Part shown: in pieces, positions 1 through 64,000 of the stretch | Position numbering within the stretch: position 1 is the stretch's first letter | How the letters are laid out: every line of letters begins with the position of its first letter | Assembly: GCA_030041435.1 (NCBI GenBank) | Contig: JASHNW010000040.1 | Location: forward strand, 62,001-126,000 | Reading direction: 5' to 3' | Source: Acidobacteriaceae bacterium | Lineage (GTDB): Bacteria; Acidobacteriota; Terriglobia; Terriglobales; Acidobacteriaceae | Length of the DNA: 64,000 bases | Position numbers and translations under genes: made by a program | Notes under the pieces: generated by a model | What the model saw: only the letters and a program-made list of their open reading frames with translations | Told to the model about the DNA's origin: nothing | The model's database searches: none

Positions 1-138
1 GGCGCGACGCAGCAATTGCTTCTGGATCGGACAGCCGGAAATGCCGTTTGCCGGGCAGTAATGTGGAGCCTGGCCGCGCAGGCCGGCCAGCGGCGCGGGC
101 CATTTACCCTGCGTGGTACATTCGGAGCCATCGAGAGC

Positions 139-1797
139 ATGAGCCAGACGGAACAACTGATCCGCGCGCCGCGCGGGAATACGCGAACCGCTCGCGGCTG
201 GATTCAGGAAGCGGCGAAGCGGATGCTGATGAACAATCTCGACCCAGCGGTAGCGGAGAAGCCCGCGGAGCTGATTGTCTATGGCGGACGCGGGAAGGCG
301 GCACGCAACTGGGAGTGTTTCCACAGGATCGTGGAGACGCTGGATCGGCTCGAAAACAATCAGACGCTGCTCATCCAGTCGGGCAAGCCGGTGGCGGTGC
401 TGGAGACGCAGCGGCTGGCGCCGCGGGTGCTGATTGCCAACTCGAATCTGGTGCCGCACTGGGCGACGTGGGAAGAATTCGACCGGCTGGATCGCGCGGG
501 GCTGATGATGTATGGGCAGATGACCGCGGGGTCGTGGATCTATATCGGCACGCAGGGAATTTTGCAGGGCACCTACGAGACTTTTCAGGGCGCGGCGCAG
601 CGGTACTTCAATAACACGCTGGCGGGAACGATCACGGTGACGGCGGGGCTGGGCGGCATGGGCGGCGCGCAGCCGCTGGCGGTGAAGCTGGCGGGGGGCG
701 TGAGCATTTGCGTGGAGGTGGATCCGCGGCGCATCGAGCGAAGGCTGGCGACGCGCTATCTGGACCAGGCGACGGGGTCGCTGGAGGAAGCCATCGCCGC
801 GGCACGCACGGCGAAGGCGGCGCGGCAGGCGGTGTCCATCGGATTGATGGGCAATGCCGCTGAGGTGCTGCCGCGCATGGTGGAACTGGGATTCACACCG
901 GATCTGGTGACGGACCAGACGAGCGCGCACGATCCGCTGTGGGGCTATCTGCCCATTGCGCGCGCCGATGAGGACCTGAACACGCTGCGCGCGAAGGATC
1001 CCGAGGCGTATACAAGACGCGTGCAAAGCTCCATTGCCGCGCACGTTGAGGCGATGCTGACGATGCAGAAGCGCGGGGCAGTCGCCTTCGATTACGGCAA
1101 CAATCTGCGCACCCAGGCGCAGATTGCGGGCGTGGCGGAGGCATTTTCCTATCCTGGATTTGTGCCCGCGTTTATTCGCGATTCGTTCTGCGAAGGGCGC
1201 GGGCCGTTTCGCTGGGTTGCGCTGTCGGGCGATGCGGCGGACATTGCGGCGACGGACGCCGCGCTGCTGCGGCTCTTCCCGGAAGATGAGCGCCTGCATC
1301 GGTGGCTGACCTACGCTGCCGATCAGATTGCGTTTCAGGGGTTGCCGGCGCGCATCTGCTGGCTGGGCTACGGGCAGCGCGACCGCGCCGGGCTGCTGTT
1401 CAACGAGATGGTGCGCGACGGACGGCTGCAGGCGCCGATCGTGATCGGGCGCGACCATCTGGATGCGGGGTCGGTGGCCAGCCCGTTTCGCGAGACGGAG
1501 GCGATGCTGGACGGGTCGGACGCGGTATCGGACTGGCCGCTGCTGAACTTTGCGACGGGCATCGCCAGCGGCGCTTCGTGGATGAGCTTCCACCACGGGG
1601 GCGGCGTGGGCATGGGCTACAGCCAGCACGCGGGGCTGGTGGCGGTGGCCGACGGCAGCGACGAAGCCGAGGAGCGGCTGCGGCTGTGTTTGCGAAACGA
1701 CCCGGCGCTGGGCGTCGTCCGCCACGCCGACGCCGGGTACGACAGGGCCGTGGCCGTGGCGCGGGAGCGCGGGCTGGATTTGCCGAGTTTGCGATGA
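139..1797 (+). CDS. hutU: Urocanate hydratase
   Basis: Second step of histidine degradation: converts urocanate to 4-imidazolone-5-propionate in the cytoplasm, with tightly bound NAD+. The open frame runs back to position 16, but the first 41 codons do not look like urocanase. The start at 139 gives 552 residues, the usual length for the family. The urocanase signature around the conserved cysteine is visible ([12 protein letters not shown], Cys near residue 407), as is a glycine-rich [18 protein letters not shown] stretch typical of the NAD-binding region. The TGA stop overlaps the hutI start (ATGA, 1794-1797), so the two are probably translationally coupled. hutH is not in the window and may lie upstream of its left edge. 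The family call is secure; the exact start is less so, because no strong ribosome-binding site precedes it. Confidence 0.95.
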
Positions 1798-3035
1798 AGG
1801 CCGACCTGCTGGTGACGGGAATTTCGCAGCTTGCCACCGCGCAGGGCGCGGGGCCGAAGCGCGGTGCGGCAATGCGGGCGGTGCGGGTGACGGAGCATGC
1901 CGCGCTGGCGGTGGCGGACGGCATGGTGGTGTGGGCCGACCGCGAAGAGGCATGGACCGGCGAAGCGGCGGCGGCGATCGATGTGGGCAATCGCGCCGTG
2001 GTGCCGGGGCTCGTCGATCCTCACACGCACGCGGTGTGGGCCGGGGACCGGCTTGCGGATTTTGAGGCGCGGACTTCGGGGGTCGGGTACGAAGCGATTC
2101 TGGCCGCGGGCGGCGGCATCTGGAGCACGATTCGCGCAACGGCAGCGTGCCCGGAGGATGATTTGGCAGCGCTGGCCAGGCCCCGCATCGAAGCATTGCT
2201 GCGTTCCGGCGCGACGACGATCGAGGTGAAGTCCGGCTATGGTTTTGTTCCGGGGGCCGAACTCACCATGCTGCGCGCGATTCGGTCGCTGGGCGCGTCG
2301 ACGGCGGCGCGCATCGTGCCGACGCTGCTGATTCATGTGCCGCCGAGGGTTGCGTCGGATCGCGCGGCGTATGTGTCGCACGTGTGCGCGTCGCTGATTC
2401 CGAGAGTCGCGCAGGAGGAACTTGCAGCTGCCGTCGACGTGTTCGTGGAGAAGGAGGCGTGGAGCGCCGAGGAGGCAGAGGCGATGCTGGCTGCGGCGCA
2501 CAACAACGGCCTCGCGATCAAGCTGCACACGGAGCAGTTCCAGCGCGTGGGCGGACTGGAGCTGGGGCTGCGCCTGGGCGCGCTCAGCGTGGATCATCTG
2601 GAGGCGTGCGTGCCGGAGCAGTTCGCGGCCATTGCGCAGAGCTCGACGGTGGCGACGATTTTGCCGGGCGTGTCGCTGCATCTGGGGCTGCCGCCGGCAG
2701 CGGGGCGGGCGATGATCGATGCGGGCGCTGCGGTGGCGGTGGGGACGGACCTGAACCCGGGATCGAGCCCACTGTTTTCCGCGGCTCTGGCGCTGGCGCT
2801 GGCGGTGCGGCTGAATGGGCTCACAGCGCAGGAGGCGCTGGTTGCGGGCACGGTGAACGCGGCGTGCGCGCTGGGGCGGACGGGCCGGGAAGTGACAAGC
2901 CGGGGCCGTCTGGAAGCGGGGCTGGCGGCGGACTTCCTCGTGCTGGAGGGTTCCGACTGGCGCGACCTGGTGTACACGCTGGGCGCGAATCCGGTGCGCG
3001 ACGTCTTCGTTCGCGGCCAGCGGATCGCTGTATAA
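1794..3035 (+). CDS. hutI: Imidazolonepropionase
   Basis: Third step of histidine degradation: hydrolyses 4-imidazolone-5-propionate to N-formimino-L-glutamate. It is a metal-dependent amidohydrolase of 413 residues, normal for HutI. The metal-binding motif [13 protein letters not shown] lies near residue 75. Later histidines (KLHTEQF, SVDHLE) and a C-terminal aspartate ([10 protein letters not shown]) complete the site. The open frame extends 5' to 1302, but that part overlaps hutU in another frame and is not coding. The start at 1794 overlaps the hutU stop by four bases, the usual sign of translational coupling. hutF follows 16 bp downstream. Confidence 0.95.
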
Positions 3036-3051
3036 CGGACAGAGCCGCGCG

Positions 3052-4455
3052 ATGACCACCTTCTATCGTCCCGACCTTCTTTACGCCGATGGGCGATTCG
3101 TGTCGAACAGCGCGCTGGTGGCCGGCGACGACGGACGCATAACGGGGATGGCCGCGGCGGACACCGCGAGCGCGGCAGACACGGTTGTCGATTTGCCGGG
3201 CAGAGCTCTGCTGCCGGGCTTCGTGAACGCGCACTCGCATGCATTCCAGCGGCTGATTCGCGGCAAGTCGGAATCGCGCGCGACCAGCGGAGATGATTTC
3301 TGGTCGTGGCGCGGCACCATGTATCACGCGGCCGCGTCGCTGAGCCCGCAGGACGTGTACGACGTGTCGCGCATGGCGTTTCTGGAAATGGCGCTGGCCG
3401 GGACGACGACGGTCGGCGAGTTCCACTATCTGCACAACGCGCCTGATGGCCGGCCGTACGAGGATCCGAATCTTCTGGGCAAACAGGCGATCGCCGCGGC
3501 GCGGTCCGTGGGCATCCGCATTGTTCTGCTGCGCACGGCGTACCTGCGCTCCGGGTATGAGCTGCCGCCGAATCCCAGGCAGGTGCGGTTTTTCGAAACG
3601 CTGCCTGAGTATCTGGCGAACGTGGAAGCGCTGGCGGGAGCAATCCCGGCGGATTCGGCGGAGGTGCGCGTCGGCGTGGCGCCGCACAGCATCCGCGCCG
3701 TGCCGCTCGATGCGCTGCGCCCGATTGCCGCGTGGGCGCGCGACCGGCAGCTGCCGCTGCACATGCACATGGCGGAGCAGGTGGCGGAGAACGAGGCCTG
3801 CCTGCGCGAGTACGGGCGCACACCGGTCGATCTGGTGGGCAGCGCCGGACTGCTGGGCCCGGACTGGACGGCGGTCCACGCGACGCACACGACCGCGGAA
3901 GAGATCGCGCTGCTGGCGGAAGCGGGCGCGACGATCTGCGCGTGTCCGACGACGGAGCGGAACCTGGGCGATGGGATTTTTGCCGCCGACGAGGCGATGA
4001 TGTGCGGCGTGCGCGTGGCGCTGGGCTCAGACAGCCAGACGCAGATCGATCCGCTGGAGGACGCGCGCGAACTCGACTATCACCTGCGGCTGATGCGGCG
4101 GCAGAGAGCCATCCTCGATCAGATTGAGGGGGAGCTACTGGCGGCGCGGCTGCTCGACTGCGCGACGATGCACGGGGCGCGTGCGCTGGGCGTGCAGGCC
4201 GGGGAGCTGAGGCCGGGCGCGGCGGCCGACTTTTTCACCGTGGATCGGCGCGATCTTTCGATCGCCGGACACGCGGCGGACGATTTGCTGCCGCTGATTG
4301 TATTTGGGCTCGATCGCAGCGCCATTCGCGATGTGTGCGTCAACGGGAGGCTGATTGTGCGCGACGGGCGGCACGCGCTGGCGGACGAGATTGTGGGCCG
4401 TTATGCAGAGCTGCACGCGAAGGTGTGGGCTGAGACGCGCGGTGCGGCGCGATGA
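3052..4455 (+). CDS. hutF: Formimidoylglutamate deiminase
   Basis: Deiminates N-formimino-L-glutamate to N-formyl-L-glutamate and ammonia, the branch of histidine degradation that avoids direct formamide release. It has 467 residues and amidohydrolase metal ligands in NAHSHAFQR (His61 and His63), LHMHMAEQ, and a late aspartate in ALGSDSQTQIDP. The stretch GTTTVGEFHYLH is typical of HutF rather than of chlorohydrolases. It follows hutI by 16 bp, and its stop overlaps the next start (ATGA, 4452-4455). Having HutF means the pathway needs a deformylase (HutG) to release glutamate. No HutG is visible, which makes the next gene interesting. Confidence 0.93.
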   Translation: MTTFYRPDLLYADGRFVSNSALVAGDDGRITGMAAADTASAADTVVDLPGRALLPGFVNAHSHAFQRLIRGKSESRATSGDDFWSWRGTMYHAAASLSPQDVYDVSRMAFLEMALAGTTTVGEFHYLHNAPDGRPYEDPNLLGKQAIAAARSVGIRIVLLRTAYLRSGYELPPNPRQVRFFETLPEYLANVEALAGAIPADSAEVRVGVAPHSIRAVPLDALRPIAAWARDRQLPLHMHMAEQVAENEACLREYGRTPVDLVGSAGLLGPDWTAVHATHTTAEEIALLAEAGATICACPTTERNLGDGIFAADEAMMCGVRVALGSDSQTQIDPLEDARELDYHLRLMRRQRAILDQIEGELLAARLLDCATMHGARALGVQAGELRPGAAADFFTVDRRDLSIAGHAADDLLPLIVFGLDRSAIRDVCVNGRLIVRDGRHALADEIVGRYAELHAKVWAETRGAAR

Positions 4456-5579
4456 AAACGGTTGTTGAGTTGTTGTCCGACCTGGTGCGCATTCCCTCGC
4501 ACTCAGCGCTGTCGAATCGGCCGGTTATCGATTATGCGGCGAAGGTTCTGCGGGCTGCGGGCTGGTCTGCACGCGAGCTGCCGTATCGCGATGCGGCGGG
4601 CGCAGAGAAGGTGAACCTGATTGCCGCGCCGCCGGGGCAGGATGCTGCGCGGCGCGATGTGGATCTGGCGCTGATGTGTCACACGGACACCGTTCCTTAC
4701 GCGGCGGACTGGGCGCGGGCGCTCGATCCGTTTGTTGCCGACGGGATGCTGCACGGGTGCGGGGCGTGCGACGTGAAGGGATTTCTGGCGTGCGTGCTGG
4801 CGGCGATCGCGGCGAGAGGCTCGAGCCGGCCGGCTGACGGCCTGCGCGTGGTGCTGACGGCGGACGAGGAGATCGGCTGCGTCGGGGCGGCGCGTCTGGT
4901 GGCGGACGATGTGCTGCGGCCGCGCAGGATGGTGATTGGCGAGCCGACCTCGCTCGATCCGGCGCGGGCGGGCAAGGGCTATTGCCTCGCGGAGATCGAG
5001 GTGAGCGGCAAAGAGGCGCACAGCGCGCATCCGGGGCAGGGCGTGTCGGCGATCGTGAACGCTGCGCGGCTGATCGCGAAGATTGAGGAGCTGGGGGCGC
5101 AGCTGGAGCGCGACCGGAATCGGTTCTTCGATCCGGCATACACCACGCTGAACATCGGGACGATCGAGGGCGGCACGGCGAAGAACATCGTGCCCGGCTT
5201 CTGCCGTTTCCAGCTGGAATGGCGGCCCATCCCCGGCCAGTCCGCGGACAGCGTGCTGCATTCTGTAACAGAATTGGTTACACATCTGACGAGGACGCAT
5301 TCCGGATTTCGCGCGGAGATTCGGCCGCTGCGGCAGCAGGCAGGCTTTGAGACGGCAGCGGATGCGCCGCTGGTGAGGACGATGGAGGCGCTGAGCGGAA
5401 AGCACGCGGTGTCGATTCCCTTTGGCTCCGAGGCCAGCGTGTTTGCGGCGCTGGCGGAGGAAGCGATCGTCTTCGGCGCGGGCGACATGCGCACGGCGCA
5501 CAGCAGCCGGGAGTGCGTGCCGGTTGCCGAGCTGGACGAGGCGGTGCGGATGCTTGCGGAACTGATGGGCGCGGGCTGA
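4452..5579 (+). CDS. M20-family deacylase (acetylornithine deacetylase-like); candidate N-formylglutamate deformylase
   Basis: A 375-residue dizinc M20 peptidase/deacylase. The metal and catalytic residues are all present: His77 in MCHTDT, Asp107 in GACDVKGF, the Glu139-Glu140 pair in TADEEIG, Glu164 in IGEPTS and a C-terminal His in MRTAHSSREC. The lid-domain signature GKEAHSAHPGQG follows. By sequence it resembles ArgE/DapE proteins acting on N-acyl amino acids. The start overlaps the hutF stop, so it is the last gene of the histidine-utilisation operon. The product of HutF is N-formylglutamate, and no HutG is seen nearby. I infer that this enzyme may remove the formyl group; simple acetylornithine deacetylase remains possible. 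The family is certain, the substrate is not. Confidence 0.88.
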   Translation: MKTVVELLSDLVRIPSHSALSNRPVIDYAAKVLRAAGWSARELPYRDAAGAEKVNLIAAPPGQDAARRDVDLALMCHTDTVPYAADWARALDPFVADGMLHGCGACDVKGFLACVLAAIAARGSSRPADGLRVVLTADEEIGCVGAARLVADDVLRPRRMVIGEPTSLDPARAGKGYCLAEIEVSGKEAHSAHPGQGVSAIVNAARLIAKIEELGAQLERDRNRFFDPAYTTLNIGTIEGGTAKNIVPGFCRFQLEWRPIPGQSADSVLHSVTELVTHLTRTHSGFRAEIRPLRQQAGFETAADAPLVRTMEALSGKHAVSIPFGSEASVFAALAEEAIVFGAGDMRTAHSSRECVPVAELDEAVRMLAELMGAG

Positions 5580-5652
5580 GCGGCTATTCAGGCCACTGTT
5601 CGCGATTTCCGGTTTCGGGAAGGCTGCTGCGCAGTCTTTGCAATCGCTTTTG

Positions 5653-5728
5653 TGGAGCACCGAGCGGGAATTGAACCCGCGAATACTGGTTTTGCAGACC
5701 AGCGCGTTAGCCACTTCGCCATCGGTGC
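5653..5728 (-). tRNA. tRNA-Cys (anticodon GCA)
   Basis: A full 76-nt cloverleaf reads on the minus strand with an encoded CCA end. It has a 7-bp acceptor stem (GCACCGA with TCGGTGC), a D stem GCG/CGC, an anticodon stem CTGGT/ACCAG with loop CTGCAAA (anticodon GCA), and a T stem GCGGG/CCCGC with loop TTCAATT. The discriminator base is U73, a cysteine identity element. It lies 48 nt downstream of the peroxiredoxin stop codon on the same strand. The gap holds a strong hairpin but no T-run and no clear promoter. Co-transcription with the peroxiredoxin, under the cysteine leader, is therefore likely. Confidence 0.97.
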
Positions 5729-5734
5729 TCTCGG

Positions 5735-5762
5735 TCCGCCATGCGCGGGCGCGCACGGCGGA
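5735..5762 (-). promoter_or_regulatory. Perfect hairpin between peroxiredoxin and tRNA-Cys
   Basis: On the minus strand TCCGCCGTGCGC pairs with GCGCATGGCGGA around a GCCC loop: 12 bp with one G-U pair. No T-run follows, so it is a poor intrinsic terminator. It could be an RNA-processing site that separates the mRNA from the tRNA precursor, or a stabiliser of the peroxiredoxin mRNA end. The structure is seen; the function is inferred. Confidence 0.5.
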
Positions 5763-5776
5763 GTTGCGTTACAGAT

Positions 5777-6433
5777 TTACTTCGGCTGCGCCGCTGTCCG
5801 TATGTACGGATTCACGGTTTTGTAGCCGGGAAAGAGCTTGTCCGCCTCTTCGTTCGAGACTGCGCCCCCGATGATCACATCCTCGCCCTGCTTCCAGTTC
5901 GCCGGCGTGGAGACCTTATGCTTCGCGGTGAGCTGGATCGAATCGAGCACGCGGAGAATCTCGTCGAAGTTCCGGCCGGTGGACATGGGGTAAGAGAGGG
6001 TCAGCTTGATGCGCTTGTCCGGCCCGATGACGAAGACGGTGCGCACGCAGGCGTTCTGCGCGGGGGTGCGGCCTTCAGAGCTATTGCCGGCGTCGCCGGG
6101 CAGCATGTCGTAGAGCTTGGCGACCTTGAGCTCGGGATCGCCGATCATGGGGTAGTTCACCTGGTGCCCAGTGACTTCCTGGATATCCGGCTCCCACTTT
6201 TTGTGGCTGGCCACCGGATCGACGCTCAGCCCGATCACTTTGGCGCCGCGTTTCGCGAATTCCTTCTCGAGGCCCGCCACGGCGCCCAGCTCGGTGGTGC
6301 AAACGGGCGTGAAGTCCTTGGGGTGGGAGAAGAGAACGGCCCAGTTGTCGCCGATCCACTCATGGAAATGGACGGTGCCCTGGGTAGTTTCGGCGGTGAA
6401 GTCGGGAGCAACATCGTTGATGCGGAGTGACAT
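5777..6433 (-). CDS. Peroxiredoxin, 1-Cys (Prx6/AhpC-TSA) type
   Basis: Reduces hydrogen peroxide and organic peroxides with one peroxidatic cysteine in the cytoplasm. It has 218 residues, as in the Prx6 group. The catalytic motif HPKDFTPVCTTELG has Thr42 and peroxidatic Cys45. A second cysteine sits at residue 129 (NACVRTVF). The long C-terminal domain typical of Prx6 is present. The open frame continues 5' to 6526, but the start at 6433 has a good ribosome-binding site (AGGAAAGG) and begins exactly at the family's N-terminus. The extra upstream frame covers the attenuator hairpin. The gene lies downstream of a poly-Cys leader peptide and upstream of tRNA-Cys on the same strand, so expression probably responds to cysteinyl-tRNA supply. 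Confidence 0.93.
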   Translation of the reverse strand: MSLRINDVAPDFTAETTQGTVHFHEWIGDNWAVLFSHPKDFTPVCTTELGAVAGLEKEFAKRGAKVIGLSVDPVASHKKWEPDIQEVTGHQVNYPMIGDPELKVAKLYDMLPGDAGNSSEGRTPAQNACVRTVFVIGPDKRIKLTLSYPMSTGRNFDEILRVLDSIQLTAKHKVSTPANWKQGEDVIIGGAVSNEEADKLFPGYKTVNPYIRTAAQPK

Positions 6434-6484
6434 TTTCGACCTTTCCTGTGGGCGCTCGCCCACCGTAGTATTTCCTGCAAACCG

Positions 6485-6518
6485 AAAAACCCACCCGGCG
6501 TTCGGCAGCGGGTGGGTT
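6485..6518 (-). terminator. Intrinsic terminator acting as attenuator before the peroxiredoxin gene
   Basis: On the minus strand AACCCACCCG (6518-6509) pairs perfectly with CGGGTGGGTT (6497-6488), and the run TTTTT ends at 6485. It lies 31 nt past the stop of the cysteine leader and about 50 nt before the peroxiredoxin start, inside the 5' untranslated region. The T-run is short, so termination may be partial. The position suggests transcription attenuation. Confidence 0.75.
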
Positions 6519-6564
6519 CTGAGCAACTCTCGAATTTCTTCGGCTTCCTCAGGGGCACACCCGC
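6508..6564 (-). promoter_or_regulatory. Predicted antiterminator pairing (leader segment with terminator 5' arm)
   Basis: The segment GCGGGTG (minus strand, 6564-6558) lies inside the last codons of the Cys leader. It is perfectly complementary to CACCCGC (6514-6508), which overlaps the 5' arm of the terminator. The two 7-bp and 10-bp pairings exclude each other. A ribosome stalled on the Cys codons at 6590-6576 leaves the segment free to block the terminator. A ribosome at the stop codon (6551-6549) covers it. The complementarity is seen; the switching is inferred. Confidence 0.6.
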
Positions 6565-6617
6565 ATGTTGCCGCGACAGCAGCAGCAGCACATGCAGGTT
6601 GGAGCGGAAGCGATCAT
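6549..6617 (-). CDS. Poly-cysteine leader peptide (22 aa)
   Basis: A 22-codon open frame whose core reads MCCCCCRGNMRVCP: five consecutive Cys codons (four TGC and one TGT, 6590-6576), plus Cys at positions 8 and 21, so 7 of 22 residues are cysteine. The first in-frame ATG (6617-6615) sits 7 nt after a -10 box, so the mRNA is probably leaderless. A second in-frame ATG at 6593 directly precedes the Cys run. A terminator/antiterminator pair follows, and then a peroxiredoxin gene and tRNA-Cys. Poly-Cys leaderless short ORFs have been described as cysteine-responsive attenuators in mycobacteria; I know of no acidobacterial example. The peptide is probably only a sensor of charged tRNA-Cys. Confidence 0.7.
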   Translation of the reverse strand: MIASAPTCMCCCCCRGNMRVCP

Positions 6618-6624
6618 CGATTTC

Positions 6625-6654
6625 AGCCTAGAGCCTCGCGGCGCAGTGTGTCAA
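6625..6654 (-). promoter_or_regulatory. Promoter of the Cys-leader/peroxiredoxin/tRNA-Cys unit
   Basis: On the minus strand a perfect -35 box TTGACA (6654-6649) is followed after 18 nt by TAGGCT (6630-6625). Transcription should begin near 6618, at or one base before the leader ATG at 6617. No other -35/-10 pair of this quality was seen in the gap. Confidence 0.65.
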
Positions 6655-6925
6655 CCGCGCTGTGCCGCCGATGCGGGCGCTCCGGGCAGGAGCAGACGCA
6701 TCAAGAAAATTATCCTGGGCTGGGCGCCCCTTCAGAGAAAAAACCAGTAGTGAAAGGGCAACCCCGGTGAGCACACAGAACAGCCGATGCGCCCAGGAAA
6801 TTCGAGTCTAACAAGTCAATTCGGGCGAAAACGCATTTGCGGGCGGCGCCTGAAAATAATTTCTGCAGCCTCCGGAGGAGCCGCTGCGCCCGAGGGAGGC
6901 GAAGGACGTTTACGCCCATCCTTGT
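6655..6925. other. Intergenic region between the Cys-leader promoter and the HAD gene; no gene seen
   Basis: This stretch separates two divergent transcription units. It holds no open frame with coding character, RNA gene or strong hairpin that I can defend. A minus-strand frame of 88 codons crosses it but runs into the start of the HAD gene and shows no family features. Confidence 0.5.
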
Positions 6926-6931
6926 TACCCT
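6926..6931 (+). promoter_or_regulatory. Putative -10 box (TACCCT) for a leaderless HAD mRNA
   Basis: TACCCT is followed by exactly 6 nt and then the ATG at 6938. No ribosome-binding site precedes that start. The same TANNNT-N6-ATG layout occurs before the DinB-like gene (49689) and polymerase IV. The -35 region is weak. Confidence 0.4.
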
Positions 6932-6937
6932 GCCATC

Positions 6938-7642
6938 ATGGGTATTGGATTGGCCGAAAGCCTGGTCGTGGTGCATCCGCGCGGCATTCTTTTCGACATG
7001 GACGGTGTGCTGATCAGCTCACTGGGGTCGGTGGAGAGGAGCTGGGAAACGTGGGCGCGCTCGCGGGGCATCGATGCGGAGCTGGCCATCCGCACCGCGC
7101 ACGGGCGGCGCGCCATCGAGACGGTGCGCATGCTGCGGCCCGATCTGAACGACCAGCAGGAGCTGGACTGGATCGAGGAGATGGAGGTCGCGGACAATGT
7201 GGGACTGGAGATGCTGCACGGGGTGGGGCCCATCCTGGAGGCACTGCCGGAGAAATACTGGACGGTGGTAACGTCGGCCACGGAGCGGCTGGCGCGCAGC
7301 CGCATGGCGCACGGAGGAGTGCCGGTGCCGGCGCGCATTGTCTCTGCCGAGATGGTGACGCAGGGCAAGCCGGATGCTGAGCCGTATCGCAGGGGCGCGG
7401 AGCTGCTGGGACTCGACCCCGCGGAGTGCCTGGTGATTGAGGATTCGGCGTCGGGAGCGCAGGCCGGCCACGCGGCAGGCTGCAAGGTGCTGGCCACGCT
7501 CTTTTCGCACTCGCTCGAGAGCCTGAGCGACGCTGACTGGATTGTGCGCTCGCTTGAAGACGTGCGGGTGCGCGTGGAGGGAGACGGGCTCGAAGTGCGC
7601 TTCACGCCGGTGGTTCGGGAAGCGGCCGGCACGCACCTATAA
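6938..7642 (+). CDS. HAD-superfamily phosphatase (sugar-phosphatase / beta-phosphoglucomutase-like)
   Basis: A cytoplasmic 234-residue haloacid-dehalogenase hydrolase that probably removes phosphate from a small metabolite. Motif I is DMDGVLISS, with nucleophile Asp20 and Asp22. Motif II is the VTSATERLA region, motif III is the KPDAEPY lysine, and motif IV is CLVIEDSASGAQAG. A helical cap domain is inserted between motifs I and II, placing it in the beta-phosphoglucomutase/Gpp/YfbT subgroup. The substrate cannot be read from sequence. No ribosome-binding site is visible; a -10-like TACCCT lies 6 nt before ATG, so a leaderless transcript is likely. The next gene starts 27 bp downstream but may have its own promoter. 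Confidence 0.88.
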   Translation: MGIGLAESLVVVHPRGILFDMDGVLISSLGSVERSWETWARSRGIDAELAIRTAHGRRAIETVRMLRPDLNDQQELDWIEEMEVADNVGLEMLHGVGPILEALPEKYWTVVTSATERLARSRMAHGGVPVPARIVSAEMVTQGKPDAEPYRRGAELLGLDPAECLVIEDSASGAQAGHAAGCKVLATLFSHSLESLSDADWIVRSLEDVRVRVEGDGLEVRFTPVVREAAGTHL

Positions 7643-7643
7643 T
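7638..7643 (+). promoter_or_regulatory. Perfect -10 box (TATAAT) before the membrane protein at 7670
   Basis: TATAAT overlaps the TAA stop of the HAD gene and stands out in GC-rich DNA. The matching -35 region is poor. Transcription would start about 20 nt before the ATG at 7670. Confidence 0.4.
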
Positions 7644-7669
7644 TTTGACGCCGGACAATTCCGCCAGCT

Positions 7670-8383
7670 ATGGCCCTGACCCTGCGAGTCGAGTACGCTC
7701 ACCAGCGCAAGATGCGCACGCGCAACACGCGGCGGTATCGCGCTGCGCACTGGCCCATCTGGATCTGGGTGTTCTTCCTCGCGCCGGGGCCGCTGACCTT
7801 CGAGCTGTTTGAGCGCGGCGGCAGCGTGCGCAATCTGGTATGGCTGGGCGCGGTGCTGGTGCTGACCGGCGTGGCTGCGCTGTTCGGGCAGCTTCCGGGC
7901 GCGGAGCCAGCGCCGTACATTCTGCGCTTCACGGAGGATCGGCCCAACCCGCTCTACCGGCGCATCTGCTACACGTTTGCGTGGAATGCGCTGCTCAACT
8001 TCGCGCTGCTGAACCTGGCCGGGCTGGTGTGGGCGGCGGGCAGCGGACAGTGGCGCCTGAAGCAGATTTACGCGCACGGATATACGCCGCTGCTGCTGGC
8101 GATTCTGGCTCTGGGATGGTTCGGTGCGCTGCCGCGGGTGCGGCGCTCCACGCAGGGCGAGGGCTGGGAGCGGCGCTACTTCTATGGCGCGGTGTGGTCG
8201 GTTACGGCGGCGCAGACCGTGCTGCTGATCCTGTGGAAGGCGCTCGCGAAGAACCACACCACCGATCTGGTGAAGCTTGCCGTCTACTGCGCGGTTCTGG
8301 CCGGCATGGGGGTGCTGGCTGCCTTCGGGGTGCTGCCGAGGACGCGGCCGATCCTGCCGGGCGAGCTGATGATCGCGGACTGA
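7670..8383 (+). CDS. Uncharacterised multi-pass membrane protein
   Basis: A 237-residue protein of unknown function. After a basic N-terminus (residues 1-27, many Arg), about six hydrophobic helices are visible: near residues 28-42, 53-70, 105-128, 140-155, 180-195 and 203-222. Basic loops such as RRYR and RVRRS suggest positive-inside topology with a cytoplasmic N-terminus. No catalytic motif is recognised. It follows the HAD gene by 27 bp on the same strand, but a TATAAT box overlapping the HAD stop suggests separate transcription. The reading frame is convincing by length and amphipathic pattern; no function is proposed. Confidence 0.75.
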   Translation: MALTLRVEYAHQRKMRTRNTRRYRAAHWPIWIWVFFLAPGPLTFELFERGGSVRNLVWLGAVLVLTGVAALFGQLPGAEPAPYILRFTEDRPNPLYRRICYTFAWNALLNFALLNLAGLVWAAGSGQWRLKQIYAHGYTPLLLAILALGWFGALPRVRRSTQGEGWERRYFYGAVWSVTAAQTVLLILWKALAKNHTTDLVKLAVYCAVLAGMGVLAAFGVLPRTRPILPGELMIAD

Positions 8384-8468
8384 CGCTGCGCCCTTTTATA
8401 AAACCTTTACAGGTTCCTTGTGCGGCCTTTGCAGGCGTTCGCCTCCAATGGGAGCAGAGGGATTTGGC

Positions 8469-8630
8469 ATGCTTATCGGCACCGACAGCCTGGCCCTGTC
8501 CGCGCTGGCCATCGTGGTCGCATTCGGAGTGGCATTTCTGCTGTGGACGCTGGCCCACCTGTTTCGAGAATCGCACCCGCCGAGCGGGTCGAGGACGCAG
8601 CTCTTTATACCGCGCCCTCGCCGCCACTGA
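8469..8630 (+). CDS. Small single-pass membrane protein
   Basis: A 53-residue peptide with one strong hydrophobic segment (SALAIVVAFGVAFLLWTLA, about residues 11-29) and a short basic tail ending RPRRH. The open frame can extend to 8418, but the ATG at 8469 has GAGG about 8 nt upstream and starts just before the membrane helix. An AT-rich box (TATAAA, 8397-8402) lies upstream. Nothing identifies a function. It ends 12 bp before the convergent stop of the dioxygenase gene. It could be a chance frame, so confidence is moderate. Confidence 0.45.
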   Translation: MLIGTDSLALSALAIVVAFGVAFLLWTLAHLFRESHPPSGSRTQLFIPRPRRH

Positions 8631-8642
8631 ACGGCGGGCCCT

Positions 8643-9767
8643 CTAAAGATTGCCGCGGGCGTCCTGCTCGCGCTCAATGGCTTCGAACAACGCCTTGAAG
8701 TTGCCCTTGCCGAAGCTGCGGCTGCCCTTGCGCTGGATGATCTCGAAGAACAGCGTGGGGCGATCTTCCACCGGCTTGGTAAAGATCTGCAGCATGTAAC
8801 CCTCGTCGTCGCGATCCACCAAAATCCCCAGCTTTTCCAGTTCCGCAATGGGCTCGTCGATTTTGCCGACGCGACCCTCCAGCTCCGTGTAGTAGGTGTG
8901 CGGCACGGTGAGGAATTTGACGCCCTGGCTCTGCAGGCCGGCAACGGTGTGCAGGATGTCGTTGGTGGCCATGGCGATGTGCTGCACGCCGGGACCGTGG
9001 TAGAACTCCAGATACTCCTCGATCTGCGATTTTTTGCGGCCTTCCGCCGGCTCATTGATGGGGAACTTGACGCGTCCGTTGCCGTTGGCCATCACCTTGG
9101 ACATGAGGGCGGAGTATTCGGTGGAGATGTCCTTGTCGTCGAAGTGCTGGTAGAGGGAGAAGCCCATGGTCTGCGCGTAGAAGTCGACCCAGCGGTTCAT
9201 CTCGTTCCAGCCCACGTTGCCGACCATGTGGTCGATGTAATTGAGGCCGGTAGGGCGAGCCAGCTTGTCCTCGGGCTCGGTGCGATAGCCGGGCAGGAAG
9301 GCGCCGCGGTAGCTACCGCGCTCGACGAAGGAGTGGATGGTGTCGCCATAGGCGGCGATGGAGGCGATGCGGACCATGCCGTCGCTGTCTTTCAGCTCAA
9401 AAGGCTCGCGCACGCTGCGGGCGCCGCGCTTCGTGGTCTCTTTCCAGGCCTGGCGGGCATCGTCGACCCAGAGGGCCACATCGCGCACGCCGTCGCCATG
9501 GATGCGCACATGCTCGGCGATTTCGCCGTCGGGGCGCAGCGGCGTGGTGAGGACGAAACGGATCTTGCCCTGCTGGAGCACGTAGGAGGCGCGATCGCGC
9601 ATGCCGGTCTCGGGGCCTGCATAGGCCACCAGCTTCATGCCAAAGGCCAGCCGGTAAAAGTAGGCGGACTGGCGCGCGTTGCCAACGTAGAACTCAACGT
9701 GGTCGGTGCCGTTCAGGGGGAGAAAATCTTTCTGCATAGCAACTTCAGGGTGCAACAAAGTCGACAT
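8643..9767 (-). CDS. hpd: 4-hydroxyphenylpyruvate dioxygenase
   Basis: Converts 4-hydroxyphenylpyruvate to homogentisate in tyrosine catabolism, using Fe(II) and O2. It has 374 residues and two VOC-type halves. The iron ligands can be placed: a His in YIDHMVGNVG, a His in GVQHIAMATNDI and a Glu in LFFEIIQRKG. The C-terminal RSFGKGNFKALFEAIEREQ is diagnostic for the family. The open frame extends far 5' to 10343, but the family N-terminus begins at the ATG at 9767, preceded by AAAGGAG. No other tyrosine-catabolism genes are adjacent (no hmgA or fahA seen). It converges with the small membrane protein upstream. Confidence 0.95.
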   Translation of the reverse strand: MSTLLHPEVAMQKDFLPLNGTDHVEFYVGNARQSAYFYRLAFGMKLVAYAGPETGMRDRASYVLQQGKIRFVLTTPLRPDGEIAEHVRIHGDGVRDVALWVDDARQAWKETTKRGARSVREPFELKDSDGMVRIASIAAYGDTIHSFVERGSYRGAFLPGYRTEPEDKLARPTGLNYIDHMVGNVGWNEMNRWVDFYAQTMGFSLYQHFDDKDISTEYSALMSKVMANGNGRVKFPINEPAEGRKKSQIEEYLEFYHGPGVQHIAMATNDILHTVAGLQSQGVKFLTVPHTYYTELEGRVGKIDEPIAELEKLGILVDRDDEGYMLQIFTKPVEDRPTLFFEIIQRKGSRSFGKGNFKALFEAIEREQDARGNL

Positions 9768-10028
9768 GGGGATACAGCTCCTTTGCACTGCGCTTTTCCC
9801 GCCGCTTCCAGGCAAACCGGACGTCGCCCGCCGCGGTCCTGGGGTGCGGTTGGGCGCGCAGCGACTGATTACATTAAACCCGCGCGGCCAGAACGGTCCA
9901 GCGCCTGCTGCATAAAGAATTGACGAATCTGCGTCCCCCCGAGTTGGCCGCCTGGGTGGGGGTGCGCGGGGGGTAGCCGGGTTCGTCGTACCATAAATGC
10001 GAAGAGGCTCCTGCGGCGGGGGATTCGC

Positions 10029-10433
10029 GTGCATAAACACTGGTGGGATCTGCTGCTCCAATACTGGCACGTCATCGATAACTTCGTGCCCTACGTCATC
10101 GGGGGCGCGGGTGCGGCGGGCGGGACGACGCTGTTGCAGAGAATGCGCCAGCGGCGCGCCGCGGCATGGCCGAGCGCGGACGGCGAGGTGCGGTACGTCT
10201 CGATGAAAAGGAAAAAGGGCTATACGGCGACGGTTGGGTACCGGTACTACGCGCGTTCCGAGTACCACGAGGGAAAATATTCGCGCCAATTCCGCCGCAA
10301 GGAGCACGCCGAGCAGTTCACCGAGGCGCTGCGCGGACGGCATATTCAGGTGCGCTACAAGGAAGACAAGCCGGGAGTCTCAGTGGTGCTGGAAGACGAC
10401 CTGCGCATGACCGGGGCGCTGCAGGTGAGCTGA
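10029..10433 (+). CDS. Uncharacterised protein, possibly DUF3592-like
   Basis: A 134-residue protein starting at GTG (10029), with a GGGGGAT run upstream. Residues 10-35 are hydrophobic and Gly-rich, giving perhaps one membrane anchor. The C-terminal half is a basic beta-rich domain (YTATVGYRYYARSEYHEGKYSR and onward) that resembles DUF3592-like domains with the pattern Y.Y...G..Y.....F....A..........V.Y. No catalytic residues are seen. It stands alone between the divergent hpd gene and ligD, which begins 67 bp later. The function is unknown. Confidence 0.6.
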   Translation: MHKHWWDLLLQYWHVIDNFVPYVIGGAGAAGGTTLLQRMRQRRAAAWPSADGEVRYVSMKRKKGYTATVGYRYYARSEYHEGKYSRQFRRKEHAEQFTEALRGRHIQVRYKEDKPGVSVVLEDDLRMTGALQVS

Positions 10434-10500
10434 CGGGCCGGGGGGTCAGGCCGGGGATTGGCTGAATATCCGGCAGCCCTGCGGAGGCTCCAGGACTCCA

Positions 10501-13296
10501 ATGGTTGAGATGGCCAAACGCGCGGCCCCATCCCGATCTCGACGAAAATCGCCTTCCGATGCGGTCGATGGGCAGCTGGCGCGCTATCGCTCCATGCGCG
10601 ATTTTGCGATGACGGCGGAGCCGCGGGGCGCTGCCGGGAAGAAACGGGGCGGGGCTGAGCTTCCGTTTGTCGTGCAGAAGCATGCTGCTACGCGGCTGCA
10701 CTACGACTTTCGCCTGGGCTGGCGGGGCGTGCTGAAGAGCTGGGCGGTGGCCAAAGGCCCCAGCTTTAATCCCGCCGACAAGCGCCTGGCCGTGGAGGTG
10801 GAGGACCACCCGATCGAGTACGGCGGATTCGAGGGGACGATTCCGCAGGGGCAGTACGGCGGCGGGACGGTGATGGTGTGGGACCAGGGGACGTGGGAGC
10901 CGCTGGTGGACGTGGACGAGGGCCTGAGGGACGGGAACCTGAAATTTGCGCTGAACGGGAAGAAGCTGCAGGGACGATGGGCGCTGGTGCGCATGAAGGG
11001 CGGTCGCTTTGCGCGGGAAAGCAAGCCCAACTGGCTGCTGATTAAAGAGCGCGACGAGTTTGCGCGCGGGCCGGAGGATGAGCCGATCACGGAGGAGGCG
11101 CCGAACAGCGCGGTCACCGAGCGCAGCCTGGAGCAGATTGCCGCGGCGGAGGACCATGTCTGGAATTCCGACGAGCCGGTGAAGGCTCGAAAAAAGGCGC
11201 AGGCGAATCGTTTGGGACTGAAACGGAGGAATGCCGGAAGCGAGGGGAAGCAGTCGCGCTTGCCGGATCGTGCATCGCTGCTGCGCGATGTGCCTCGGGA
11301 GAAAATGCCGGGGTTCGTCGCACCGGAACTCGCGGTTTCCGTCGAGGAGCCGCCGGAGGGCGAGGACTGGCTGCATGAGCTGAAGCTCGACGGGTACCGG
11401 ATTCAGGCGCACGTCGAGGAGCGGGGCTCGGCGCGGCGCGTGCGACTTTTCACACGCAAGGGGCTGGACTGGACGCATCGCATGAAGGGCATTGCGGAGG
11501 CTGCTGCGGAGCTGCCGGTGCACGCGGCCATCCTCGACGGCGAGGTGGTTGTGCTCACGCCGGATGGCGGCACGAGCTTTGCCGATTTGCAGGCTGCCTT
11601 CGAAGAGGGCGCCCGGCACCCGCTCACCTATTTCGTCTTCGACCTGCTGCACCTCGACGGGCACAACCTGCGCGGGCTTCCGCTGGAGCGCCGCAAGACG
11701 ATTCTGGAAGGTTTGTTCCATGAATACGGCGATCGCTCTGTGCTGCGGTACAGCAGCCATATTCGCTCACGAGGCGCAGAGATGTTTCGGCGCGCGTGCG
11801 CGATGGGGGCCGAGGGCGTTGTTTCCAAGCTGGCCAGCGCGCCCTACCAGTCGAAGCGCTCGCACGACTGGGTGAAGGCGAAGTGCCGGCTGCAACAGGA
11901 ATTCGTGGTGGGCGGATTTACGCCGCTCTCGAACGGCGAGCATGGCGTGGGCTCGCTGCTGCTGGGGCATTATCGCGACGGGCGCCTGATTTATGCGGGG
12001 CGCACCGGCACGGGCTTCAATCGCAGGACGCACAAGCTGCTGCGCGACCGGCTTGAAAAGCTGCGCCAGGCGAAGACGCCGTTCTACGAGCCTCCCGCTG
12101 AGGCGAAGAAGGACGCGATCTGGGTGAGGCCTGAGCTGGTGATTGAGGCGCGATTCGCCACGTGGACGGCGGACGAGCGGGTTCGCCAGGCTGCGTTCCT
12201 CGGGCTGCGCGAAGATAAGGACCCGAGAGATGTTGTTCGGGAGGGGGCGGCCAGGCCAGCGGAAACGGGGGGCCGCAGGCATGGCGCGGCGAAGCCGGCG
12301 GCCAAACGCTCGAAGCGGAGCTCCGCGCGGCACGCGGCCAGGCCGGGCATCGCGGCCAGCACGCGCGCCGGAACGTCCGCCAGCGCCGAGGTTGCCGGCG
12401 TCCGGCTCACGCATCCCGACAAGATTCTCGATGAGGGATCGCGGCTGACCAAGCGGCAGCTCGCCGAATACTTTGCTGCTGTCGCCGAGCACATGCTGCC
12501 GCACATCGCCGACCGGCCGCTGAGCATCGTGCGCTGCCCGGAAGGCAGCGGCAAGCCGTGCTTCTTTCAGAAACACATTGGCAGGGGCTTGCCGGCGGGC
12601 GTGGACAGCGTACCGGTCCCGGCGAAAACCGGCGGGGCGACGGAAGAGTATCTGACCATCTCGAAGGCGGAGGGCCTCGTCGGGCTGGCGCAGATGGGGG
12701 TGCTGGAAATTCATCCGTGGGGGTCGCGCAACGAGTCGCTGGAGACGCCCGATCGCCTCATCATCGACCTCGATCCCGATCCGGATCTTCCTTGGCAACA
12801 GGTGGTGGAGAGCGCGATGGAGGTGCGCGGCCTGATGCATCATCTCGGGCTCGAGACGTTCGTGAAATCGACTGGGGGCAAGGGGATTCACGTTGTCGCG
12901 CCGATCAGGCCGGAGCGCGAGTGGCCGGAAGTGAAGGAATTCGCGCACAACTTCGTACTGATGATGGAGCGCGCGAACCCGAAGCTCTATCTGACGAAGA
13001 TGACCAAGTCCGCACGCACGGGGCGGATTTTCCTCGACTATCTGCGCAACGAGCGCGGAGCGACCGCGGTGGCGCCGTTCTCGCCGCGCGCCCGCGCCGG
13101 AGCCCGCGTCGCCATGCCGCTGACGTGGGCAGAGCTGAAGCGGACGGATGCGAAGCAGTTTGCGGTGGCGAATTTCGAGGCGTGGAAGAGCCGGCTGAAG
13201 CGCGATCCGTGGCTGAAGATGGGCCAGGTGAAGCAGGGGCTGACCGATCGGGCCATCGCGGCCGTTACAGAAATGACCGGGACAAAGTCAGCTTAG
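10501..13296 (+). CDS. ligD: DNA ligase D (non-homologous end joining), PE-LIG-POL architecture
   Basis: A multifunctional end-joining ATP-dependent ligase of 931 residues. Three domains follow in order. The 3'-phosphoesterase spans about 55-170 (FVVQKHAATRLHYDFRL, then PEGQYGGGTVMVWD-like residues). The ATP-dependent ligase spans about 275-590, with nucleotidyl-accepting Lys295 in ELKLDGYRI and the motif EGVVSK. The primase-polymerase spans about 640-915 (DLDPDPDLPW, then KSTGGKGIHVV). A low-complexity Lys/Ala/Arg linker (about 580-630) separates ligase and polymerase. It normally works with Ku, but no ku gene is in the window. The stop at 13296 lies 3 bp before a palindromic repeat. Confidence 0.96.
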   Translation: MVEMAKRAAPSRSRRKSPSDAVDGQLARYRSMRDFAMTAEPRGAAGKKRGGAELPFVVQKHAATRLHYDFRLGWRGVLKSWAVAKGPSFNPADKRLAVEVEDHPIEYGGFEGTIPQGQYGGGTVMVWDQGTWEPLVDVDEGLRDGNLKFALNGKKLQGRWALVRMKGGRFARESKPNWLLIKERDEFARGPEDEPITEEAPNSAVTERSLEQIAAAEDHVWNSDEPVKARKKAQANRLGLKRRNAGSEGKQSRLPDRASLLRDVPREKMPGFVAPELAVSVEEPPEGEDWLHELKLDGYRIQAHVEERGSARRVRLFTRKGLDWTHRMKGIAEAAAELPVHAAILDGEVVVLTPDGGTSFADLQAAFEEGARHPLTYFVFDLLHLDGHNLRGLPLERRKTILEGLFHEYGDRSVLRYSSHIRSRGAEMFRRACAMGAEGVVSKLASAPYQSKRSHDWVKAKCRLQQEFVVGGFTPLSNGEHGVGSLLLGHYRDGRLIYAGRTGTGFNRRTHKLLRDRLEKLRQAKTPFYEPPAEAKKDAIWVRPELVIEARFATWTADERVRQAAFLGLREDKDPRDVVREGAARPAETGGRRHGAAKPAAKRSKRSSARHAARPGIAASTRAGTSASAEVAGVRLTHPDKILDEGSRLTKRQLAEYFAAVAEHMLPHIADRPLSIVRCPEGSGKPCFFQKHIGRGLPAGVDSVPVPAKTGGATEEYLTISKAEGLVGLAQMGVLEIHPWGSRNESLETPDRLIIDLDPDPDLPWQQVVESAMEVRGLMHHLGLETFVKSTGGKGIHVVAPIRPEREWPEVKEFAHNFVLMMERANPKLYLTKMTKSARTGRIFLDYLRNERGATAVAPFSPRARAGARVAMPLTWAELKRTDAKQFAVANFEAWKSRLKRDPWLKMGQVKQGLTDRAIAAVTEMTGTKSA

Positions 13297-13299
13297 CAG

Positions 13300-13410
13300 A
13301 GCAGTTTCGGAATACACGCAGACTTTTTGAGGCTGGTGCAGGGTGGCTTCTTCCTGATGAAAAAGCCACTGGAGCGTGTGCCTTCGGTCTGCACCGATTC
13401 CGAAACTGCT
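13300..13410. repeat. Palindromic interspersed repeat, copy 1 (111 bp, MITE/REP-like)
   Basis: The element is bounded by a perfect 14-bp terminal inverted repeat, AGCAGTTTCGGAAT and ATTCCGAAACTGCT. Inside it, GGTGCAG pairs with CTGCACC, and GTGGCTTCTT pairs with AAAAAGCCAC (one mismatch) around a short loop. The whole unit can fold as one long cruciform. A second copy of identical length lies at 43308-43418 with 10 substitutions and no gaps (about 91% identity). This copy fills the gap between convergent ligD and the oxidoreductase gene and supplies two bases of the latter's stop codon. No transposase is encoded. Confidence 0.85.
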
Positions 13411-14818
13411 ACAGGCGGCGCAGGGCCATCTTTGCGGCGTGGTAGCCGCACATGCCGTGGACGCCGCCGCTGGGCGGTGTGGACGAGGAGCAGAGATAGA
13501 GGTTTTTCGTTCCCGTGTAGTAGTTGCCGAGGGCGGGGCGAAACACGAACTGTTTGATGGACAGCAATCCGCCGTTGATATCGCCGCCGACCAGGTTCGC
13601 GTCCATGCGCTCCAGCACGGCGGGTGAGGCAATATTCCGCGCCAGGACGCAGTCGCGGAATCCAGGCGCGAACCGCTCCAGCTGCGCCTCGATGCGGCCG
13701 GTCATGTCCACATCCGATGCATTGGGGACGTGGCAGTAGACCCATGCAATGTGCTTCCCTTCCGGTGCGCGCGCGGGGTCGAAGAGAGTGGGCTGCGCCA
13801 CCAGCATGAAGGGCTGCTCGGCGATCTGGCCGTGCGCCGCCGCGTACTCCGAGCGGGCAATCTCCGCGAACGTTCCGCCCACGTGCACGGTGATGGAACG
13901 GTTGCACTCGCGCGCCTTCCACGGAATGGGCGAGGAGAGGGCGTAGTCGATCTTGAAGACGCCGGGGCCGTACTGGTAGTCTTCCATGGCCTTGCGGTAG
14001 GTCTTCTGGAGCCGGCCTGCGGCGACAGAAAGTAACTGCCGCGGTGTCAAATCGCAGAGGATGGGGCCGTCTCCGGCATCCAGCTCGTCGAGCGAGGCGA
14101 TGCGGCGCCGGGTGTGAACCTCTCCGCCCAGGTCGCGCAGGACCCCGAGCAACGCATCGGTAATGGCCTGGGAGCCGCCGCGCGGAATGGGCCAGCCGAC
14201 GACGTGCGCCGCTGCGCCCAGCACCATGCCGATGGCGGGGCTGAGGGGCTCGTCGAAGCTGAGGAAGGAATGGCCGGCGAGGCCCGCGAAGAGCGCCCGG
14301 GTCCGCTCGCTGCGGAAATGGTGCTTGGCGAGCGAGCTGGCCGACTGCATGGCCAGGCGCCCGAAGTTGGCCATGAGGAACGGCCTGCGCGGAATGCGCG
14401 TGACGGGGCCCAGGGCATCGACGACGAAATCGGTCCAGTGCACGGCCAGCGGCCCCACCATTTCGCGCCACGCGCGGGCATCCTGGCCGAGCACAGTCTC
14501 CTGATCTTTGAGGCTGTGCTCCAGGGTGACCGCGGTGCCGTCGTCGAGGGGATGGGCGAGGGGAGCGGTTCCGTGGATCCATTGCAGCCCGTGAGCGGCC
14601 AGGGGCAGCGAGGCGAAGAACGGCGAGCCGGCGCCCATGGGGTTGGCCGCGGAGCCGAAGTCGTGTCGGAATCCGGGGAGGGTGAGCTCCATGGTCCGCG
14701 CGCCGCCGCCGGGCTGGGCTTCGGCCTCGTACACGTCTACCCTGAGCCCGGCGCGGGCCAGCACAATGGCCGCCGCCAGACCGTTGGGGCCCGACCCGAT
14801 TACGCAGGCGCGCCGCAT
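13409..14818 (-). CDS. FAD-dependent phytoene-dehydrogenase-like oxidoreductase
   Basis: A 469-residue flavoprotein of the phytoene desaturase/PYROXD2-like family. The N-terminal dinucleotide-binding motif VIGSGPNGLAAAIVLARAG (residues 6-24) is followed by the second FAD-contact segment VYEAEAQPGGGART. The C-terminal GGVHGMCGYHAAKMAL matches the usual closing FAD motif. The substrate cannot be told; many relatives are misannotated as carotenoid enzymes. No carotenoid gene adjoins it, though dxs (isoprenoid precursor supply) lies about 640 bp upstream on the same strand. Its TAG stop uses the last two bases of the repeat at 13300-13410, so insertion of that element may have reset the C-terminus slightly. 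Confidence 0.85.
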   Translation of the reverse strand: MRRACVIGSGPNGLAAAIVLARAGLRVDVYEAEAQPGGGARTMELTLPGFRHDFGSAANPMGAGSPFFASLPLAAHGLQWIHGTAPLAHPLDDGTAVTLEHSLKDQETVLGQDARAWREMVGPLAVHWTDFVVDALGPVTRIPRRPFLMANFGRLAMQSASSLAKHHFRSERTRALFAGLAGHSFLSFDEPLSPAIGMVLGAAAHVVGWPIPRGGSQAITDALLGVLRDLGGEVHTRRRIASLDELDAGDGPILCDLTPRQLLSVAAGRLQKTYRKAMEDYQYGPGVFKIDYALSSPIPWKARECNRSITVHVGGTFAEIARSEYAAAHGQIAEQPFMLVAQPTLFDPARAPEGKHIAWVYCHVPNASDVDMTGRIEAQLERFAPGFRDCVLARNIASPAVLERMDANLVGGDINGGLLSIKQFVFRPALGNYYTGTKNLYLCSSSTPPSGGVHGMCGYHAAKMALRRL

Positions 14819-14868
14819 GGTCTCAGTCTCACGTTAACAGGGTAGCCCCAGGCGGGCGCAAGTGACGA

Positions 14869-15402
14869 TCAGGCGCGCTGCGCGCGACGGCGGCGGCGCT
14901 CCTGCATGCGCATCCTCACATAGAAGACCAGGTATACGACCACGGCCAGATTGATGGCGGTGAGGCCGATCCTCATCCACGTGACATGCCGGATCACCAG
15001 GATGACTTCCCAGGGCAGGAAGCACGCGGTGAGGGTGAGAGTGACGAACTCCGCCCAGGCCTGGTTGAGCACGAGGCCGGTGCCCTCGATGGCATCGAGC
15101 GCGGCGATGGCAAAGATGGCCGCGCTGATCTGCTTTATGCGGTGCGGATCGATCATGGCCACGCGGATGAGGACCAGATTGACGAGGTGGCCTTCGGGAT
15201 TGAACCGCATTTCATAGATAAAGTGCTCGACGATGCCCACCAAGTCCTTGTGGAGAAGGCGGATGGCGCCGATGCCGAGCAGGACGAACAGGAAGGCCTG
15301 GGCGAGCTTGAATGCGCCGATGGCCATGATCCAGCGGTCGTGGCGCGAAGGCACACGCTGGGCCGGAGGATGCGGTGCAGTCGGCGAAGGGTGGGAGTGC
15401 AT
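14869..15402 (-). CDS. DUF2127-type membrane protein
   Basis: A 177-residue inner-membrane protein. After a His/Pro-rich N-terminus there are about four hydrophobic helices, near residues 26-48 (AIGAFKLAQAFLFVLLGIGA), 88-106, 115-135 and 143-162, and an Arg-rich tail ([10 protein letters not shown]). The GAFKL...LF motif near the first helix and EG.GL in the middle are typical of the DUF2127 family, whose function is unknown. It lies between the oxidoreductase and dxs on the same strand, 57 bp after dxs. Confidence 0.75.
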   Translation of the reverse strand: MHSHPSPTAPHPPAQRVPSRHDRWIMAIGAFKLAQAFLFVLLGIGAIRLLHKDLVGIVEHFIYEMRFNPEGHLVNLVLIRVAMIDPHRIKQISAAIFAIAALDAIEGTGLVLNQAWAEFVTLTLTACFLPWEVILVIRHVTWMRIGLTAINLAVVVYLVFYVRMRMQERRRRRAQRA

Positions 15403-15459
15403 GCAGTGAGATGCTGCTTCGATCTTCCCACATTGGATGCGATGCGAGCCAGCGCAGGG

Positions 15460-17346
15460 CTAACGCGCGACCAAATGCGGCACGCCGCGTTTGAGATAGG
15501 GCGCCAGCTTGTCGAGCGCAGCCTGCACGCTGACGCCATAGCGCGCGCGCAGCGCATCCACCTTGCCATGCTCGATGAAGTGGTCGGGCCAGCCGATGCG
15601 GATCACCGGCGTCTCGATGCCCATCTCGTTCAGCGCCTCCAGCACCGCGCTGCCAAAGCCGCCCATCAGCACGTGGTCCTCAAAGGTGACCACCGCTGCA
15701 GCGCGCCGGGCGTAGCGGGCAATCAGCTCGCGATCGAGGGGCTTGACGAAACGCGGATTGATGACCGCGGCCGAGTATCCCTGGCGGTCGAGCTCTTCGG
15801 CGAGCTTCTTCGCCAGAGGCAGCAGCGCGCCGAGGCCAAGAAGGACAAACTCGTCTCCGTCGTGGACGACGTCGGCCTGGCCGATGGGCAAGGCGCACGG
15901 ATGCGGCTTCACTGCGGCGCCGGGTCCGGTGCCGCGCGGATAGCGGATCGCGCTCGGCCCCTCGTGCAGCATGGCGGTGTACATCATGTCCGCCAGCTCG
16001 TCCTCGTCGGTGGGAGCCATGTGGATCATGTTGGGGATGCCGCGCAGGTAGGCAATGTCGAAGAGGCCGTGATGCGTGGGACCGTCGTCGCCGCTGAGGC
16101 CGGCGCGGTCCATGCAGAAGACCACGGGAAGGTTCTGCAGGCAGACGTCGTGCACGATGGGATCGAAGGCGCGCTGCAGGAAGGTGGAATAGATGGCGCA
16201 GAAGGGCTTGAAACCCTGCGTGGCCATGCCCGCCGCGAAGACGACTGCGTGCTCCTCGGCGATGCCCACGTCGAAATATTTTTTGGGATGATGCGGACGG
16301 AAGAGGTCGAGGGCGGTTCCGTTCGGCATGGCTGCTGTAATGGCAATGACTTTGTCGTTTTCGTCGGCCAGCCGGACCAGGGACTCGGCGAAGACCTCGG
16401 AATAGGTCTTCTGGCCGGTGGACGGCGTGGTGCCGGTTTCGGGATCGTAGGGACCGAGGCCGTGGAATTTCTTCTGCTTGTCGAGCGCGGGCTGGAAGCC
16501 GCGTCCTTTTTGCGTGATGGCGTGCAGCAGCACGGGACGCTCCTGCTGCCTGAGAAACTTGAAGGTCTCAATGAGCAGGCCGATGTTGTGGCCATCGACC
16601 GGGCCGTAGTAGGTGAGGCCGAATTCCTCGAAGAGGAACGACGGCCACAGCATGCCCTTGGCGGCTTCTTCGGCGCGGCGCACCACATGCAGGGCTCCCT
16701 TGCCGCCGATGCGTTCGAGCAGGCGGGCGGCGCTGTCATGCAGCTGGCTCACGTGCTGGTTGGTGACGATTTTGTGGAGATATTTGGCGATGGCGCCCAC
16801 GTTGCGATCGATGGACCACTCGTTATCGTTGAGCACGACGATGAGGCGTTTCGTCTGATCGGCGATGTTGTTGAGGGCCTCGAAGGAGATGCCGTTGGTG
16901 AAGGCCGCGTCGCCGGCGAGGGCCACGACATGCTCTTTGCCGCCGGCCAGGTCGCGCGCTACCGCCATGCCCAGCGCGGCGGAGAGCGCCGTGCCCGCGT
17001 GGCCTGCGCCGTAGCAGTCGTGCTCGCTCTCGGTGCGGAGCATGAATCCGTTGAGGCCGCCGGGCTGGCGCATGGTGTCCATGCGGTCGCAGCGGCCGGT
17101 GAGCATCTTGTGGACGTAGGCCTGGTGGCTCACGTCGAAGACGAACTTGTCGTGCGGCGTGTCAAACACATAATGCAGAGCCAGGGTGAGCTCCACGACG
17201 CCGAGGTTAGGGCCCAGATGGCCGCCGGTCTTCGAGAGGGTGACGATCAGCCGCTCTCGAATCTCCTGCGCCAGTTGTTCCAGCTGCGGCACAGAGAGCT
17301 TCTTGAGATCGGCAGGGGAGTGAATTGAATCGAGTCGATTGCCCAT
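15460..17346 (-). CDS. dxs: 1-deoxy-D-xylulose-5-phosphate synthase
   Basis: First enzyme of the MEP isoprenoid pathway: condenses pyruvate and glyceraldehyde 3-phosphate using thiamine diphosphate and Mg2+. It has 628 residues, the standard length. The N-terminal GHAGTALSAALGMA, the ThDP/Mg motif beginning GDAAFTNG and ending LNDN, and HGLGPYDPETG are present. The catalytic Glu lies in VGIAEEHAVVFAAG, and the transketolase motif DRAGLSGDDGPTHHG follows. The GDGA usual at the ThDP site reads GDAA here. The leader of about 120 nt contains a strong intrinsic terminator downstream of a possible promoter, so attenuation is possible. The ribosome-binding site is weak. Confidence 0.96.
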   Translation of the reverse strand: MGNRLDSIHSPADLKKLSVPQLEQLAQEIRERLIVTLSKTGGHLGPNLGVVELTLALHYVFDTPHDKFVFDVSHQAYVHKMLTGRCDRMDTMRQPGGLNGFMLRTESEHDCYGAGHAGTALSAALGMAVARDLAGGKEHVVALAGDAAFTNGISFEALNNIADQTKRLIVVLNDNEWSIDRNVGAIAKYLHKIVTNQHVSQLHDSAARLLERIGGKGALHVVRRAEEAAKGMLWPSFLFEEFGLTYYGPVDGHNIGLLIETFKFLRQQERPVLLHAITQKGRGFQPALDKQKKFHGLGPYDPETGTTPSTGQKTYSEVFAESLVRLADENDKVIAITAAMPNGTALDLFRPHHPKKYFDVGIAEEHAVVFAAGMATQGFKPFCAIYSTFLQRAFDPIVHDVCLQNLPVVFCMDRAGLSGDDGPTHHGLFDIAYLRGIPNMIHMAPTDEDELADMMYTAMLHEGPSAIRYPRGTGPGAAVKPHPCALPIGQADVVHDGDEFVLLGLGALLPLAKKLAEELDRQGYSAAVINPRFVKPLDRELIARYARRAAAVVTFEDHVLMGGFGSAVLEALNEMGIETPVIRIGWPDHFIEHGKVDALRARYGVSVQAALDKLAPYLKRGVPHLVAR

Positions 17347-17409
17347 GAAGATTCCAGAGGGGTCCGCCTTTATGAAACCCCAGGAAGGGCGGCCTGTTGC
17401 CCGGGAATC

Positions 17410-17431
17410 AAAAAAGACCCCTGCGGGCCTT
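17410..17431 (-). terminator. Intrinsic terminator upstream of dxs
   Basis: On the minus strand AAGGCCC pairs with GGGTCTT around GCAG and is followed by TTTTTT. It lies about 65 nt before the dxs start and about 85 nt after the stop of the small gene at 17515. It may simply end the upstream esterase unit. If the TATACT box at 17460-17465 is a dxs promoter, it would be an attenuator. Confidence 0.65.
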
Positions 17432-17459
17432 CGATTTCCGAAACAACCTCCGAATAGCT

Positions 17460-17465
17460 AGTATA
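17460..17465 (-). promoter_or_regulatory. Possible -10 box (TATACT) for dxs
   Basis: TATACT lies in the only AT-rich part of the dxs upstream gap. No good -35 match was found at 17 nt. It is upstream of the terminator at 17410-17431, which gives the dxs transcript a long, structured leader. Confidence 0.35.
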
Positions 17466-17514
17466 CCGGGTTTGTTCAGAATCAGTTACGTGACGCAATC
17501 ATGGGTGGCGCCGC

Positions 17515-17724
17515 TCAGTTGATGCGGATGCGCAGCCGCTCGATGGCTGCCACCATTTCTTCGGCTCTGCGCTCCAGGCCATCGGCGCTTTCCAGCATTT
17601 CGCTGCGCAGGGTTTCGTCGGCGACTTCAGGCGCAGAGGCGCGCACGTGCCGCGCCAGCTGCAGCAACGCCTCCGCGGTCTCGTCGAGCTTGCGGATCAG
17701 CGCCATGGGCGAGTCTTCGGTCAT
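17515..17724 (-). CDS. Small coiled-coil protein, unknown function
   Basis: A 69-residue acidic and Leu-rich peptide, almost wholly alpha-helical by composition, with heptad-like spacing (LIRKLDETAEALLQLARHV, then SADGLERRAEEMVAAIERL). No signal peptide or known motif. Its start overlaps the stop of the esterase upstream in transcription (ATGA, 17721-17724), so the two are probably translationally coupled. That coupling is the best evidence that it is real. A strong terminator follows about 85 nt downstream. The function is unknown; it could be a partner of the esterase. Confidence 0.65.
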   Translation of the reverse strand: MTEDSPMALIRKLDETAEALLQLARHVRASAPEVADETLRSEMLESADGLERRAEEMVAAIERLRIRIN

Positions 17725-18611
17725 TGCGATTTCCCCGGGAAGAGAAAGCGCAGCATCGGCCCGACGCGCTCGGCCCAGGCCGCTTCGTCGTGGGTTCCAC
17801 CGCGCACGCGCTCGAAGTGCAGGTCGGCGCCGTCTCTCCAGCCGTGCGCCCTGAGCCGCGCGGCCAGCAGCTCCGCGTCGGCCAGCGTCCGGCGGCCTTC
17901 AGCATCGCCGACGTCGAGCCAGATGCGCGGCCGCTGCTGCAGTTCAGGCGCGCGGTCGTTCACATAGCTCACGATGTATTTGTGGTTCCACCAGACCGAG
18001 GGCGAGAGCACTGCGAGTTTGCCGAAAACTTCAGGATGCCGCAGGCCGAGCCACAGGGACGCCAGACCGCCCAGCGACGAGCCGCCGAGGCCGGTGTGGG
18101 CGGGGCCGCTGCGCAGGCGATATTCTTTGCGCAGAAATGGCAGCAGCTCGCGCTGGAGCATCTCGCCGTACTGGCCGGCTTCTCCGCCGCCCATCTTCCA
18201 GTCGCGGCTTGGGGTGTACTCGGCAAGGCGCCGCTCGCCGCCGTTGGCCACGCCGGCGATGACCAGCGGCTCCACGGCGCCGGCGGCAATCACTTCGTCC
18301 GCCGTCTCCGCCACGCGCCAGGTGCGGCCGCGAATGAACGAGGTTTCCGGGTCGAAAAGGTTCTGGCCGTCCTGGAGAATCAGCAGCGGCCAGGCGCGGT
18401 CCGGCTCCTCGTCGTAGCCGGGCGGGAGGTATACGGTCACATCGCGAGAGCTTTTGAGAATACGGCTGCGGAAGCCCTGGTGCCTGCGGGTGCGCGCGTG
18501 CCGGCCGCCGCTATGGGCTGGAATGCTCTGCGCCCCCGCCTGCGTTCCCGTCTGACTCTGCGTGCCCAACCTGCTCCTCTGGGTGCTGCACCGCTCGCCG
18601 CCGTCGGCCAT
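17721..18611 (-). CDS. Alpha/beta-hydrolase esterase (enterochelin-esterase-like)
   Basis: A 296-residue hydrolase of the putative-esterase (Fes/esterase D-like) group. The strand VTVYLPPGYDEEP and the phrase LLILQDGQNLFDPETSF are typical. The nucleophile elbow GGSSLGG holds the catalytic Ser, and a late GGTHDEAAW contains the likely catalytic His. The first 60 residues are Gln/Arg/Thr-rich and without family match, so translation might start later than 18611; I chose that ATG as the last one that avoids the divergent gene at 18660. The substrate is unknown. It lies head-to-head with a second esterase, 48 bp apart, so the two may share a regulatory region. Confidence 0.8.
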   Translation of the reverse strand: MADGGERCSTQRSRLGTQSQTGTQAGAQSIPAHSGGRHARTRRHQGFRSRILKSSRDVTVYLPPGYDEEPDRAWPLLILQDGQNLFDPETSFIRGRTWRVAETADEVIAAGAVEPLVIAGVANGGERRLAEYTPSRDWKMGGGEAGQYGEMLQRELLPFLRKEYRLRSGPAHTGLGGSSLGGLASLWLGLRHPEVFGKLAVLSPSVWWNHKYIVSYVNDRAPELQQRPRIWLDVGDAEGRRTLADAELLAARLRAHGWRDGADLHFERVRGGTHDEAAWAERVGPMLRFLFPGKSQ

Positions 18612-18659
18612 TGGAGATTCCGATGCTTTACGATACCGTAACCTCTGGTCGATAAGACG

Positions 18660-19370
18660 ATGAACCGCGAATATCACAAATGGTGGTCCTGGCGGCTGGG
18701 ACGCGACATGGAGCTGCTGGTCTTTGGGCACGGCGGCCTGCCGCTGCTGGTCTTCCCTACCTCGCAGGGCCGCTTTTACGAGTTCGAAGACCGCGGCATG
18801 GTGGGCGCGGTTGCGGGGAAGATCGAGCGCGGCGAGATCCAGCTCTTCTGCCTCGATTCGGTCGACGCGGAAAGCTGGTACAACCGGGCGGTGCCGCCAC
18901 GATGGCGTATTGCGCGGCACGTGCAGTACGAAAACTATGTGATGGAAGAGGTGCTGCCGCTGGTCCGGCTGAAAAACGGCAACCCGAAACTGGCCAGCCT
19001 GGGCTGCAGCTTCGGCGGCTATCACGCGGTGAACATCGCGCTGCGGCATCCCGACCGCATTACGGGATTCCTTTCCATGAGCGGCGCATTCGAGCTGTCG
19101 AATTTCCTTAACGGCTTCTACGATCAGGACGTTTACTTCAACCTGCCGACACACTACCTGCCCAATCTGAACGATGCGTGGTACTTCGAGCGCTATCGCG
19201 GCAACAACTACGTGCTCGCCACCGGCTGGGACGACCAGTGCCTGGGCCAGAACCAGAACCTCGCGCGCATCATGGGGGCGAAGGGGATCCCGCACAACCT
19301 GTACATCTGGGATGCGTGGAACAGCCACGACTGGCCGACGTGGGCGCGGATGATGAACGAGTATCTGTAA
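18660..19370 (+). CDS. Esterase-family alpha/beta hydrolase
   Basis: A 236-residue cytoplasmic-looking hydrolase without signal peptide. The start MNREYHKWWSWRLGRDMELL and the oxyanion/nucleophile region LASLGCSFGGYHAVN (catalytic Ser in GCSFGG) place it with short putative esterases related to esterase D and COG4947. The C-terminal WDAWNSHDWPTW contains the probable catalytic His. It is transcribed divergently from the esterase at 17721-18611 but is only distantly similar to it. The substrate is unknown. Confidence 0.82.
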   Translation: MNREYHKWWSWRLGRDMELLVFGHGGLPLLVFPTSQGRFYEFEDRGMVGAVAGKIERGEIQLFCLDSVDAESWYNRAVPPRWRIARHVQYENYVMEEVLPLVRLKNGNPKLASLGCSFGGYHAVNIALRHPDRITGFLSMSGAFELSNFLNGFYDQDVYFNLPTHYLPNLNDAWYFERYRGNNYVLATGWDDQCLGQNQNLARIMGAKGIPHNLYIWDAWNSHDWPTWARMMNEYL

Positions 19371-19551
19371 GGGAAAATCGCAGACGCAGCGGCGCCCGGC
19401 CCCCGCTCGCAAAATAATTTGTGCAAGCTCTGCGCCGGTCCCCGTTCTCAATACAGAGCGGGATCTCCCGGCGCTCAGGCTCCGGGAACCTTTCTCAACT
19501 TTCTGCGTCTATACCGCACAGCCCACACGTAGTACTCCATGGGAGGTTCGC

Positions 19552-21723
19552 GTGCTCCTGCGCCGGCTTGTTGTTGCGTTGCTTGTCGTTCCCTCTGCCG
19601 TTCTCGCCGCCCAAGCGCCCGCCCCGGCGCACAGCGCGCAAGCCGCGCCGGCCTCGCGGGAGACGGTTGACCTGCCGGTCGACCGCGTCGTCCTCTACAA
19701 GAACGGCGTAGGCTACTTCGAGCATGAAGGGCGCGTGAGCGGCAACGAGGCCGTCACCATCGACTTCACCTCGTCGCAGCTGGACGACGCGCTCGAGTCG
19801 CTCACCGCGCTCGACCTGGGGGGCGGACGCATCACCGGGGTCAGCTACAACTCCAACACGCCGGTGGAGCAGCAGCTGAAGAACATTCCCCTCGGGCTGG
19901 GCCAAAAGCCCACCACCAACGACCTGTACGCAGCGCTGGAAGGCGCGCGCGTCGAAGTCTCGGGGGCGGGTGAAGCGGCGGTTGCGGGCCGCATCGTGCA
20001 CTACGAGATTCGCTCGGAGAAGACGGCTGCGGGCGGCACGGCCAACCACCGGGTGCTGACCATCGTGACGGATGCCGGGGCCATCCGCTCGATCGAAGTC
20101 ACGCCGGCGACCAGCGTTCGCATCGTCGACGGCGATCTGCGCCGCGATCTGGACGACTACCTGACGCTGCTCGCTTCCACGCAGAGCCGGCAAACGCGCC
20201 ACCTGACACTGCAGACGCAGGGCACAGGCACGCGCGACATTCGCGTGAGCTACATCAGCGAAGTGCCGGTGTGGAAGAGCACCTACCGCATCGTCTTCCC
20301 CGGCGACGGTGCGCAGCCGTCTGCGCCTGGCGATGCTGCAAGCGCGATCCTGCAGGGATGGGCGGTGGTGGATAACACGGTCGGCTCGGACTGGGACAAC
20401 GTGCAGCTGTCGCTGGTTGCCGGCGCGCCGCAGAGCTTCATCGAGCCGCTCTCTCAGCCGATTTACACGCAGCGGCCCACGGTCGCGGTCCCCGAAGCGG
20501 AGAACGTGGCACCGGTGACCCATGAGGGCGCGCTGGGCATGAGCCAGGTGGAGGCCGCAGCACCCTCCGCGCAAGCCAGCCAGCCCGTGGAGGTCAACGG
20601 CGCGTTCCCTGCCGCGCCGCTAAGAATGTCCCGCCAAGGTCTGCATGGCTCCGGCGGGGGCTACGCTGGCGGCGTCATGGGCGGCATCGTCTCCGGTCCT
20701 GTAGCGGCTCCGCCTCCGGTTCAGGACGAAACTTCGAGCGCCACCTCCACTGCCTTCGACGATTTCTTTGAATACACGGTCGCGCAGCCGGTCACACTGC
20801 ACAAGAATCAGTCGGCGCTGGTGCCATTTCTGCAGACGGACGTTCAGGCCGAGCGGGTGACGCTGTGGAACGCCGAGAACCCGGCGCCGCTGCGCGCGCT
20901 GTGGCTCACTAATTCGAGCAAGCTGACGCTGGACCGCGGCAGCTTCTCTGTTTTCGAGAACGGCGAGTTCGCCGGCGAGGGCCTCACCGACCCGATCCAC
21001 GCGGGAGAAAAGCGGCTGCTCTCCTACGCCGTCGATCAGGCGGTCCACGTTTCCACGGAGAGCAACCTCGACTCCACGCACCTGCGCCACATCACCGTCC
21101 ACGACGGCTACCTGACGGAGCGCAGCGAGGAAATCCGCGAAGTCACCTATGTTGTGCACAACGCCGCGGCCGACGCGCGCACGGTCATCGTCGAGCACCC
21201 GGTGGAGGATGGGTGGACGCTCAACTCCGATCCCAAGCCCACGGAGACGACGGCATCCTATTATCGATTTCGAGTGCTGACGCAGCCGGGGGAAACCGTT
21301 CGCCTGCACGTGGGCGCGACGCACATGGAAGGCACGCGCTGGCGGCTCACCGACGTGGGCGACAACCAGCTGCAGGTGATTCTTAACGGCGCCGGCAACC
21401 GCGCCGCCGTTGAGCAGGCGCTGGCGCCGGTGCTCGCAGGCGGCGCTAAAGTTCACGATCTCGACACGCAGATCGCCGCCCGGGAGGGGGATATCGAGCG
21501 CGCAGAGGCCGACTCGACGCGCCTGCACACCAACATCCAGGGATTGAAGGACTCGCCCGAAGAGCGCGCCCTGGCGCGCCGCTACGCGGGCGAGATGAAC
21601 AGCGACGAAGACAAGCTCGAGACTCTGCGCAAAGAGCTCGCCAGCCTCGAGCAGCAGCGCGTGGCCGCGCAGCAGGCGCTGAGCGACGCGATTCGCAATC
21701 TGAGTCTGGACGAGGACGTGTAG
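19552..21723 (+). CDS. Secreted DUF4139-domain protein
   Basis: A 723-residue exported protein. The start is GTG at 19552, with GGGAGG 5 nt upstream, and a signal peptide follows at once (LVVALLVVPSAVLAAQA, cleavage near residue 20). VDRVVLYKNGVGYFEHEG is typical of the N-terminal part of DUF4139/mucoidy-inhibitor-like proteins. The central part (SYISEVPVWKSTYRIVF, then GWAVVDNTVGSDWDNVQLSLVAG) carries the DUF4139 signature. A Gly/Pro/Ala-rich insert spans about 315-390. The C-terminus from about 630 is a long heptad-like coiled coil (DLDTQIAAREGDIERAEADS onward). The function of the family is unknown. It converges with hpf. Confidence 0.8.
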   Translation: MLLRRLVVALLVVPSAVLAAQAPAPAHSAQAAPASRETVDLPVDRVVLYKNGVGYFEHEGRVSGNEAVTIDFTSSQLDDALESLTALDLGGGRITGVSYNSNTPVEQQLKNIPLGLGQKPTTNDLYAALEGARVEVSGAGEAAVAGRIVHYEIRSEKTAAGGTANHRVLTIVTDAGAIRSIEVTPATSVRIVDGDLRRDLDDYLTLLASTQSRQTRHLTLQTQGTGTRDIRVSYISEVPVWKSTYRIVFPGDGAQPSAPGDAASAILQGWAVVDNTVGSDWDNVQLSLVAGAPQSFIEPLSQPIYTQRPTVAVPEAENVAPVTHEGALGMSQVEAAAPSAQASQPVEVNGAFPAAPLRMSRQGLHGSGGGYAGGVMGGIVSGPVAAPPPVQDETSSATSTAFDDFFEYTVAQPVTLHKNQSALVPFLQTDVQAERVTLWNAENPAPLRALWLTNSSKLTLDRGSFSVFENGEFAGEGLTDPIHAGEKRLLSYAVDQAVHVSTESNLDSTHLRHITVHDGYLTERSEEIREVTYVVHNAAADARTVIVEHPVEDGWTLNSDPKPTETTASYYRFRVLTQPGETVRLHVGATHMEGTRWRLTDVGDNQLQVILNGAGNRAAVEQALAPVLAGGAKVHDLDTQIAAREGDIERAEADSTRLHTNIQGLKDSPEERALARRYAGEMNSDEDKLETLRKELASLEQQRVAAQQALSDAIRNLSLDEDV

Positions 21724-21741
21724 AGCCGGACCACTCTAAGC

Positions 21742-21774
21742 AGAGAAGCCGGGTTGTCCACGCCGAGCTTCTCT
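21742..21774. terminator. Inverted repeat between convergent DUF4139 and hpf genes
   Basis: AGAGAAGC and GCTTCTCT form a perfect 8-bp stem around a 17-nt loop that can pair further (CGGG...CCG). There is no long T-run on either side, so it is at best a weak bidirectional terminator. Confidence 0.4.
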
Positions 21775-21796
21775 TGCTACGCGCTGCCCGCTGCCT

Positions 21797-22453
21797 TTAC
21801 GGCGCTTCGATCAGCTCCATTTTGCCGTCGCGTTTGCGGTGCAGGACGCAGACCGTTCCCTCGAAGTTGCGGAAGACGAAGACGTCGCGGTCGCGGAACT
21901 CGGCTTCCTTCACGGCTTCCTCGATGGTCATGGGGCGCAGCGCGACCGAGTCCGCCGAGCGCACGATGTGCGGCTCCGCAATCGGGGATTTCGCGGGAAA
22001 GGTATGCACGGTGACGGGCAGAACCGCTTTCGCGGGACGGCGGCCGTTGGTTTTCGCCACGGGGACGGCGGTCTCGGGTTCGGCCGATTCGGCGCGGGTC
22101 CGGCTGACGCGGCGCGGCCGCACCGGCAGCACTTCGTGGGGAAGCTTCTCTTCCCGGGGCTGGCGCTTGATGGCGTTGAGGCGCTTCCGCCAGCGGATGG
22201 CCTGGGTCTCGGCCTTGCCCAGCGCTTCGCGGAGCGCGGTTTCCATGTTGTTGGACTCGGAGAAGCCGACAATTTTGCCGGCGCGCAACCTGACTGTCAC
22301 GTCGGCGGTCTTGCGATATTTCTCGGAGGTGAGAACAATGTGCGCGTCTACCAGGCGAGGGAGCAGTTTGGCGATGCGCTCGATTCCCTCGTCCCCGATG
22401 CGGCGAAGCGCCGCCGCCACTGCAACCTGCCTTCCTGTGTACTCAACCTGCAT
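21797..22453 (-). CDS. hpf: Ribosome hibernation promoting factor, long form
   Basis: Binds 30S ribosomal subunits in stationary phase and promotes 100S dimer formation. It has 218 residues. The N-terminal S30AE domain spans about 1-100 (MQVEYTGRQVAV at the start, DAHIVLTSEKYRKTADVTVR in the middle). A Pro/Arg-rich linker follows at about 100-160. The C-terminal dimerisation domain spans about 165-218 (VALRPMTIEEAVKEAEFRDR, then FRNFEGTVCVLHRK), which marks the long form. AAAGGAG lies 6 nt before the ATG. It follows rpoN by 62 bp, the classical rpoN-hpf arrangement. Confidence 0.93.
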   Translation of the reverse strand: MQVEYTGRQVAVAAALRRIGDEGIERIAKLLPRLVDAHIVLTSEKYRKTADVTVRLRAGKIVGFSESNNMETALREALGKAETQAIRWRKRLNAIKRQPREEKLPHEVLPVRPRRVSRTRAESAEPETAVPVAKTNGRRPAKAVLPVTVHTFPAKSPIAEPHIVRSADSVALRPMTIEEAVKEAEFRDRDVFVFRNFEGTVCVLHRKRDGKMELIEAP

Positions 22454-22515
22454 GGAAAGCTCCTTTCCGGAATGACGGCCAGGAGAGCCCTGCCGTTGCA
22501 GCCGCGCATTTGCTT

Positions 22516-24273
22516 CTAGCCGCGAATGCGCCGCTGGTGTGTGCTGGGAATCCGCATATCTTCGCGATATTTCGCTACCGTCCGCCGGGTCACGTCGATT
22601 CCCTGCCCCTGCAGGAGGCTGGCAATCTGATCGTCGGTGAGGGGCTTGCGCGGGTCTTCGTCCTCGATGAGTTTTTTGACTTTGCGCTTGAGCAGCATGA
22701 GCGGCGTGCCGGCGCCTTCCGGCCCGTTGACGCCCTCAGAGAAGAAGAAGCGCAGCTCGTAGACCCCCTGCGGGGTGTGGACATATTTGCTGGAGACGGC
22801 GCGGCTCACGGTGGAGGGATGCACGCCGATTTCCTCGGCGACTTCCTTGATCATCATCGGCTTCAGGGCATCGACGCCTTTCTCCAGGAACTCGCCCTGG
22901 CGGCGCACAATGGCTTCGCAGGTGCGCAGGATGGTGTTCTTGCGCTGCTCGATGTTGCGCATGAGCTGCAGCGCGGAGCGGTAGCGCTCCTTCACATAAT
23001 CCCGGACGTCCTTCTCGGCGCCGTCCTGGGTGAGCAGGCGGCGATAGCCCTGGTTGAGACGCAGGGTGGGCAGATCTTCTTCGTTCATGGCCACCACCCA
23101 CTCGTCGCCGCGCTTGACGAAGGCCACGTCGGGCTCGATGAGGCGCGCTTCGCTGCGGTTGTAGCGCTGGCCGGGCCGGGGGTCGAGGGTGCGGATGAAG
23201 TCGATGGCGCGCTGCGTCTCCTCAACGCTGCGACCGACGACTTTGGATAGCTCGCGCGGATCGCGGCGCTGCAGGAGCAGCATGTGGGTATCGATGATTT
23301 TGGCGGCCAGATCGAAGATGGCGAGGCGGCCGGCCTCTTCGGGTGTCGCGGTCTCGGGCCTGGCTTCGTCCGCCTGAGCGGCGCTGCCGTTGGCCGGCGC
23401 GTGCTCGGGATGGCGGCCGTTAGCGGCGGCAATCGGGCCGGGCGCCGAGTTGGGCGCCGAGCCACCGGGGGCCAGGCGCGCGGTCCTGCCGTTTCCGGAG
23501 GAGCGGTTGAAGATCAGCTCGAATTCCTTTCGCTGCGCTTCCACCTGGACCAGCAGGCACTCGCGCAGATCGCGCGTGCCGACGCCGATGGGGTCGAGCT
23601 GCCGCACCACATCCATGGCGATGGCCAGATGGCCGCGGGCGCGGTCGGCGATGGCCGGAGGCAGCTCGGCCACGCGCGTGTGCAGGTCTCTGGCGGGCTC
23701 ACCCTTCGCCGCGTCGTGCGTGTCCGGCTCCAGCTGCTCGTGCAGATAGCCCGCCAGCAGCTCCTCGTCGGTCGACGTGAGGTAGCCGTCCTCGTTCAGA
23801 TTGCCGATGATGTACTCGGCGGCCTCGCGCACGGCGGGCGAGAGGCTGAGAGCGCCGAGCTGCCAGAAGAGGTGATCGGTGAGCGTGGCCGGCGCGGAGA
23901 GGAAGTTCTCGATCGACGGTTTTTCAATCTCCTCGTAATTGTTCGGCGAGCGGAATCCGGGGTCGAGATAATCCTGGAAATAGCTGCCGAAATCGATCTC
24001 ATCAAAAGGATCTTTCTCTTTGGCCTCGCCCTCCGCGACCGGCTGCGTCTCCACCGGGCGGTCGCGGTCTTCTTCCTCGCGGGCCACGTCGTCGAGTAAC
24101 GGAACGTTCTCTTCCATTTCCTCGAGGACGGGATTCTCGGCGATCTCGGCCTGGATCATTTCCTTCAGCTCCAGCTTGTTCAGCGCCAGCACGCTGACCA
24201 TCTGCATGAGTCCCGGCGTCAGGATCTGGCGCTGCGCGACCTTGAGGCTCAGTTTTGGCTGGAGTAGTGACAT
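22516..24273 (-). CDS. rpoN: RNA polymerase sigma-54 factor
   Basis: Alternative sigma factor that recognises -24/-12 promoters and needs AAA+ activators. It has 585 residues, a little longer than usual. The Gln/Leu-rich region I is at the N-terminus (LKVAQRQILTPGLMQMVSVL). An acidic region II follows. The core-binding domain and a Gly/Ala/Pro-rich insert (about 240-300) account for the extra length. The C-terminal helix-turn-helix and the RpoN box RRTVAKYRE near residue 565 are intact. It lies between lptB and hpf, the conserved gene order. Its activators are not in this window. Confidence 0.96.
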   Translation of the reverse strand: MSLLQPKLSLKVAQRQILTPGLMQMVSVLALNKLELKEMIQAEIAENPVLEEMEENVPLLDDVAREEEDRDRPVETQPVAEGEAKEKDPFDEIDFGSYFQDYLDPGFRSPNNYEEIEKPSIENFLSAPATLTDHLFWQLGALSLSPAVREAAEYIIGNLNEDGYLTSTDEELLAGYLHEQLEPDTHDAAKGEPARDLHTRVAELPPAIADRARGHLAIAMDVVRQLDPIGVGTRDLRECLLVQVEAQRKEFELIFNRSSGNGRTARLAPGGSAPNSAPGPIAAANGRHPEHAPANGSAAQADEARPETATPEEAGRLAIFDLAAKIIDTHMLLLQRRDPRELSKVVGRSVEETQRAIDFIRTLDPRPGQRYNRSEARLIEPDVAFVKRGDEWVVAMNEEDLPTLRLNQGYRRLLTQDGAEKDVRDYVKERYRSALQLMRNIEQRKNTILRTCEAIVRRQGEFLEKGVDALKPMMIKEVAEEIGVHPSTVSRAVSSKYVHTPQGVYELRFFFSEGVNGPEGAGTPLMLLKRKVKKLIEDEDPRKPLTDDQIASLLQGQGIDVTRRTVAKYREDMRIPSTHQRRIRG

Positions 24274-24392
24274 AATCCGCTGCTCGACAAAATGCGTTGC
24301 TCGACGAAGCCTGACCCCTCAGATGCCTCAAAGTGTACATCCGCCAGACGGCGGTGAGCAGCTTTCGCGCTGCCTGCCGGCTTACCCTCGTT

Positions 24393-25121
24393 TTAGCCGA
24401 GGGAGAAGCTTTCACCCAGATAAATCCGGCGCACTTCCGGATCGCTGCCCAGTTGCTCGGGGGTGCCGTGCCGGAAGATTTGCCCCTCGTTAATAATGTA
24501 GGCGCGGTCGGTCACCGAGAGCGTTTCGCGAACATTATGATCCGTAATGAGAACGCCGATACCGCTGGCCTTGAGATCGAAGATGATTTCCTGCAGATCG
24601 AGGACCGCAATGGGATCGATTCCCGAAAAGGGCTCGTCCAGCAAAATGAAAGTGGGCTGGATGCACAGGCAGCGGGCGATTTCCACCCTGCGACGCTCGC
24701 CGCCGGAGAGGGCATAGCCGCGGGTCTTGCGAATCTGGCCGAGATTCAGCTGCTCGATGAGCTTTTCCGCCCGCGCCCGGCGCATCTCCGGGGGGATGGG
24801 CTGGACTTCCAGGACGGCGAGGATGTTCTCTTCCACGGTGAGCTTGCGGAAGACCGAGGGCTCCTGAGGAAGATAACTGATTCCATATTGACGTGCGCGT
24901 AAATACATGGGGACCTGGGTGATGTCTTCGCCATCAAGCAGGATGCGGCCGCCATCGGGCTGGATGAGGCCCACAATCATGTAGAAAGTGGTCGTTTTAC
25001 CGGCGCCGTTCGGGCCCAGAAGGCCGACCACTTCGCCTTCGGTCACTTGTACGCTCACGCCACGCACCACCTGGCGGCGCTTATACGACTTGTTAACCTC
25101 TTCGGTTGACAGCTTCTTCAT
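24393..25121 (-). CDS. lptB: Lipopolysaccharide export ABC transporter ATPase
   Basis: The cytoplasmic ATPase that powers LPS extraction by LptBFG. It has 242 residues, standard length. Walker A is GPNGAGKTT (about 36-44), the Q-loop lies in YLPQEPSVF, the signature is [13 protein letters not shown], and Walker B is [13 protein letters not shown]. The switch His is in ITDHNVRE. The start overlaps the stop of the LptC/LptA-like gene by one base (TAATG at 25121), so the genes are coupled. lptF and lptG are elsewhere. rpoN follows 119 bp downstream. Confidence 0.96.
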
Positions 25122-27691
25122 TACTTCGGAGCACGCGTGTCCGTCACGGCGCTCGACTTCCCCCCGCTCACCTCGACGCTATCATCCTGACTATTGAAAA
25201 GCAAAGCTGTGCCGGTGGTGGTTCCGTGCACGCTGTCCCACAGATGCGGGGGCGCCTGCGGCGTGCCGGTCAGCACGTATTGGCCGTCGTCCGCGGTGTA
25301 GACCAACTTCGCACCTTCGCCTTTGCGACCGGGCTGGGTGAGGACGACATGGCCGGTCGCGATGAGATGATCGATTTGCGAATTGCCGCCCTGGGAATTG
25401 CCCGCCTGGGCGGTACGGCGGGGAGAACTCGCGGTCTGCGTGCTGCTGGCGGGCGAGGTTTTTGCGGGATTGCCGGCCGCGCCCGGCGCCTTGCCGCCAG
25501 GGGCCGCGGGCTTGAGATAGACCAGCTCGTCGTCGGCGTGGACGGCGCCATCCGCCTGAACCATGGTGACGGCTCCGCGAAAATCTGCGACGCGGTCTTT
25601 GTCGGAATAGACCAGGGTCTGACTGTGTATGCCGGCCAGGCTCTGCTGGTGCTTCGCTCCCATGGCCGAGGTGAAATTCGCCTCCACCACCGGATCGGCG
25701 ACGGCGCCTTCGCCCCAGGCGCGCAGCACGTTTTTGTTGCGATCGATCTCGATCACGGGCGCCCGCAGCGAGTCCGCGTCCTGCCAGAGGCGGGCCGGGT
25801 CGCGCTCGGTTCCGTAAAAGTCGCTCTGGTTGCTGGCATGGTGCAGGGCCGCGCGTTCGGCAATCACGTGCACCGGCTGGTTGCCGCTGCCGAATCCGAC
25901 GGCGGGCGGCGGATGCTGGCCGGCCGGGGCGCCCTGCGGCTCCGGCGCCTGCCGGTAGGTGGCCCTCACGTTGCCGCTCGCCGCCGCGTCCTGGGTGTCG
26001 CGGTGATAGTCGATCAGGTCGCCTGCCATCTGAATCGTCTGTCCGTCGCTGATTCTCGGGCTTCCGCTCAGGTGCAGCACCTGGTCGGCGGCATGATACT
26101 CGGCATGCTGCGCCCAGCCCGTCAGCGTGGCGGGCTGCGTGCCGGCTCCGGGCTTCTTTGCGGGCGTCTCGGTGAGAACGACGTTGCCATCCTGCGTGGC
26201 AGTTTCGAGCGTGGTCTGGGTCTTCGCTGCTGCGGCGGCGGGCGGGGTCTTGCCGGGTCGGTTCACGGCATGCGCAGCCGACGCAGCGACCTGCGCAGCG
26301 TGTTGTGCGGACGGCGCCTGTTGCACGAACGTTGTGTGAAGCAGGTCGCCCTGACTCGTGTCCCGCGAGCCGTCGGTGGATTCATCGACGATTCGCGTGT
26401 GGCCGGAACCGTCGAGCTGGCGGAGCACGTTGCCTTCGCCCAGCAGGGCGACGAGACGATCGCCGCTGATGCGGGTGGTTTGCGCCGGCCCTTTGGATGG
26501 CATCTGCTGCATGGTGACGACCGGGCTGCCCTCGGCGATGGCCTGGCGGGCTTCGGTCTGGTGCGCGCCTGGCGCGGTGGCGAGATCCACGTCGAGTTTC
26601 TGCGCCTGCAGGTGTTTTTCGGCGCGCCCCCGCGGGTCCCTGGCGAGTCCGGCGATAGCCTCGGTGAAGAGCACATCGCGGCGGAACTCGGCGTGGCGCA
26701 GCTCCGTCTGCGATTTGCCACCCCCGGCGGACAGGGCCGCAAACTGCAGCGTGCCCTCGATGGCCGACCCGTGCATGGTCTCGTTGCCGCGCGTGGACGC
26801 AAACTGCACGCCTCCGGCCATGTCGGCCTGGGTTGGCTGGCTCTTCGCATCCATCTGGATCACGGCCGCGGCCGACTGGACGGTTGCGCCGGTGTCGGTG
26901 GTCATGTGCACGTGACCCCTGGCGTCGATTTTTTCCGTGGTGCCATCTTTGCGGAAATAGACGGTTGCCCGATCGGAGCTGCCGTCTTCGGTCTGGTACT
27001 GAATGGAGTCCCCGGTGAGGTCGGCCTGCATGGTGGCGCGCAGCAAGGTCGCGTGAGCGGCGTGGATGACGGCCGACTTGCCGTTGCTGCTGGTGGTGAT
27101 TGCGACCTGGCTGTCGAGCACGAGCACGCCGGTCTTCGAGTTGTAGTGCGCGCCGACCGAGGTGCCGGCTGCGCGCGGCAGCTGGAACTCCACGGCCTGG
27201 GAGGAATCCGCCTCGCCGGTTTTCTGCGCGAAGGTGAGGCCGTGGGTGCGTACGCGGATGGTGTTGCTGCCTTCAGAGGCTGCGGGCGATGAGCCGTTGA
27301 TGCCCGACAGCTCGATGTTGACCTCGCCCTGGCTGGTGGCGACTTCGCTGTTCTGGTCGTACTCGAAATCGCTGCCGAAGATGCGGTCGGCGCGGCCTGA
27401 GCCGGGCGGCCCGTACATGGTGATGTCGACGTCGTGCAGGAGCACGTGGCCGGACTTGAGCTGGATCTGTTTGGCGGCTTTCAGGGTAAAGACGGTGTGG
27501 CCGCCGCTGGCCTGAGAAAAGGTGAAGCCGCTGGCGGTCTGCTGGATGTTGAATCCGAGTCGCCCGGGAAGGTCTTTCTCAATGCGCCGAAAGCGGTAGC
27601 GCCCGTAAAAGAAAAAGCCGATGACCACCACCAGCAACAGGCCCGCCGTCCCGGCAATCCACCGGCGCAGCCTCTTGATCGTTACGCGCAT
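25121..27691 (-). CDS. lptC: LptC-LptA-like (OstA-domain) LPS-transport protein, giant form
   Basis: A membrane-anchored periplasmic protein that should form part of the LPS bridge. It has 856 residues, far longer than LptC (about 190) or LptA (about 180). One membrane helix ([15 protein letters not shown], about 15-32) anchors it. The next 200 residues resemble LptC, and the rest looks like repeated LptA/OstA beta-jellyroll segments (for example [55 protein letters not shown]). A Gln/Ala-rich linker lies near 470-500. Coupling to lptB by a TAATG overlap supports the role. One polypeptide may replace separate LptC and LptA; that is inference. Confidence 0.82.
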
Positions 27692-27706
27692 ACCTGCTTC
27701 ATCTTC

Positions 27707-28744
27707 TCATTCCCGCCGCGTGGCCGATGATTCCCGGTCGCTGCTCCCGGTCGCGAGCACGATCTTCCCGATGTGCTCGCCGGACTCCATGCGGCGCTGC
27801 GCGGCGGCGGCCTGTTCCATGGGATAGACGCGGTCCACGATGGGCCGAATTTTCCCGGCGCGCAGCAGCGGCCAAACGTGCCGCTCCACGCCGTCGCGCA
27901 GGCGCGTCTTCTCCGCAACCGATCGCGAGCGCAGGGTGGAGCCGGTAAGGGTCAGCCGCTTCATCATCAGCTTGCGCAGGTCCAGCGCCACCTCCGCTCC
28001 GTGCACCGTGGAGATATGGATGAGACGCCCATCGCGGGCCAGAAGCTCCACGTGCCTGGCGAAATAATCGCCGCCGACCATGTCGAGGATCACATCGACG
28101 CCGCCGTGCTCACCGGCCCACGCGCGCGCGCCGGCAACCCAGTCGTCGGTGCGGTAATTCCACGCCCGTTCGCAGCCCAGTTCGCGCAGGAAGCGGCATT
28201 TCTCCCCGGAGCCCGCCGTCGACGCGACTCGGGCTGCGAAGGCCAGCGCCATCTGGATGGCGATGGTGCCGATGCCGCTGGCGCCGCCCTGCATGAGGAA
28301 GAGATCGCCGGCGGCGAGACGCGGCGCAAGGATGGGAGTGGTTGCGAAGAGATTGGCCCATACGGTCATGACGGCTTCCGGCAGGGCCGCGGCCTGCTCC
28401 AGAGTGAGCCCTTCCGGCATGGGGAAACAGCATCCGCCGTAGGCGACGCAATACTCGGCGTAACCGCCGCCGGGCACCAGCGCGCAGACCTTGTCGCCGA
28501 CGCGCCAGCGCTCCTCGGCGCCCGGACCGCGCTCGACAATCTCGCCCGCGACCTCCAGGCCGAGCACCTCGGATGCACCCGGCGGAGGAGGGTAGTTCCC
28601 CTGGCGCTGGTGAATGTCGGCACGGTTGAGGCCGGCCGCGGCCACGCGAATCAACACCTCGCCGGCGCCGGGATGCGGCGTCTCGGCTTGCGCGATGCGC
28701 AGCACTTCAGGGCCGCCGAAACCGTCGAGGGCAACGATCTTCAT
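27707..28744 (-). CDS. NAD(P)H:quinone oxidoreductase, zinc-free MDR family (PIG3-like)
   Basis: A cytoplasmic medium-chain dehydrogenase/reductase of 345 residues. The start MKIVALDGFGGPEVLRI and the segment AGLNRADIHQRQGNYPPPPGAS are typical of the quinone oxidoreductase/PIG3 subgroup. The zinc ligands of alcohol dehydrogenases are absent. The NADPH-binding motif is a variant GGASGIGTIAIQMA (about 153-166). It lies 15 bp upstream of the LptC-like gene on the same strand and could be co-transcribed, but no functional link is known. The physiological substrate is uncertain. Confidence 0.9.
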   Translation of the reverse strand: MKIVALDGFGGPEVLRIAQAETPHPGAGEVLIRVAAAGLNRADIHQRQGNYPPPPGASEVLGLEVAGEIVERGPGAEERWRVGDKVCALVPGGGYAEYCVAYGGCCFPMPEGLTLEQAAALPEAVMTVWANLFATTPILAPRLAAGDLFLMQGGASGIGTIAIQMALAFAARVASTAGSGEKCRFLRELGCERAWNYRTDDWVAGARAWAGEHGGVDVILDMVGGDYFARHVELLARDGRLIHISTVHGAEVALDLRKLMMKRLTLTGSTLRSRSVAEKTRLRDGVERHVWPLLRAGKIRPIVDRVYPMEQAAAAQRRMESGEHIGKIVLATGSSDRESSATRRE

Positions 28745-28844
28745 GTCTTCAGGATAGACGGCGGGGAAGAATCCGGCGGCGCAGGGTCTCGCGGCGCCTC
28801 GCCGCCCAGGGAGGAAAGCCGATCGGTGTTCGCTGATGCCGGCG

Positions 28845-31295
28845 TTACTCCGCGCGCAGCGTTTCCGCCGGGTGGATTCTCGCGATGCGCAGCGCCGGCA
28901 GCACGCTGGCTGCGGCCGCGATGGCGAGCAGGAGCAGGGGAACGGTGGTCAAAGTGACCGGATCGTACGTCGACACGCCGTAAATCGCGCTCTTCATCAC
29001 CTGCAGCACGAAGAACGAGCACACCAGCCCGGCTGCGACGCCGCAGGATGCTGCCAGCAACCCCGATTGCGCGATGTGACCCATGGCCTGACCGAGAGTG
29101 GATCCCAGCGCGATGCGGATGCCGATTTCGCGCGTGCGCTGCACCACCAGGTTCGATACCAGGGCGAAGATGCCCACCGCGGAGAGCAGCAGCGCCAGAA
29201 GGGCCAGCGTGCCGAGCAGCATCGATTCGATGCGCTGCATTTGCAACTGCTGGTCGAGCACATCCTGCATGGAGTAGAAGCCGGAGAACGGCAGTCCCGG
29301 ATTGGCGTCGGCGAGCGCGCGCTGCATGCGGGCGGTCAGGCCCGCGATGGGGCCGGAGGTGCGGACGATCCAGGAGGGCTGGAACCACTCGTTCGCCAGG
29401 TTCACGATGCGCTGATCGATCTGCGTGGCGGACACGTAATACAGCGGCTCGGTCGCCAGCGGCGCGCCCTGGGTCATGCCCAGTTGTTTCACCACATCGC
29501 CCACTACGCCGACGATCGTGTAGGTGGTTCCTTCGCTTTCAAAGTGACGCCCGATGGGGTTGGTGTCGTAATAAAAGACACGCCCGAAGTCGGCGTTGAC
29601 CACAGCTACCGGCTGCGATGTCGCGGTGTCGCTGTCGCGAATGGCGCGGCCGCTGCGGATGGGGATGCGCAGCGTCTCGAAAAAGCCGGGCGTAACCCAC
29701 GTCTCGCTCGAGCCGTACTCGTAGCCGGCGCGCTTGCCATCGAGAATGCGCAGGCTGTCGTTGAGGCCGCGCTCGTAGGGCAGGCTGAGCGCAACCGCGG
29801 CGTTCTCGACGCCGGGAATCCGGCGCATGGCATCGAGGCTGGTGCGCAGCAGGGCATGGAAAGCCGCCGCATTGTGGTAGCGGGCATCGTCCAGCGAGGC
29901 TTTGGCGGTCATCACATTGTGGCCGTCGAAGCCGGCGGGCAGAGATTCCAGATGGGCGATGGTCCGCACCAGCAGGCCGGCGCCTGCCAGCAGGACGACG
30001 GTGAGAGCGACTTCGGCGGCGATGAGCGCCTGGCGCACGCGGCCCGATCCGCCCGCCACCGTGCGGGTTCCCGCGGCAATGGAGCTGCGCAGGTCGACGC
30101 GGCGCGTCTCCAGCGCGGGCAGCGCGCCGAAGAACAGGCTGGCGAGCACTGCGGCGCCCATCGCGAAGGCCAGCACGCGGCCATCGAGCGCGAAACCGCC
30201 GATGGGAATCATGAAGTCCGGGAGCAGGTTCTTCATCACCGGGAAGAGGCCGAGAGCCACGGCCAGCCCGGCGGCTCCGCCGGCGAGCGCGAGCACCAGG
30301 TTTTCGATCCACAGCTGGCGCAGAATGCGCACACGCGATGCGCCCAGCGCCAGGCGGGTCGCGATCTCCGGCGTGCGCCGATGAATGCGCGCCAGCATGA
30401 GCCCGGCGAGGTTGGCGCAGGCGATGAGGAGGATGAATGCAACGGCCAGCATCAGCGCCTGGGTCTGCTGCTTCATGGCGCTGCCCGCGTAGGCATGCAG
30501 GAGGCTGGGGAAATACCAGACGTTCTCTTTGGCCAGGTTGGTATTGCGCGGCGGCGGCATATGCGCCAGCTGCGCGCGCACCTGGGCCCACGTGGCGCCG
30601 GGCTTCAGCCGCATGAGGATGAGGCAGTTGTTGCCCACGCACACGCCATGCGGATCGTCGGGCATGAGCGGCGTCCACACGTCGGCGGGGTTCGGCATCT
30701 GCGCGCCCTGCGGCAGCACACCCACCACGGTGTAGGGTGCGCCCTTCAGCATAATCTGCTGGCCAAGAATCTTCGGGTCCCGATGGAACGTGGTGCGCCA
30801 CAACGCGTAGCTCAGCACCGCGGCATTGCCTGCGTCCGGGCGATCTTCGTCTTCGGTGAAGCCGCGCCCGAGCAGCGGCTCAATGCCGATGACCTGAAAG
30901 TAGTGGGCGGAAACCCGCGCTCCATGCACGTAGCTGGTCGCGCCGCCCTGCGCAGCGCCGGCCTCGAGATTCACGCCTTCGGAGTCTCCGAACGCGTCGC
31001 CCCCGATGGCCGCTGTCACGCCGGGAACACCCTGCTGGACTGCGCGCCAGGTTGCGTTGTCGGATGAGTCGTCGTCTTCGAAGTTCGCGGGGTTGCCCTT
31101 CAATTCCTGGTGCGACTCGAGCACCGCGAGCCGCTCGGGATGCGGATAGGGCAGGCTGCGCAGCAGGAACCCATCCAGCATGCTGAAGACCGCGGTATTG
31201 GCACCGATGGCCAGGGCGAGGGTGACCACGACGGCGGCTGCGAATCCTGGACTCCTGCCGAGCTGGCGCAAGGCGAAGCGAAGATCTTCGACCAT
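28845..31295 (-). CDS. ADOP-type orphan ABC permease (copy 1)
   Basis: An 816-residue inner-membrane protein of the acidobacterial duplicated orphan permease type. It is two MacB/FtsX-like permease halves fused. After the cytoplasmic start (MVEDLRFALRQLGRSPGF) comes helix 1, then a large MacB-like periplasmic core. The first FtsX block (FILLIACANLAGLMLARIHR) is near residue 285. A second helix and core follow, and the second FtsX block (AVGIFALVSNLVVQRTREIG) lies near the C-terminus. No ATPase gene is adjacent, so the energising partner is unknown. It is the last gene of a row of five same-strand paralogues, 59 bp after copy 2. The substrate is unknown. Confidence 0.9.
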   Translation of the reverse strand: MVEDLRFALRQLGRSPGFAAAVVVTLALAIGANTAVFSMLDGFLLRSLPYPHPERLAVLESHQELKGNPANFEDDDSSDNATWRAVQQGVPGVTAAIGGDAFGDSEGVNLEAGAAQGGATSYVHGARVSAHYFQVIGIEPLLGRGFTEDEDRPDAGNAAVLSYALWRTTFHRDPKILGQQIMLKGAPYTVVGVLPQGAQMPNPADVWTPLMPDDPHGVCVGNNCLILMRLKPGATWAQVRAQLAHMPPPRNTNLAKENVWYFPSLLHAYAGSAMKQQTQALMLAVAFILLIACANLAGLMLARIHRRTPEIATRLALGASRVRILRQLWIENLVLALAGGAAGLAVALGLFPVMKNLLPDFMIPIGGFALDGRVLAFAMGAAVLASLFFGALPALETRRVDLRSSIAAGTRTVAGGSGRVRQALIAAEVALTVVLLAGAGLLVRTIAHLESLPAGFDGHNVMTAKASLDDARYHNAAAFHALLRTSLDAMRRIPGVENAAVALSLPYERGLNDSLRILDGKRAGYEYGSSETWVTPGFFETLRIPIRSGRAIRDSDTATSQPVAVVNADFGRVFYYDTNPIGRHFESEGTTYTIVGVVGDVVKQLGMTQGAPLATEPLYYVSATQIDQRIVNLANEWFQPSWIVRTSGPIAGLTARMQRALADANPGLPFSGFYSMQDVLDQQLQMQRIESMLLGTLALLALLLSAVGIFALVSNLVVQRTREIGIRIALGSTLGQAMGHIAQSGLLAASCGVAAGLVCSFFVLQVMKSAIYGVSTYDPVTLTTVPLLLLAIAAAASVLPALRIARIHPAETLRAE

Positions 31296-31354
31296 GCAAC
31301 CTAATTACGAAGGCCGGCGCCTGGTTGTTCCCGTTCCACCAGCGATGCGATGCT

Positions 31355-33868
31355 TCACTCCGTCCGCAGCGCCACCATGGGATCCACCGCCGTGGCCCGC
31401 TGGGCGGGCAGCGCCGACGCCATCGTCACCGTCACGGCGGTCAGCGCCACGGCGGCGAGCAGCGTCAGCGGGTCCCACGTGCTCACTCCGTAGAGCTGGC
31501 TTTGAAAGAAATGCGCCAGCCCCACCGTTCCCGGCAGCGCCACCAGCGTGGCGATACCCGCTATCCACGCCATCTCGCGGACGACCAGACCTACGACCTT
31601 GCTGCGCGGCGAGCCCAGCGCGAGGCGCACGCCAATCTCCCGCGTCCGGCTCTGCGTGGAGTAGGCCAGCACACCGTAGAGCCCCACGGCTGCGAGCAGC
31701 GCGGCCAGGGCGGCAAAGCCCAGCGCCAGCATGGCCAGCGCGCGTTCATCCGCCGCAATCATGTCCACCTGCGCCTCCATCGTGCGCAGACTATCCACCA
31801 CCAGCGTCGGATCGAATTCGTGCATCGTGAGCTGAATCGGCATCTCCGCCGCTTCCGGATCCTGCAGCGTCCGTACGTATACCTGCACGCCCACCGGATG
31901 CTTCATCTGCAAAAACGGCTGATACACGCCCGGCCCCATCTCCGTCCGCAGGTTGCTGTGCTTCACGTCGCCCACCACGCCGACAATCGTCGTGTCCGCT
32001 TTCCTGTTGTTGTCATCTTCTTCGCCGATCAGCCGCCCCAGCGCGTTCGCCGCCGACCCGTAAAACTGCTTCGCGAACGCCAGATTCACAATCGCGACCT
32101 TCGGCGCGTCCACCGCGTCCGCCACCGTAAAGTCGCGCCCCACCAGCAGCGGTTGCCGGATGGTCGCAAAATACCCCGGCGTCACGTACAGAGATTCGAA
32201 GTCATTTCTCTCGCCCTCCGCAAACTTGTGCCCCTGCACCAGGTATCCGTTCCACTCCGTATCGTTCTCCAGCTCCCCGTCGGTGTTGCCCGCAGCGCTC
32301 GTCACACCCGGAATCTTCCGGATCGCGTCCAGCGCCCCGGTCACAATCCGCGGCGTACGGTCTTCGCCGTAGCCCGAACTCGTCGGATCCAGGTTGAACG
32401 TCGCCATATGGCGCGTGTCGAAGCCCACCGGCTGACTGCGCAGGTTGGTCAGGGTGCGCACAAACAACCCCGCGCCGCCCAGCAGCAGCACGCTCAGAGC
32501 GATCTGCACGCCCACCGCGAGCTTGCGGAAGATCTGAGTCTGGCGCGTCGCCGTTCCGCTGGTCTGGCGCAACGCGCCCGCCAGATCCGGCCGCAGATAG
32601 TGCAGCGCCGGCGCAATCGAGAACAGCACGCTCGTCGCCAGCGCCACGGCCAGGGCAAAGGCCAGCACGCGCCCGTCCAGATGCGCCGAGTACGGCTCGT
32701 TGCCCGGCTCCGCGCTCGTCATCAGCCGCACCAGAATCTGCGCCAGCACCGGCGACAGCGCCAGCCCCGCGGCCGCGCCCAGCGCGCCCAGCACGCCGCC
32801 CTCCAGCAGCAGTTGGCGCACGATCCGGCTGCTGGTCGCGCCCAGCGCGTAGCGCATGGACATCTCCCGTACCCGCGCCGCCGAGCGCAGCAGCAGCAGC
32901 GTCGCCACGTTCAGCCCGCACATGGCCAGCAGCAGCCCCGCCATGCTGAGCAGGATCACCAGCGGCGTCTGCAAATCCGCGCGGTTCGGCGAGAAGCCCC
33001 GCGAGTCGTCGATCACTTTGATCGTGGTCTTATCGACAAAGCCCTGGCGGAATTTCGCCGACGCCGTGGGATACAGCTTCACTTCCTCGGCGCGCAGGTC
33101 GTGCCACAAGGGCGCGATGCCTGCCTGCGCCTGCGCAATCGTCACGCCGGGCCTGAGCCGCGCCACGATGGTGAGCCAGATGTTCAGGTGGTTGTCGAGC
33201 CGATGGCCGGGCACCGTCCACGGCATGGCAACTTCCACCTCGGTCACCGGCAGGAACAGCTTTGGCCGGTAACCGCCGATCGCGGTGCGAAATCTCTCCG
33301 GCGCCACGCCCACAATTTGAAACGGATGGCCGTTGATGGCCAGCGTCTGCCCCAGCACGCTCGGATCGGCGGCAAAATGCGTGCGCCAATAGTCGTAGCT
33401 CAGCACCGCAACCGGGTTCGCGTTCTTCGCCGTCTCATCGGCCGCGGTAAAGAGCCGCCCCCTGAACGGACGGAGCCCCAGCACCTCGAAATAATTCCCG
33501 CTCACCAGCTCCGCGTCTTCGTCTTCCGCCTGGTTGTGCCAGTCCACACCCACGTTCGCGCGCACCGCCGCCAGCATCCCGCTGAATACCTGGTTCCGGT
33601 CGCGCAGGTCCTTGTACATGGGATACGAGTAGTAGTTCCCGACGTCCCCGCCAAACGAACTCATCGAGCCTGAGAAGCTTCCGTGCCAGTCCATCCGCAC
33701 CAGTTGCTGCGGATCGGCCACCGGCAGCACCCGCAGCAGCACCTGGTCGAACAGCGTGAAGATCGCCGTGGTCGCGCCAATTCCCAGGGCCAGGGTCACA
33801 ATCGCTGTCACTGCAAAGCCCCGCGACTTCCTCAGTTGTCGCAACGCGTATTTCAGATCTGCCAGCAT
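31355..33868 (-). CDS. ADOP-type orphan ABC permease (copy 2)
   Basis: An 837-residue paralogue with the same duplicated MacB/FtsX layout. It begins [18 protein letters not shown] and helix 1 follows ([19 protein letters not shown]). The first FtsX block reads GLLLAMCGLNVATLLLLRSA, with the typical cytoplasmic REMSMRYALGA. The second block near the C-terminus is LLAAVGLYGVLAYSTQSRTR. It is the longest of the seven copies; the extra residues are mostly in the first periplasmic core. The N-terminal 20 residues are nearly identical to copies 3, 4 and 5, which suggests recent duplication or gene conversion at that end. 121 bp of degenerate repeat-rich DNA separate it from copy 3. Confidence 0.9.
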   Translation of the reverse strand: MLADLKYALRQLRKSRGFAVTAIVTLALGIGATTAIFTLFDQVLLRVLPVADPQQLVRMDWHGSFSGSMSSFGGDVGNYYSYPMYKDLRDRNQVFSGMLAAVRANVGVDWHNQAEDEDAELVSGNYFEVLGLRPFRGRLFTAADETAKNANPVAVLSYDYWRTHFAADPSVLGQTLAINGHPFQIVGVAPERFRTAIGGYRPKLFLPVTEVEVAMPWTVPGHRLDNHLNIWLTIVARLRPGVTIAQAQAGIAPLWHDLRAEEVKLYPTASAKFRQGFVDKTTIKVIDDSRGFSPNRADLQTPLVILLSMAGLLLAMCGLNVATLLLLRSAARVREMSMRYALGATSSRIVRQLLLEGGVLGALGAAAGLALSPVLAQILVRLMTSAEPGNEPYSAHLDGRVLAFALAVALATSVLFSIAPALHYLRPDLAGALRQTSGTATRQTQIFRKLAVGVQIALSVLLLGGAGLFVRTLTNLRSQPVGFDTRHMATFNLDPTSSGYGEDRTPRIVTGALDAIRKIPGVTSAAGNTDGELENDTEWNGYLVQGHKFAEGERNDFESLYVTPGYFATIRQPLLVGRDFTVADAVDAPKVAIVNLAFAKQFYGSAANALGRLIGEEDDNNRKADTTIVGVVGDVKHSNLRTEMGPGVYQPFLQMKHPVGVQVYVRTLQDPEAAEMPIQLTMHEFDPTLVVDSLRTMEAQVDMIAADERALAMLALGFAALAALLAAVGLYGVLAYSTQSRTREIGVRLALGSPRSKVVGLVVREMAWIAGIATLVALPGTVGLAHFFQSQLYGVSTWDPLTLLAAVALTAVTVTMASALPAQRATAVDPMVALRTE

Positions 33869-33904
33869 CCGTCTTTCTCCGTGCCTTTCCCGGCCTTCCG
33901 TCCT

Positions 33905-33985
33905 TCGCTGACTCGCTAACTTGCCGACCCGCTGATTCGCTAACCGCTTCTTAGCTAACCAGCTCTCAGCCGACCGCTTCTTAGC
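33905..33985. repeat. Degenerate low-complexity repeats between ADOP copies 2 and 3
   Basis: The gap is made of imperfect repeats of CGCTAAC/TAGC-type words; CCGCTTCTTAGC occurs twice and GCTAAC three times. No open frame or hairpin of note. A similar word-salad stretch lies at 50239-50355, before another ADOP gene. Confidence 0.5.
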
Positions 33986-33989
33986 CTCT

Positions 33990-36467
33990 TCATTCGTTCC
34001 GCAGCGCCACCATCGGCTCCAGGCTCGCCGCCCGTCGCGCCGGCAGCCACGCCGCCAGCAGCGCTACCAACAGCACGCCTGTGCCCGCCAATGTCAGGCT
34101 CACCGGGTCGTGCACCGGCAGTTTGTACACCATCGACGCCATCACCTTCGACCCGAACCATGCCAGCGGCAATCCCACCGCCAGCCCGGAGGCCACCAGC
34201 ACGAGGCTCTCGCGCAGGATCATCCACAGCACGCGTCCCCGCTCCGCGCCCAGCGCCATGCGCACGCCAATCTCCGTCACGCGCCGGTTCACGCGATACG
34301 CGAGCGTCCCATACAGCCCCACCGCCACCAGCAGCGCCGCCAGCGCGCCGAAGAAGCCGCCCAGCCGCGCAAACAGCGCCGGCATCGCGTAGGTCTCCGC
34401 GAACTCCACCGACAGCACCTGCGGATCCTGCCCCGGCGCATTCGGATCCAGATCCCGCACGATGCGCCGCGCCCCCGGCAGGAGCGCCATCGGATCGCCC
34501 GACGTCCGCACCTCCACGTCCATCGCCCCAATCGAGTCTGTCTGCTGATAGCTGTACCAGGCCATCGCCACTGGCTCCTCGTCCACTGACGAATACTTGT
34601 TGTCCTTCACCATCCCCACAATCAAAATCGGATGTTTCGGACTACCCAGCGTGTGTCCCACCGGCGAGCGTCCCTGCAGGTACCGCTGCGCCAGCGTCTC
34701 GTTCACCACCGCCACGCGCGCCGCCTTCTGCGTGTCGGCCGCCGTGATCCCGCGCCCCGCCACAATTGGTATTCCCAGCGTCTCGAAAAACTCCGGTCCC
34801 ACGTCGTTGCTGCGCAGGTCGTTCTTCCCGTCGTCCCACAAATACACATGCCCGTCGATCGCCAGTTCATTGTTGTCGCTCCACGTCGATCCCGGACGGT
34901 TCCCCGCCACCGTCGCCGACCGCACTCCCGGCAGCGCCCGCAGCCGGTCCGTCAGTTGCGTGTAGAACGCCAGCGTCTGCGCATAATTACTCGGCCCCAC
35001 CGGATGCGCGCCGAACGCCAGCACCTTGTCCGCCTGCATCCCCAGGTCGATCGTCTGGTAATTCCACAGCGTGCGGATCAGTAGCCCCGCGGCAAACAAC
35101 AGCGCCACGCAAAACGCCATCTGCGCGGCGATCAGCGCCTTCCCCGTCAGCACGCGGCTGCGGCTCTCGGTCGCCTGCGCGCCCCCGGAGCGCATGGCCT
35201 GCAGCACCGACGCGCCCGTCGCGGCCCGCAGCGGAGCCAGCCCGAACACCAGTGCCGCCACGCTCGACACTGCCAGCGTGAAGCCCAGCACCGTCGCGTC
35301 CGGTGCAAGGCTCACTTCGATGCCCGACCACACGCCCAGCCAGTGCGTCGCCTCCACGGCAAACCCCCAGCCCAGCGGCGCGCCCGCGCCCACCAGCGCC
35401 ACGCTCTCCGTCATCAGTTGCCGGAAGATCGGCACCCTTCCTGCGCCCAGCGCCATGCGCATGGCAAACTCGCGCTGCCGCGCCGCATTCCGCGCCGCCA
35501 GCAGCATGGCAATATTCACGCAGGCAATCAACAGCACCAGCGCCACCATACCCATCAGCACGCGCAGTCCGTCTTTATAGCCATGCGCCGCCGTGCCCAG
35601 CCCACGCGCCGGAACCATCGTGAGCGTCAGCGGGGGCTGCGTGCCCTGCGCATTCTCCGCGCTCACCGTCTCCACTGCCGCCCGCGCAAACAGCGGATTC
35701 ATCCGCGCGAGCGCCTGGGCCTCGGTCACTCCCGGCTTCAGCCGCACAATCAGCATCAGGTTCCACCAGTTGGGATCGCCGTAGAGAGTTCGCTGATTGC
35801 CCGGCTCCGGGATACCCCACGCATTCAGGTCGTGCCGGCTCTGCAGCGGCACCCACAGGTCTGTCGTCACCCCGTTCGGATCCACCCCCTCGAAGCGCGG
35901 CGCCGCCACGCCCACCACCGTCATGGGCACGCCGTTCACGTAGATCGCCTGGCCGATCACCTTCGGGTCGCGCTCGAACCGCCGCGTCCAGTAGCCGTAG
36001 CTCAGAACTGCCGCCGGCGTGTGCTTGTCTTCATCCGCCGGCCCAAATCCCTGCCCCGCGGCCATCCCCACGCCCAGTGCGGAAAAGAAATTCCCGCTCA
36101 CCTCATCGGCCTGCACCTCTTCCGGCGTGTCGCCCACCCGCACTCCCGTCTTCGCAAACGAGAGCGGCACGTACGCAATCACATCGGAAAACGCGCTCCT
36201 GGCCGCGCGCAGCCGGTTATATACGTTGATCCCGAACGTCAGCGCCGGATCGCCCGTGTCGCCCACCCCATTCGGCATGTTTTGGTGTGTCAGATAGTAG
36301 AGTTGCTGCGGCTGCTGCACCGGCAGCGTGCGCAGCAGCACGGCATTCATCGTGCTGAAGATCGCGGTGTTGGCGCCGATCCCCAGGGCCAGCGTCACAA
36401 TCGCCGTCACTGCAAAGCCCGGCGACTTCCGCAATTGCCGCAATGCGTACTTCAGATCACCGAACAT
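33990..36467 (-). CDS. ADOP-type orphan ABC permease (copy 3)
   Basis: An 825-residue duplicated MacB/FtsX permease. A GTG 9 bp further upstream is in frame, but the ATG at 36467 aligns with the starts of the neighbours ([18 protein letters not shown]). The upstream DNA also matches that of copy 4 (TGTAAC, a GA-rich stretch, GACA, then ATG). The first FtsX block is LLIACVNIAMLLAARNAARQ, and the second is AALLVAVGLYGTLAYRVNRR followed by [12 protein letters not shown]. Both periplasmic cores are intact. No frameshift is visible. The transported substrate and ATPase partner are unknown. Confidence 0.9.
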   Translation of the reverse strand: MFGDLKYALRQLRKSPGFAVTAIVTLALGIGANTAIFSTMNAVLLRTLPVQQPQQLYYLTHQNMPNGVGDTGDPALTFGINVYNRLRAARSAFSDVIAYVPLSFAKTGVRVGDTPEEVQADEVSGNFFSALGVGMAAGQGFGPADEDKHTPAAVLSYGYWTRRFERDPKVIGQAIYVNGVPMTVVGVAAPRFEGVDPNGVTTDLWVPLQSRHDLNAWGIPEPGNQRTLYGDPNWWNLMLIVRLKPGVTEAQALARMNPLFARAAVETVSAENAQGTQPPLTLTMVPARGLGTAAHGYKDGLRVLMGMVALVLLIACVNIAMLLAARNAARQREFAMRMALGAGRVPIFRQLMTESVALVGAGAPLGWGFAVEATHWLGVWSGIEVSLAPDATVLGFTLAVSSVAALVFGLAPLRAATGASVLQAMRSGGAQATESRSRVLTGKALIAAQMAFCVALLFAAGLLIRTLWNYQTIDLGMQADKVLAFGAHPVGPSNYAQTLAFYTQLTDRLRALPGVRSATVAGNRPGSTWSDNNELAIDGHVYLWDDGKNDLRSNDVGPEFFETLGIPIVAGRGITAADTQKAARVAVVNETLAQRYLQGRSPVGHTLGSPKHPILIVGMVKDNKYSSVDEEPVAMAWYSYQQTDSIGAMDVEVRTSGDPMALLPGARRIVRDLDPNAPGQDPQVLSVEFAETYAMPALFARLGGFFGALAALLVAVGLYGTLAYRVNRRVTEIGVRMALGAERGRVLWMILRESLVLVASGLAVGLPLAWFGSKVMASMVYKLPVHDPVSLTLAGTGVLLVALLAAWLPARRAASLEPMVALRNE

Positions 36468-36515
36468 ATCTGTCACACTCTCTGTTACAAACCTCGTTGT
36501 ACTGCCGGCTGCCTG

Positions 36516-38963
36516 TCACTCGCTCCTGAGCGCCTGCATGGGCTCCACGCCGGCGGCGCGGCCGGCGGGGACCAGGCAGGCGGCGACGCCGACCGCTGCC
36601 AGCAGAATTACCGCAACCGCGGCGATGCCCGGGTTATAGGGGCTCACCTCGAAGAGCAGGCTGCTTACGAGCCGCGCCAGTCCGAATGCAACGGCCATGC
36701 CCGCAACTGCGCCGACGAGGACCGGGAGCAGGCCGTCGCGCAGGACGAGCCGATAGATATTTCCGCGCTGCGCGCCCAGCGCCAGACGCAGGCCGATCTC
36801 GCGCTGCCGCTGCACGACGGAATAGGTGACCACACCATAGACGCCCAGCCCCGCCAGCAGCAGGGCGCTGGCCGCGAAGAGCAGAAGCAGATCCATTTCG
36901 AAGCGGCGGCTGGCCACCGAATCGGCCACCAGCCCACCCAGGGCGCGCACTTCGGGCACGGGCACGCCGGCGTCGACGCTCCAGATGGTCCTGCGGATTG
37001 CGTCCGCCATCATGGCGGGGTCCTGCCGCGTGCGCACTGCTAACCCCGCGTCTTCATCGCAGCGGAACCAGTAGGGCACATAGACGATCATGGGATCGGC
37101 CTTCGCCAGCGTCACCGTGCGCGCATTCGCCACCACCCCCACCACGGTGAAGGGAGGCTCACCGGTCGCACCTGCGCGCTGGAAATGCTCGCCGAGAGGA
37201 TTCCGGCCATGCCACAGCGTCTGCGCGGTTAATTCCGTGATGACGGCATCGTTTGCTCCCCAGTCGCTCGAGCTGAAGAGCCGCCCCTCGACCAGGCGCA
37301 GGTGAATCGCCTCGAAATACCCAGGGCTCACCCAGCGAAACTGCTCCAGGGGCAGGGCCGTCCACGGACGCGTATCGCCGGGCAACTGCGCCATGTCGCC
37401 CCAGGCATCGCCGGAGAGGGGCAGGGCGTTCGTCACCGCCGCATGCTCCACGCCGGGCAGCGCGTTCAGCCTGGCCAGCACCTCTTTGTAGAAGGCGGCC
37501 CGCTGCTGCTTGTTCGTGTAGGTCCCCTGGGGCAGCTCAATGCGCGCCGTCATGGTGCGCTCGGCATCGAACCCGCGATCGACGCGCATCAGCCTGATCA
37601 TGCTGGCCGTGAGCAGGCCGGTCATGAGCAGCAGCGCCACGCTCACGGCCACTTCGACAGCCACCAGCACGCGGCGCATCCGGCGGGCGCCGCGCGGTTC
37701 GCTGGCGAGGCGCGATTCGCTGTGCAGCACTTCCTGGGGAGGGGTGCGGGAGCCCATCCATGCCGGCGCGGCGCCGGCAAGCAGGATGGCCAGCAACGCC
37801 AGCAGCAGCGCGCATCCCGCGCCGGCCCAGTCCAGATGCAGCGGGCCGCGAAAATCGAGGGCGGGCGGCAAATAGCGCTGCATGGCCGGCACCAGCGAGG
37901 TTGCCAGCAGAATGCCCAGCCCGCCGCCGACGCAGGCCAGCACCACGGTTTCGCGCAGACCCAGGCGCAGCAGCTCCGCGCGGCTCGCGCCCAGCGCCGC
38001 CGCCACCGCCATCTGCCGCCGCTGCCCGGCTGCCCGCGCCAACAGCAGGTTGGCGATGTTCACGCATCCCACCAGCAGCAGGCCGGCCACGGCGGCCAGC
38101 AAAATCGTGAGCGGCTCCTGGTTGCTTCCCACCAGCTCCTGCTGCCACGGGGTGAGCACCGCGGACAAAGTCGACTTCTCGTCCGGAGGCAGGCTGGCCG
38201 CAATGGCATGCTGCTCGGCGTCCAGCTCCGCATTCGCCGCCGCAATCGTCACGCCCGGCTTGAGACGCGCGAGCCCGAAGTAATTCAGGTCTCCCATCGT
38301 CTCTTCCAGCAGGTCTTTCGAGAACGCTATGGGAACCACCAGCCCCAGCGGCGCTTCCCTGCTCGTAAAGGTGTCGGCCATGGTCTCCACCGGGGGCATG
38401 TGGAACGACTCCGGCATTACGCCCACCACGGTGTAGGGATAGCCATTCAGCGTGACGGTCTTGCCCACAATGGCGGGGTCCCTGCCGAACTGCTCGCGCC
38501 ACAGGTCGTAGAGCAACACGGCTACATGCTCGTGCCCGGGCTGCGCTTCTGCCGGCGTGAAGGCGCGGCCGAGCTGCGGCTGCACATCGAGAACAGAGAA
38601 AATTCCCGGCGTGGCGGCGAGCACATCCACCTGCAGGGGACGCCCCTGCGCGCCGAGCGGCAGCGCGTATTCCTCCATCACCGCCATGGCGGCGAAGCTG
38701 CGGCTGTGCTGCTGCCAGAAGGTAAAGTGATTGGCGCTCACGGGCAGGGTGGGATACATGTTGGCCCACTCCGCCACCTTTTCATAAACCGTCACCAGGC
38801 GGCCGGGCTGCGCGAAGGGCAGGGGGCGCAGCATCGCGTCGTACACCAGGGTGAAGATCGCGGTGGTGGCGCCGATGCCCAGGGCGAGGGTCAGGACGGC
38901 GGTGAGCGCAAAACCCGGCGACTTCCGCAACTGCCGGACGGCGTACTTCAGATCGGCCAGCAT
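36516..38963 (-). CDS. ADOP-type orphan ABC permease (copy 4)
   Basis: An 815-residue paralogue beginning [18 protein letters not shown]. Helix 1 carries a [13 protein letters not shown] motif, the first FtsX block is [20 protein letters not shown], and the second is [20 protein letters not shown] followed by [12 protein letters not shown]. It is more diverged than copies 2 and 3 in both periplasmic cores. An ACGGAGGC stretch 12-19 nt upstream of the ATG could act as ribosome-binding site. It lies 56 bp downstream of copy 5 and 39-48 bp upstream of copy 3, so co-transcription is likely. Confidence 0.9.
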
Positions 38964-39019
38964 AGTATGTCGCAGCCTCCGTTACATCATCTCCGGCTCT
39001 GCTCCCCGAGCGACTGCCG

Positions 39020-41452
39020 CTACTCGGATCGCAGCGCCTTGACCGGATCGACGCTGGCGGCGCGCAGCGCGGGAATGAGCCCGGCGAGCATGCCCACGGC
39101 CAGCAGTGCGAGCCCGGCCACGCACAGCGACGAGAATATCCCCGGGCCGAAATCGGTAAACATGCGCTGCAACAGCGCCCAGGCCGCTGCCGACAGGGCA
39201 GCCCCGATGCCGAGGCCGACGACGACCAGCAACAGCGCGTGCCCAAAAATGAGGCGCACAACGTCGCTTCGCTGGGCGCCGAGCGCCATGCGCACGCCCA
39301 CTTCGTTGGTGCGCTGTGCAGTTACATAACTGATGAGGCCGTAAATGCCGACCACGGCCAGCAGCAGAGCCAGACCGCCAAAAACCGCCAGCATGCGAAC
39401 GATCAGCCGGCGGCCGGCCAGCGAATCGGAGACCAGGGTTTCGAGGGGAATCATGGTGGAGATCGCCTGCGAAGAATCCACCGCAGCCAGGGCGCGCTGC
39501 AGCACCGGCGCCATGCGGCTCGGATCGCCATCCACGCGGACGAGAAAATCCGCCTCCGGCGCGTCGCCCTGCGCGAACGGGTAGTAGCGCATGCCATCGC
39601 TGGTGTCTTCTTCGAGCGAACTCAGGCGCACGGTGGCGACAACTCCGACAATGACCGCGGGGTTTTTGGTGTCGCCGCACTCGAAGGAAATGTGCTGTCC
39701 GATGGGGTTCTGGCCAGGCCAGTATTTCTTCGCCAGCCGCTGGTCGATGACGACGACGGGCTGGCTGCCGGCAATGTCGCCGGCGTCGATCCAGCGCCCC
39801 GCCAGCAGGGGAATCTGCATCGTCTTCAGGTAGCCGGGTGTAGCCAGGCTCAGCTGGCTGTGCGGGCCGGGGTCGCCGGCGGCCAGCACCTGGCCGACGA
39901 TCCCGAACGAGCAGGAACCGCCGCCGTTGGGATCGAAGGGAAGCGGATTGACCGCCGCAGCCGCCAGTACACTCGGCTGCGCCGCCAGATTGCCGACCAC
40001 GTTCCCCACCAGGCTGGCCTGGCGCGGCTGATTTTTGGCAAGGTCCTCCCCGGCATAGGGCACCATGGCGGCCATGACACCGTGCGGATTGAAGCCGGGA
40101 TCGACCTTCTGCAGTTTCTGCAGGCTGGCCAGGAAAAGCCCGGTGCCGGCAAGGAGAAAGAAGGCAGCGGCCACCTCCGCGATAACAAAGGAGCTGCGCA
40201 TCCGCTGCTTCTCCACCGTGGCCGTGCCGCTGCGGCCGCCCTCATGCAAAGCCAGGCGTCCGCGCGACCGCAGCAGGGTGAACGACGGTCCCACGCCCGC
40301 GATGAGCGCCGCCAGGATCGCCACCGCAGCGGTAAAGCCGAGCACTGCCGGGTCTGTGCGGACCATGAAGCCCGTGGCCAGATCGTGGGGCACCAGGTGC
40401 AGCAGCAGCCTTCCAATCGCCGGGCCGGCCAGCACTCCGGCAACAGCGGCGGCGCCGGCCAGCAGCAGGGTCTCGACCAGCAACTGGCGGACAATGCGCC
40501 GCGCACTCGCCCCCAGAGCGGTGCGAATCGCCAGTTCCCGGCTGCGCGCCGAGGTGCGCGCCAGCAGCAGCCCGGCCACGTTGGCCGCCGCAATCAGCAG
40601 CACCAGCACCACCACGCCGCACAGAACATAGAGCGGAGTGCGCAGCGGTCCCGCGGCGAATTCCGTCAGCTGCGTTGCGTAGATCCCCCATCCTGCGCTC
40701 TTTGCAAAGTACGTGCGCCCGGCACGGCGCAGATTCTGCCACATGGCCGTGCTGAGAGGGGCATTGAACTGTTGCAGGGAGACGCCCCGCCGCAGCCGCA
40801 CCACAACATGCCAGGTCTCGTTGAAATCCTGGCTGGGTTGGAACGCGGCAGGCGCCAGGGCAATAGGAACCCACGCGTCGACCTCTCGCGGCCAGGCAAA
40901 ATCGCTGCGCATGACGCCGAGCACGCGGTACGGCTTCTGGTCCAGCAGCAGCGTTTGTCCCACCACATCCTGCCTGCCGCCGAAGACCCGCTGCCACATG
41001 CCGTAGCTGAGGACGGCGACCGGCGCTGCGTTGGGCTGGTCTTCCTGCGCGGTAAAGGTGCGCCCCAGGATGGGACGCGCGCCGAACACCTCGAACCAGC
41101 GCGCGGAAACCTGCGCTGCCGGGATATGTTCCGCCTGGCCGTCGCGCTCAATGTTGAAGCTGGTGGTTAGTCCGATGGCCGCGGCCTCCACCTGACCGCT
41201 CATCGAGCCCGCCGTGGCATAGGTGGGCACAGAAACCACGGGAACATCGAGGGTGTATTGCGTGTACCGCGTATGCAGGACGGCGACCTGCTCGGGATGC
41301 TCCACGCCCGCCGGGTGCCGCAGCACCGCGTTCACCACGCTGAAGATCGCCGTGTTGGCGCCGATTCCCAGGGCCAGGGTGAGAACGGCGGTGAGCGCAA
41401 ATCCCGGGGACTTCCGCAACTGCCGCAGGGCGTACTTCAGGTCGGCGAGCAT
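39020..41452 (-). CDS. ADOP-type orphan ABC permease (copy 5, first gene of the row)
   Basis: An 810-residue duplicated MacB/FtsX permease. The frame extends to 41554, but the ATG at 41452 gives the family N-terminus [18 protein letters not shown] and has GAAAGGAT upstream. The first FtsX block is [20 protein letters not shown], and the second is [20 protein letters not shown] followed by [12 protein letters not shown]. It is the promoter-proximal member of the five-gene row. A perfect palindrome at 41492-41507, 40-55 bp before the start, may be an operator. ADOP genes are often found near PadR regulators, but none is in this window. Confidence 0.9.
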
Positions 41453-41491
41453 GATGATCCTTTCGCTGTTCTTTCGATTACCCGGGTTGAC

Positions 41492-41507
41492 TGTTCCACA
41501 CGGAACA
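41492..41507. promoter_or_regulatory. Palindrome TGTTCC-ACAC-GGAACA upstream of the ADOP row
   Basis: A perfect 6-bp inverted repeat with a 4-nt centre, 40-55 bp before the start of ADOP copy 5. Its GTTCC/GGAAC half-sites recur, in inverted order, upstream of the ADOP gene at 46192. This suggests an operator for a dimeric regulator; nothing identifies which. Confidence 0.4.
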
Positions 41508-41670
41508 CGTTGGCGAAGAGAACCCAATGCTGTGAAGAGCATGCGGCGGGCCACGGCGCGGCGAGGCTACTTCGTTGAAAAAGGTAGCTTTGCTGTGAGG
41601 AGTGAGGGAATCTTCTGTTCGGGACTGGTCGCTTCCGTCCGGAAGCGGACAGCGCAGCGCTGCCGGCAGC

Positions 41671-42387
41671 CTATTTCCTGCCCCGCTTCATGTCGTCCAT
41701 GAGGATGATGGCTTCGGCGATCTCTTTGAGCGGCCGGCGCTTCTGGCGGCTCTGCTTCTGCAGCATGAGATAGGCGGCCTCTTCGTCGATGGCCAGTTCG
41801 CGCTGCAGAATGCCCTTGGCCCGCTCCATCACCTTGCGGGTTTCCAGCTGGTCGGCCAGCTGCGACTTTTCGTACTCCATGCGCGCCAGCTCGACCTCGG
41901 CGCCCACCAGATAGCCGATCATGGTGATCAGCCTGATTTCGCGCTTGGAGTGGTGGTGCTGCTCGCGATGCTGCATGTTGATGGCGCCGACCAGCTTGCC
42001 GCGGCACAGGATAGGCACGGCGAGAAAGGCCTCGAAGCGGTCTTCGGGCAGGCCGGGGATGCGCGCAAATCTTGGATCGGCCCACGCCTTCGCAGCCAGC
42101 GCCACGGTCTGCCGGTGCTCGGCGACCCAACCCGTGACGCCCTGGCCCAGATCGATCACCATGCGGTCCACCACGTCCTCGTGCGGGTTCTTGGAGGCGC
42201 GCAGCACCAGTTTGTCTTTCTCGAGCACGTAAATGAAGCAGGAGTCGCAGCGAATCGCGGCGGTGACCATCTCGATGACGCGCTGCAGCACTTCGTGGAA
42301 CGGATCGGCCGCGGCCATACGGCTCCCGATCTCATGCAGGAGATCGATGTCCGTCGTCTCTTCGTGCGGACTTACAAGCTCATCCAA
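41671..42387 (-). CDS. GAF-ANTAR regulator (putative RNA-binding antiterminator)
   Basis: A 238-residue cytoplasmic regulator. A GAF domain (about 15-165; ADPFHEVLQRVIEMVTAAIR, then VTGWVAEHRQTVALAA) is followed by a C-terminal ANTAR domain (about 178-232; QLETRKVMERAKGILQRELA, then MLQKQSRQKRRPLKEIAEAI). ANTAR domains bind paired hairpins in nascent RNA and prevent termination. The GAF part should sense a small ligand or redox state. The open frame reaches 42618, but the upstream part has no family match. I chose the TTG at 42387 because AGGGAG lies 8 nt before it. This start is uncertain. No cognate kinase or RNA target is obvious nearby. Confidence 0.8.
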   Translation of the reverse strand: MDELVSPHEETTDIDLLHEIGSRMAAADPFHEVLQRVIEMVTAAIRCDSCFIYVLEKDKLVLRASKNPHEDVVDRMVIDLGQGVTGWVAEHRQTVALAAKAWADPRFARIPGLPEDRFEAFLAVPILCRGKLVGAINMQHREQHHHSKREIRLITMIGYLVGAEVELARMEYEKSQLADQLETRKVMERAKGILQRELAIDEEAAYLMLQKQSRQKRRPLKEIAEAIILMDDMKRGRK

Positions 42388-42477
42388 CGTCTTCGCTCCC
42401 TGGAAGGCCCGGCGCGGAATTTCTGCACAGCTGTTTGTTTTTGCTCGCGCGTGTTTCAACAGGGTATAGCAAAACGG

Positions 42478-42602
42478 CCCTGAAGGTGATGGCCGAAGAC
42501 CCCGAACACCGTTTGCGACGGGCGGGCGTCGCAGGTGACATCCATCGCGCAGGAAAAGGCGTGCTGCCCGGCAAGCAGCGAGCCCCGGCGGGCTTATTTT
42601 TG
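42478..42602 (+). ncRNA. Possible small RNA ending in an intrinsic terminator
   Basis: No plus-strand gene is near, yet a good plus-strand terminator is present: AGCCC-CGGC-GGGCT (42581-42594) followed by TATTTTT. Upstream are a perfect hairpin GCGACG/CGTCGC with a six-base loop (42515-42532) and GCTGC/GCAGC (42563-42579). A possible promoter is TTGCTC (42442-42447), 18 nt, TATAGC (42466-42471). The structures are seen; transcription is inferred. Confidence 0.25.
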
Positions 42603-42629
42603 CTCCGATTTCCCGCAATCCTTGTGGCT

Positions 42630-43013
42630 CTATGGCGGAGGATTGCCATTCTTGATGCTTATGTTCGCTGCCGCCGTGCTCAACGCAGCAGAGGCCGTAC
42701 AGGCCACAGCGCCACAGTACTGCGCCGAGACGGAATAGGTGTGCGCCGTCCCCGAGGGAAAGTCTGCGTACGCGTACGTGTAGCTGTAAGAGCTGGCTCG
42801 CGAGTCAACGCTGTTGGAGAGCACGTGCGGCGCCCGCGCAACCGTCGTGTCCGTGACCGTCTGGCCCAGGAGGCACCACGTGTGCACGTTCCTGGAGCAC
42901 GTCGGGAACGCCCCATCGTTGTTCGTCCACTTCAGCGTGACGACGACCTTGTGCTGCGCCGAGAGTGGCATCGCCACCAGGAATAGAGCCGGAATCAGGG
43001 TCTTCAGGAGCAT
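42630..43013 (-). CDS. Small secreted protein, unknown function
   Basis: A 127-residue exported protein. The signal peptide is clear (LLKTLIPALFLVAMPLSAQH, cleavage about residue 20). The mature part is Ser/Thr/Tyr-rich with four cysteines (TCSRNVHTWCLL, then YCGAVACTA) that could form two disulfides. It looks like a beta-sandwich of the fibronectin type (VVVTLKWTNND, SYSYTYAYADFPSGTAHTYS). An ATG two codons upstream (43019) is possible, but AGAGGG is too close to it; 43013 has better spacing. A -10-like TATAGT (43070-43065) lies inside an inverted repeat upstream. The function is unknown. Confidence 0.65.
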   Translation of the reverse strand: MLLKTLIPALFLVAMPLSAQHKVVVTLKWTNNDGAFPTCSRNVHTWCLLGQTVTDTTVARAPHVLSNSVDSRASSYSYTYAYADFPSGTAHTYSVSAQYCGAVACTASAALSTAAANISIKNGNPPP

Positions 43014-43052
43014 TTCCATCCCTCTGCGGACGGCAAGCGCAGTGTTTCTCGA

Positions 43053-43162
43053 GAACTGGTCTCAACTATACCGCTGCGGAGTCGGTGAAGAGCCTGAGAC
43101 CCGCTTTGGAGGCGGGTCTCACTGGTGGGATCCCCCGCATGATGAATTGATGAGACCAGTTC
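43053..43162. repeat. Nested inverted repeat (110 bp)
   Basis: The outer arms GAACTGGTCTCA (43053-43064) and TGAGACCAGTTC (43151-43162) are perfect 12-bp complements. Between them a second perfect hairpin forms from TGAGACCCGC (43095-43104) and GCGGGTCTCA (43112-43121). The four arms share the word GAGACC. The left outer arm overlaps a -10-like box for the secreted protein gene. It could be a regulatory structure or a small mobile palindrome. Confidence 0.6.
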
Positions 43163-43307
43163 GAGCTTCCTGTAACTGGATGCGCTCGGCAATGGAGACA
43201 CCGCGCCCAACAATGATGGGATGCCGCATCGCATCTCCGCACGGTCCTTTTCCTGCAGTGCTGCGGCTTGCGTTGGCGGGGGACCAGGACCAGAGCGGCG
43301 AGCTTAG

Positions 43308-43418
43308 AGCAGTTTCGGAATACAGGTGAACTTTTTGAGGCTGGTACAGGGTGGCCTTTTCCTGATTAAAAAGCCACTTGAGCGTGTGCCTTCGGTCTGC
43401 ACCAATTCCGAAACTGCT
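43308..43418. repeat. Palindromic interspersed repeat, copy 2 (111 bp)
   Basis: Same length as the copy at 13300-13410, with the 14-bp terminal inverted repeats unchanged. Ten substitutions are scattered over the interior. The central hairpin keeps one mismatch, but at a different pair (GTGGCCTTTT with AAAAAGCCAC), so the structure is preserved while the sequence drifts. It lies 68 bp past the motB stop, upstream of the small secreted protein gene. Confidence 0.85.
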
Positions 43419-43486
43419 ATAGCCCGTTTCACCGCTGGTGTGACCCGACGAGATAGCCCGGACGCAGCCGATCCAGCGCGGCCCGT

Positions 43487-44500
43487 TCAGTTACGGCGAA
43501 TCTTTGCCCAGAGACGCGCCACCGTCGCCCCAGTACCCGCGGCAGGCTTCGCAGGCGAAGGTTTTTGCGCGCCTTTTGCGGGAGGTCCCGCTTGTGTGCC
43601 GGATTGTGCGCCGGGCGGTGCTCCGCTGTTTGCTCCGGGCGGTGCGCCATTGGGAGCAGCAGCCGGCTCTTTTCCGCCTCCCGTCGCCGCCGGCGGCGGA
43701 GATTGTGCACTGCCCGCCGTGGCGTTACCGGGCAGCGGAGCGCTTCCCGGCGGGCTCGCGCCGGGCACCGGCGGAGCATCGGCCGTCAGATACTGCACGA
43801 TGAGGGAGATTCTTCGATTCGACGGGTCCATGGGATTGGAGGGCACGCGCAGCTTCTGGTCGGCATAGCCCCGCACCTGCGAGACCTGGTCCCTGTGCAG
43901 GCCCGAAGCCTGCATTAACCGCCGCGCGGCATTGGCGCGGTCGCTGGAAAGATCCCAGTTGCCGTAACCGTCCGGGCGCATGTAGGGCTGCGCATCCGTG
44001 TGTCCTTCGATCGCGATGCGGTTGGGAACGCCGCCCAGCTGCCCGGCCAGCATCTCCAGCAACTCCCTTCCGCGGTCGTTCAGGGTTGCGCTGCCGGTAT
44101 CGAAAAACGTTCCGTCCTTCGTTTCCAGCAGCTCGATGCGCAGACCCTCGGGCGTGATCGTGATCTGGATCTGGTTCTGGAGCGCCTTGAGATCGTTCAT
44201 TTTGTGGATAGCTTCTTCGATCTTCTGCTTCAGCTGCGCGATGTTGTTCTCGGTGAGCGCCAGATTGTCGCTCGATCCCGACTGGTCGGTGCCCGTCTGC
44301 GAGGTCATGCCGCGGGGATCGTTGAAGTATCCGGCCACGGCCTGGCGGACTTTCTGGCTGGTGTTCATGAGCCAGAGCACGATGAACAGGGACATCATCG
44401 CGGTGACGAAGTCGGCGTAGGCCACCTTCCACGCGCCGCCGTGATGGCCGCCGTGACTGCCTTTTTTCTTAATGACGATGATGGGTTTGTTCTGCTGCAT
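43487..44500 (-). CDS. motB: Flagellar motor stator protein MotB
   Basis: The peptidoglycan-anchored half of the stator that couples ion flow to flagellar rotation. It has 337 residues. The single membrane helix with the essential ion-binding aspartate is clear (YADFVTAMMSLFIVLWLMN, Asp30), indicating proton rather than sodium type by general pattern. An OmpA-like peptidoglycan-binding domain follows (about 140-240; TGSATLNDRGRELLEMLAGQ, IEGHTDAQPY, DLSSDRANAARRLM). The last 90 residues are an unusual Pro/Gly/Ala-rich tail ending in a basic WAKIRRN. It starts 15 bp after motA. No flagellar structural genes are in the window. Confidence 0.94.
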   Translation of the reverse strand: MQQNKPIIVIKKKGSHGGHHGGAWKVAYADFVTAMMSLFIVLWLMNTSQKVRQAVAGYFNDPRGMTSQTGTDQSGSSDNLALTENNIAQLKQKIEEAIHKMNDLKALQNQIQITITPEGLRIELLETKDGTFFDTGSATLNDRGRELLEMLAGQLGGVPNRIAIEGHTDAQPYMRPDGYGNWDLSSDRANAARRLMQASGLHRDQVSQVRGYADQKLRVPSNPMDPSNRRISLIVQYLTADAPPVPGASPPGSAPLPGNATAGSAQSPPPAATGGGKEPAAAPNGAPPGANSGAPPGAQSGTQAGPPAKGAQKPSPAKPAAGTGATVARLWAKIRRN

Positions 44501-44515
44501 CTGTTCTCTGCGTCG

Positions 44516-45400
44516 TTACGCCGCCGGTTGCGCCGCCGCTGCCGGGGCGCCCTGATTTCTGCAGGCTTCTTCCACTTCGGAGAAGGAGGGCCGCACATGG
44601 GCCGGAATGGCCCGGCGCCCCATCTCCACGGCCACCACCGGCGGCTGGCCGCGGATGAAGGCCAGCATGAGCACGCGCAGCACGTAAAGGTAGGCATGTT
44701 CTTCCGCCATGGACTTGGCCATGTTCTGGCTCACCGGCCCGACCAGGCCGTAGCAGAGCAGAATGCCGAGGAAGGTGCCCACCAGCGCCGCCGCCACCTT
44801 GCGGCCGATTTCTTCGGCGGGGCCGCCGAGGGCGCCCATGGTGATGACCACGCCCAGCACCGCGGCGACAATGCCGAGGCCGGGGAGCGAGTCGGCCATG
44901 GTGGCCAGCGCCGTCACCGGCTCCTCGGCGCCGTGGTGCTGCACCTCCATGTCGAGGTCCATCATCTGGTCCATGTCGAAGGCTTCGACGCCGCCGGTGA
45001 TGACCATGCGCAGGGTGTCGCAGACGAAGTCGCGCGCGTGATGATCTTCGATGAACTCGGGATAGGCATTCAGGATGGGACTTTCGCCGGGTTTTTCGAC
45101 GTCGATCTCGATGGTGAGCATGCCGCCGCGGCGCGCCTTCTGCAGCAGCTCGTACATCATGCGCAGGGTGGCGAGGTAGCGCGCTTTGCCGAAGTGCGAG
45201 CTGCCGAAAATGGCGGCGGCGCCGGCGGCGATTTTCCTGAGGATGCGCAGCGGATTCGCGATGAGCAGGGTTCCCATGCCCGCCCCGGCGATGATGAGCA
45301 GCTCGGCCGGCTGCAGCAGCACGGCGACGTGCCCATGCTCCATCAGATAGCCGGTCAAGACCGCGCCAAACACCACGAGAATGCCGATGATCGCGAACAT
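44516..45400 (-). CDS. motA: Flagellar motor stator protein MotA
   Basis: The multi-helix stator subunit that forms the ion channel with MotB and contacts FliG. It has 294 residues, standard for MotA. Four helices are visible: 1-20 (FAIIGILVVFGAVLTGYL), about 30-50 (LLIIAGAGMGTLLIANPL), about 155-175 (PGLGIVAAVLGVVITMGAL) and about 190-210 (LVGTFLGILLCYGLVGPV). The cytoplasmic loop with charged residues precedes helix 3. The frame reaches 45931, but the upstream part lies opposite the riboflavin kinase gene and has no MotA features. AGGAGG lies 14 nt before the ATG, a wide spacing. motB follows 15 bp downstream. Confidence 0.94.
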   Translation of the reverse strand: MFAIIGILVVFGAVLTGYLMEHGHVAVLLQPAELLIIAGAGMGTLLIANPLRILRKIAAGAAAIFGSSHFGKARYLATLRMMYELLQKARRGGMLTIEIDVEKPGESPILNAYPEFIEDHHARDFVCDTLRMVITGGVEAFDMDQMMDLDMEVQHHGAEEPVTALATMADSLPGLGIVAAVLGVVITMGALGGPAEEIGRKVAAALVGTFLGILLCYGLVGPVSQNMAKSMAEEHAYLYVLRVLMLAFIRGQPPVVAVEMGRRAIPAHVRPSFSEVEEACRNQGAPAAAAQPAA

Positions 45401-45565
45401 GGGTGCTGCGGGATCCTCCTGCGCCCACCGTTCTCGCGCGCATCCGCGCACACCGCGCGACGCCGCCCGGTCGAACGGGCTTCTGTCCGTTTCATCGGCG
45501 GAATCGGGGCAGGCATCAACGGACCGCCACCGATGATGGTTGAAAATGACGGAGGGAGAATATGC

Positions 45566-45940
45566 ATGGCGACGCTGCGCGGCAAAGTCGTTTCCGGAGC
45601 CGGCAATTTCTCGTTTTGGATCGACAAGCTCCACGCCCACTACCTGCGCAAAACGGGCATGAGCCTTTTCCCCGGCACGCTCAACCTCCAGCTCGATCAA
45701 CCCTGGTCTGTGCCCCCGCGCCCGCTGCGCCTCGAAGCCCAGGAGTATGGCGGCACGGTCTCGGTGAACCTTGTTCCCTGCTCGGTCTTCGGCAGAGCCG
45801 CCTTCATCCTGCGCACGGACGCCAACGAGGATGGCCGCGGACACCACGCGAAGACCATTATCGAAATCGCCACCGAGGTGAAGCTGCGCGATTGCTACCA
45901 CCTCGAAGATGGCGATATGGTGGACGTCCACATCCCATGA
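45566..45940 (+). CDS. ribK: CTP-dependent riboflavin kinase (archaeal RibK/DUF120 type)
   Basis: Should phosphorylate riboflavin to FMN with CTP instead of ATP. It has 124 residues, as archaeal RibK enzymes have about 130. It shows the family's signature segments: GKVVSGAGNFSFWIDKL near the start, FPGTLNLQLD (residues 32-41 region), and IIEIATEVKLRDCYHLEDGD near the C-terminus. These correspond to the GEVVEG, GTLNLKLD and LREQFNLKDGD segments I recall from the methanococcal enzyme. The ATG at 45566 has GGAGGGAG 7 nt upstream. The frame is embedded in a much longer open frame, so it is easily missed. Its stop overlaps the start of a truncated glyoxalase-family gene. Bacteria normally use RibF, so this is an unusual form. 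Confidence 0.82.
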   Translation: MATLRGKVVSGAGNFSFWIDKLHAHYLRKTGMSLFPGTLNLQLDQPWSVPPRPLRLEAQEYGGTVSVNLVPCSVFGRAAFILRTDANEDGRGHHAKTIIEIATEVKLRDCYHLEDGDMVDVHIP

Positions 45941-46025
45941 GCCAGCGCATCGCCGCCATCGCCCTTGTCGTCCGCGACTACGACGAAGCTATCGCCTGTG
46001 GGATCTGATCGAGCCGGCCGGCTGA
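45937..46025 (+). pseudogene. VOC (glyoxalase-like) gene with an internal deletion
   Basis: The start overlaps the riboflavin kinase stop (ATGA, 45937-45940) and encodes a perfect VOC N-terminus, MSQRIAAIALVVRDYDEAIA. The frame then breaks and ends at 46008. Immediately afterwards, in a different frame, WDLIEPAG and a TGA (45999-46025) match the usual VOC C-terminus. About 100 codons between them are missing. I infer a single deletion that fused the two ends out of frame. The remaining peptide of 23 residues cannot be active. The tight coupling suggests the intact gene once formed an operon with ribK. Confidence 0.75.
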
Positions 46026-46070
46026 CGTTGAGCCAGGCGTTGGCGCTTCTGTCCCTTCCCGAACACTCCA

Positions 46071-46084
46071 GTCCGATATCGGAC
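46071..46084. promoter_or_regulatory. Perfect palindrome GTCCGATATCGGAC upstream of ADOP copy 6
   Basis: A 14-bp perfect dyad, about 110 bp before the ADOP start at 46192. It is a candidate operator. It could instead be a remnant from the deletion event just upstream. Confidence 0.35.
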
Positions 46085-46106
46085 ACTCGCTGCCACCCAC
46101 TTCCCT

Positions 46107-46135
46107 TACGGAACAATCACTTCCCTCGTTCCGTA
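46107..46135. promoter_or_regulatory. Inverted repeat TACGGAAC-N13-GTTCCGTA upstream of ADOP copy 6
   Basis: Two perfect 8-bp arms, 57-85 bp before the ADOP start. The GGAAC/GTTCC cores recur in the palindrome at 41492-41507, upstream of the five-gene ADOP row. The spacing and position fit a regulator site near the promoter. Confidence 0.4.
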
Positions 46136-46191
46136 TCTGGTCTCCAGCGTGCTGCCATTGTCCCCATCGCGCCCGAAAAAGGAGCCTCGCC

Positions 46192-48675
46192 GTGCTGCGT
46201 GACCTGAAGATCGCCGTCCGCCATTTGCTCAAAGCCCCAGGATTTTCTCTGATGGCCGTGTTGATGCTCACGCTCGGCATCGGCGCCACGACGGCTATCT
46301 TCTCCATTGTTGAAGGTGTGCTGCTGCGTCCGCTGCCCTTCCCGCACGCCGAGCAGCTGGTCGCGCTGGGCGATACCATTCAGGGCGCCGACGTGGGCGG
46401 CGGCAGCGCCGTCACCGGCCCCGACATCCTCAACTACACGCGCGACACCCGCAGCTTCTCCGCGCTGGGCGGCTACCAGCAAAACGGCGATGAGCTCTCG
46501 GGCATCGGCGAGCCCGCACAGATCAACGACGCGCGCATGACGGCCGGCGTCTTCGCGGCGCTGGGCGTCCAGCCGCTGCTGGGGCGCGTCTTCACGACCG
46601 AGGAGGACACGAGCGGCGCCCCGGTCGCGGTCCTCAGCTACGCGACCTGGCAGAGCCGCTTCCACGGCGACGCGAACATCGTGGGCAGGAAGATCCTGCT
46701 CGACCGCAAGCCTTACCTTGTGATCGGCGTCATGCGGCGCAGCTTCGAGTTTCCTCTGATCCCCGGCCATCTGAACCGCAGCGAGCTCTGGATCCCGATG
46801 AGCTTTAAGCCCGAGGAACTGACAGGCGGCGCCATGGCCAACTGGAGCTACCAGATGGTGGGCCGGCTGAAGCCCGGCGTTAGCGCCGCTGAGGCGCAGC
46901 AGGACTGCGAGCGCGTCGCCAAAGCCACCGAGAAAAGCTATCCCGCGTTCATGGCCAGCCTGCACATCGACGCCGTCGTTCAGGGTCTGCAGGCCGACAC
47001 CGTCCGCCAGGCGCGTCCGCTCATCCGCACGCTCTTCCTCGCCGTCGCCGTGGTGCTGCTGATTGCCTGCGCCAACCTCGCCGGACTGCTGCTGGTGCGC
47101 GCCATCCGCCGCCGCCGTGAAATCGCGGTGCGCCTCGCGCTTGGCTCCGGCGCCACCACGCTGCTGCGCCAGGCGATCCTGGAAAGTTTGGTTCTCTCCG
47201 TCACGGGCGGCGTTCTCGGTCTCTTTCTGGCGGCCACGGCCCTGCGCATCGGCACCAGCCTGCTGCCGGAGACCCTCCCCCTCATTTCCAACATCTCGCT
47301 TGACTGGACCGTGGTTGCCTTTGCTTTCGCGCTGGCCATCCTCACCGGCGCCGTGTGCGGTTTGCTGCCTGCATTCGCTGCTATCCGCACCAGCGTGAAC
47401 GAGACGCTGAAGGAAGGCGGACGCACGGGCAGCTCCGGCAGCGGCCACGCGCGGCTGCGCTCCTCGCTCGTCATCGCGGAGATCGCCGTCGCCATTGTGC
47501 TGGTCGCAGCCTCCGGCCTGCTGCTGCGCAGCTTCGAAAAGATGCGCGACGCCAACCTCGGCTACCGCACCGATCACCTCATCGCCGCCGGCTACAACCT
47601 GCCGCGCGAGCAGTACCCCTCGCAGACGGCCGTCGACAGCTTCAACCGCGCGCTGCTCGATCGCCTGCAGACGCTCCCCGGCGTGAGCCACGCGGGCCTC
47701 ACCTCGTTCCTGCCCGCCAACGGCACCAACGGCAGCTCCGCTTTCGTCGCCGAGGGCTACGTGCCAGCCAAACCCACCGACATCGACCTGGGCACGCCCA
47801 TCCTTATGCAGGGCGATCTGATCTCCGCCATGGGCACGCCGCTGCTCCGCGGCCGGCTCTTTACCGAAGCCGACAACAAGCCCGACTCGCAGCTCGTCGT
47901 GATCGTCAACAAGACGCTCGCCGATCAGTCCTGGCCGGGCCAGGACCCCGTCGGCCGCCGCATGCGCCTCGGCACCAACGAAATGCAGACGCCCTGGGCC
48001 ACCGTGGTCGGCGAAGTCGCCGAGGTGAAGGAAGGCTCGCCTGACGCCAAGCCGCGCGAGCAGTACTACATCCCCATCGATCAGTTCGAGCGGCTCATCG
48101 GCACGCTGGGCAATCCTGCCACCGACCTCAACGGCAACGGCGGCTACATTGTCCTGCGCACGTCGATGCCGCCGGAACTGGTCATCAACCAATTGCGCTC
48201 CGCTGTGCGCTCGCTCGACCCGCAGCTTCCGCTCTTCCCGCTCGAGACCATGGACCACGCTCTCAGCGATTCGGAAGCGCCGCGCCGCTTCAACACCGTG
48301 CTCATCTCGTCGTTTGCCGGGGCCGCGCTGCTGCTCGCGATCCTTGGCATCTACAGCGTCATCGCGTTCACCGTGGCGCTGCGCGCGCAGGAGATGGCGA
48401 TCCGCATGGCGCTGGGCTCGCAGCGCTCGGGCATCGTCGGCCTGGTGCTCACTTCCGGCGCGAAACTGGCCGCTGCGGGATGCATTCTCGGGCTGATCGG
48501 CGCGGTGGCCGCCTCGCGCCTGCTGCAGTCGATGGTATTTGGCGTCAAGACCTGGGACCCGCTGACGCTGGCGGTGGCGGCGGTGCTGGTGATGCTGCTG
48601 GCGCTGGCGGCATCGCTGCTGCCGGCGCGCCGCGCCGCCTCCACCAACCCGGTGGAGGCGCTGCGCGCCCAGTAA
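46192..48675 (+). CDS. ADOP-type orphan ABC permease (copy 6)
   Basis: An 827-residue duplicated MacB/FtsX permease starting at GTG 46192 with GGAG 7 nt upstream. It begins MLRDLKIAVRHLLKAPGF; helix 1 follows ([20 protein letters not shown]). The first FtsX block is VVLLIACANLAGLLLVRAIR, and the second is LLLAILGIYSVIAFTVALRA. Both large periplasmic cores are present. It is on the opposite strand from the row of five and clearly diverged from it. Two inverted repeats lie upstream. No ABC ATPase is adjacent. The transported substrate is unknown. Confidence 0.9.
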   Translation: MLRDLKIAVRHLLKAPGFSLMAVLMLTLGIGATTAIFSIVEGVLLRPLPFPHAEQLVALGDTIQGADVGGGSAVTGPDILNYTRDTRSFSALGGYQQNGDELSGIGEPAQINDARMTAGVFAALGVQPLLGRVFTTEEDTSGAPVAVLSYATWQSRFHGDANIVGRKILLDRKPYLVIGVMRRSFEFPLIPGHLNRSELWIPMSFKPEELTGGAMANWSYQMVGRLKPGVSAAEAQQDCERVAKATEKSYPAFMASLHIDAVVQGLQADTVRQARPLIRTLFLAVAVVLLIACANLAGLLLVRAIRRRREIAVRLALGSGATTLLRQAILESLVLSVTGGVLGLFLAATALRIGTSLLPETLPLISNISLDWTVVAFAFALAILTGAVCGLLPAFAAIRTSVNETLKEGGRTGSSGSGHARLRSSLVIAEIAVAIVLVAASGLLLRSFEKMRDANLGYRTDHLIAAGYNLPREQYPSQTAVDSFNRALLDRLQTLPGVSHAGLTSFLPANGTNGSSAFVAEGYVPAKPTDIDLGTPILMQGDLISAMGTPLLRGRLFTEADNKPDSQLVVIVNKTLADQSWPGQDPVGRRMRLGTNEMQTPWATVVGEVAEVKEGSPDAKPREQYYIPIDQFERLIGTLGNPATDLNGNGGYIVLRTSMPPELVINQLRSAVRSLDPQLPLFPLETMDHALSDSEAPRRFNTVLISSFAGAALLLAILGIYSVIAFTVALRAQEMAIRMALGSQRSGIVGLVLTSGAKLAAAGCILGLIGAVAASRLLQSMVFGVKTWDPLTLAVAAVLVMLLALAASLLPARRAASTNPVEALRAQ

Positions 48676-48766
48676 TCTCTCGATTTTTACCTGTGCCTCA
48701 GGTAAATTGCGGCGGCCGATTTCTACCGATCGGCTGCCTTTTTTTCGCGGCGAAAGAACGCAGCAC

Positions 48767-49354
48767 TTATCCGGCAATCTCCAAAGCTATCTGCATGCCA
48801 GGATGCGCGATGTCAATTAAGACATATTCGCCATCGATATAGTCGACGTAGCAATCGTCGGTGAGCACCCATTCCGACGGCCAGGGAGCGAGAAAGATAA
48901 ACGTGTACCCGCCGTAAACGAACTGGGTTTGATTGGGGACGATTCTGGTCGTCGTAACCACCTGCCTGACCGTAAACGAGTGCGAACGCCCGAAGTGGGC
49001 CCGGTAATCGCTGTCGGAAATGCGGCCGTGCGCGCCCGCCCGCTGACCTTGCCCGTTCTGCGCCTGGGCGGGTTGCTCTTTTGCAATCTTCTGCTGGTTC
49101 CTGTCGGCCTTCTCCGGCTGCCTGGGATTCATCGGGTGCTGATCGGCTTTGGCAGGTTTCGCTGGCTTCGTTTCTTCTTTTGGCGGCTTTGCTTCGTCCT
49201 TCTGTTTGGGAGGGGTGGTCTGCTCCTGCTGCGCGGCGGATGCAGTCTCATGACCGTTCATCGGCTCGCCGGCAGTACGTGGGGTAAAGGCATAGGCCAT
49301 AGAAGCCATGCCTGCAATTAAGAGTGTGCCCGTGAGATTTCTGATAACTCGCAT
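48767..49354 (-). CDS. Secreted Lys/Pro-rich protein of unknown function
   Basis: A 195-residue exported protein. The signal peptide is residues 1-22 (LTGTLLIAGMASMAYAF). Residues 35-105 are low-complexity, rich in Lys, Pro, Gln and Glu (PPKQKDEAKPPKEETKPAKP), probably a disordered spacer. The C-terminal 85 residues form a compact domain with many aromatics (FVYGGYTFIFLAPWPSEW, then DDCYVDYIDGEYVLIDIAHP), resembling small periplasmic domains seen in many acidobacterial secreted proteins. The ATG is preceded by AAGGAAGG. It converges with ADOP copy 6. The function is unknown. Confidence 0.7.
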   Translation of the reverse strand: MRVIRNLTGTLLIAGMASMAYAFTPRTAGEPMNGHETASAAQQEQTTPPKQKDEAKPPKEETKPAKPAKADQHPMNPRQPEKADRNQQKIAKEQPAQAQNGQGQRAGAHGRISDSDYRAHFGRSHSFTVRQVVTTTRIVPNQTQFVYGGYTFIFLAPWPSEWVLTDDCYVDYIDGEYVLIDIAHPGMQIALEIAG

Positions 49355-49676
49355 TTGAGTTCCTTCCTTTTTCCTTTGTCATTGCCGTGGGGCAATGCCG
49401 AGGACTCTTTAGGCAGGTAGATGCAGGAGGCCGAGCTTGCGCTGTCGACGCCATAAAATGCGCAGAATCAGGTCAATGCTGTCGCCGAGCGGGCGGGCAA
49501 ATTCCACCGGAGACAGGCAACCAGTACGGGCAGGCACTATCGGATCCGGTGCCGCTCTGAGGCCCACTCTGGTGGCGCCTGGCTGGGGCGCGACGAGGCG
49601 GCATCGCGGAGGCTGACGTGCAAAAACCGTCCGGCTGCCGGCAATACCACCTGCCGGCTGTCGGCGGCTCAGGCCG
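49355..49676. other. Intergenic region; no gene recognised
   Basis: This gap separates two divergent genes. A small perfect hairpin CATTGCC/GGCAATG lies at 49381-49398. Otherwise I see no open frame with family features and no RNA gene. Confidence 0.5.
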
Positions 49677-49682
49677 TACACT
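49677..49682 (+). promoter_or_regulatory. Putative -10 box (TACACT) for a leaderless mRNA
   Basis: TACACT is followed by exactly 6 nt and the ATG at 49689, with no ribosome-binding site. The layout is the same as at 6926-6938 and at the polymerase IV start. The -35 match is weak. Confidence 0.4.
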
Positions 49683-49688
49683 TTTCTC

Positions 49689-50237
49689 ATGGCGCTCGAA
49701 TTCACCACCTCGTATCTCGAAGACTCGCTCTCCCTGTTCGCCTACTACAAGAAGCTCGGCGAGCGCGCGATGGCCCAAGTCTCCGACGAGCAGCTGTTCG
49801 CGTGCATCGACGGCGAAGCCAACTGCATTGGCGTGATCGTGAAGCACATGGCGGGCAACATGCGCTCGCGCTGGACGGACTTTCTGACCACGGACGGCGA
49901 GAAGGCCGACCGCAACCGCGACTCCGAGTTCGAAGAACCGCCCACGACACGCGCCGAACTGCTCGACCTGTGGGAAGCGGGCTGGGACTGTCTCTTTTCC
50001 GCGCTCCAGCCTCTGACCGACGCCGATCTCACGCGCACCATTACGATCCGCGGCGAAAAACACTCGGTGATGCAGGCCATCAATCGCCAGCTTGCGCACT
50101 ACCCGCATCACGTGGGGCAAATCGTCCTGCTGGCGAAGCATTTCGCCTGCGACCACTGGCAGTCGCTCTCCGTCCCGCGCCGCGGATCTGCGGACTTCAA
50201 TCGCAGGGTAGCGGCAGGCGAGGCGAGCCAGAGATGA
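49689..50237 (+). CDS. DinB-like (DUF1572) four-helix protein
   Basis: A 182-residue member of the DinB/DUF1572 superfamily of metal-binding four-helix bundle proteins (not the polymerase DinB). The first helix reads SYLEDSLSLFAYYKKLGERA. The conserved VKHMAGNMRSRWTDFL supplies the first metal-ligand histidine. HYPHHVGQIVLLAKHF supplies further histidines. Relatives include bacillithiol- and mycothiol-dependent S-transferases, but many have no known role. It appears to be translated from a leaderless mRNA. It is single and precedes ADOP copy 7 by 130 bp of low-complexity DNA. Confidence 0.82.
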   Translation: MALEFTTSYLEDSLSLFAYYKKLGERAMAQVSDEQLFACIDGEANCIGVIVKHMAGNMRSRWTDFLTTDGEKADRNRDSEFEEPPTTRAELLDLWEAGWDCLFSALQPLTDADLTRTITIRGEKHSVMQAINRQLAHYPHHVGQIVLLAKHFACDHWQSLSVPRRGSADFNRRVAAGEASQR

Positions 50238-50238
50238 A

Positions 50239-50355
50239 CCGAAGCTGGGAGCTGGGAGCCGGGAGCGGGGAGCGGATGGCGGCTAACTGCTATCTGCTGT
50301 CTGCTGGTCGCTGATTGCTGTCTGCCAACCGCTGTCCGTTGCTCCCTGTCCCCTG
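50239..50355. repeat. Degenerate low-complexity repeats upstream of ADOP copy 7
   Basis: Imperfect repeats of GGGAGC-type words pass into CTGCTATCTGCTGTCTGCTG-type words. There is no coding frame. It resembles the stretch at 33905-33985. Confidence 0.5.
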
Positions 50356-50367
50356 TAACCTGTTGTG

Positions 50368-52785
50368 ATGCCGACCCTCCTGCGCGATCTTCGCTTCGGC
50401 GTCCGCATGCTGCTGCGCAATCCTGGCTTCACCGCCGTCGCCGTGGTCACGCTGGCCATCGCCATTGCGGCTAACACCGCGATCTTTTCCGTCACGAGCG
50501 CGCTGCTTCTGCGACCGTTCCCGTACGCGCAGCCGCAGCAGCTCATCAGCGTGAATCTCGAAGACAGCGGCCCGCGCCCCGGCAACCTCATCCGCTACGA
50601 TCTCCTGCGCGAGCGCGCCCACTCCTTCACGCTCGCGGCCTTCACCACCGACAACCTCAACCTGACCGGCGCGGGCGAGCCCACACAGGTCCCCATTGCG
50701 CGCGTCACGCCGAATTTCTTCTCCGTGCTGGGCGTGCAGCCGGCACTCGGGCGCGCCTTCGCCGACTCCGACGGCCACCCGGAATCGAAGCCCGTGGTGC
50801 TGCTCAGCCATGAATTCTGGCGCACCCGCTTCAACAGCGATCCCCGCGTCGTGGGCACGACGGTGGCGCTCGACGGCACGCCCTCGACGGTCATCGGCGT
50901 GCTCCCCGCCAACGTTGCGTTCCCTTTCGTGGGTGCAGCGGATTTCTGGACGCCGCGCTACTTTGAGATTTCGCTGATGCCGGCGGCGCGCCTGCGCCTC
51001 GGCGTCGGCTACCTTACTTACCTCGGGCGCCTGCAGCCGGGCGCTACGCTCGCCGGGGCCAACGCGGAGCTGGCCGTGCTCAACCGGCAATACATCCAGC
51101 AGAACCCCGCCATGCCGGACGCGACGCCGACCACCACCATGGCCGCCGCACCGCTGCGCGATCTGGTGGTGGCCGACCTGCGCGCCAAGCTGTGGATCCT
51201 GACGGCGGCCGTCGCTCTGCTGCTGCTCATCGGCTGCGCCAACGTGGCGAGCCTGCTGCTCTCGCGCGCGCTGGCCCGCCGCCGCGAACTGGCCGTGCGC
51301 GCCGCGCTCGGCGCCAGCCGCGGCGCCGTGGTCCGACAGCTTCTGACGGAAAGCCTGCTGCTCGCTTCCGCCGCCGGAGTCTGCGGCATCCTTCTGGGGT
51401 GGCTCGCCGACCGCGCGCTCGCCGCCGGGGCCGCCGGGCAGCTTCCCCAGGGCGTGCCGGTTTCTATCGATGCTCGCGTGCTCCTGTTCGCCGTCGGCAT
51501 CTCCGTGCTCACCGGCGTGCTCACTGGCATCTTCCCCGCCCTGCAGCTTGCCCGGACGAATCTGAACAGCACACTGCGCGACGAGGGCCGCGGCCTGAGC
51601 GGCAGCCGCTCGCGCGCGCGCCTGCGCAGCCTGCTGGTGGTCGGCCAGGTCGCGCTCTCGCTGCTGCTGCTGATCGGAGCCGGGCTGCTGTTGCGCAGCT
51701 TCGCGCGCCTGCTCCACACCAATCCCGGCTTTGCGCCGGACCACGTGCTCACGATGGAAGTGTCGCTGCCCACCACGAAATACGCGCAGCCCACCCAGCA
51801 GATCGACTTCTTCCGCGAAGTGCTGCGCCGCGTTTCCGCGCTGCCCGGCGTGCGCAGCGCGGCTATCTCCGCCACGCTGCCGCTCCAGTTCAAGCGCGTG
51901 ACGCCGATGCTGCCGCAGGGCCAGCCCGCGGTGCCGCTGGCCCAGCGCCCGTTCATCGACATTGAAGCCGTGAGCCCCGCCTGGTTCGCGACCCTGCGGG
52001 TGCCGCTGATGGCCGGGCGCACCTTCACCGACGCCGACGACGCCCAGGCCCCCAAAGTCGTCGTGGTCAATCGCGCCTTCGCCCGGCGCTTCTGGCCTGG
52101 CTCGAACCCCATCGGGAAGACCATCCTGATCGGCCGCGGTCCCGCGCTGTCGCAGGTGGTTGGCGTGGCGGGCGACGTCCACAACCAGGGCCTCGCCGAA
52201 GATCCGCAGCCGCAGCTGTGGCTGCCCTTCCCGCAACTGCCGTGGGGCGACATGAACCTGCTGGTGCGCACCGCGGTCGCGCCCATGAGCATGGCCGCCG
52301 CGGTGCACGCCCAGGTGGCTGCGGTCGATCCGGATCAGCCGGTGAACGCGATGCAGACCGTCGACCAGCTGATGGATACCGACCGCGCGCAGCCGCGCCT
52401 GACCATGCTGCTGCTGGCGGCTTTTTCGGTGATCGCGCTGGCGCTTGCCGCCATCGGGCTGGCGGCTATGCTGGCGTGGACGGTGCTGCAGCGCCGCCAG
52501 GAGCTGGCCATCCGCCTGGCCCTCGGCGCGGAACGCCGCGACATCGTGTGGCTGGTGGTCCGCCACGGGCTGCTGCTGGCCGTTTCCGGGATCGCCGTTG
52601 GCCTGATCGCAGGGCTGGGGCTGACACGGCTGATGGCCAGCGTGCTGTACAAAACCAGCGCGCACGACCTGGGCGCATTCGCCGTCGCACCGCTGGTGTT
52701 TCTTGCTATTGCGGCGCTGGCCAGCTGGCTGCCCGCGCGGCGAGCAACAAAAGTCGACCCTATCGAAACGCTGAAAGCGGGATGA
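50368..52785 (+). CDS. ADOP-type orphan ABC permease (copy 7)
   Basis: An 805-residue duplicated MacB/FtsX permease. A GTG one codon upstream is also possible; I prefer the ATG at 50368. It begins MPTLLRDLRFGVRMLLRNPG, with helix 1 GFTAVAVVTLAIAIAANTAI. The first FtsX block is LLLLIGCANVASLLLSRALA, and the second is ALAAIGLAAMLAWTVLQRRQ followed by ELAIRLALGAER. The missing lysine-rich N-terminus (DLRFGVR rather than DLKYALR) separates it from copies 2-5. No ATPase partner is near. The substrate is unknown. Confidence 0.9.
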   Translation: MPTLLRDLRFGVRMLLRNPGFTAVAVVTLAIAIAANTAIFSVTSALLLRPFPYAQPQQLISVNLEDSGPRPGNLIRYDLLRERAHSFTLAAFTTDNLNLTGAGEPTQVPIARVTPNFFSVLGVQPALGRAFADSDGHPESKPVVLLSHEFWRTRFNSDPRVVGTTVALDGTPSTVIGVLPANVAFPFVGAADFWTPRYFEISLMPAARLRLGVGYLTYLGRLQPGATLAGANAELAVLNRQYIQQNPAMPDATPTTTMAAAPLRDLVVADLRAKLWILTAAVALLLLIGCANVASLLLSRALARRRELAVRAALGASRGAVVRQLLTESLLLASAAGVCGILLGWLADRALAAGAAGQLPQGVPVSIDARVLLFAVGISVLTGVLTGIFPALQLARTNLNSTLRDEGRGLSGSRSRARLRSLLVVGQVALSLLLLIGAGLLLRSFARLLHTNPGFAPDHVLTMEVSLPTTKYAQPTQQIDFFREVLRRVSALPGVRSAAISATLPLQFKRVTPMLPQGQPAVPLAQRPFIDIEAVSPAWFATLRVPLMAGRTFTDADDAQAPKVVVVNRAFARRFWPGSNPIGKTILIGRGPALSQVVGVAGDVHNQGLAEDPQPQLWLPFPQLPWGDMNLLVRTAVAPMSMAAAVHAQVAAVDPDQPVNAMQTVDQLMDTDRAQPRLTMLLLAAFSVIALALAAIGLAAMLAWTVLQRRQELAIRLALGAERRDIVWLVVRHGLLLAVSGIAVGLIAGLGLTRLMASVLYKTSAHDLGAFAVAPLVFLAIAALASWLPARRATKVDPIETLKAG

Positions 52786-52821
52786 GCGCGAAGGATTGGA
52801 GTTCCCCGCCGCAGGGGGCAG

Positions 52822-52848
52822 AGGTTATGGAGGTTATGGAGGTTATGG
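52822..52848. repeat. Three tandem 9-bp repeats (AGGTTATGG)
   Basis: Three exact copies of AGGTTATGG lie between ADOP copy 7 and the YtxH gene, followed by a diverged fourth unit. The repeat contains a ribosome-binding-site-like AGG and an ATG per unit but opens no useful frame. It probably arose by slippage. Confidence 0.7.
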
Positions 52849-52941
52849 CGGCGATGCCTTCCCTGCGGATTTGCGCAACCAATCCGCGCCTGGGCGTAAT
52901 CTGATGAGAAGGAGTGGCATTTACAGAAGAGGAGCAATGCG

Positions 52942-53214
52942 ATGAGTACCGCGAAATTTTGGGCAGCCTTTTGTGTCGGAGTCGCCGCGGGCGCGGCTCT
53001 GGCGCTGATTTATGCGCCGCAAAGCGGCGCCCGCACGCGCCGCCAGCTTCGCCGCGCCTATGACGACACCACGGGATTTGTCCGCGACACGGCTGACGCT
53101 GTGGGCGACTGCACGGCCAAGTATTTCAAGCGCAGCAAAGATGTTATGGGCGATGTGGTCGATTCCGCGCAGAACCTGGCCAACGCCGCCAAACGCGTGA
53201 CCTCGTTTCGGTAA
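52942..53214 (+). CDS. YtxH-domain small membrane protein
   Basis: A 90-residue protein with an N-terminal glycine/alanine-rich membrane helix (WAAFCVGVAAGAALALIYAP) and the PQSGARTRRQL turn that marks the YtxH family. A long amphipathic helix follows (DTTGFVRDTADAVGDCTAKY, then DVVDSAQNLANAAKRV). YtxH proteins are linked to general stress in other bacteria, with no defined activity. GAGGAG lies 7 nt before the ATG. It is apparently single, between ADOP copy 7 and the VWFA-related gene. Confidence 0.8.
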   Translation: MSTAKFWAAFCVGVAAGAALALIYAPQSGARTRRQLRRAYDDTTGFVRDTADAVGDCTAKYFKRSKDVMGDVVDSAQNLANAAKRVTSFR

Positions 53215-53394
53215 GGGCCCGGCGCCGACCGGCTGCGGGTGACCCGGTGGAACCGGGGTTATCGAGCCGGCGGCGGCGCACGCTTCCACCCGGGGGGTGG
53301 GTGGTTCTGCAAATCCTGTGTGAATGCCGTCGCCCGCGGTTTTCTGCGCGTGGCTTTTCAGGCATCATGATCTTCACCCTGGATTCTTCCCAGG

Positions 53395-55293
53395 ATGGAT
53401 GCGCCGATGCTCTGCCGCCGCTTGCCGCCGATCGTCTGGGCCGCCGCGTTTTGCTGCTCTCTGGTTGCGGCCCAAACAGCCGCGCCCGCGCCGCCCGCCC
53501 CCGCTGCGGCACCCGCTCAGGCTGTGCCGGTCATCCGCACCACGGCCAATCTTGTGCTGGTCGACGTTGTGGTGACGGATAAGGGCAAGCCGGTGCAGGG
53601 GCTGACCGCGCGGCAGTTTCACGTGCTTGAAGACGGGACAGAGCAGCGCATCACGATCTTCGAGGAGCACCGCGCCTCCGATGCGGCGCAGGCCGGCAAC
53701 ACAGCCGCGCTGCCGGCAAACGTCTACAGCAATTACCCGCGCTTCGCCGTGACCAGCGCGGCCAACGTCCTGCTGCTGGACGCGCTGAATACCCCGCTGT
53801 CCGATCAGTCTTACGTTCGCAAGCAGATGGTCGAGTACCTGCGGGGGCTTCCCGCCGGCACGCGCGTCGCCGTCTTCACGCTGGCATCGCGCCTGCGCAT
53901 GATCGCGGGCTTCACAACGGACGCCGGGTCGCTGGACGCGGCGATCACGCACGGCAAGGGCAATCCGCAGCAATCGTCCGTGCTGGAATCGCCGGAAGAC
54001 GAGGACGAGCTGAACGATGTCGTCAGCAGCATGAGCACGGTGGACGGCGGCGCGATGGAGCAGTTTCTGGCGGACACTGAGTCGTTTCAGACCGATCTGC
54101 GGGTGCGCATCACGCTCGACGCCATGCAGCAGCTCGGACGGTATCTGAGCACTATTCCGGGGCGCAAGAATCTCATCTGGTTTTCCGGCTCGTTCCCGCT
54201 GCAGATCGAGCCTGACACCACGCTGGATCGGCCGCAGGGCGGCTCGGCCAAACCAGCATCGCCGCCGGACTCGTTTTCGGCCCTGCGCAACTACTCCGAC
54301 GAGGTGAAGCAAACGGACGATCTGCTTTCTGCTGCGCGGGTGGCGGTGTATCCGGTGGATGCGCGCGGGCTGATGGGACTGGCGAGCGTGGACGCGCAGC
54401 GCGGATTCACAACTTCGCAGGGGATGCCCTCCGTTTCCTCGCCGGGATCGGGACGGCGCCGCGGCGGGACCAGCAGCACGGGCGGGGGAAGCGGGTCCCA
54501 CATGACGCCGGCGCAGAAGGCAGACGCAAAGTTCCTGGCGCAGACCATCAACGAGCACCAAACCATGGACCAGATTGCCGAGGAGACCGGCGGTGAAGCG
54601 TTCTACGACAACAACGGACTGAAGGACGCGGTCGCCAAAGCGATCGAGAATGGCTCCAATTACTTCACCATCGGTTACATTCCCGACGTGAAGGCATGGG
54701 ACGGGACGTTCCACGCTATCGAGGTCCGCGTGGACGGCGGCAAGTACGGCCTGGGTTACCGGCGCGGCTACTACGCCGTCGATCCCGCGCAGGCCGGCGC
54801 GGAGACACCGGGCGCTGTCAGTCCCATGGTCGCGGCGCTGCAGCGCGGCGCTCCACCACTCTCGCAGATTGTCTTCGAAGCGCGGGTGCTCTCCGCCGAC
54901 GACCCGGCGGCGAAGGCAGTGAAGGTTGCCGCCGGCCCGGCCGGCGAGATGGCACAGACGCTGAAGGCTCCGGTGCGGCGCTATCTGGTCGACTTCGCAA
55001 TCGATCCGCACGCTATCGCGTGGACGGCGCTGCCCAACAGCGGGGCGCACGCAGACATTGAGGTCGCGATGGTGGCGTGGGACGCCGACGGCAAACGTTT
55101 GAACTACACGGACCACGCGTTTGCCGCCAACCTCGATCCGGCCGAATCAAAAAAGGCCCTCAGCAGCGGCCTGCCTCTGCACCAGGAGATCGACTTGCCC
55201 GCGGGCACGATTTATCTGCGGGTCGCGGTCCGCGATCGGGCCAGCGGGCGCATCGGGTCGATGGAAATTCCGCTGCGGGTGCCAAAGACATGA
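53395..55293 (+). CDS. Secreted VWFA-related Acidobacterial domain protein
   Basis: A 632-residue exported protein of the type named for Acidobacteria. A second ATG at 53407 may be the true start; from it a signal peptide follows (LPPIVWAAAFCCSLVAAQ). NLVLVDVVVTDKGKPVQGLT and ARQFHVLEDGTEQRITIFEEH form the diagnostic N-terminal module. A von Willebrand A-like fold follows (about 120-370; VLLLDALNTPLSDQ, GRYLSTIPGRKNLIWFSG). A Ser/Gly-rich loop lies at about 340-365. The C-terminal part (SNYFTIGYIPD, then YRRGYYAVDP) is also typical. The role is unknown, probably surface or periplasmic protein binding. Confidence 0.88.
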   Translation: MDAPMLCRRLPPIVWAAAFCCSLVAAQTAAPAPPAPAAAPAQAVPVIRTTANLVLVDVVVTDKGKPVQGLTARQFHVLEDGTEQRITIFEEHRASDAAQAGNTAALPANVYSNYPRFAVTSAANVLLLDALNTPLSDQSYVRKQMVEYLRGLPAGTRVAVFTLASRLRMIAGFTTDAGSLDAAITHGKGNPQQSSVLESPEDEDELNDVVSSMSTVDGGAMEQFLADTESFQTDLRVRITLDAMQQLGRYLSTIPGRKNLIWFSGSFPLQIEPDTTLDRPQGGSAKPASPPDSFSALRNYSDEVKQTDDLLSAARVAVYPVDARGLMGLASVDAQRGFTTSQGMPSVSSPGSGRRRGGTSSTGGGSGSHMTPAQKADAKFLAQTINEHQTMDQIAEETGGEAFYDNNGLKDAVAKAIENGSNYFTIGYIPDVKAWDGTFHAIEVRVDGGKYGLGYRRGYYAVDPAQAGAETPGAVSPMVAALQRGAPPLSQIVFEARVLSADDPAAKAVKVAAGPAGEMAQTLKAPVRRYLVDFAIDPHAIAWTALPNSGAHADIEVAMVAWDADGKRLNYTDHAFAANLDPAESKKALSSGLPLHQEIDLPAGTIYLRVAVRDRASGRIGSMEIPLRVPKT

Positions 55294-55337
55294 GAAAAAT
55301 CGCGGACACGCGCCAGAAAATCTGAAAAAATATCTTC

Positions 55338-56531
55338 ATGCCGACTACAACTGCTTCTGCACTCTTCTCCGACCGTATCGGGCGGATTGAAATCTCCGCC
55401 ACCATGGCTGTGACCGCCGAAGCCGCCAAGCTGCGCGCGCAGGGTGCGAAGCTGGTGGATTTTGGCGCGGGCGAGCCGCACTTTGCCACGCCGCAACACA
55501 TTAAGGACGCGGCCATCGCGGCGATCCAGGCCAACTTCACGCGCTACACCGTGGTCTCCGGCATTCCCGAGCTGCGCCAGGCGATCGTCGAGCGCCACAG
55601 CGCCGACTTCGGCTCCAGTTACACGCCCGACGAGGCCATCTTCACCACCGGCGGCAAGCTGGCCCTGTTCAACGCCATCCAGGCGCTGGTGGATCACGGC
55701 GACGAAGTCATTTTGCCTGTTCCCTATTGGGTTTCCTTCAAGGACATCGTCCAGTACGCCGGGGGCAAGGTGGTCTATCTCGAGACCAGCGAGCGAGAAA
55801 ATTTCCGCGTCACCGCGGACGCCATCGAAGCGGCGATCACGCCGAAGACGAAGGCCATCATTCTGAACTCGCCGTCGAACCCGTCGGGCGCCGTGGTATC
55901 GCCCGCGGATCTGGAGCGCATCGTGCGGCTCGCTCACGAACGCGGCATCTGGCTGCTGCTGGACGAGTGCTACGTCTACCTGCAGTACACGGGCGCGCTG
56001 GTGAGCGGCGGGTCGTTCATCGACGCGAAGGAGCACGTTGTGGTGCTCGGCTCGCTGTCAAAGACCTACGCTATGACCGGATGGCGCGCGGGCTACGCGC
56101 TGGCGCCGAAGCCGGTGATCTCCGCGATGACGAAGCTGCAGAGCCAGTCCACGTCGAGCACGGCGTCGTTTGTGCAGAAGGCGGGCATCGCCGCGCTGCG
56201 CGGGCCGCAGGAATGCGTGGCGGAGATGCGCGCAGACTATCTGAGGCTGCGCGACAAGATCCTGGGGAGGCTGGCGGAGATTCCCGGCATCACCTGCACA
56301 AAACCGGAAGGCGCGTTCTACGTTTATCCGAACGTGTCGAAATATCTCGGCAAGGGCGGGGTGCCCAGCGCGATGGAGTTGTCGAAGCGGCTGCTGCACG
56401 AAGCGCACGTGGTGACGGTGCCCGGCGAGGCCTTCGGCACGGACCAGCACATCCGGCTGTCGTACGCGACCTCGCATGCGGATGTGGAAGAGGGGCTGGA
56501 GCGGATGAAGGGGTTTTTCGCGAAGCTGTAG
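55338..56531 (+). CDS. aspC: Aspartate aminotransferase (class I, subgroup Ib)
   Basis: Transfers the amino group between aspartate and 2-oxoglutarate with pyridoxal phosphate, in the cytoplasm. It has 397 residues. The start region ISATMAVTAEAAKLRAQGAKLVDFGAGEP is typical of the subgroup Ib enzymes. PLP contacts are visible: NSPSNPSGAV, DECY, the Schiff-base lysine in SLSKTYAMTGWRAGYA (Lys242) and the substrate-binding Arg in IRLSYATS. Some relatives also act as prephenate aminotransferases. It starts 44 bp after the VWFA-related gene and ends at a 14-bp inverted repeat. Confidence 0.92.
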   Translation: MPTTTASALFSDRIGRIEISATMAVTAEAAKLRAQGAKLVDFGAGEPHFATPQHIKDAAIAAIQANFTRYTVVSGIPELRQAIVERHSADFGSSYTPDEAIFTTGGKLALFNAIQALVDHGDEVILPVPYWVSFKDIVQYAGGKVVYLETSERENFRVTADAIEAAITPKTKAIILNSPSNPSGAVVSPADLERIVRLAHERGIWLLLDECYVYLQYTGALVSGGSFIDAKEHVVVLGSLSKTYAMTGWRAGYALAPKPVISAMTKLQSQSTSSTASFVQKAGIAALRGPQECVAEMRADYLRLRDKILGRLAEIPGITCTKPEGAFYVYPNVSKYLGKGGVPSAMELSKRLLHEAHVVTVPGEAFGTDQHIRLSYATSHADVEEGLERMKGFFAKL

Positions 56532-56540
56532 ATCCCGGTC

Positions 56541-56604
56541 AGCACAGAGGACACGGAGGGCGCAGGGGCCGTCATGACTGCGTCGTATCTGTGTCCTCTG
56601 TGCT
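56541..56604. repeat. Inverted repeat of ACAGAGGACAC type between convergent genes
   Basis: AGCACAGAGGACAC (56541-56554) and GTGTCCTCTGTGCT (56591-56604) are perfect 14-bp complements, 36 nt apart. Words of this kind recur between genes in many environmental bacteria. Here they sit between the convergent aspC and SpoIIE-phosphatase genes, where they may form a bidirectional transcript end. Confidence 0.7.
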
Positions 56605-56645
56605 TTCTGCGGTGAAACTGCGCGACGGCGGAGCCGGGGCGATGG

Positions 56646-59291
56646 TCACGCCTCAAGAGACAGGGCGGCTTCTGAGCTGTGCCCATCCGCATCCAGCTTC
56701 AGCACCAGCAGCGTCATGTCGTCGTGCTGCGGGGCGCCGGCGGTAAATTTGTCGGCGTCGGCGAACATGGCGCGCAGCACGTCCGCAGCGGCCCGATGCT
56801 GCACCACGCCCGCCGACGCGATCATGCGCTCCTCGCCCCACTCCTCGTCGGCGTGGGTCATGGCTTCGCTGATGCCGTCGGTATAGAGGATCAGCAGGTC
56901 GCCGGGCTCGAGGGTGAGCGCCTGTTCGGTGTAAGGCGCATTGGGCAGCAGCCCGACTACAGGGCCGTCGGCTTCGAGGCGAATCACCTTGCCCCGGCGC
57001 AGCAGCACGGGCGGATTGTGCCCGGCGTTCACGCACTCCAGCCGGCGCGTCTTTGGATCGAATGCGGCGAAGAAAAAGGTTGCGTAGCGATTCGACGCCG
57101 AGGCCTCGTAGACCAGCTTGTTGACCTTGTGCATGAGGTTGGCGAAATCGCGCGGGCTGTCGAGGGTGACGCCGCGCAGCGACGCGCGCAGACTGGCCAT
57201 GAGCAGCGCGGCGGAAATGCCTTTGCCGGAGACATCGCCGACGGCCAGGCCGACGCGGCCGTCTTCCAGCGTGAAGACGTCGTAGTAATCGCCGCCCACG
57301 CCCAGCGCGGCCCGGCAGTGCCCGGCCATGGTGGCCCCGGGGAGATTCGGCATCTCCTGGGGAAAGAGCCGCTCCTGCACCTCGCGGGCAATCTCGAGTT
57401 CGCGGTTGATGCGCTCGCGCTGGGCTGCTTCCGCGGCCAGGGAGTGCGCCAGCTCGCTCACCTCCAGGGCAAGGCCGGTTTGCCGCGCCACGGTTTGCAG
57501 CACCTGCAGATCGGTGCGCGACCAGGCAGCCTCAGAGCGCTTGGGACCGAGGCACATAATGCCCATCAGGCGATTCCGGCCGGGCAGGGGCACCAGCAGC
57601 TCGGCGTGCAACTGATCGAGCATGCGCCGCTCCGCGGTGCCGGCCATCAGATACCAGGCGTCGGGGTCGCTTCGGTACAGGCGGGCGGGCTGGTTGGAGT
57701 TGAGCAGAAAGCGGACCGAGGAGGACTGCGCGGGCAACGCCAAAGAGCCATCCGACGCAACGCCGATCGCCTCTTCCAGGTAAAACGATTCGCCGCGGCG
57801 CAGCAGCATTGCAATCTGGCCGATGTGGAGGGTCTCGCGGATGCGCTGTGCCACGGTCTCCAGCAGCGGTTTGGTCTCAGTGAACCGGCGCACTTCGTCG
57901 GAGAGCTCGGTCATCATCAGTTCCGCGTTGTAGGCTTCGCGAAAGAACTGGCGGTCGAGCCACTGCTGCAGGCGTTTGCGGACGCCGAAGCGCATTGCCA
58001 GCACCAGCGCCAGAAAAATCACGCTTCCGGCAATGGCCGAGGGCGTGGGCTCCCTGTCGCGCAAGGCGGGCAGCAGCAGCTTGAGCCCCACCCAGGACAG
58101 CAGCGCCACCTGCAGCACCCACAGCGAGGCCTTTGCCAGCGCGTAGCGCGAGCCGATGCGCAGGAGCACGCGGACATCGAGCGCTCTCTGCACCAGAACG
58201 ACATAAGCGAGGGTAAGAGGCGCGACCATGAACAGGTAGGCGCCGAGATAGCGCACCCAGTAGTAGCGAACGTCATTCCCGGTGATGCCGAAGTGCGGGA
58301 GAACGACGAACACGACGATGAGAGAACCCATGCCAACGCACATGCCGGTGGTGAGCACGCGCAGGCGGCGGCGCGCATCGGCCGTGGAGGCGGTGCGGAG
58401 CTTGTCGAGCGTGAGCAGCAAATAGAGCGCGACGAACAGCAGGTTGAGCCCGTTGATCACGGTCGACGACAAATCGCTGGCGCGGGTGAGAAAGCGGCCG
58501 GTCCCCCCCGAGTAATACTCCGTATAAATGGTTGGGTATAAGAAGGCGGAACAGACAACAAAGAGGCCGAGGAGGACCCACTTGATCCAACGGAATCGCG
58601 CGTCGATGCGTGAGCGCTCAGGAAAATAGACGCCCAGCAGAAACAGCGCGGGCGCCCCGGCCAACTGGATGGTTTGATACCAGAAATTGCGCAGGAAAAG
58701 CGGCACGCCGGTGGCCAGGCCAGTGTTGACGAAAACGACGCTGGGGAAGGTGAGCAACAGCAGCGTGAGCCACGCATTGCGATCGGTGGGGCGGGACAGC
58801 ACCACCCAGTAGCCGATGAGGAGACAAACCAGCGGCAGGAGGCCGGCAACGAAGAACTCTTTCCAGAAGAACATCATTGCCGACGAGTTGCCGAATGCGT
58901 AGGGCGGGCGCGCCAGAGTCAGCGTGCCGCTGGCGGAAGAGCCGTCGGGCCGAGAGAACTCCAGGTCGAGAATGTCGCCGGGATGGCTTTCGGAGAGCAC
59001 CGTGGCCCACTGGGCGAGGCCGGAATAGGCTGCGCCATTCAGTCCGGTGAGGCGATCGTCCACGGCCAGGCCCGCTGCCTTCGCCTCCGTCTCGACGGCG
59101 GTAACGCGGCGCGAGTCGGCATCGAAGCGGAAAGGAATGGCCACCCTCTGGTCCCAGTGGACGCGAAGTTGCCACGCGTCCACCACGCCTGCGATCCAGT
59201 AGCCCAGACTGGCCAGCATCCAGAGGCCGATCAGGGTACGCAGAACATTGGGAGAGACTGTCTTCTTCCTGGGCTTCATCCGTGGAGTCAT
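56646..59291 (-). CDS. Membrane-bound SpoIIE-type PP2C phosphatase with GAF domain
   Basis: An 881-residue signalling protein. After one N-terminal helix (about 18-38) comes an extracytoplasmic PDZ-like segment (about 50-135; AAGLAVDDRLTGLNG, ESHPGDILDLEF). About seven membrane helices follow (about 150-420). A GAF domain spans about 465-630 (FTETKPLLETVAQRIRETLH to GLALEVSELAHSL). A SpoIIE/PP2C phosphatase spans about 650-870 (VGGDYYDVFTLEDGRVGLAVGDVSGKGI, GHNPPVLLRRGK, LILYTDGISEA). The metal-binding Asp in GDVSGKG and YTDG are intact. It probably dephosphorylates an anti-sigma-factor antagonist; no partner gene is adjacent. Confidence 0.88.
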   Translation of the reverse strand: MTPRMKPRKKTVSPNVLRTLIGLWMLASLGYWIAGVVDAWQLRVHWDQRVAIPFRFDADSRRVTAVETEAKAAGLAVDDRLTGLNGAAYSGLAQWATVLSESHPGDILDLEFSRPDGSSASGTLTLARPPYAFGNSSAMMFFWKEFFVAGLLPLVCLLIGYWVVLSRPTDRNAWLTLLLLTFPSVVFVNTGLATGVPLFLRNFWYQTIQLAGAPALFLLGVYFPERSRIDARFRWIKWVLLGLFVVCSAFLYPTIYTEYYSGGTGRFLTRASDLSSTVINGLNLLFVALYLLLTLDKLRTASTADARRRLRVLTTGMCVGMGSLIVVFVVLPHFGITGNDVRYYWVRYLGAYLFMVAPLTLAYVVLVQRALDVRVLLRIGSRYALAKASLWVLQVALLSWVGLKLLLPALRDREPTPSAIAGSVIFLALVLAMRFGVRKRLQQWLDRQFFREAYNAELMMTELSDEVRRFTETKPLLETVAQRIRETLHIGQIAMLLRRGESFYLEEAIGVASDGSLALPAQSSSVRFLLNSNQPARLYRSDPDAWYLMAGTAERRMLDQLHAELLVPLPGRNRLMGIMCLGPKRSEAAWSRTDLQVLQTVARQTGLALEVSELAHSLAAEAAQRERINRELEIAREVQERLFPQEMPNLPGATMAGHCRAALGVGGDYYDVFTLEDGRVGLAVGDVSGKGISAALLMASLRASLRGVTLDSPRDFANLMHKVNKLVYEASASNRYATFFFAAFDPKTRRLECVNAGHNPPVLLRRGKVIRLEADGPVVGLLPNAPYTEQALTLEPGDLLILYTDGISEAMTHADEEWGEERMIASAGVVQHRAAADVLRAMFADADKFTAGAPQHDDMTLLVLKLDADGHSSEAALSLEA

Positions 59292-59377
59292 AGTATCCCG
59301 CCGTGCGCGATTTCGCAGCGTGGATTTTGGCCCACGATGGCGGTATTCTCGATACGCATTCCGGAGGGTTCCAGTTC

Positions 59378-60361
59378 ATGCGTGTGAGTGTTTTCATTCT
59401 GTTTCTTGCCAGTTTTGCGTGCGCGGCGCAAACGCGGCCCGCTATCGTCGGCATCTCGAACATGGGCGTCTACACGAGCGATGCCGCAGCAGCCGAGCAC
59501 TTCTACGTCGAGCAACTCGGATTGAAAAAAGGAACCGATCAGTACGACGCCGACGGCGTCCGTTATTACGTGAATCAGGAGCAGTTCATCGAAGTGCTGC
59601 CGCTGCCAGCGGACTCCGGAGTGAATCGGCTCGATCATGTCGGCTACATGACCGCGAATGCGGAACAGATGCGCCGCTACCTGAGCGCCAAAGGCGTCAC
59701 CGTCCCCGAAGCGGTACAGCATGCATCGGACGGCAGCGCCTGGTTTGAGGTGAAGGACCCGGAGGGCAACACCGTTCAGTTCGTGCAGCCGGCGGCGAAA
59801 CTGCTGGCGATGAAGGATACGGCGCTGCTGTACCACATTTCCGACGCCGATCCCATCGGGCGGCGCATCATCCATGTGGGCTTTGCGGTGCACAGCCGCG
59901 AAACAGAAGACAGCTTTTATCGCGCGATCCTCGGATTCCAGCCCTACTGGCACGGCGGCATGCAGCCGGACAGGACCGACTGGGTGGCGCAGCAGGTGCC
60001 TGACGGCCATGACTGGCTGGAGTACATGCTGACCGTCGGCTCCTCCCCGGCGCCCAGCGGCGGCGAAATCGCTGCGGCCGGAGCCGGCGCTTCTGCGCCC
60101 ATTAGCCTGAACGCGCTCGGCGTGCTCGATCACTTCTCTCTCGGCGTGGTGAATATGGAGAAAGCCGTTACGACTCTGTCTGCAGGAGATCGCCTTGGCA
60201 GCGTGGAGGCGCGACCGCAAATGGGGAAGGACGGCAAGTGGCAGTTCAACCTCTACGACCCCGACCAAACCCGCGTCGAATTAATGGAGTTCTCCGCCGT
60301 CGAAAAACCCTGCTGCTCCAGCTTCACCGCCGCCAACCCCACCCCCACCGGCCAGCCATAG
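59378..60361 (+). CDS. Secreted protein with two VOC (glyoxalase-like) domains
   Basis: A 327-residue exported protein. The frame begins at 59303, but the ATG at 59378 has GGAGGG upstream and opens directly into a signal peptide (VSVFILFLASFACAAQ). The first VOC domain is about 28-145 (ISNMGVYTSDAAAAEHFYVE, WFEVKDPEGNTVQFVQPA). The second is about 165-305 (RIIHVGFAVHSRETEDSFYR, FNLYDPDQTRVELMEF). The metal-ligand His and Glu positions of glyoxalases appear partly kept. Export of a VOC protein is unusual. The substrate is unknown. It is divergent from the phosphatase gene, 86 bp apart. Confidence 0.82.
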   Translation: MRVSVFILFLASFACAAQTRPAIVGISNMGVYTSDAAAAEHFYVEQLGLKKGTDQYDADGVRYYVNQEQFIEVLPLPADSGVNRLDHVGYMTANAEQMRRYLSAKGVTVPEAVQHASDGSAWFEVKDPEGNTVQFVQPAAKLLAMKDTALLYHISDADPIGRRIIHVGFAVHSRETEDSFYRAILGFQPYWHGGMQPDRTDWVAQQVPDGHDWLEYMLTVGSSPAPSGGEIAAAGAGASAPISLNALGVLDHFSLGVVNMEKAVTTLSAGDRLGSVEARPQMGKDGKWQFNLYDPDQTRVELMEFSAVEKPCCSSFTAANPTPTGQP

Positions 60362-60927
60362 CCGCGTGAAGAGGCTCTTGGATGAACCGATCCCCCGAGT
60401 AGAACCCTGGCAAAGAGGCCTCTCCACCTTCAATTCGGAAACCAAATCCATATTTGCAATGTACAAGGGCGTGATGAATGCCCGAGCGCGGCTCACCAAC
60501 TCGTTGCAAAAACCTGGTCAGAGGCACTCCGGCTAACCCCTCATCTCCCCTTCCTGCGGCGTTAACCCTGTTGCATCTTTGGAGCCTTCCGGGCGGCAGC
60601 GGAACCGATGGCATTTGCCTTGGAGCTTTGTCGTCTGGATTGTGAAGTTGATTCCTGACGCCGCGCCGGTTCAAGCGGATTTACATCTGCCTATACCCTC
60701 TTACGATTCGCTCGGTCGAGATTAGTTCTCGCTTATTTCTGAGCATTGGTCGCTTCTACCCCGTCTATCTCATGGTGACAGATGGAAAAATTAGACAATA
60801 GGTTAGTACGATACTTGACACAGCGACCGGTGATATGAGAACCTTTCGGCGCTTTACGGTAGTTAGGCTAACGCGTGGTAACCCATAGCAACATGAAGCC
60901 ACTCACCATCTCGAAAGGAGCATTCTC
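60362..60927. other. 566-bp stretch without a recognisable gene
   Basis: The GC content falls here relative to the left. Several short frames are open on both strands, but none has a good start or family features. A TTGACA lies at 60815-60820 without a matching -10 box. The region may hold the decayed remains of an inserted gene and a promoter for the secreted proteins downstream; neither can be shown. Confidence 0.5.
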
Positions 60928-61359
60928 ATGAGAATGACAGGTCGTATGTTTATCACTCTATTAGTATTTGTCGTCGCTGCTGCATGCGCCCGGGGGCAAT
61001 GCGTCGACCTTCAGGCTACGACGGTCTATTGTGGGGGTCCAGACGGCTGTCACAGTAGTGTCGCTGTTAATACGTTCATCACGACTCAATATGGTGTGCC
61101 GCCGGGCGACCCCATCTATGTCACATGCTGCCAACAGCAAATTCCGTCGCAGACGCTGGCCGATGAAGGTTGCCCTGACGTAGTGCTCCGCAATCCAGCG
61201 ATTCAGGCAAAACTCGCTGACATCGAAACCACTCAACCGCTCCTTGTGGCAAATTGCGCCGGACGCTATGAGATAGCGGATAGGAGATCACAACTCAGGG
61301 ATTGGAATCCGGATTCGCCGTCGCGCGAACTTCGCCTCAGCGTGAAATCAGGGATGTAA
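60928..61359 (+). CDS. Small secreted Cys-containing protein, unknown function
   Basis: A 143-residue exported protein with signal peptide MFITLLVFVVAAACARGQ. The mature part has eight cysteines (CVDLQATTVYCGGPDGCHSS, VTCCQQQIPS, EGCPDVV, VANCAGRY), enough for four disulfides. CGGPDGCHSSVAVNTFITTQYGV resembles no family I know. GAAAGGAGC lies 9 nt before the ATG. The gene sits 12 bp upstream of the next secreted protein, so the two form an operon. Codon use is less GC-biased than in the rest of the window, hinting at acquisition by transfer. Confidence 0.65.
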   Translation: MRMTGRMFITLLVFVVAAACARGQCVDLQATTVYCGGPDGCHSSVAVNTFITTQYGVPPGDPIYVTCCQQQIPSQTLADEGCPDVVLRNPAIQAKLADIETTQPLLVANCAGRYEIADRRSQLRDWNPDSPSRELRLSVKSGM

Positions 61360-61371
61360 AGGGAGACCGAC

Positions 61372-62484
61372 ATGAAACTCTTCATTCTGTGTGCGTTGAC
61401 GTTCCTGGCATCGGTTGCAGTAGCCCAAAGTGCAGCGACTGCAACCGACGTTCACTCTTCAGATGGACCAACCACGTCTCCTGCGCCGGAGATTCCCAGC
61501 AGGATGCTCGAGTTTAAGTCTGTCAAGTCTTCCATCGCTCCTGCGGTGTCGCCGGTGACTACCCTGCCACCGCAGTGTGTTTCAGACGGATCGCTCTTCC
61601 TGGATTCGTTGGACCCAAAGGACTTGACTAGGCATACCGTCATCTCGATACAGGCGGATAGAAGCCAACAATACCTGCCTTCCGCCATTCAGGGGCTGAA
61701 CGATATCTCCGTGATGAATTTTTTCCCATCGGACTCCGTTGTTGGATTTCTTGTCAGAGCGACGAAGGAACCGGCCGGAGCGCCAGGACCTGGCAAATCC
61801 CCGGCAGGGGTCGCCTGGAAGGACTATCACTACTATATTGCTGAATTTAATCGAGATGGCAGCTTCGATAAGTCGATCGAACTGCCGGCGGATTACACGT
61901 TTTCGCGGTTCGCGATCATGGGTTCGGGTGAATTTCTTGTCGCCGCATACGACCGGCTCAACTCGGCGGCGCATTTGCTGGTTCTGGACCAATCAGGAAA
62001 GAAGTTGCGCGAATTGGATTACGCTCCTTTCCGAACAGCCCCCGACGGGAACGCTGCGTTTGGTTCAGCCCAATCGCTGCGGAATAGCAGCAAGTTGATG
62101 GGCTCCGTCCTCTTTACGCCCTATCGAGAGGACATTCTGGTATGGCGTATTAACAGCAGTGATCCAGTCCTTGACGTTAGTTCCGGGGGCAATTACCGGG
62201 AAGTACCCATTCAGGCGCCCGCAGGCATGACCTTCGCTAACATGGTTGCGGCAAACGATCGCTGGGTCGCTCTATTTCGCAGCAACAGCGTCGCCGACAA
62301 TAAACCCCTCAATCAGGCCGATTATTCCTATTTTGAAGTAGATCCCATAGATGGCGGGCTCGGCCCAAAACTAACCCAGTCCCGCGATGTTCCTCCGCGA
62401 TATTTATGGTGCGAACGAGACGGCACATACACCAGTTTTGAGCGAGATAAAGCTGGAGATTTTGTCCTGCTCAAGGCGAATTGA
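61372..62484 (+). CDS. Secreted protein, unknown function (possible beta-propeller)
   Basis: A 370-residue exported protein. The signal peptide is LFILCALTFLASVAVAQS. A Ser/Thr/Pro-rich linker (about 20-65) follows. The rest contains repeated blocks of the form hydrophobic strand, Asp-x-Ser-Gly-Lys, next strand (YHYYIAEFNRDGSFDKSIEL, HLLVLDQSGKKLRELDY, WRINSSDPVLDVSSGG), which suggests a six- or seven-bladed propeller like those in 6-bladed NHL/TolB-type proteins. There is no catalytic motif. It follows the Cys-rich gene by 12 bp with GGGAGA before its ATG. GC content is about 50-55%, lower than its surroundings. The function is unknown. Confidence 0.65.
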   Translation: MKLFILCALTFLASVAVAQSAATATDVHSSDGPTTSPAPEIPSRMLEFKSVKSSIAPAVSPVTTLPPQCVSDGSLFLDSLDPKDLTRHTVISIQADRSQQYLPSAIQGLNDISVMNFFPSDSVVGFLVRATKEPAGAPGPGKSPAGVAWKDYHYYIAEFNRDGSFDKSIELPADYTFSRFAIMGSGEFLVAAYDRLNSAAHLLVLDQSGKKLRELDYAPFRTAPDGNAAFGSAQSLRNSSKLMGSVLFTPYREDILVWRINSSDPVLDVSSGGNYREVPIQAPAGMTFANMVAANDRWVALFRSNSVADNKPLNQADYSYFEVDPIDGGLGPKLTQSRDVPPRYLWCERDGTYTSFERDKAGDFVLLKAN

Positions 62485-62558
62485 CTCTGCGGGAGCCGGC
62501 CCGGGCTCACGATCGAGTCGAAGCCGCCGGCAACCGCAGTACCTCGCCCGCCCTCCCA

Positions 62559-63623
62559 TCACCCAAACAACTCCGCCTGCCCCTCCTCCGCCCCATCCCC
62601 AAAGTTATGCAGCCCTACCCCGATCAGCCGATATCGCTGCTCCGACCCCAGACGCACCCGCTCCCGCAGCCCCAGCGCAATCGCCGCCAGGTCCTCCGAC
62701 GACCCCACCGGCGCCGCCGGCGTCAAACTGCGCGTCAAAATCCTGAACTCCGCGGTCTTCAGCTTCAACACCACGGTCCGCGCGATGCGCGTCTCTTTGC
62801 GCGAAGCGGCCCACACTTTTTCCGCGAGGCGCCGGATCGCCTCTTCCGTTTCGCTCAGGGTCAGATCGCGGGCGAAGGTGTCTTCTGCCGAGATGGATTT
62901 GGTCAGCCGGTCCGGGACCACCGGGCTGTCATCGATGCCAAACGCCAGCTCGTGCAGCCGCAGCCCGTGACGGCCGTAATGGCCCTCGAGGAGGTGCAGT
63001 TCCATGCCGCGCAGGTCGCCCACCGTCGTGATGCCGAGTTGCGCGAGGCGCTCGGAGGTGACCTTGCCCACGCCGGGGAGGCGCTGCACGGGCAGGGGCG
63101 GCAGAAAGGCGTCGACCTCTTCGGGCTGGATGACGAAGAGCCCATCCGGCTTCTTCCAGTCGGACGCAATCTTGGCCAGAAACTTGTTCGGCGCGACGCC
63201 CGCCGACGCGGTCAGGTGCAGTTCCTCGCGAATCGCCTGGCGGATGGCCTTCGCGACCCTGGTTGCGGTGGGCAGGCCGGCCTTGTTCTCGGTGACGTCG
63301 AGATATGCCTCGTCGAGGGAGAGCGGCTCAATGAGGCCGGTGTAGCGGCTGAATATTTCCCGCGTTTGCCGCGACACCGCCCGATAGCGAACAAAATCCG
63401 GCGGGATGAAGATTGCCCCGGGGCAGAGCCGTTCCGCGCGCAGCGCCGGCATGGCCGAGCGCACGCCGAAGCGCCGCGCCTCGTAGGAGGCCGCGCACAC
63501 CACCGAACGGTTGCCGAGCCACGCTACGACGACCGGCTTGCCGCGCAGCTTTGGATCGTCGCGCTGCTCTACCGACGCGTAGAACGCGTCCATGTCGACG
63601 TGGACGATCTTGCGAACGGCCAT
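62559..63623 (-). CDS. dinB: DNA polymerase IV (Y-family translesion polymerase)
   Basis: Error-prone polymerase that copies past damaged bases and is usually part of the SOS response. It has 354 residues. The catalytic carboxylates are in VDMDAFYASVEQ (Asp10) and SLDEAYLDVTEN. The steric-gate region AFYASVE and the YEARRFGVRSAMP segment are conserved. The helix-hairpin-helix QRLPGVGKVTSERLAQLG lies near residue 180. The little-finger domain follows. The C-terminal QAELFG is a sliding-clamp-binding motif. The ATG at 63623 has no ribosome-binding site; a TATCGT box lies 6 nt before it, and a LexA-like direct repeat sits just upstream. Confidence 0.95.
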   Translation of the reverse strand: MAVRKIVHVDMDAFYASVEQRDDPKLRGKPVVVAWLGNRSVVCAASYEARRFGVRSAMPALRAERLCPGAIFIPPDFVRYRAVSRQTREIFSRYTGLIEPLSLDEAYLDVTENKAGLPTATRVAKAIRQAIREELHLTASAGVAPNKFLAKIASDWKKPDGLFVIQPEEVDAFLPPLPVQRLPGVGKVTSERLAQLGITTVGDLRGMELHLLEGHYGRHGLRLHELAFGIDDSPVVPDRLTKSISAEDTFARDLTLSETEEAIRRLAEKVWAASRKETRIARTVVLKLKTAEFRILTRSLTPAAPVGSSEDLAAIALGLRERVRLGSEQRYRLIGVGLHNFGDGAEEGQAELFG

Positions 63624-63629
63624 GCCCGA

Positions 63630-63635
63630 ACGATA
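63630..63635 (-). promoter_or_regulatory. Putative -10 box (TATCGT) of the polymerase IV gene
   Basis: TATCGT is followed by exactly 6 nt and the ATG at 63623, so the mRNA would be leaderless. The spacing equals that at 6926 and 49677. Confidence 0.45.
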
Positions 63636-63642
63636 GCAGAAT

Positions 63643-63657
63643 GTTCGCTTCCTGTTC
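63643..63657 (-). promoter_or_regulatory. LexA-like direct repeat GTTC-N7-GTTC upstream of polymerase IV
   Basis: Read on the plus strand: GTTC-GCTTCCT-GTTC; on the gene's strand: GAACAGGAAGCGAAC. It ends 7 nt before the TATCGT box, in the -35/spacer region. This exact spacing is the LexA box known from alphaproteobacteria. Its presence before an SOS-type gene suggests damage control; whether this organism's LexA uses this motif is not known to me. Confidence 0.5.
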
Positions 63658-64000
63658 GCCAGCGGTGCGAGACCACAACGATGAATTTTTCAGATTCGGG
63701 CATCGCCGTTGGGGAGGACGGCGCCTGGGGGTGCGGCGTGGTCTGCATCCGAAACGCAGTGCGCCGCAATTAATCAGAAGCCATCGGCGCATTCCTGGAA
63801 TCTCACCGCTTGTGACGCGGATGGCGCATCGAACTTGTTTCGCGACGTCTTCGGCATGGAGAGGATACCGATTCGGCTGGCGATTCGGCGTCTGCCTGTG
63901 GGGATGCCGATCGAACTGCGGATCAACCGCGAGGTTGCCGAGTCGATCAGAGGACGCATGCGCAGAGTGAAATTGGTTCTCCAGAGACTGGCGAGCGCCG
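63658..64000. other. Right edge of the window: two competing open frames, no gene identified
   Basis: A plus-strand frame is open from 63685 to the edge, with ATG at 63856 (MERIPIRLAIRRLPVGMPIE onward). A minus-strand frame is open from the edge and stops at 63774. Neither shows a family I recognise, and neither has a clear ribosome-binding site. One may be the end of a gene that continues beyond the window. Confidence 0.35.

Follow-up and report, generated by a model that had tools for sequence, protein, structure and literature searches.

A predicted cysteine-codon attenuator upstream of a 1-Cys peroxiredoxin gene and a second tRNA-Cys in Acidobacteriaceae

The window analysed here, a stretch of 64,000 nucleotides from an Acidobacteriaceae genome, carries on its minus strand a compact series of elements leading into a peroxiredoxin gene and a tRNA gene. 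A TTGACA element (6649..6654) and a TAGGCT element (6625..6630), both read from the sequence and spaced by 18 nt, form a putative promoter whose −10 box ends 7 nt 5′ of an ATG at 6617, so that a leaderless start is predicted. This ATG opens a leader ORF of 22 codons (6549..6617; MIASAPTCMCCCCCRGNMRVCP, followed by a stop codon) with seven Cys codons, five of which form an uninterrupted run at codons 10–14. The segment GCGGGTG (6558..6564), 6 nt 5′ of the stop codon, is recognised from the sequence and from pairing tests as the leader arm of an antiterminator, and its counterpart on the terminator side, CACCCGC (6508..6514), was likewise identified by the pairing tests; the predicted fold places an inner hairpin between them, with a 5′ arm CTGAG (6548..6552) that overlaps the stop codon and a 3′ arm CTCAG (6519..6523). 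The terminator itself is a 10-bp stem with the 5′ arm AACCCACCCG (6509..6518) and the 3′ arm CGGGTGGGTT with its T-run (6485..6497, the arm at 6497-6488 and the T residues at 6489-6485). Downstream lie a gene for a 1-Cys peroxiredoxin of the Prx6 type (prx; 218 aa, 5777..6433), a G+C-rich hairpin without a T-run, read from the sequence (5736..5761), and a tRNA-Cys(GCA) with an encoded CCA end, which passes the Rfam tRNA cut-off and is a second isodecoder (5653..5728). The original prediction, made from the letters of this stretch, had named the promoter, the 22-codon ORF with seven Cys codons, the terminator, prx, the hairpin and tRNA-Cys(GCA), and every one of them was recovered in its place.

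A generic promoter scan misses the promoter because its −10 box has three of six matches where the rule requires four, and the corresponding terminator scan does find the terminator, but at about the shuffled rate (two found against 1.8 expected). A T-box or another known RNA element was considered and rejected, as only the tRNA passes an Rfam cut-off; matches to Plastid-ycf2 and proV fall below the cut-off, overlap the tRNA and are put down to chance or cross-matching. A small hairpin (6463-6448) is also present near the ribosome binding site of prx. The prx product combines AhpC-TSA and 1-cysPrx_C domains with a PVCTTE motif and has Prx6 and 1-Cys Prx entries among its solved structural relatives; no NCBIfam equivalog passes its cut-off for this protein.

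The leader system was traced through a family of soil Acidobacteria. The leader model gives one strong match per genome in all 12 genomes of the window's genus, each upstream of prx. Among the 30 best Prx loci from 120 family genomes, 28 have a Cys-rich ORF with a CC pair 5′ of prx and 23 have at least three consecutive Cys residues. Chance occurrence was gauged by searching for short ORFs with an ATG or GTG start within 420 nt 5′ of prx, and the result was compared with dinucleotide shuffles and with windows placed elsewhere in these loci. Runs of at least three Cys occur in 32/32 family loci versus 8/1600 shuffles and 5/1279 other windows, and runs of at least four in 28/32 versus 0/1600 and 0/1279. 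Since these 32 loci were picked for having the leader, it is the contrast with shuffles and other windows that is informative; the loci that miss it are L053, where no leader was found, and L058, where prx and tRNA-Cys are present and the Cys-rich ORF exists only in diverged form. Repeats of the same contig had been dropped from the set (L032, L033, L034, L035, L037, L049 and L055 repeat L003, L005, L006, L007, L010, L012 and L013, respectively). The absence of the Cys run from close relatives, named beforehand as evidence that would speak against the prediction, is thus not what is seen: each of the 12 genus genomes has the run, as do most of the closest family loci. The leaderless arrangement is narrower in distribution. 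TTGACA stands 17–18 nt from TANNNT in all 12 genus loci, and the full leaderless layout of promoter spacing and ATG or GTG start is found in 12/12 genus loci and 18/32 family loci, so this part of the prediction stands for the genus and does not extend to the whole family. Outside the Cys run the leader peptide is variable.

A GC-rich stem with a T-run was located by script in 31 of the 32 family leaders and by motif match in the remaining one (L059). Within the family alignment the terminator is paired in 91.3% of cases, with three pairs changed on both sides. The competing pairing was evaluated in 31 aligned family leaders (alignment A1, from which L003 was left out because the extraction script had missed its terminator). 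L019 and L021, which nearly duplicate L018, were not used in the pairing test. GCGGGTG and CACCCGC are paired in 85.7% of cells versus 35–55% when slid, and nine cells are changed on both sides versus 3.2 in shuffles, a value reached by 1 of 500 shuffles. At one position the pair is C-G in 17 of the 31 leaders and U-A in six. Separate compensatory cases occur in L004, L038, L052 and the Edaphobacter/Granulicella group, and the pairing segment lies in a different reading frame in L004 and L043. Two other measures are no better than shuffles (pairs changed, 88/500; further pair types, 141/500), a leader's pairing energy with its own terminator is better than the mean for swapped terminators in only 19/32 cases (means −15.3 versus −14.6), and in sister-group set B own pairing is not better than swapped pairing (3/7). 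At single loci, for example L010, L041, L050 and L062, the pairing is often inside the range of shuffled tails, and the inner hairpin CTGAG/CTCAG is present in most genus rows and variable elsewhere. The covariation that had been proposed as a check on the two sets of arms is nevertheless there, and by this comparative measure the alternative pairing is preserved across the family, partly through compensatory changes.

The expectation that a stalled ribosome frees the antiterminator segment while a ribosome at the stop codon covers it is borne out by the geometry in 32/32 family loci when the ribosome stalls on the first Cys codon of the run, and again in 32/32 for the stop codon; when it stalls on the last Cys codon, the segment stays free in only 20/32. 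In the window, the RNA is predicted to fold as the antiterminator before the terminator 3′ arm exists, and as the terminator when a ribosome stands at the stop. At equilibrium, however, the terminator is still favoured even when the ribosome has halted on codon 14 (−33.5 versus −28.3 kcal/mol), and in the consensus fold of the alignment the terminator appears and the antiterminator does not; read-through would therefore need kinetic trapping. A weak four-pair helix also lies over the Cys run in the consensus fold, which shows no clear protector or pause hairpin of the kind that would shut the gene when the leader is untranslated.

Leaders of similar design lie 5′ of genes for nitrite/sulfite reductase, cysD, cysH, cysK, cysG, an ssuA-like gene and a second Prx family. 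Seven genus loci carry leaders of the cysH/cysD type, three of them before cysD. The script found a Cys-rich leader ORF in 16 of 20 model matches from other genomes (all except L318, L319, L329 and L335), and a gene could be given to 16 of the 20 (all except L317, L318, L321 and L326): six are nitrite/sulfite-reductase-like, six belong to the second Prx family, two are cysK, one is cysG-cobA-cysH and one is ssuA-like. Of 12 weak model matches inspected, only L154 and L161 have a Cys-rich leader and a terminator before a gene, and antiterminator-type pairings in the reductase and cysH leaders are mostly short. An attempt to expose the regulon by counting TGYTGYTGYTGY per genome was abandoned as too noisy (82 occurrences in genome G000 versus 57 for the reversed pattern). 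The presence of like leaders on sulfur-assimilation genes suggests that prx is part of a regulon for cysteine supply, to which it appears to belong. The link to cysteine supply put forward in the original prediction is strengthened by these leaders, the response to cysteine being the presumed element.

Taken together, what sequence comparison brings out, namely the leader, the terminator, the compensatory alternative pairing, the ribosome geometry, the conserved gene block and the like leaders of sulfur genes, points to a ribosome-mediated transcription attenuator that probably senses Cys-tRNA(Cys) and has a single transcript under its control, comprising the 1-Cys prx and the second tRNA-Cys. 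We infer that the first nucleotide of this transcript lies at the AUG of the short Cys-rich ORF or directly beside it, so that a ribosome would load immediately and translate the leader. With ample Cys-tRNA the ribosome would reach the stop codon and cover GCGGGUG, and the terminator would form upstream of prx. Were Cys-tRNA scarce, the ribosome would stall within the Cys run and leave GCGGGUG free to pair with CACCCGC once the latter is made; this pairing would take away the terminator 5′ arm, and the polymerase would continue through prx into tRNA-Cys. Several leaders of these genomes, this one among them, would together form the cysteine-supply regulon.

A different use of the same leader, control of translation in place of transcription, is conceivable: the stalled ribosome would open the prx ribosome binding site, and the hairpin would not function as a terminator. 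Mycobacterial leaderless poly-Cys ORFs are described as translational in the accessible part of one report (PMC13236596), and the small hairpin near the prx ribosome binding site could be fitted to such a scheme. Yet the GC-rich stem with its T-run, found by script in nearly all family leaders, shows covariation, the alternative pairing is aimed at the terminator arm and not at the prx start, and control of translation would leave the tRNA unregulated; we regard this scheme as improbable. Slightly less probable still is that sensing is done by the Cys-rich peptide, which would bind metal or become oxidized during its synthesis and thereby arrest the ribosome, so that prx would answer to copper, zinc or peroxide. 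Copper-sensing Cys-rich short ORFs are known in Bordetella, and a peroxide sensor would suit a peroxiredoxin gene. Against this stand the variability of the peptide beyond the Cys run and the shifted frame of the pairing segment in L004 and L043, as well as the like leaders before reductase, cysD, cysH, cysK and ssuA-like genes, which point to cysteine supply.

The extent of the regulated transcript is a more serious matter. The attenuator might govern prx alone; the tRNA would then come from its own promoter within prx or from read-through that is always on, and would owe its position to inherited synteny. The genome has tRNAs at 43 places, with 43 distinct sequences: three different tRNA-Cys(GCA), four tRNA-Met and one tRNA for each of 36 other anticodons. 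The tRNA of the locus is therefore not the genome's only tRNA-Cys, a candidate reading that had to be rejected, and stands as a second isodecoder beside the canonical copy, which lies in a tRNA-Gly/tRNA-Cys pair; the script found no Cys-rich leader beside that pair or beside the third tRNA-Cys. The two other genes could serve translation, and in sister groups prx is followed by tRNA-Sec or by no tRNA. Moreover, the promoter scan covered just the interval between prx and the tRNA, together with the final 60 nt of prx. In that region, however, no promoter scoring at least 9/12 was found in 33/33 family loci, and no terminator separates prx from the tRNA in 32/33. tRNA-Cys lies 3′ of prx in 32/33 loci, the exception being L036, where it is reduced to its first 16 nt. 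Judged by eye, hairpins resembling the G+C-rich one of the window occur between the genes at other loci, and a terminator 3′ of the tRNA was found in only 6/33. The pair persists where the other near neighbours seen in the window are missing: the four neighbours within reach of the locus had no match in 41 other loci (38 distinct, as L033, L035 and L037 repeat others). It persists even with the Prx family replaced, for in G061 and G074 the leader and the tRNA are kept and the middle slot holds a different Prx family, so that the unit would seem to be defined by its logic and not by one gene. On balance, control of prx alone seems unlikely, though it is the strongest of the competing accounts, and a single attenuated transcript of prx and tRNA-Cys is preferred.

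The original prediction had further supposed that the downstream gene includes the very tRNA whose charging would be sensed. A tRNA-Cys(GCA) is indeed at the locus; with three such genes in the genome, it is not the sole tRNA whose charging would be sensed. We lean, by a small degree, towards a closed loop: the reading of tRNA-Cys charging would determine how much is made of a dedicated second tRNA-Cys and of a thiol peroxidase, and the two would form one output of an acidobacterial Cys-codon regulon. Such a loop, if true, would answer the loss of usable cysteine, whether by starvation or by oxidation, with more cysteine synthesis, peroxide removal and tRNA. The parts of the locus are short and could be tested in a reporter.

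How does this locus relate to known systems? Attenuators of the trp/his type consist of a leader ORF with regulatory codons, a terminator and a competing antiterminator. The acidobacterial locus shares the leader ORF and the terminator/antiterminator pair, and we find a run of regulatory codons, an intrinsic terminator, an exclusive, compensated antiterminator (weak or absent in some loci) and opposite effects of the two ribosome positions; unlike the trp/his type, it has no recognised protector or pause hairpin, and its start is leaderless in the genus. Leaderless polycysteine short ORFs of mycobacteria were reportedly described by Canestrari et al. in 2020. As far as the accessible parts of the sources go, such ORFs precede cysteine-metabolism genes and act on translation (PMC13236596), and mycobacterial Cys-run leaders had been predicted earlier without a conserved terminator (PMC1262725). 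Common to both cases are a Cys-run short ORF before cysteine genes and the spread of one design over several operons, and the locus does carry a leaderless poly-Cys ORF of this type; its conserved intrinsic terminator and covarying antiterminator set it apart from translational control without a terminator, as do the other phylum and the Prx and tRNA-Cys targets. Another relevant system is the uORFC-8-2 motif before cysS in Rhodobacterales, for which ribosome-mediated transcription attenuation is predicted (PMC8632094). There too, in what is accessible of that report, Cys codons in a short upstream ORF are followed by a terminator, but the motif has two tandem Cys codons, serves only cysS and is alphaproteobacterial, whereas the acidobacterial leaders have longer runs and many targets, including a peroxidase and a tRNA; the locus sits before prx and matches no non-tRNA Rfam family at the cut-off, and is thus not uORFC-8-2.

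The physiological pairing of a 1-Cys peroxiredoxin with sulfur shortage is itself already known, since LsfA of Pseudomonas aeruginosa rises more than 45-fold under sulfur starvation; the accessible part of that report notes no causal link from earlier work and proposes unincorporated iron as the reason (PMC12581299). A cis-acting attenuator would instead provide a direct path from cysteine shortage to an antioxidant enzyme. It would also add a ribosome-stalling regulon to the phylum Acidobacteria, in which, judging from the accessible part of a 2010 survey, hardly any of the predicted attenuators had then been linked to a function (PMC2965389). Our literature search returned no Cys-codon attenuator reported from this phylum, none with these targets and none with the tRNA loop. 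Cys-codon attenuators as such are not new: those of mycobacteria are described as translational, and those before cysS in Rhodobacterales are predicted to work with a terminator. Beside them the acidobacterial system, if our reading is true, would be the first attenuator, as far as the literature was searched, to have among its outputs a tRNA of the type whose charging it reads.

All the parts named in the original prediction are present on the minus strand where they had been placed. The promoter consists of TTGACA, 18 nt and TAGGCT, and after a further 7 nt comes the ATG of the leader ORF (6617-6549), with the product MIASAPTCMCCCCCRGNMRVCP*. There follow a terminator with arms AACCCACCCG-loop-CGGGTGGGTTTTT, the gene prx (6433-5777), whose 218-aa peroxiredoxin product carries AhpC-TSA and 1-cysPrx_C domains, then a G+C-rich hairpin without T-run (5736-5761) and tRNA-Cys(GCA) (5728-5653). 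Ten solved relatives of this Prx at E 1e-30 or better include Prx6 and 1-Cys Prx entries. GCGGGTG of the leader (6564-6558, the pairing segment) and CACCCGC on the terminator side (6514-6508) would make up an antiterminator that excludes the terminator. The assembly holding the window comprises 5.77 Mb in 134 contigs; by family we mean Acidobacteriaceae, in which the named genera matched by Prx include Silvibacterium, Edaphobacter, Granulicella, Terriglobus and Paracidobacterium. As judged by eye, many loci carry a G+C-rich hairpin of varied sequence, without T-run, directly 5' of the tRNA, as the window does at 5736-5761; it may mark an mRNA end or serve in processing.

The Cys run expected upstream of Prx genes in relatives is there. 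Each of 12 genus genomes has one strong match (E 1.9e-24 or better) to a covariance model of the leader, always before prx, and in 32 of the 80 unselected loci returned by the Prx search a script detects a short ORF with at least three consecutive Cys codons, a 33rd (L034, on the same contig as L006) being recognised by a second procedure. Thirty of these 33 fall in the first 32 ranks (L032-L063), where the misses are L053 and L058, the latter with a diverged Cys-rich ORF containing one CC pair; the remaining 48 loci, which take in Proteobacteria and one planctomycete, yield only three (L078, L080, L086). The ORF is found upstream of prx in 32/32 loci of the family set on which the model was built, a count meaningful only against controls because the set was picked as leader-bearing; such ORFs occur in 8/1600 shuffled sequences and 5/1279 other windows from the same loci. 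A Prx reaches E 1e-60 or better in 66 of 120 family genomes, which together offer 68 such places. For the best 30 of these places, a Cys-rich ORF with a CC pair lies upstream in 28 and at least three consecutive Cys in 23; it was not found at L304 and L305, and at L305 (genome G104) the model nonetheless detects a leader. Counted by eye, 25 of the 68 places have a model match just upstream, the model missing shorter leaders. A phylum sample of 247 genomes gives matches at 1e-4 in 22: 18 of these genomes belong to the same family by the tool's definition, and the four outside it have weaker matches. The order-level relatives L015, L018, L020, L022, L023 and L024 also have Cys-rich leaders with a terminator, upstream of a Prx that shares about 40% identity with the window's; in some of these leaders no clear pairing segment is seen.

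The covariation looked for in the terminator and antiterminator arms appears as both-side changes in both helices. A terminator was detected by script in 31/32 family loci, and the 32nd (L059), matched by motif, keeps the arms and differs in a shorter T-run. On an alignment of 31 of these loci, 91.3% of terminator cells are paired and three pairs have both sides changed. For the antiterminator, 85.7% of cells are paired, where slid versions reach 35-55% and shuffles 82.3%, and both-side changes occupy 9 cells versus 3.2 expected, a value as high arising in 1/500 shuffles; two further measures (pairs changed, further types) are no higher than in shuffles. The clearest pair is C-G in 17 sequences and U-A in six, which may have one ancestral change in common. 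Hand-anchored comparison pairs GCAGGTG with CACCTGC in L004, GCGGGTT with AACCCGC in L052 and TATGCCGG with CCGGCATA in L038; L043 retains GCGGGTG, and in both L004 and L043 the segment is read in a different frame. Inner terminator pairs have been lost in several loci (L042, L046, L056) that retain the antiterminator. Taken with the compensatory pairs and the shifted frames, this suggests that selection seems to act on RNA pairing and not on the end of the peptide. It counts against such selection that the pairing energy of a locus with its own terminator is better than the mean of swapped terminators in only 19/32 cases. Within single loci, pairing often falls in the range of shuffled tails, a result to be expected when the conserved helix has 5 to 8 pairs.

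The ribosome is assumed to reach, on its 3' side, 15 nt beyond the first base of its P-site codon. On that footing the pairing segment stays free in 32/32 leaders when the stall is at the first Cys of the run and in 20/32 when it is at the last; a ribosome that has arrived at the stop codon covers the segment in 32/32. The proposed geometry, with 6564-6558 freed by a stall in the run and covered at the stop codon, thus fits in the window, where a stall at either the first or the last Cys suffices; under a ribosome stalled at the isolated Cys codon 21 the segment would not be free. Folded as it stands before the 3' terminator arm is made, free window RNA adopts the antiterminator, which stacks on the inner CTGAG/CTCAG hairpin, and with a ribosome at the stop codon it forms the terminator. 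Once fully made, the terminator is the more stable structure at equilibrium, by about 5 kcal/mol, also when the ribosome is stalled (-33.5 vs -28.3), so read-through would depend on the antiterminator forming first. The consensus fold of the alignment is the terminator, the antiterminator being absent from it.

The layout predicted for a leaderless start holds for the window and its genus but not throughout the family. In 12/12 genus loci TTGACA stands 17-18 nt from TANNNT and the start codon 7-10 nt after TANNNT; the start codon of L003 is GTG. With an ATG or GTG that begins 5-11 nt downstream of the -10 box, 18/32 family leaders show this layout, or 19 counting the TTG of L039. L038, L043 and L052 are among the leaders whose promoter-like pair, read by eye, lies farther upstream, and the Edaphobacter and Granulicella rows showed no recognisable pair with TTGACA. 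Judged from these layouts, leaderless initiation appears to be the rule near the window and no defining feature of the family. A generic promoter scan did not call the window promoter.

Downstream, tRNA-Cys follows prx in 32/33 family loci (ARAGORN), after a gap of 22-180 nt. Over the gap and 60 nt of prx, no promoter scoring 9/12 or better was found in any of the 33 loci (the window's own prx promoter scores 9 on this count) and a terminator in only one; six have a terminator at most 90 nt after the tRNA. At L036 only the first 16 nt of tRNA-Cys stand 68 nt after prx, with leader and prx kept, which we read as a tRNA interrupted or lost. Of seven window neighbours checked against 42 loci, four matched the window's own locus and three lay beyond its reach; none was matched in the 41 other loci (38 distinct), which reach about 0.4-3 kb per side. 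In genomes G061 (contig C5, L336) and G074 (contigs C88 and C14, L337 and L338) the Prx between leader and tRNA-Cys belongs to another family (36-40% identity), which looks like an exchange of the enzyme inside the unit.

The window genome holds three different tRNA-Cys(GCA) sequences, and the canonical-looking one adjoins tRNA-Gly(GCC) on a different contig. The tRNA of the unit is therefore, as predicted, a GCA tRNA downstream of prx, but one of three and not the housekeeping copy. It carries U73 and GCA, given as tRNA-Cys identity elements in the available text of PMC7609411. The third, distinct and like the prx-linked one (L275, G000:C124:87587-87659), has a glutamine-synthetase-like and a homocysteine-methyltransferase-like gene (names by eye) on either side, and no Cys-rich leader was found in its surroundings. 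Sister groups have prx followed by a gene called as tRNA-Sec or by no tRNA. Standing where Acidobacteriaceae have tRNA-Cys, this putative tRNA-Sec (97-99 nt where read, anticodon UCA) lies 82-177 nt after prx in L060, L069 (=L308), L071 (=L311), L086, L312 and L313, and farther in L094 (447 nt) and L014 (=L078; 638 nt).

Similar leaders occur on sulfur genes. Two weak model matches in the genus turned out to be Cys-rich leaders of a second kind, also followed by a terminator, upstream of nitrite/sulfite reductase; the window genome has MVLISKPVSCCACCCALRRTCG before such a reductase (L187) and a weaker leader, MRHLPTSATVRECCRATGRTCG, before cysH (L179). The reductases match NirA and sulfite reductase models, each below cut-off, so that sequence does not settle the substrate. 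The PAPS-reductase family picks out 14 genus loci; a script recognises a Cys-rich leader in seven of them, upstream of cysH in four (L179-L182) and of cysD in three (L176-L178). A permissive script places one just upstream in 20/30 family reductase loci, a 21st (L198) being left out as too far upstream. Pairings in the genus reductase, cysD and cysH leaders are mostly 4-6 bp, and their mechanism may differ in detail from that of the prx leader. Twenty model matches in other genomes, picked as such and hence uninformative in their proportions on the whole regulon, belong to reductase (six), a second Prx family (six), cysK (two), cysG-cobA-cysH (one), an ssuA-like gene (one) and no assigned gene (four), with a Cys-rich ORF recognised in 16/20. 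At L339 (G074:C309) a Cys-rich short ORF and terminator precede a sulfide:quinone-reductase-like protein, whose best NCBIfam match is the sulfide:quinone reductase model, below its cut-off.

The comparative sequence evidence indicates that the element is real and conserved. Low Cys-tRNA would stall the ribosome in the Cys run, the stalled ribosome would allow the antiterminator to form, and prx and tRNA-Cys would then be read. The sulfur genes with like leaders say that the signal is presumably cysteine supply, and cysteine oxidation could act through the same signal. The attenuator reading is strong on comparative grounds, and its response to cysteine is a prediction; a loop placing tRNA-Cys under a Cys-sensing attenuator is likely, though less certain. 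The benefit of extra tRNA-Cys is the least clear step: it would be of use where charging is limited by tRNA and not by cysteine, or during recovery.

A full-text literature search, with most subscription journals outside its scope, returned no report of this element in Acidobacteria, nor of a Cys attenuator on a peroxiredoxin or a tRNA gene. In the excerpted text of one survey, almost no predicted attenuator of Acidobacteria has an associated function (PMC2965389). The 1-Cys Prx LsfA of P. aeruginosa is described as rising over 45-fold on sulfur starvation (PMC12581299). A transcription attenuator with Cys codons has been proposed before cysS in Rhodobacterales, and the excerpts of the same source describe PBC-28-3, a structured motif upstream of ahpC-like genes, as a long stem adjoining the start codon, with no Cys ORF (PMC8632094). 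Cys-run leaders in mycobacteria are described as translational in action (PMC13236596). Those predicted before cys operons in actinobacteria are, in the portion of the source available, without terminators (PMC1262725), whereas the family leaders described here have one.
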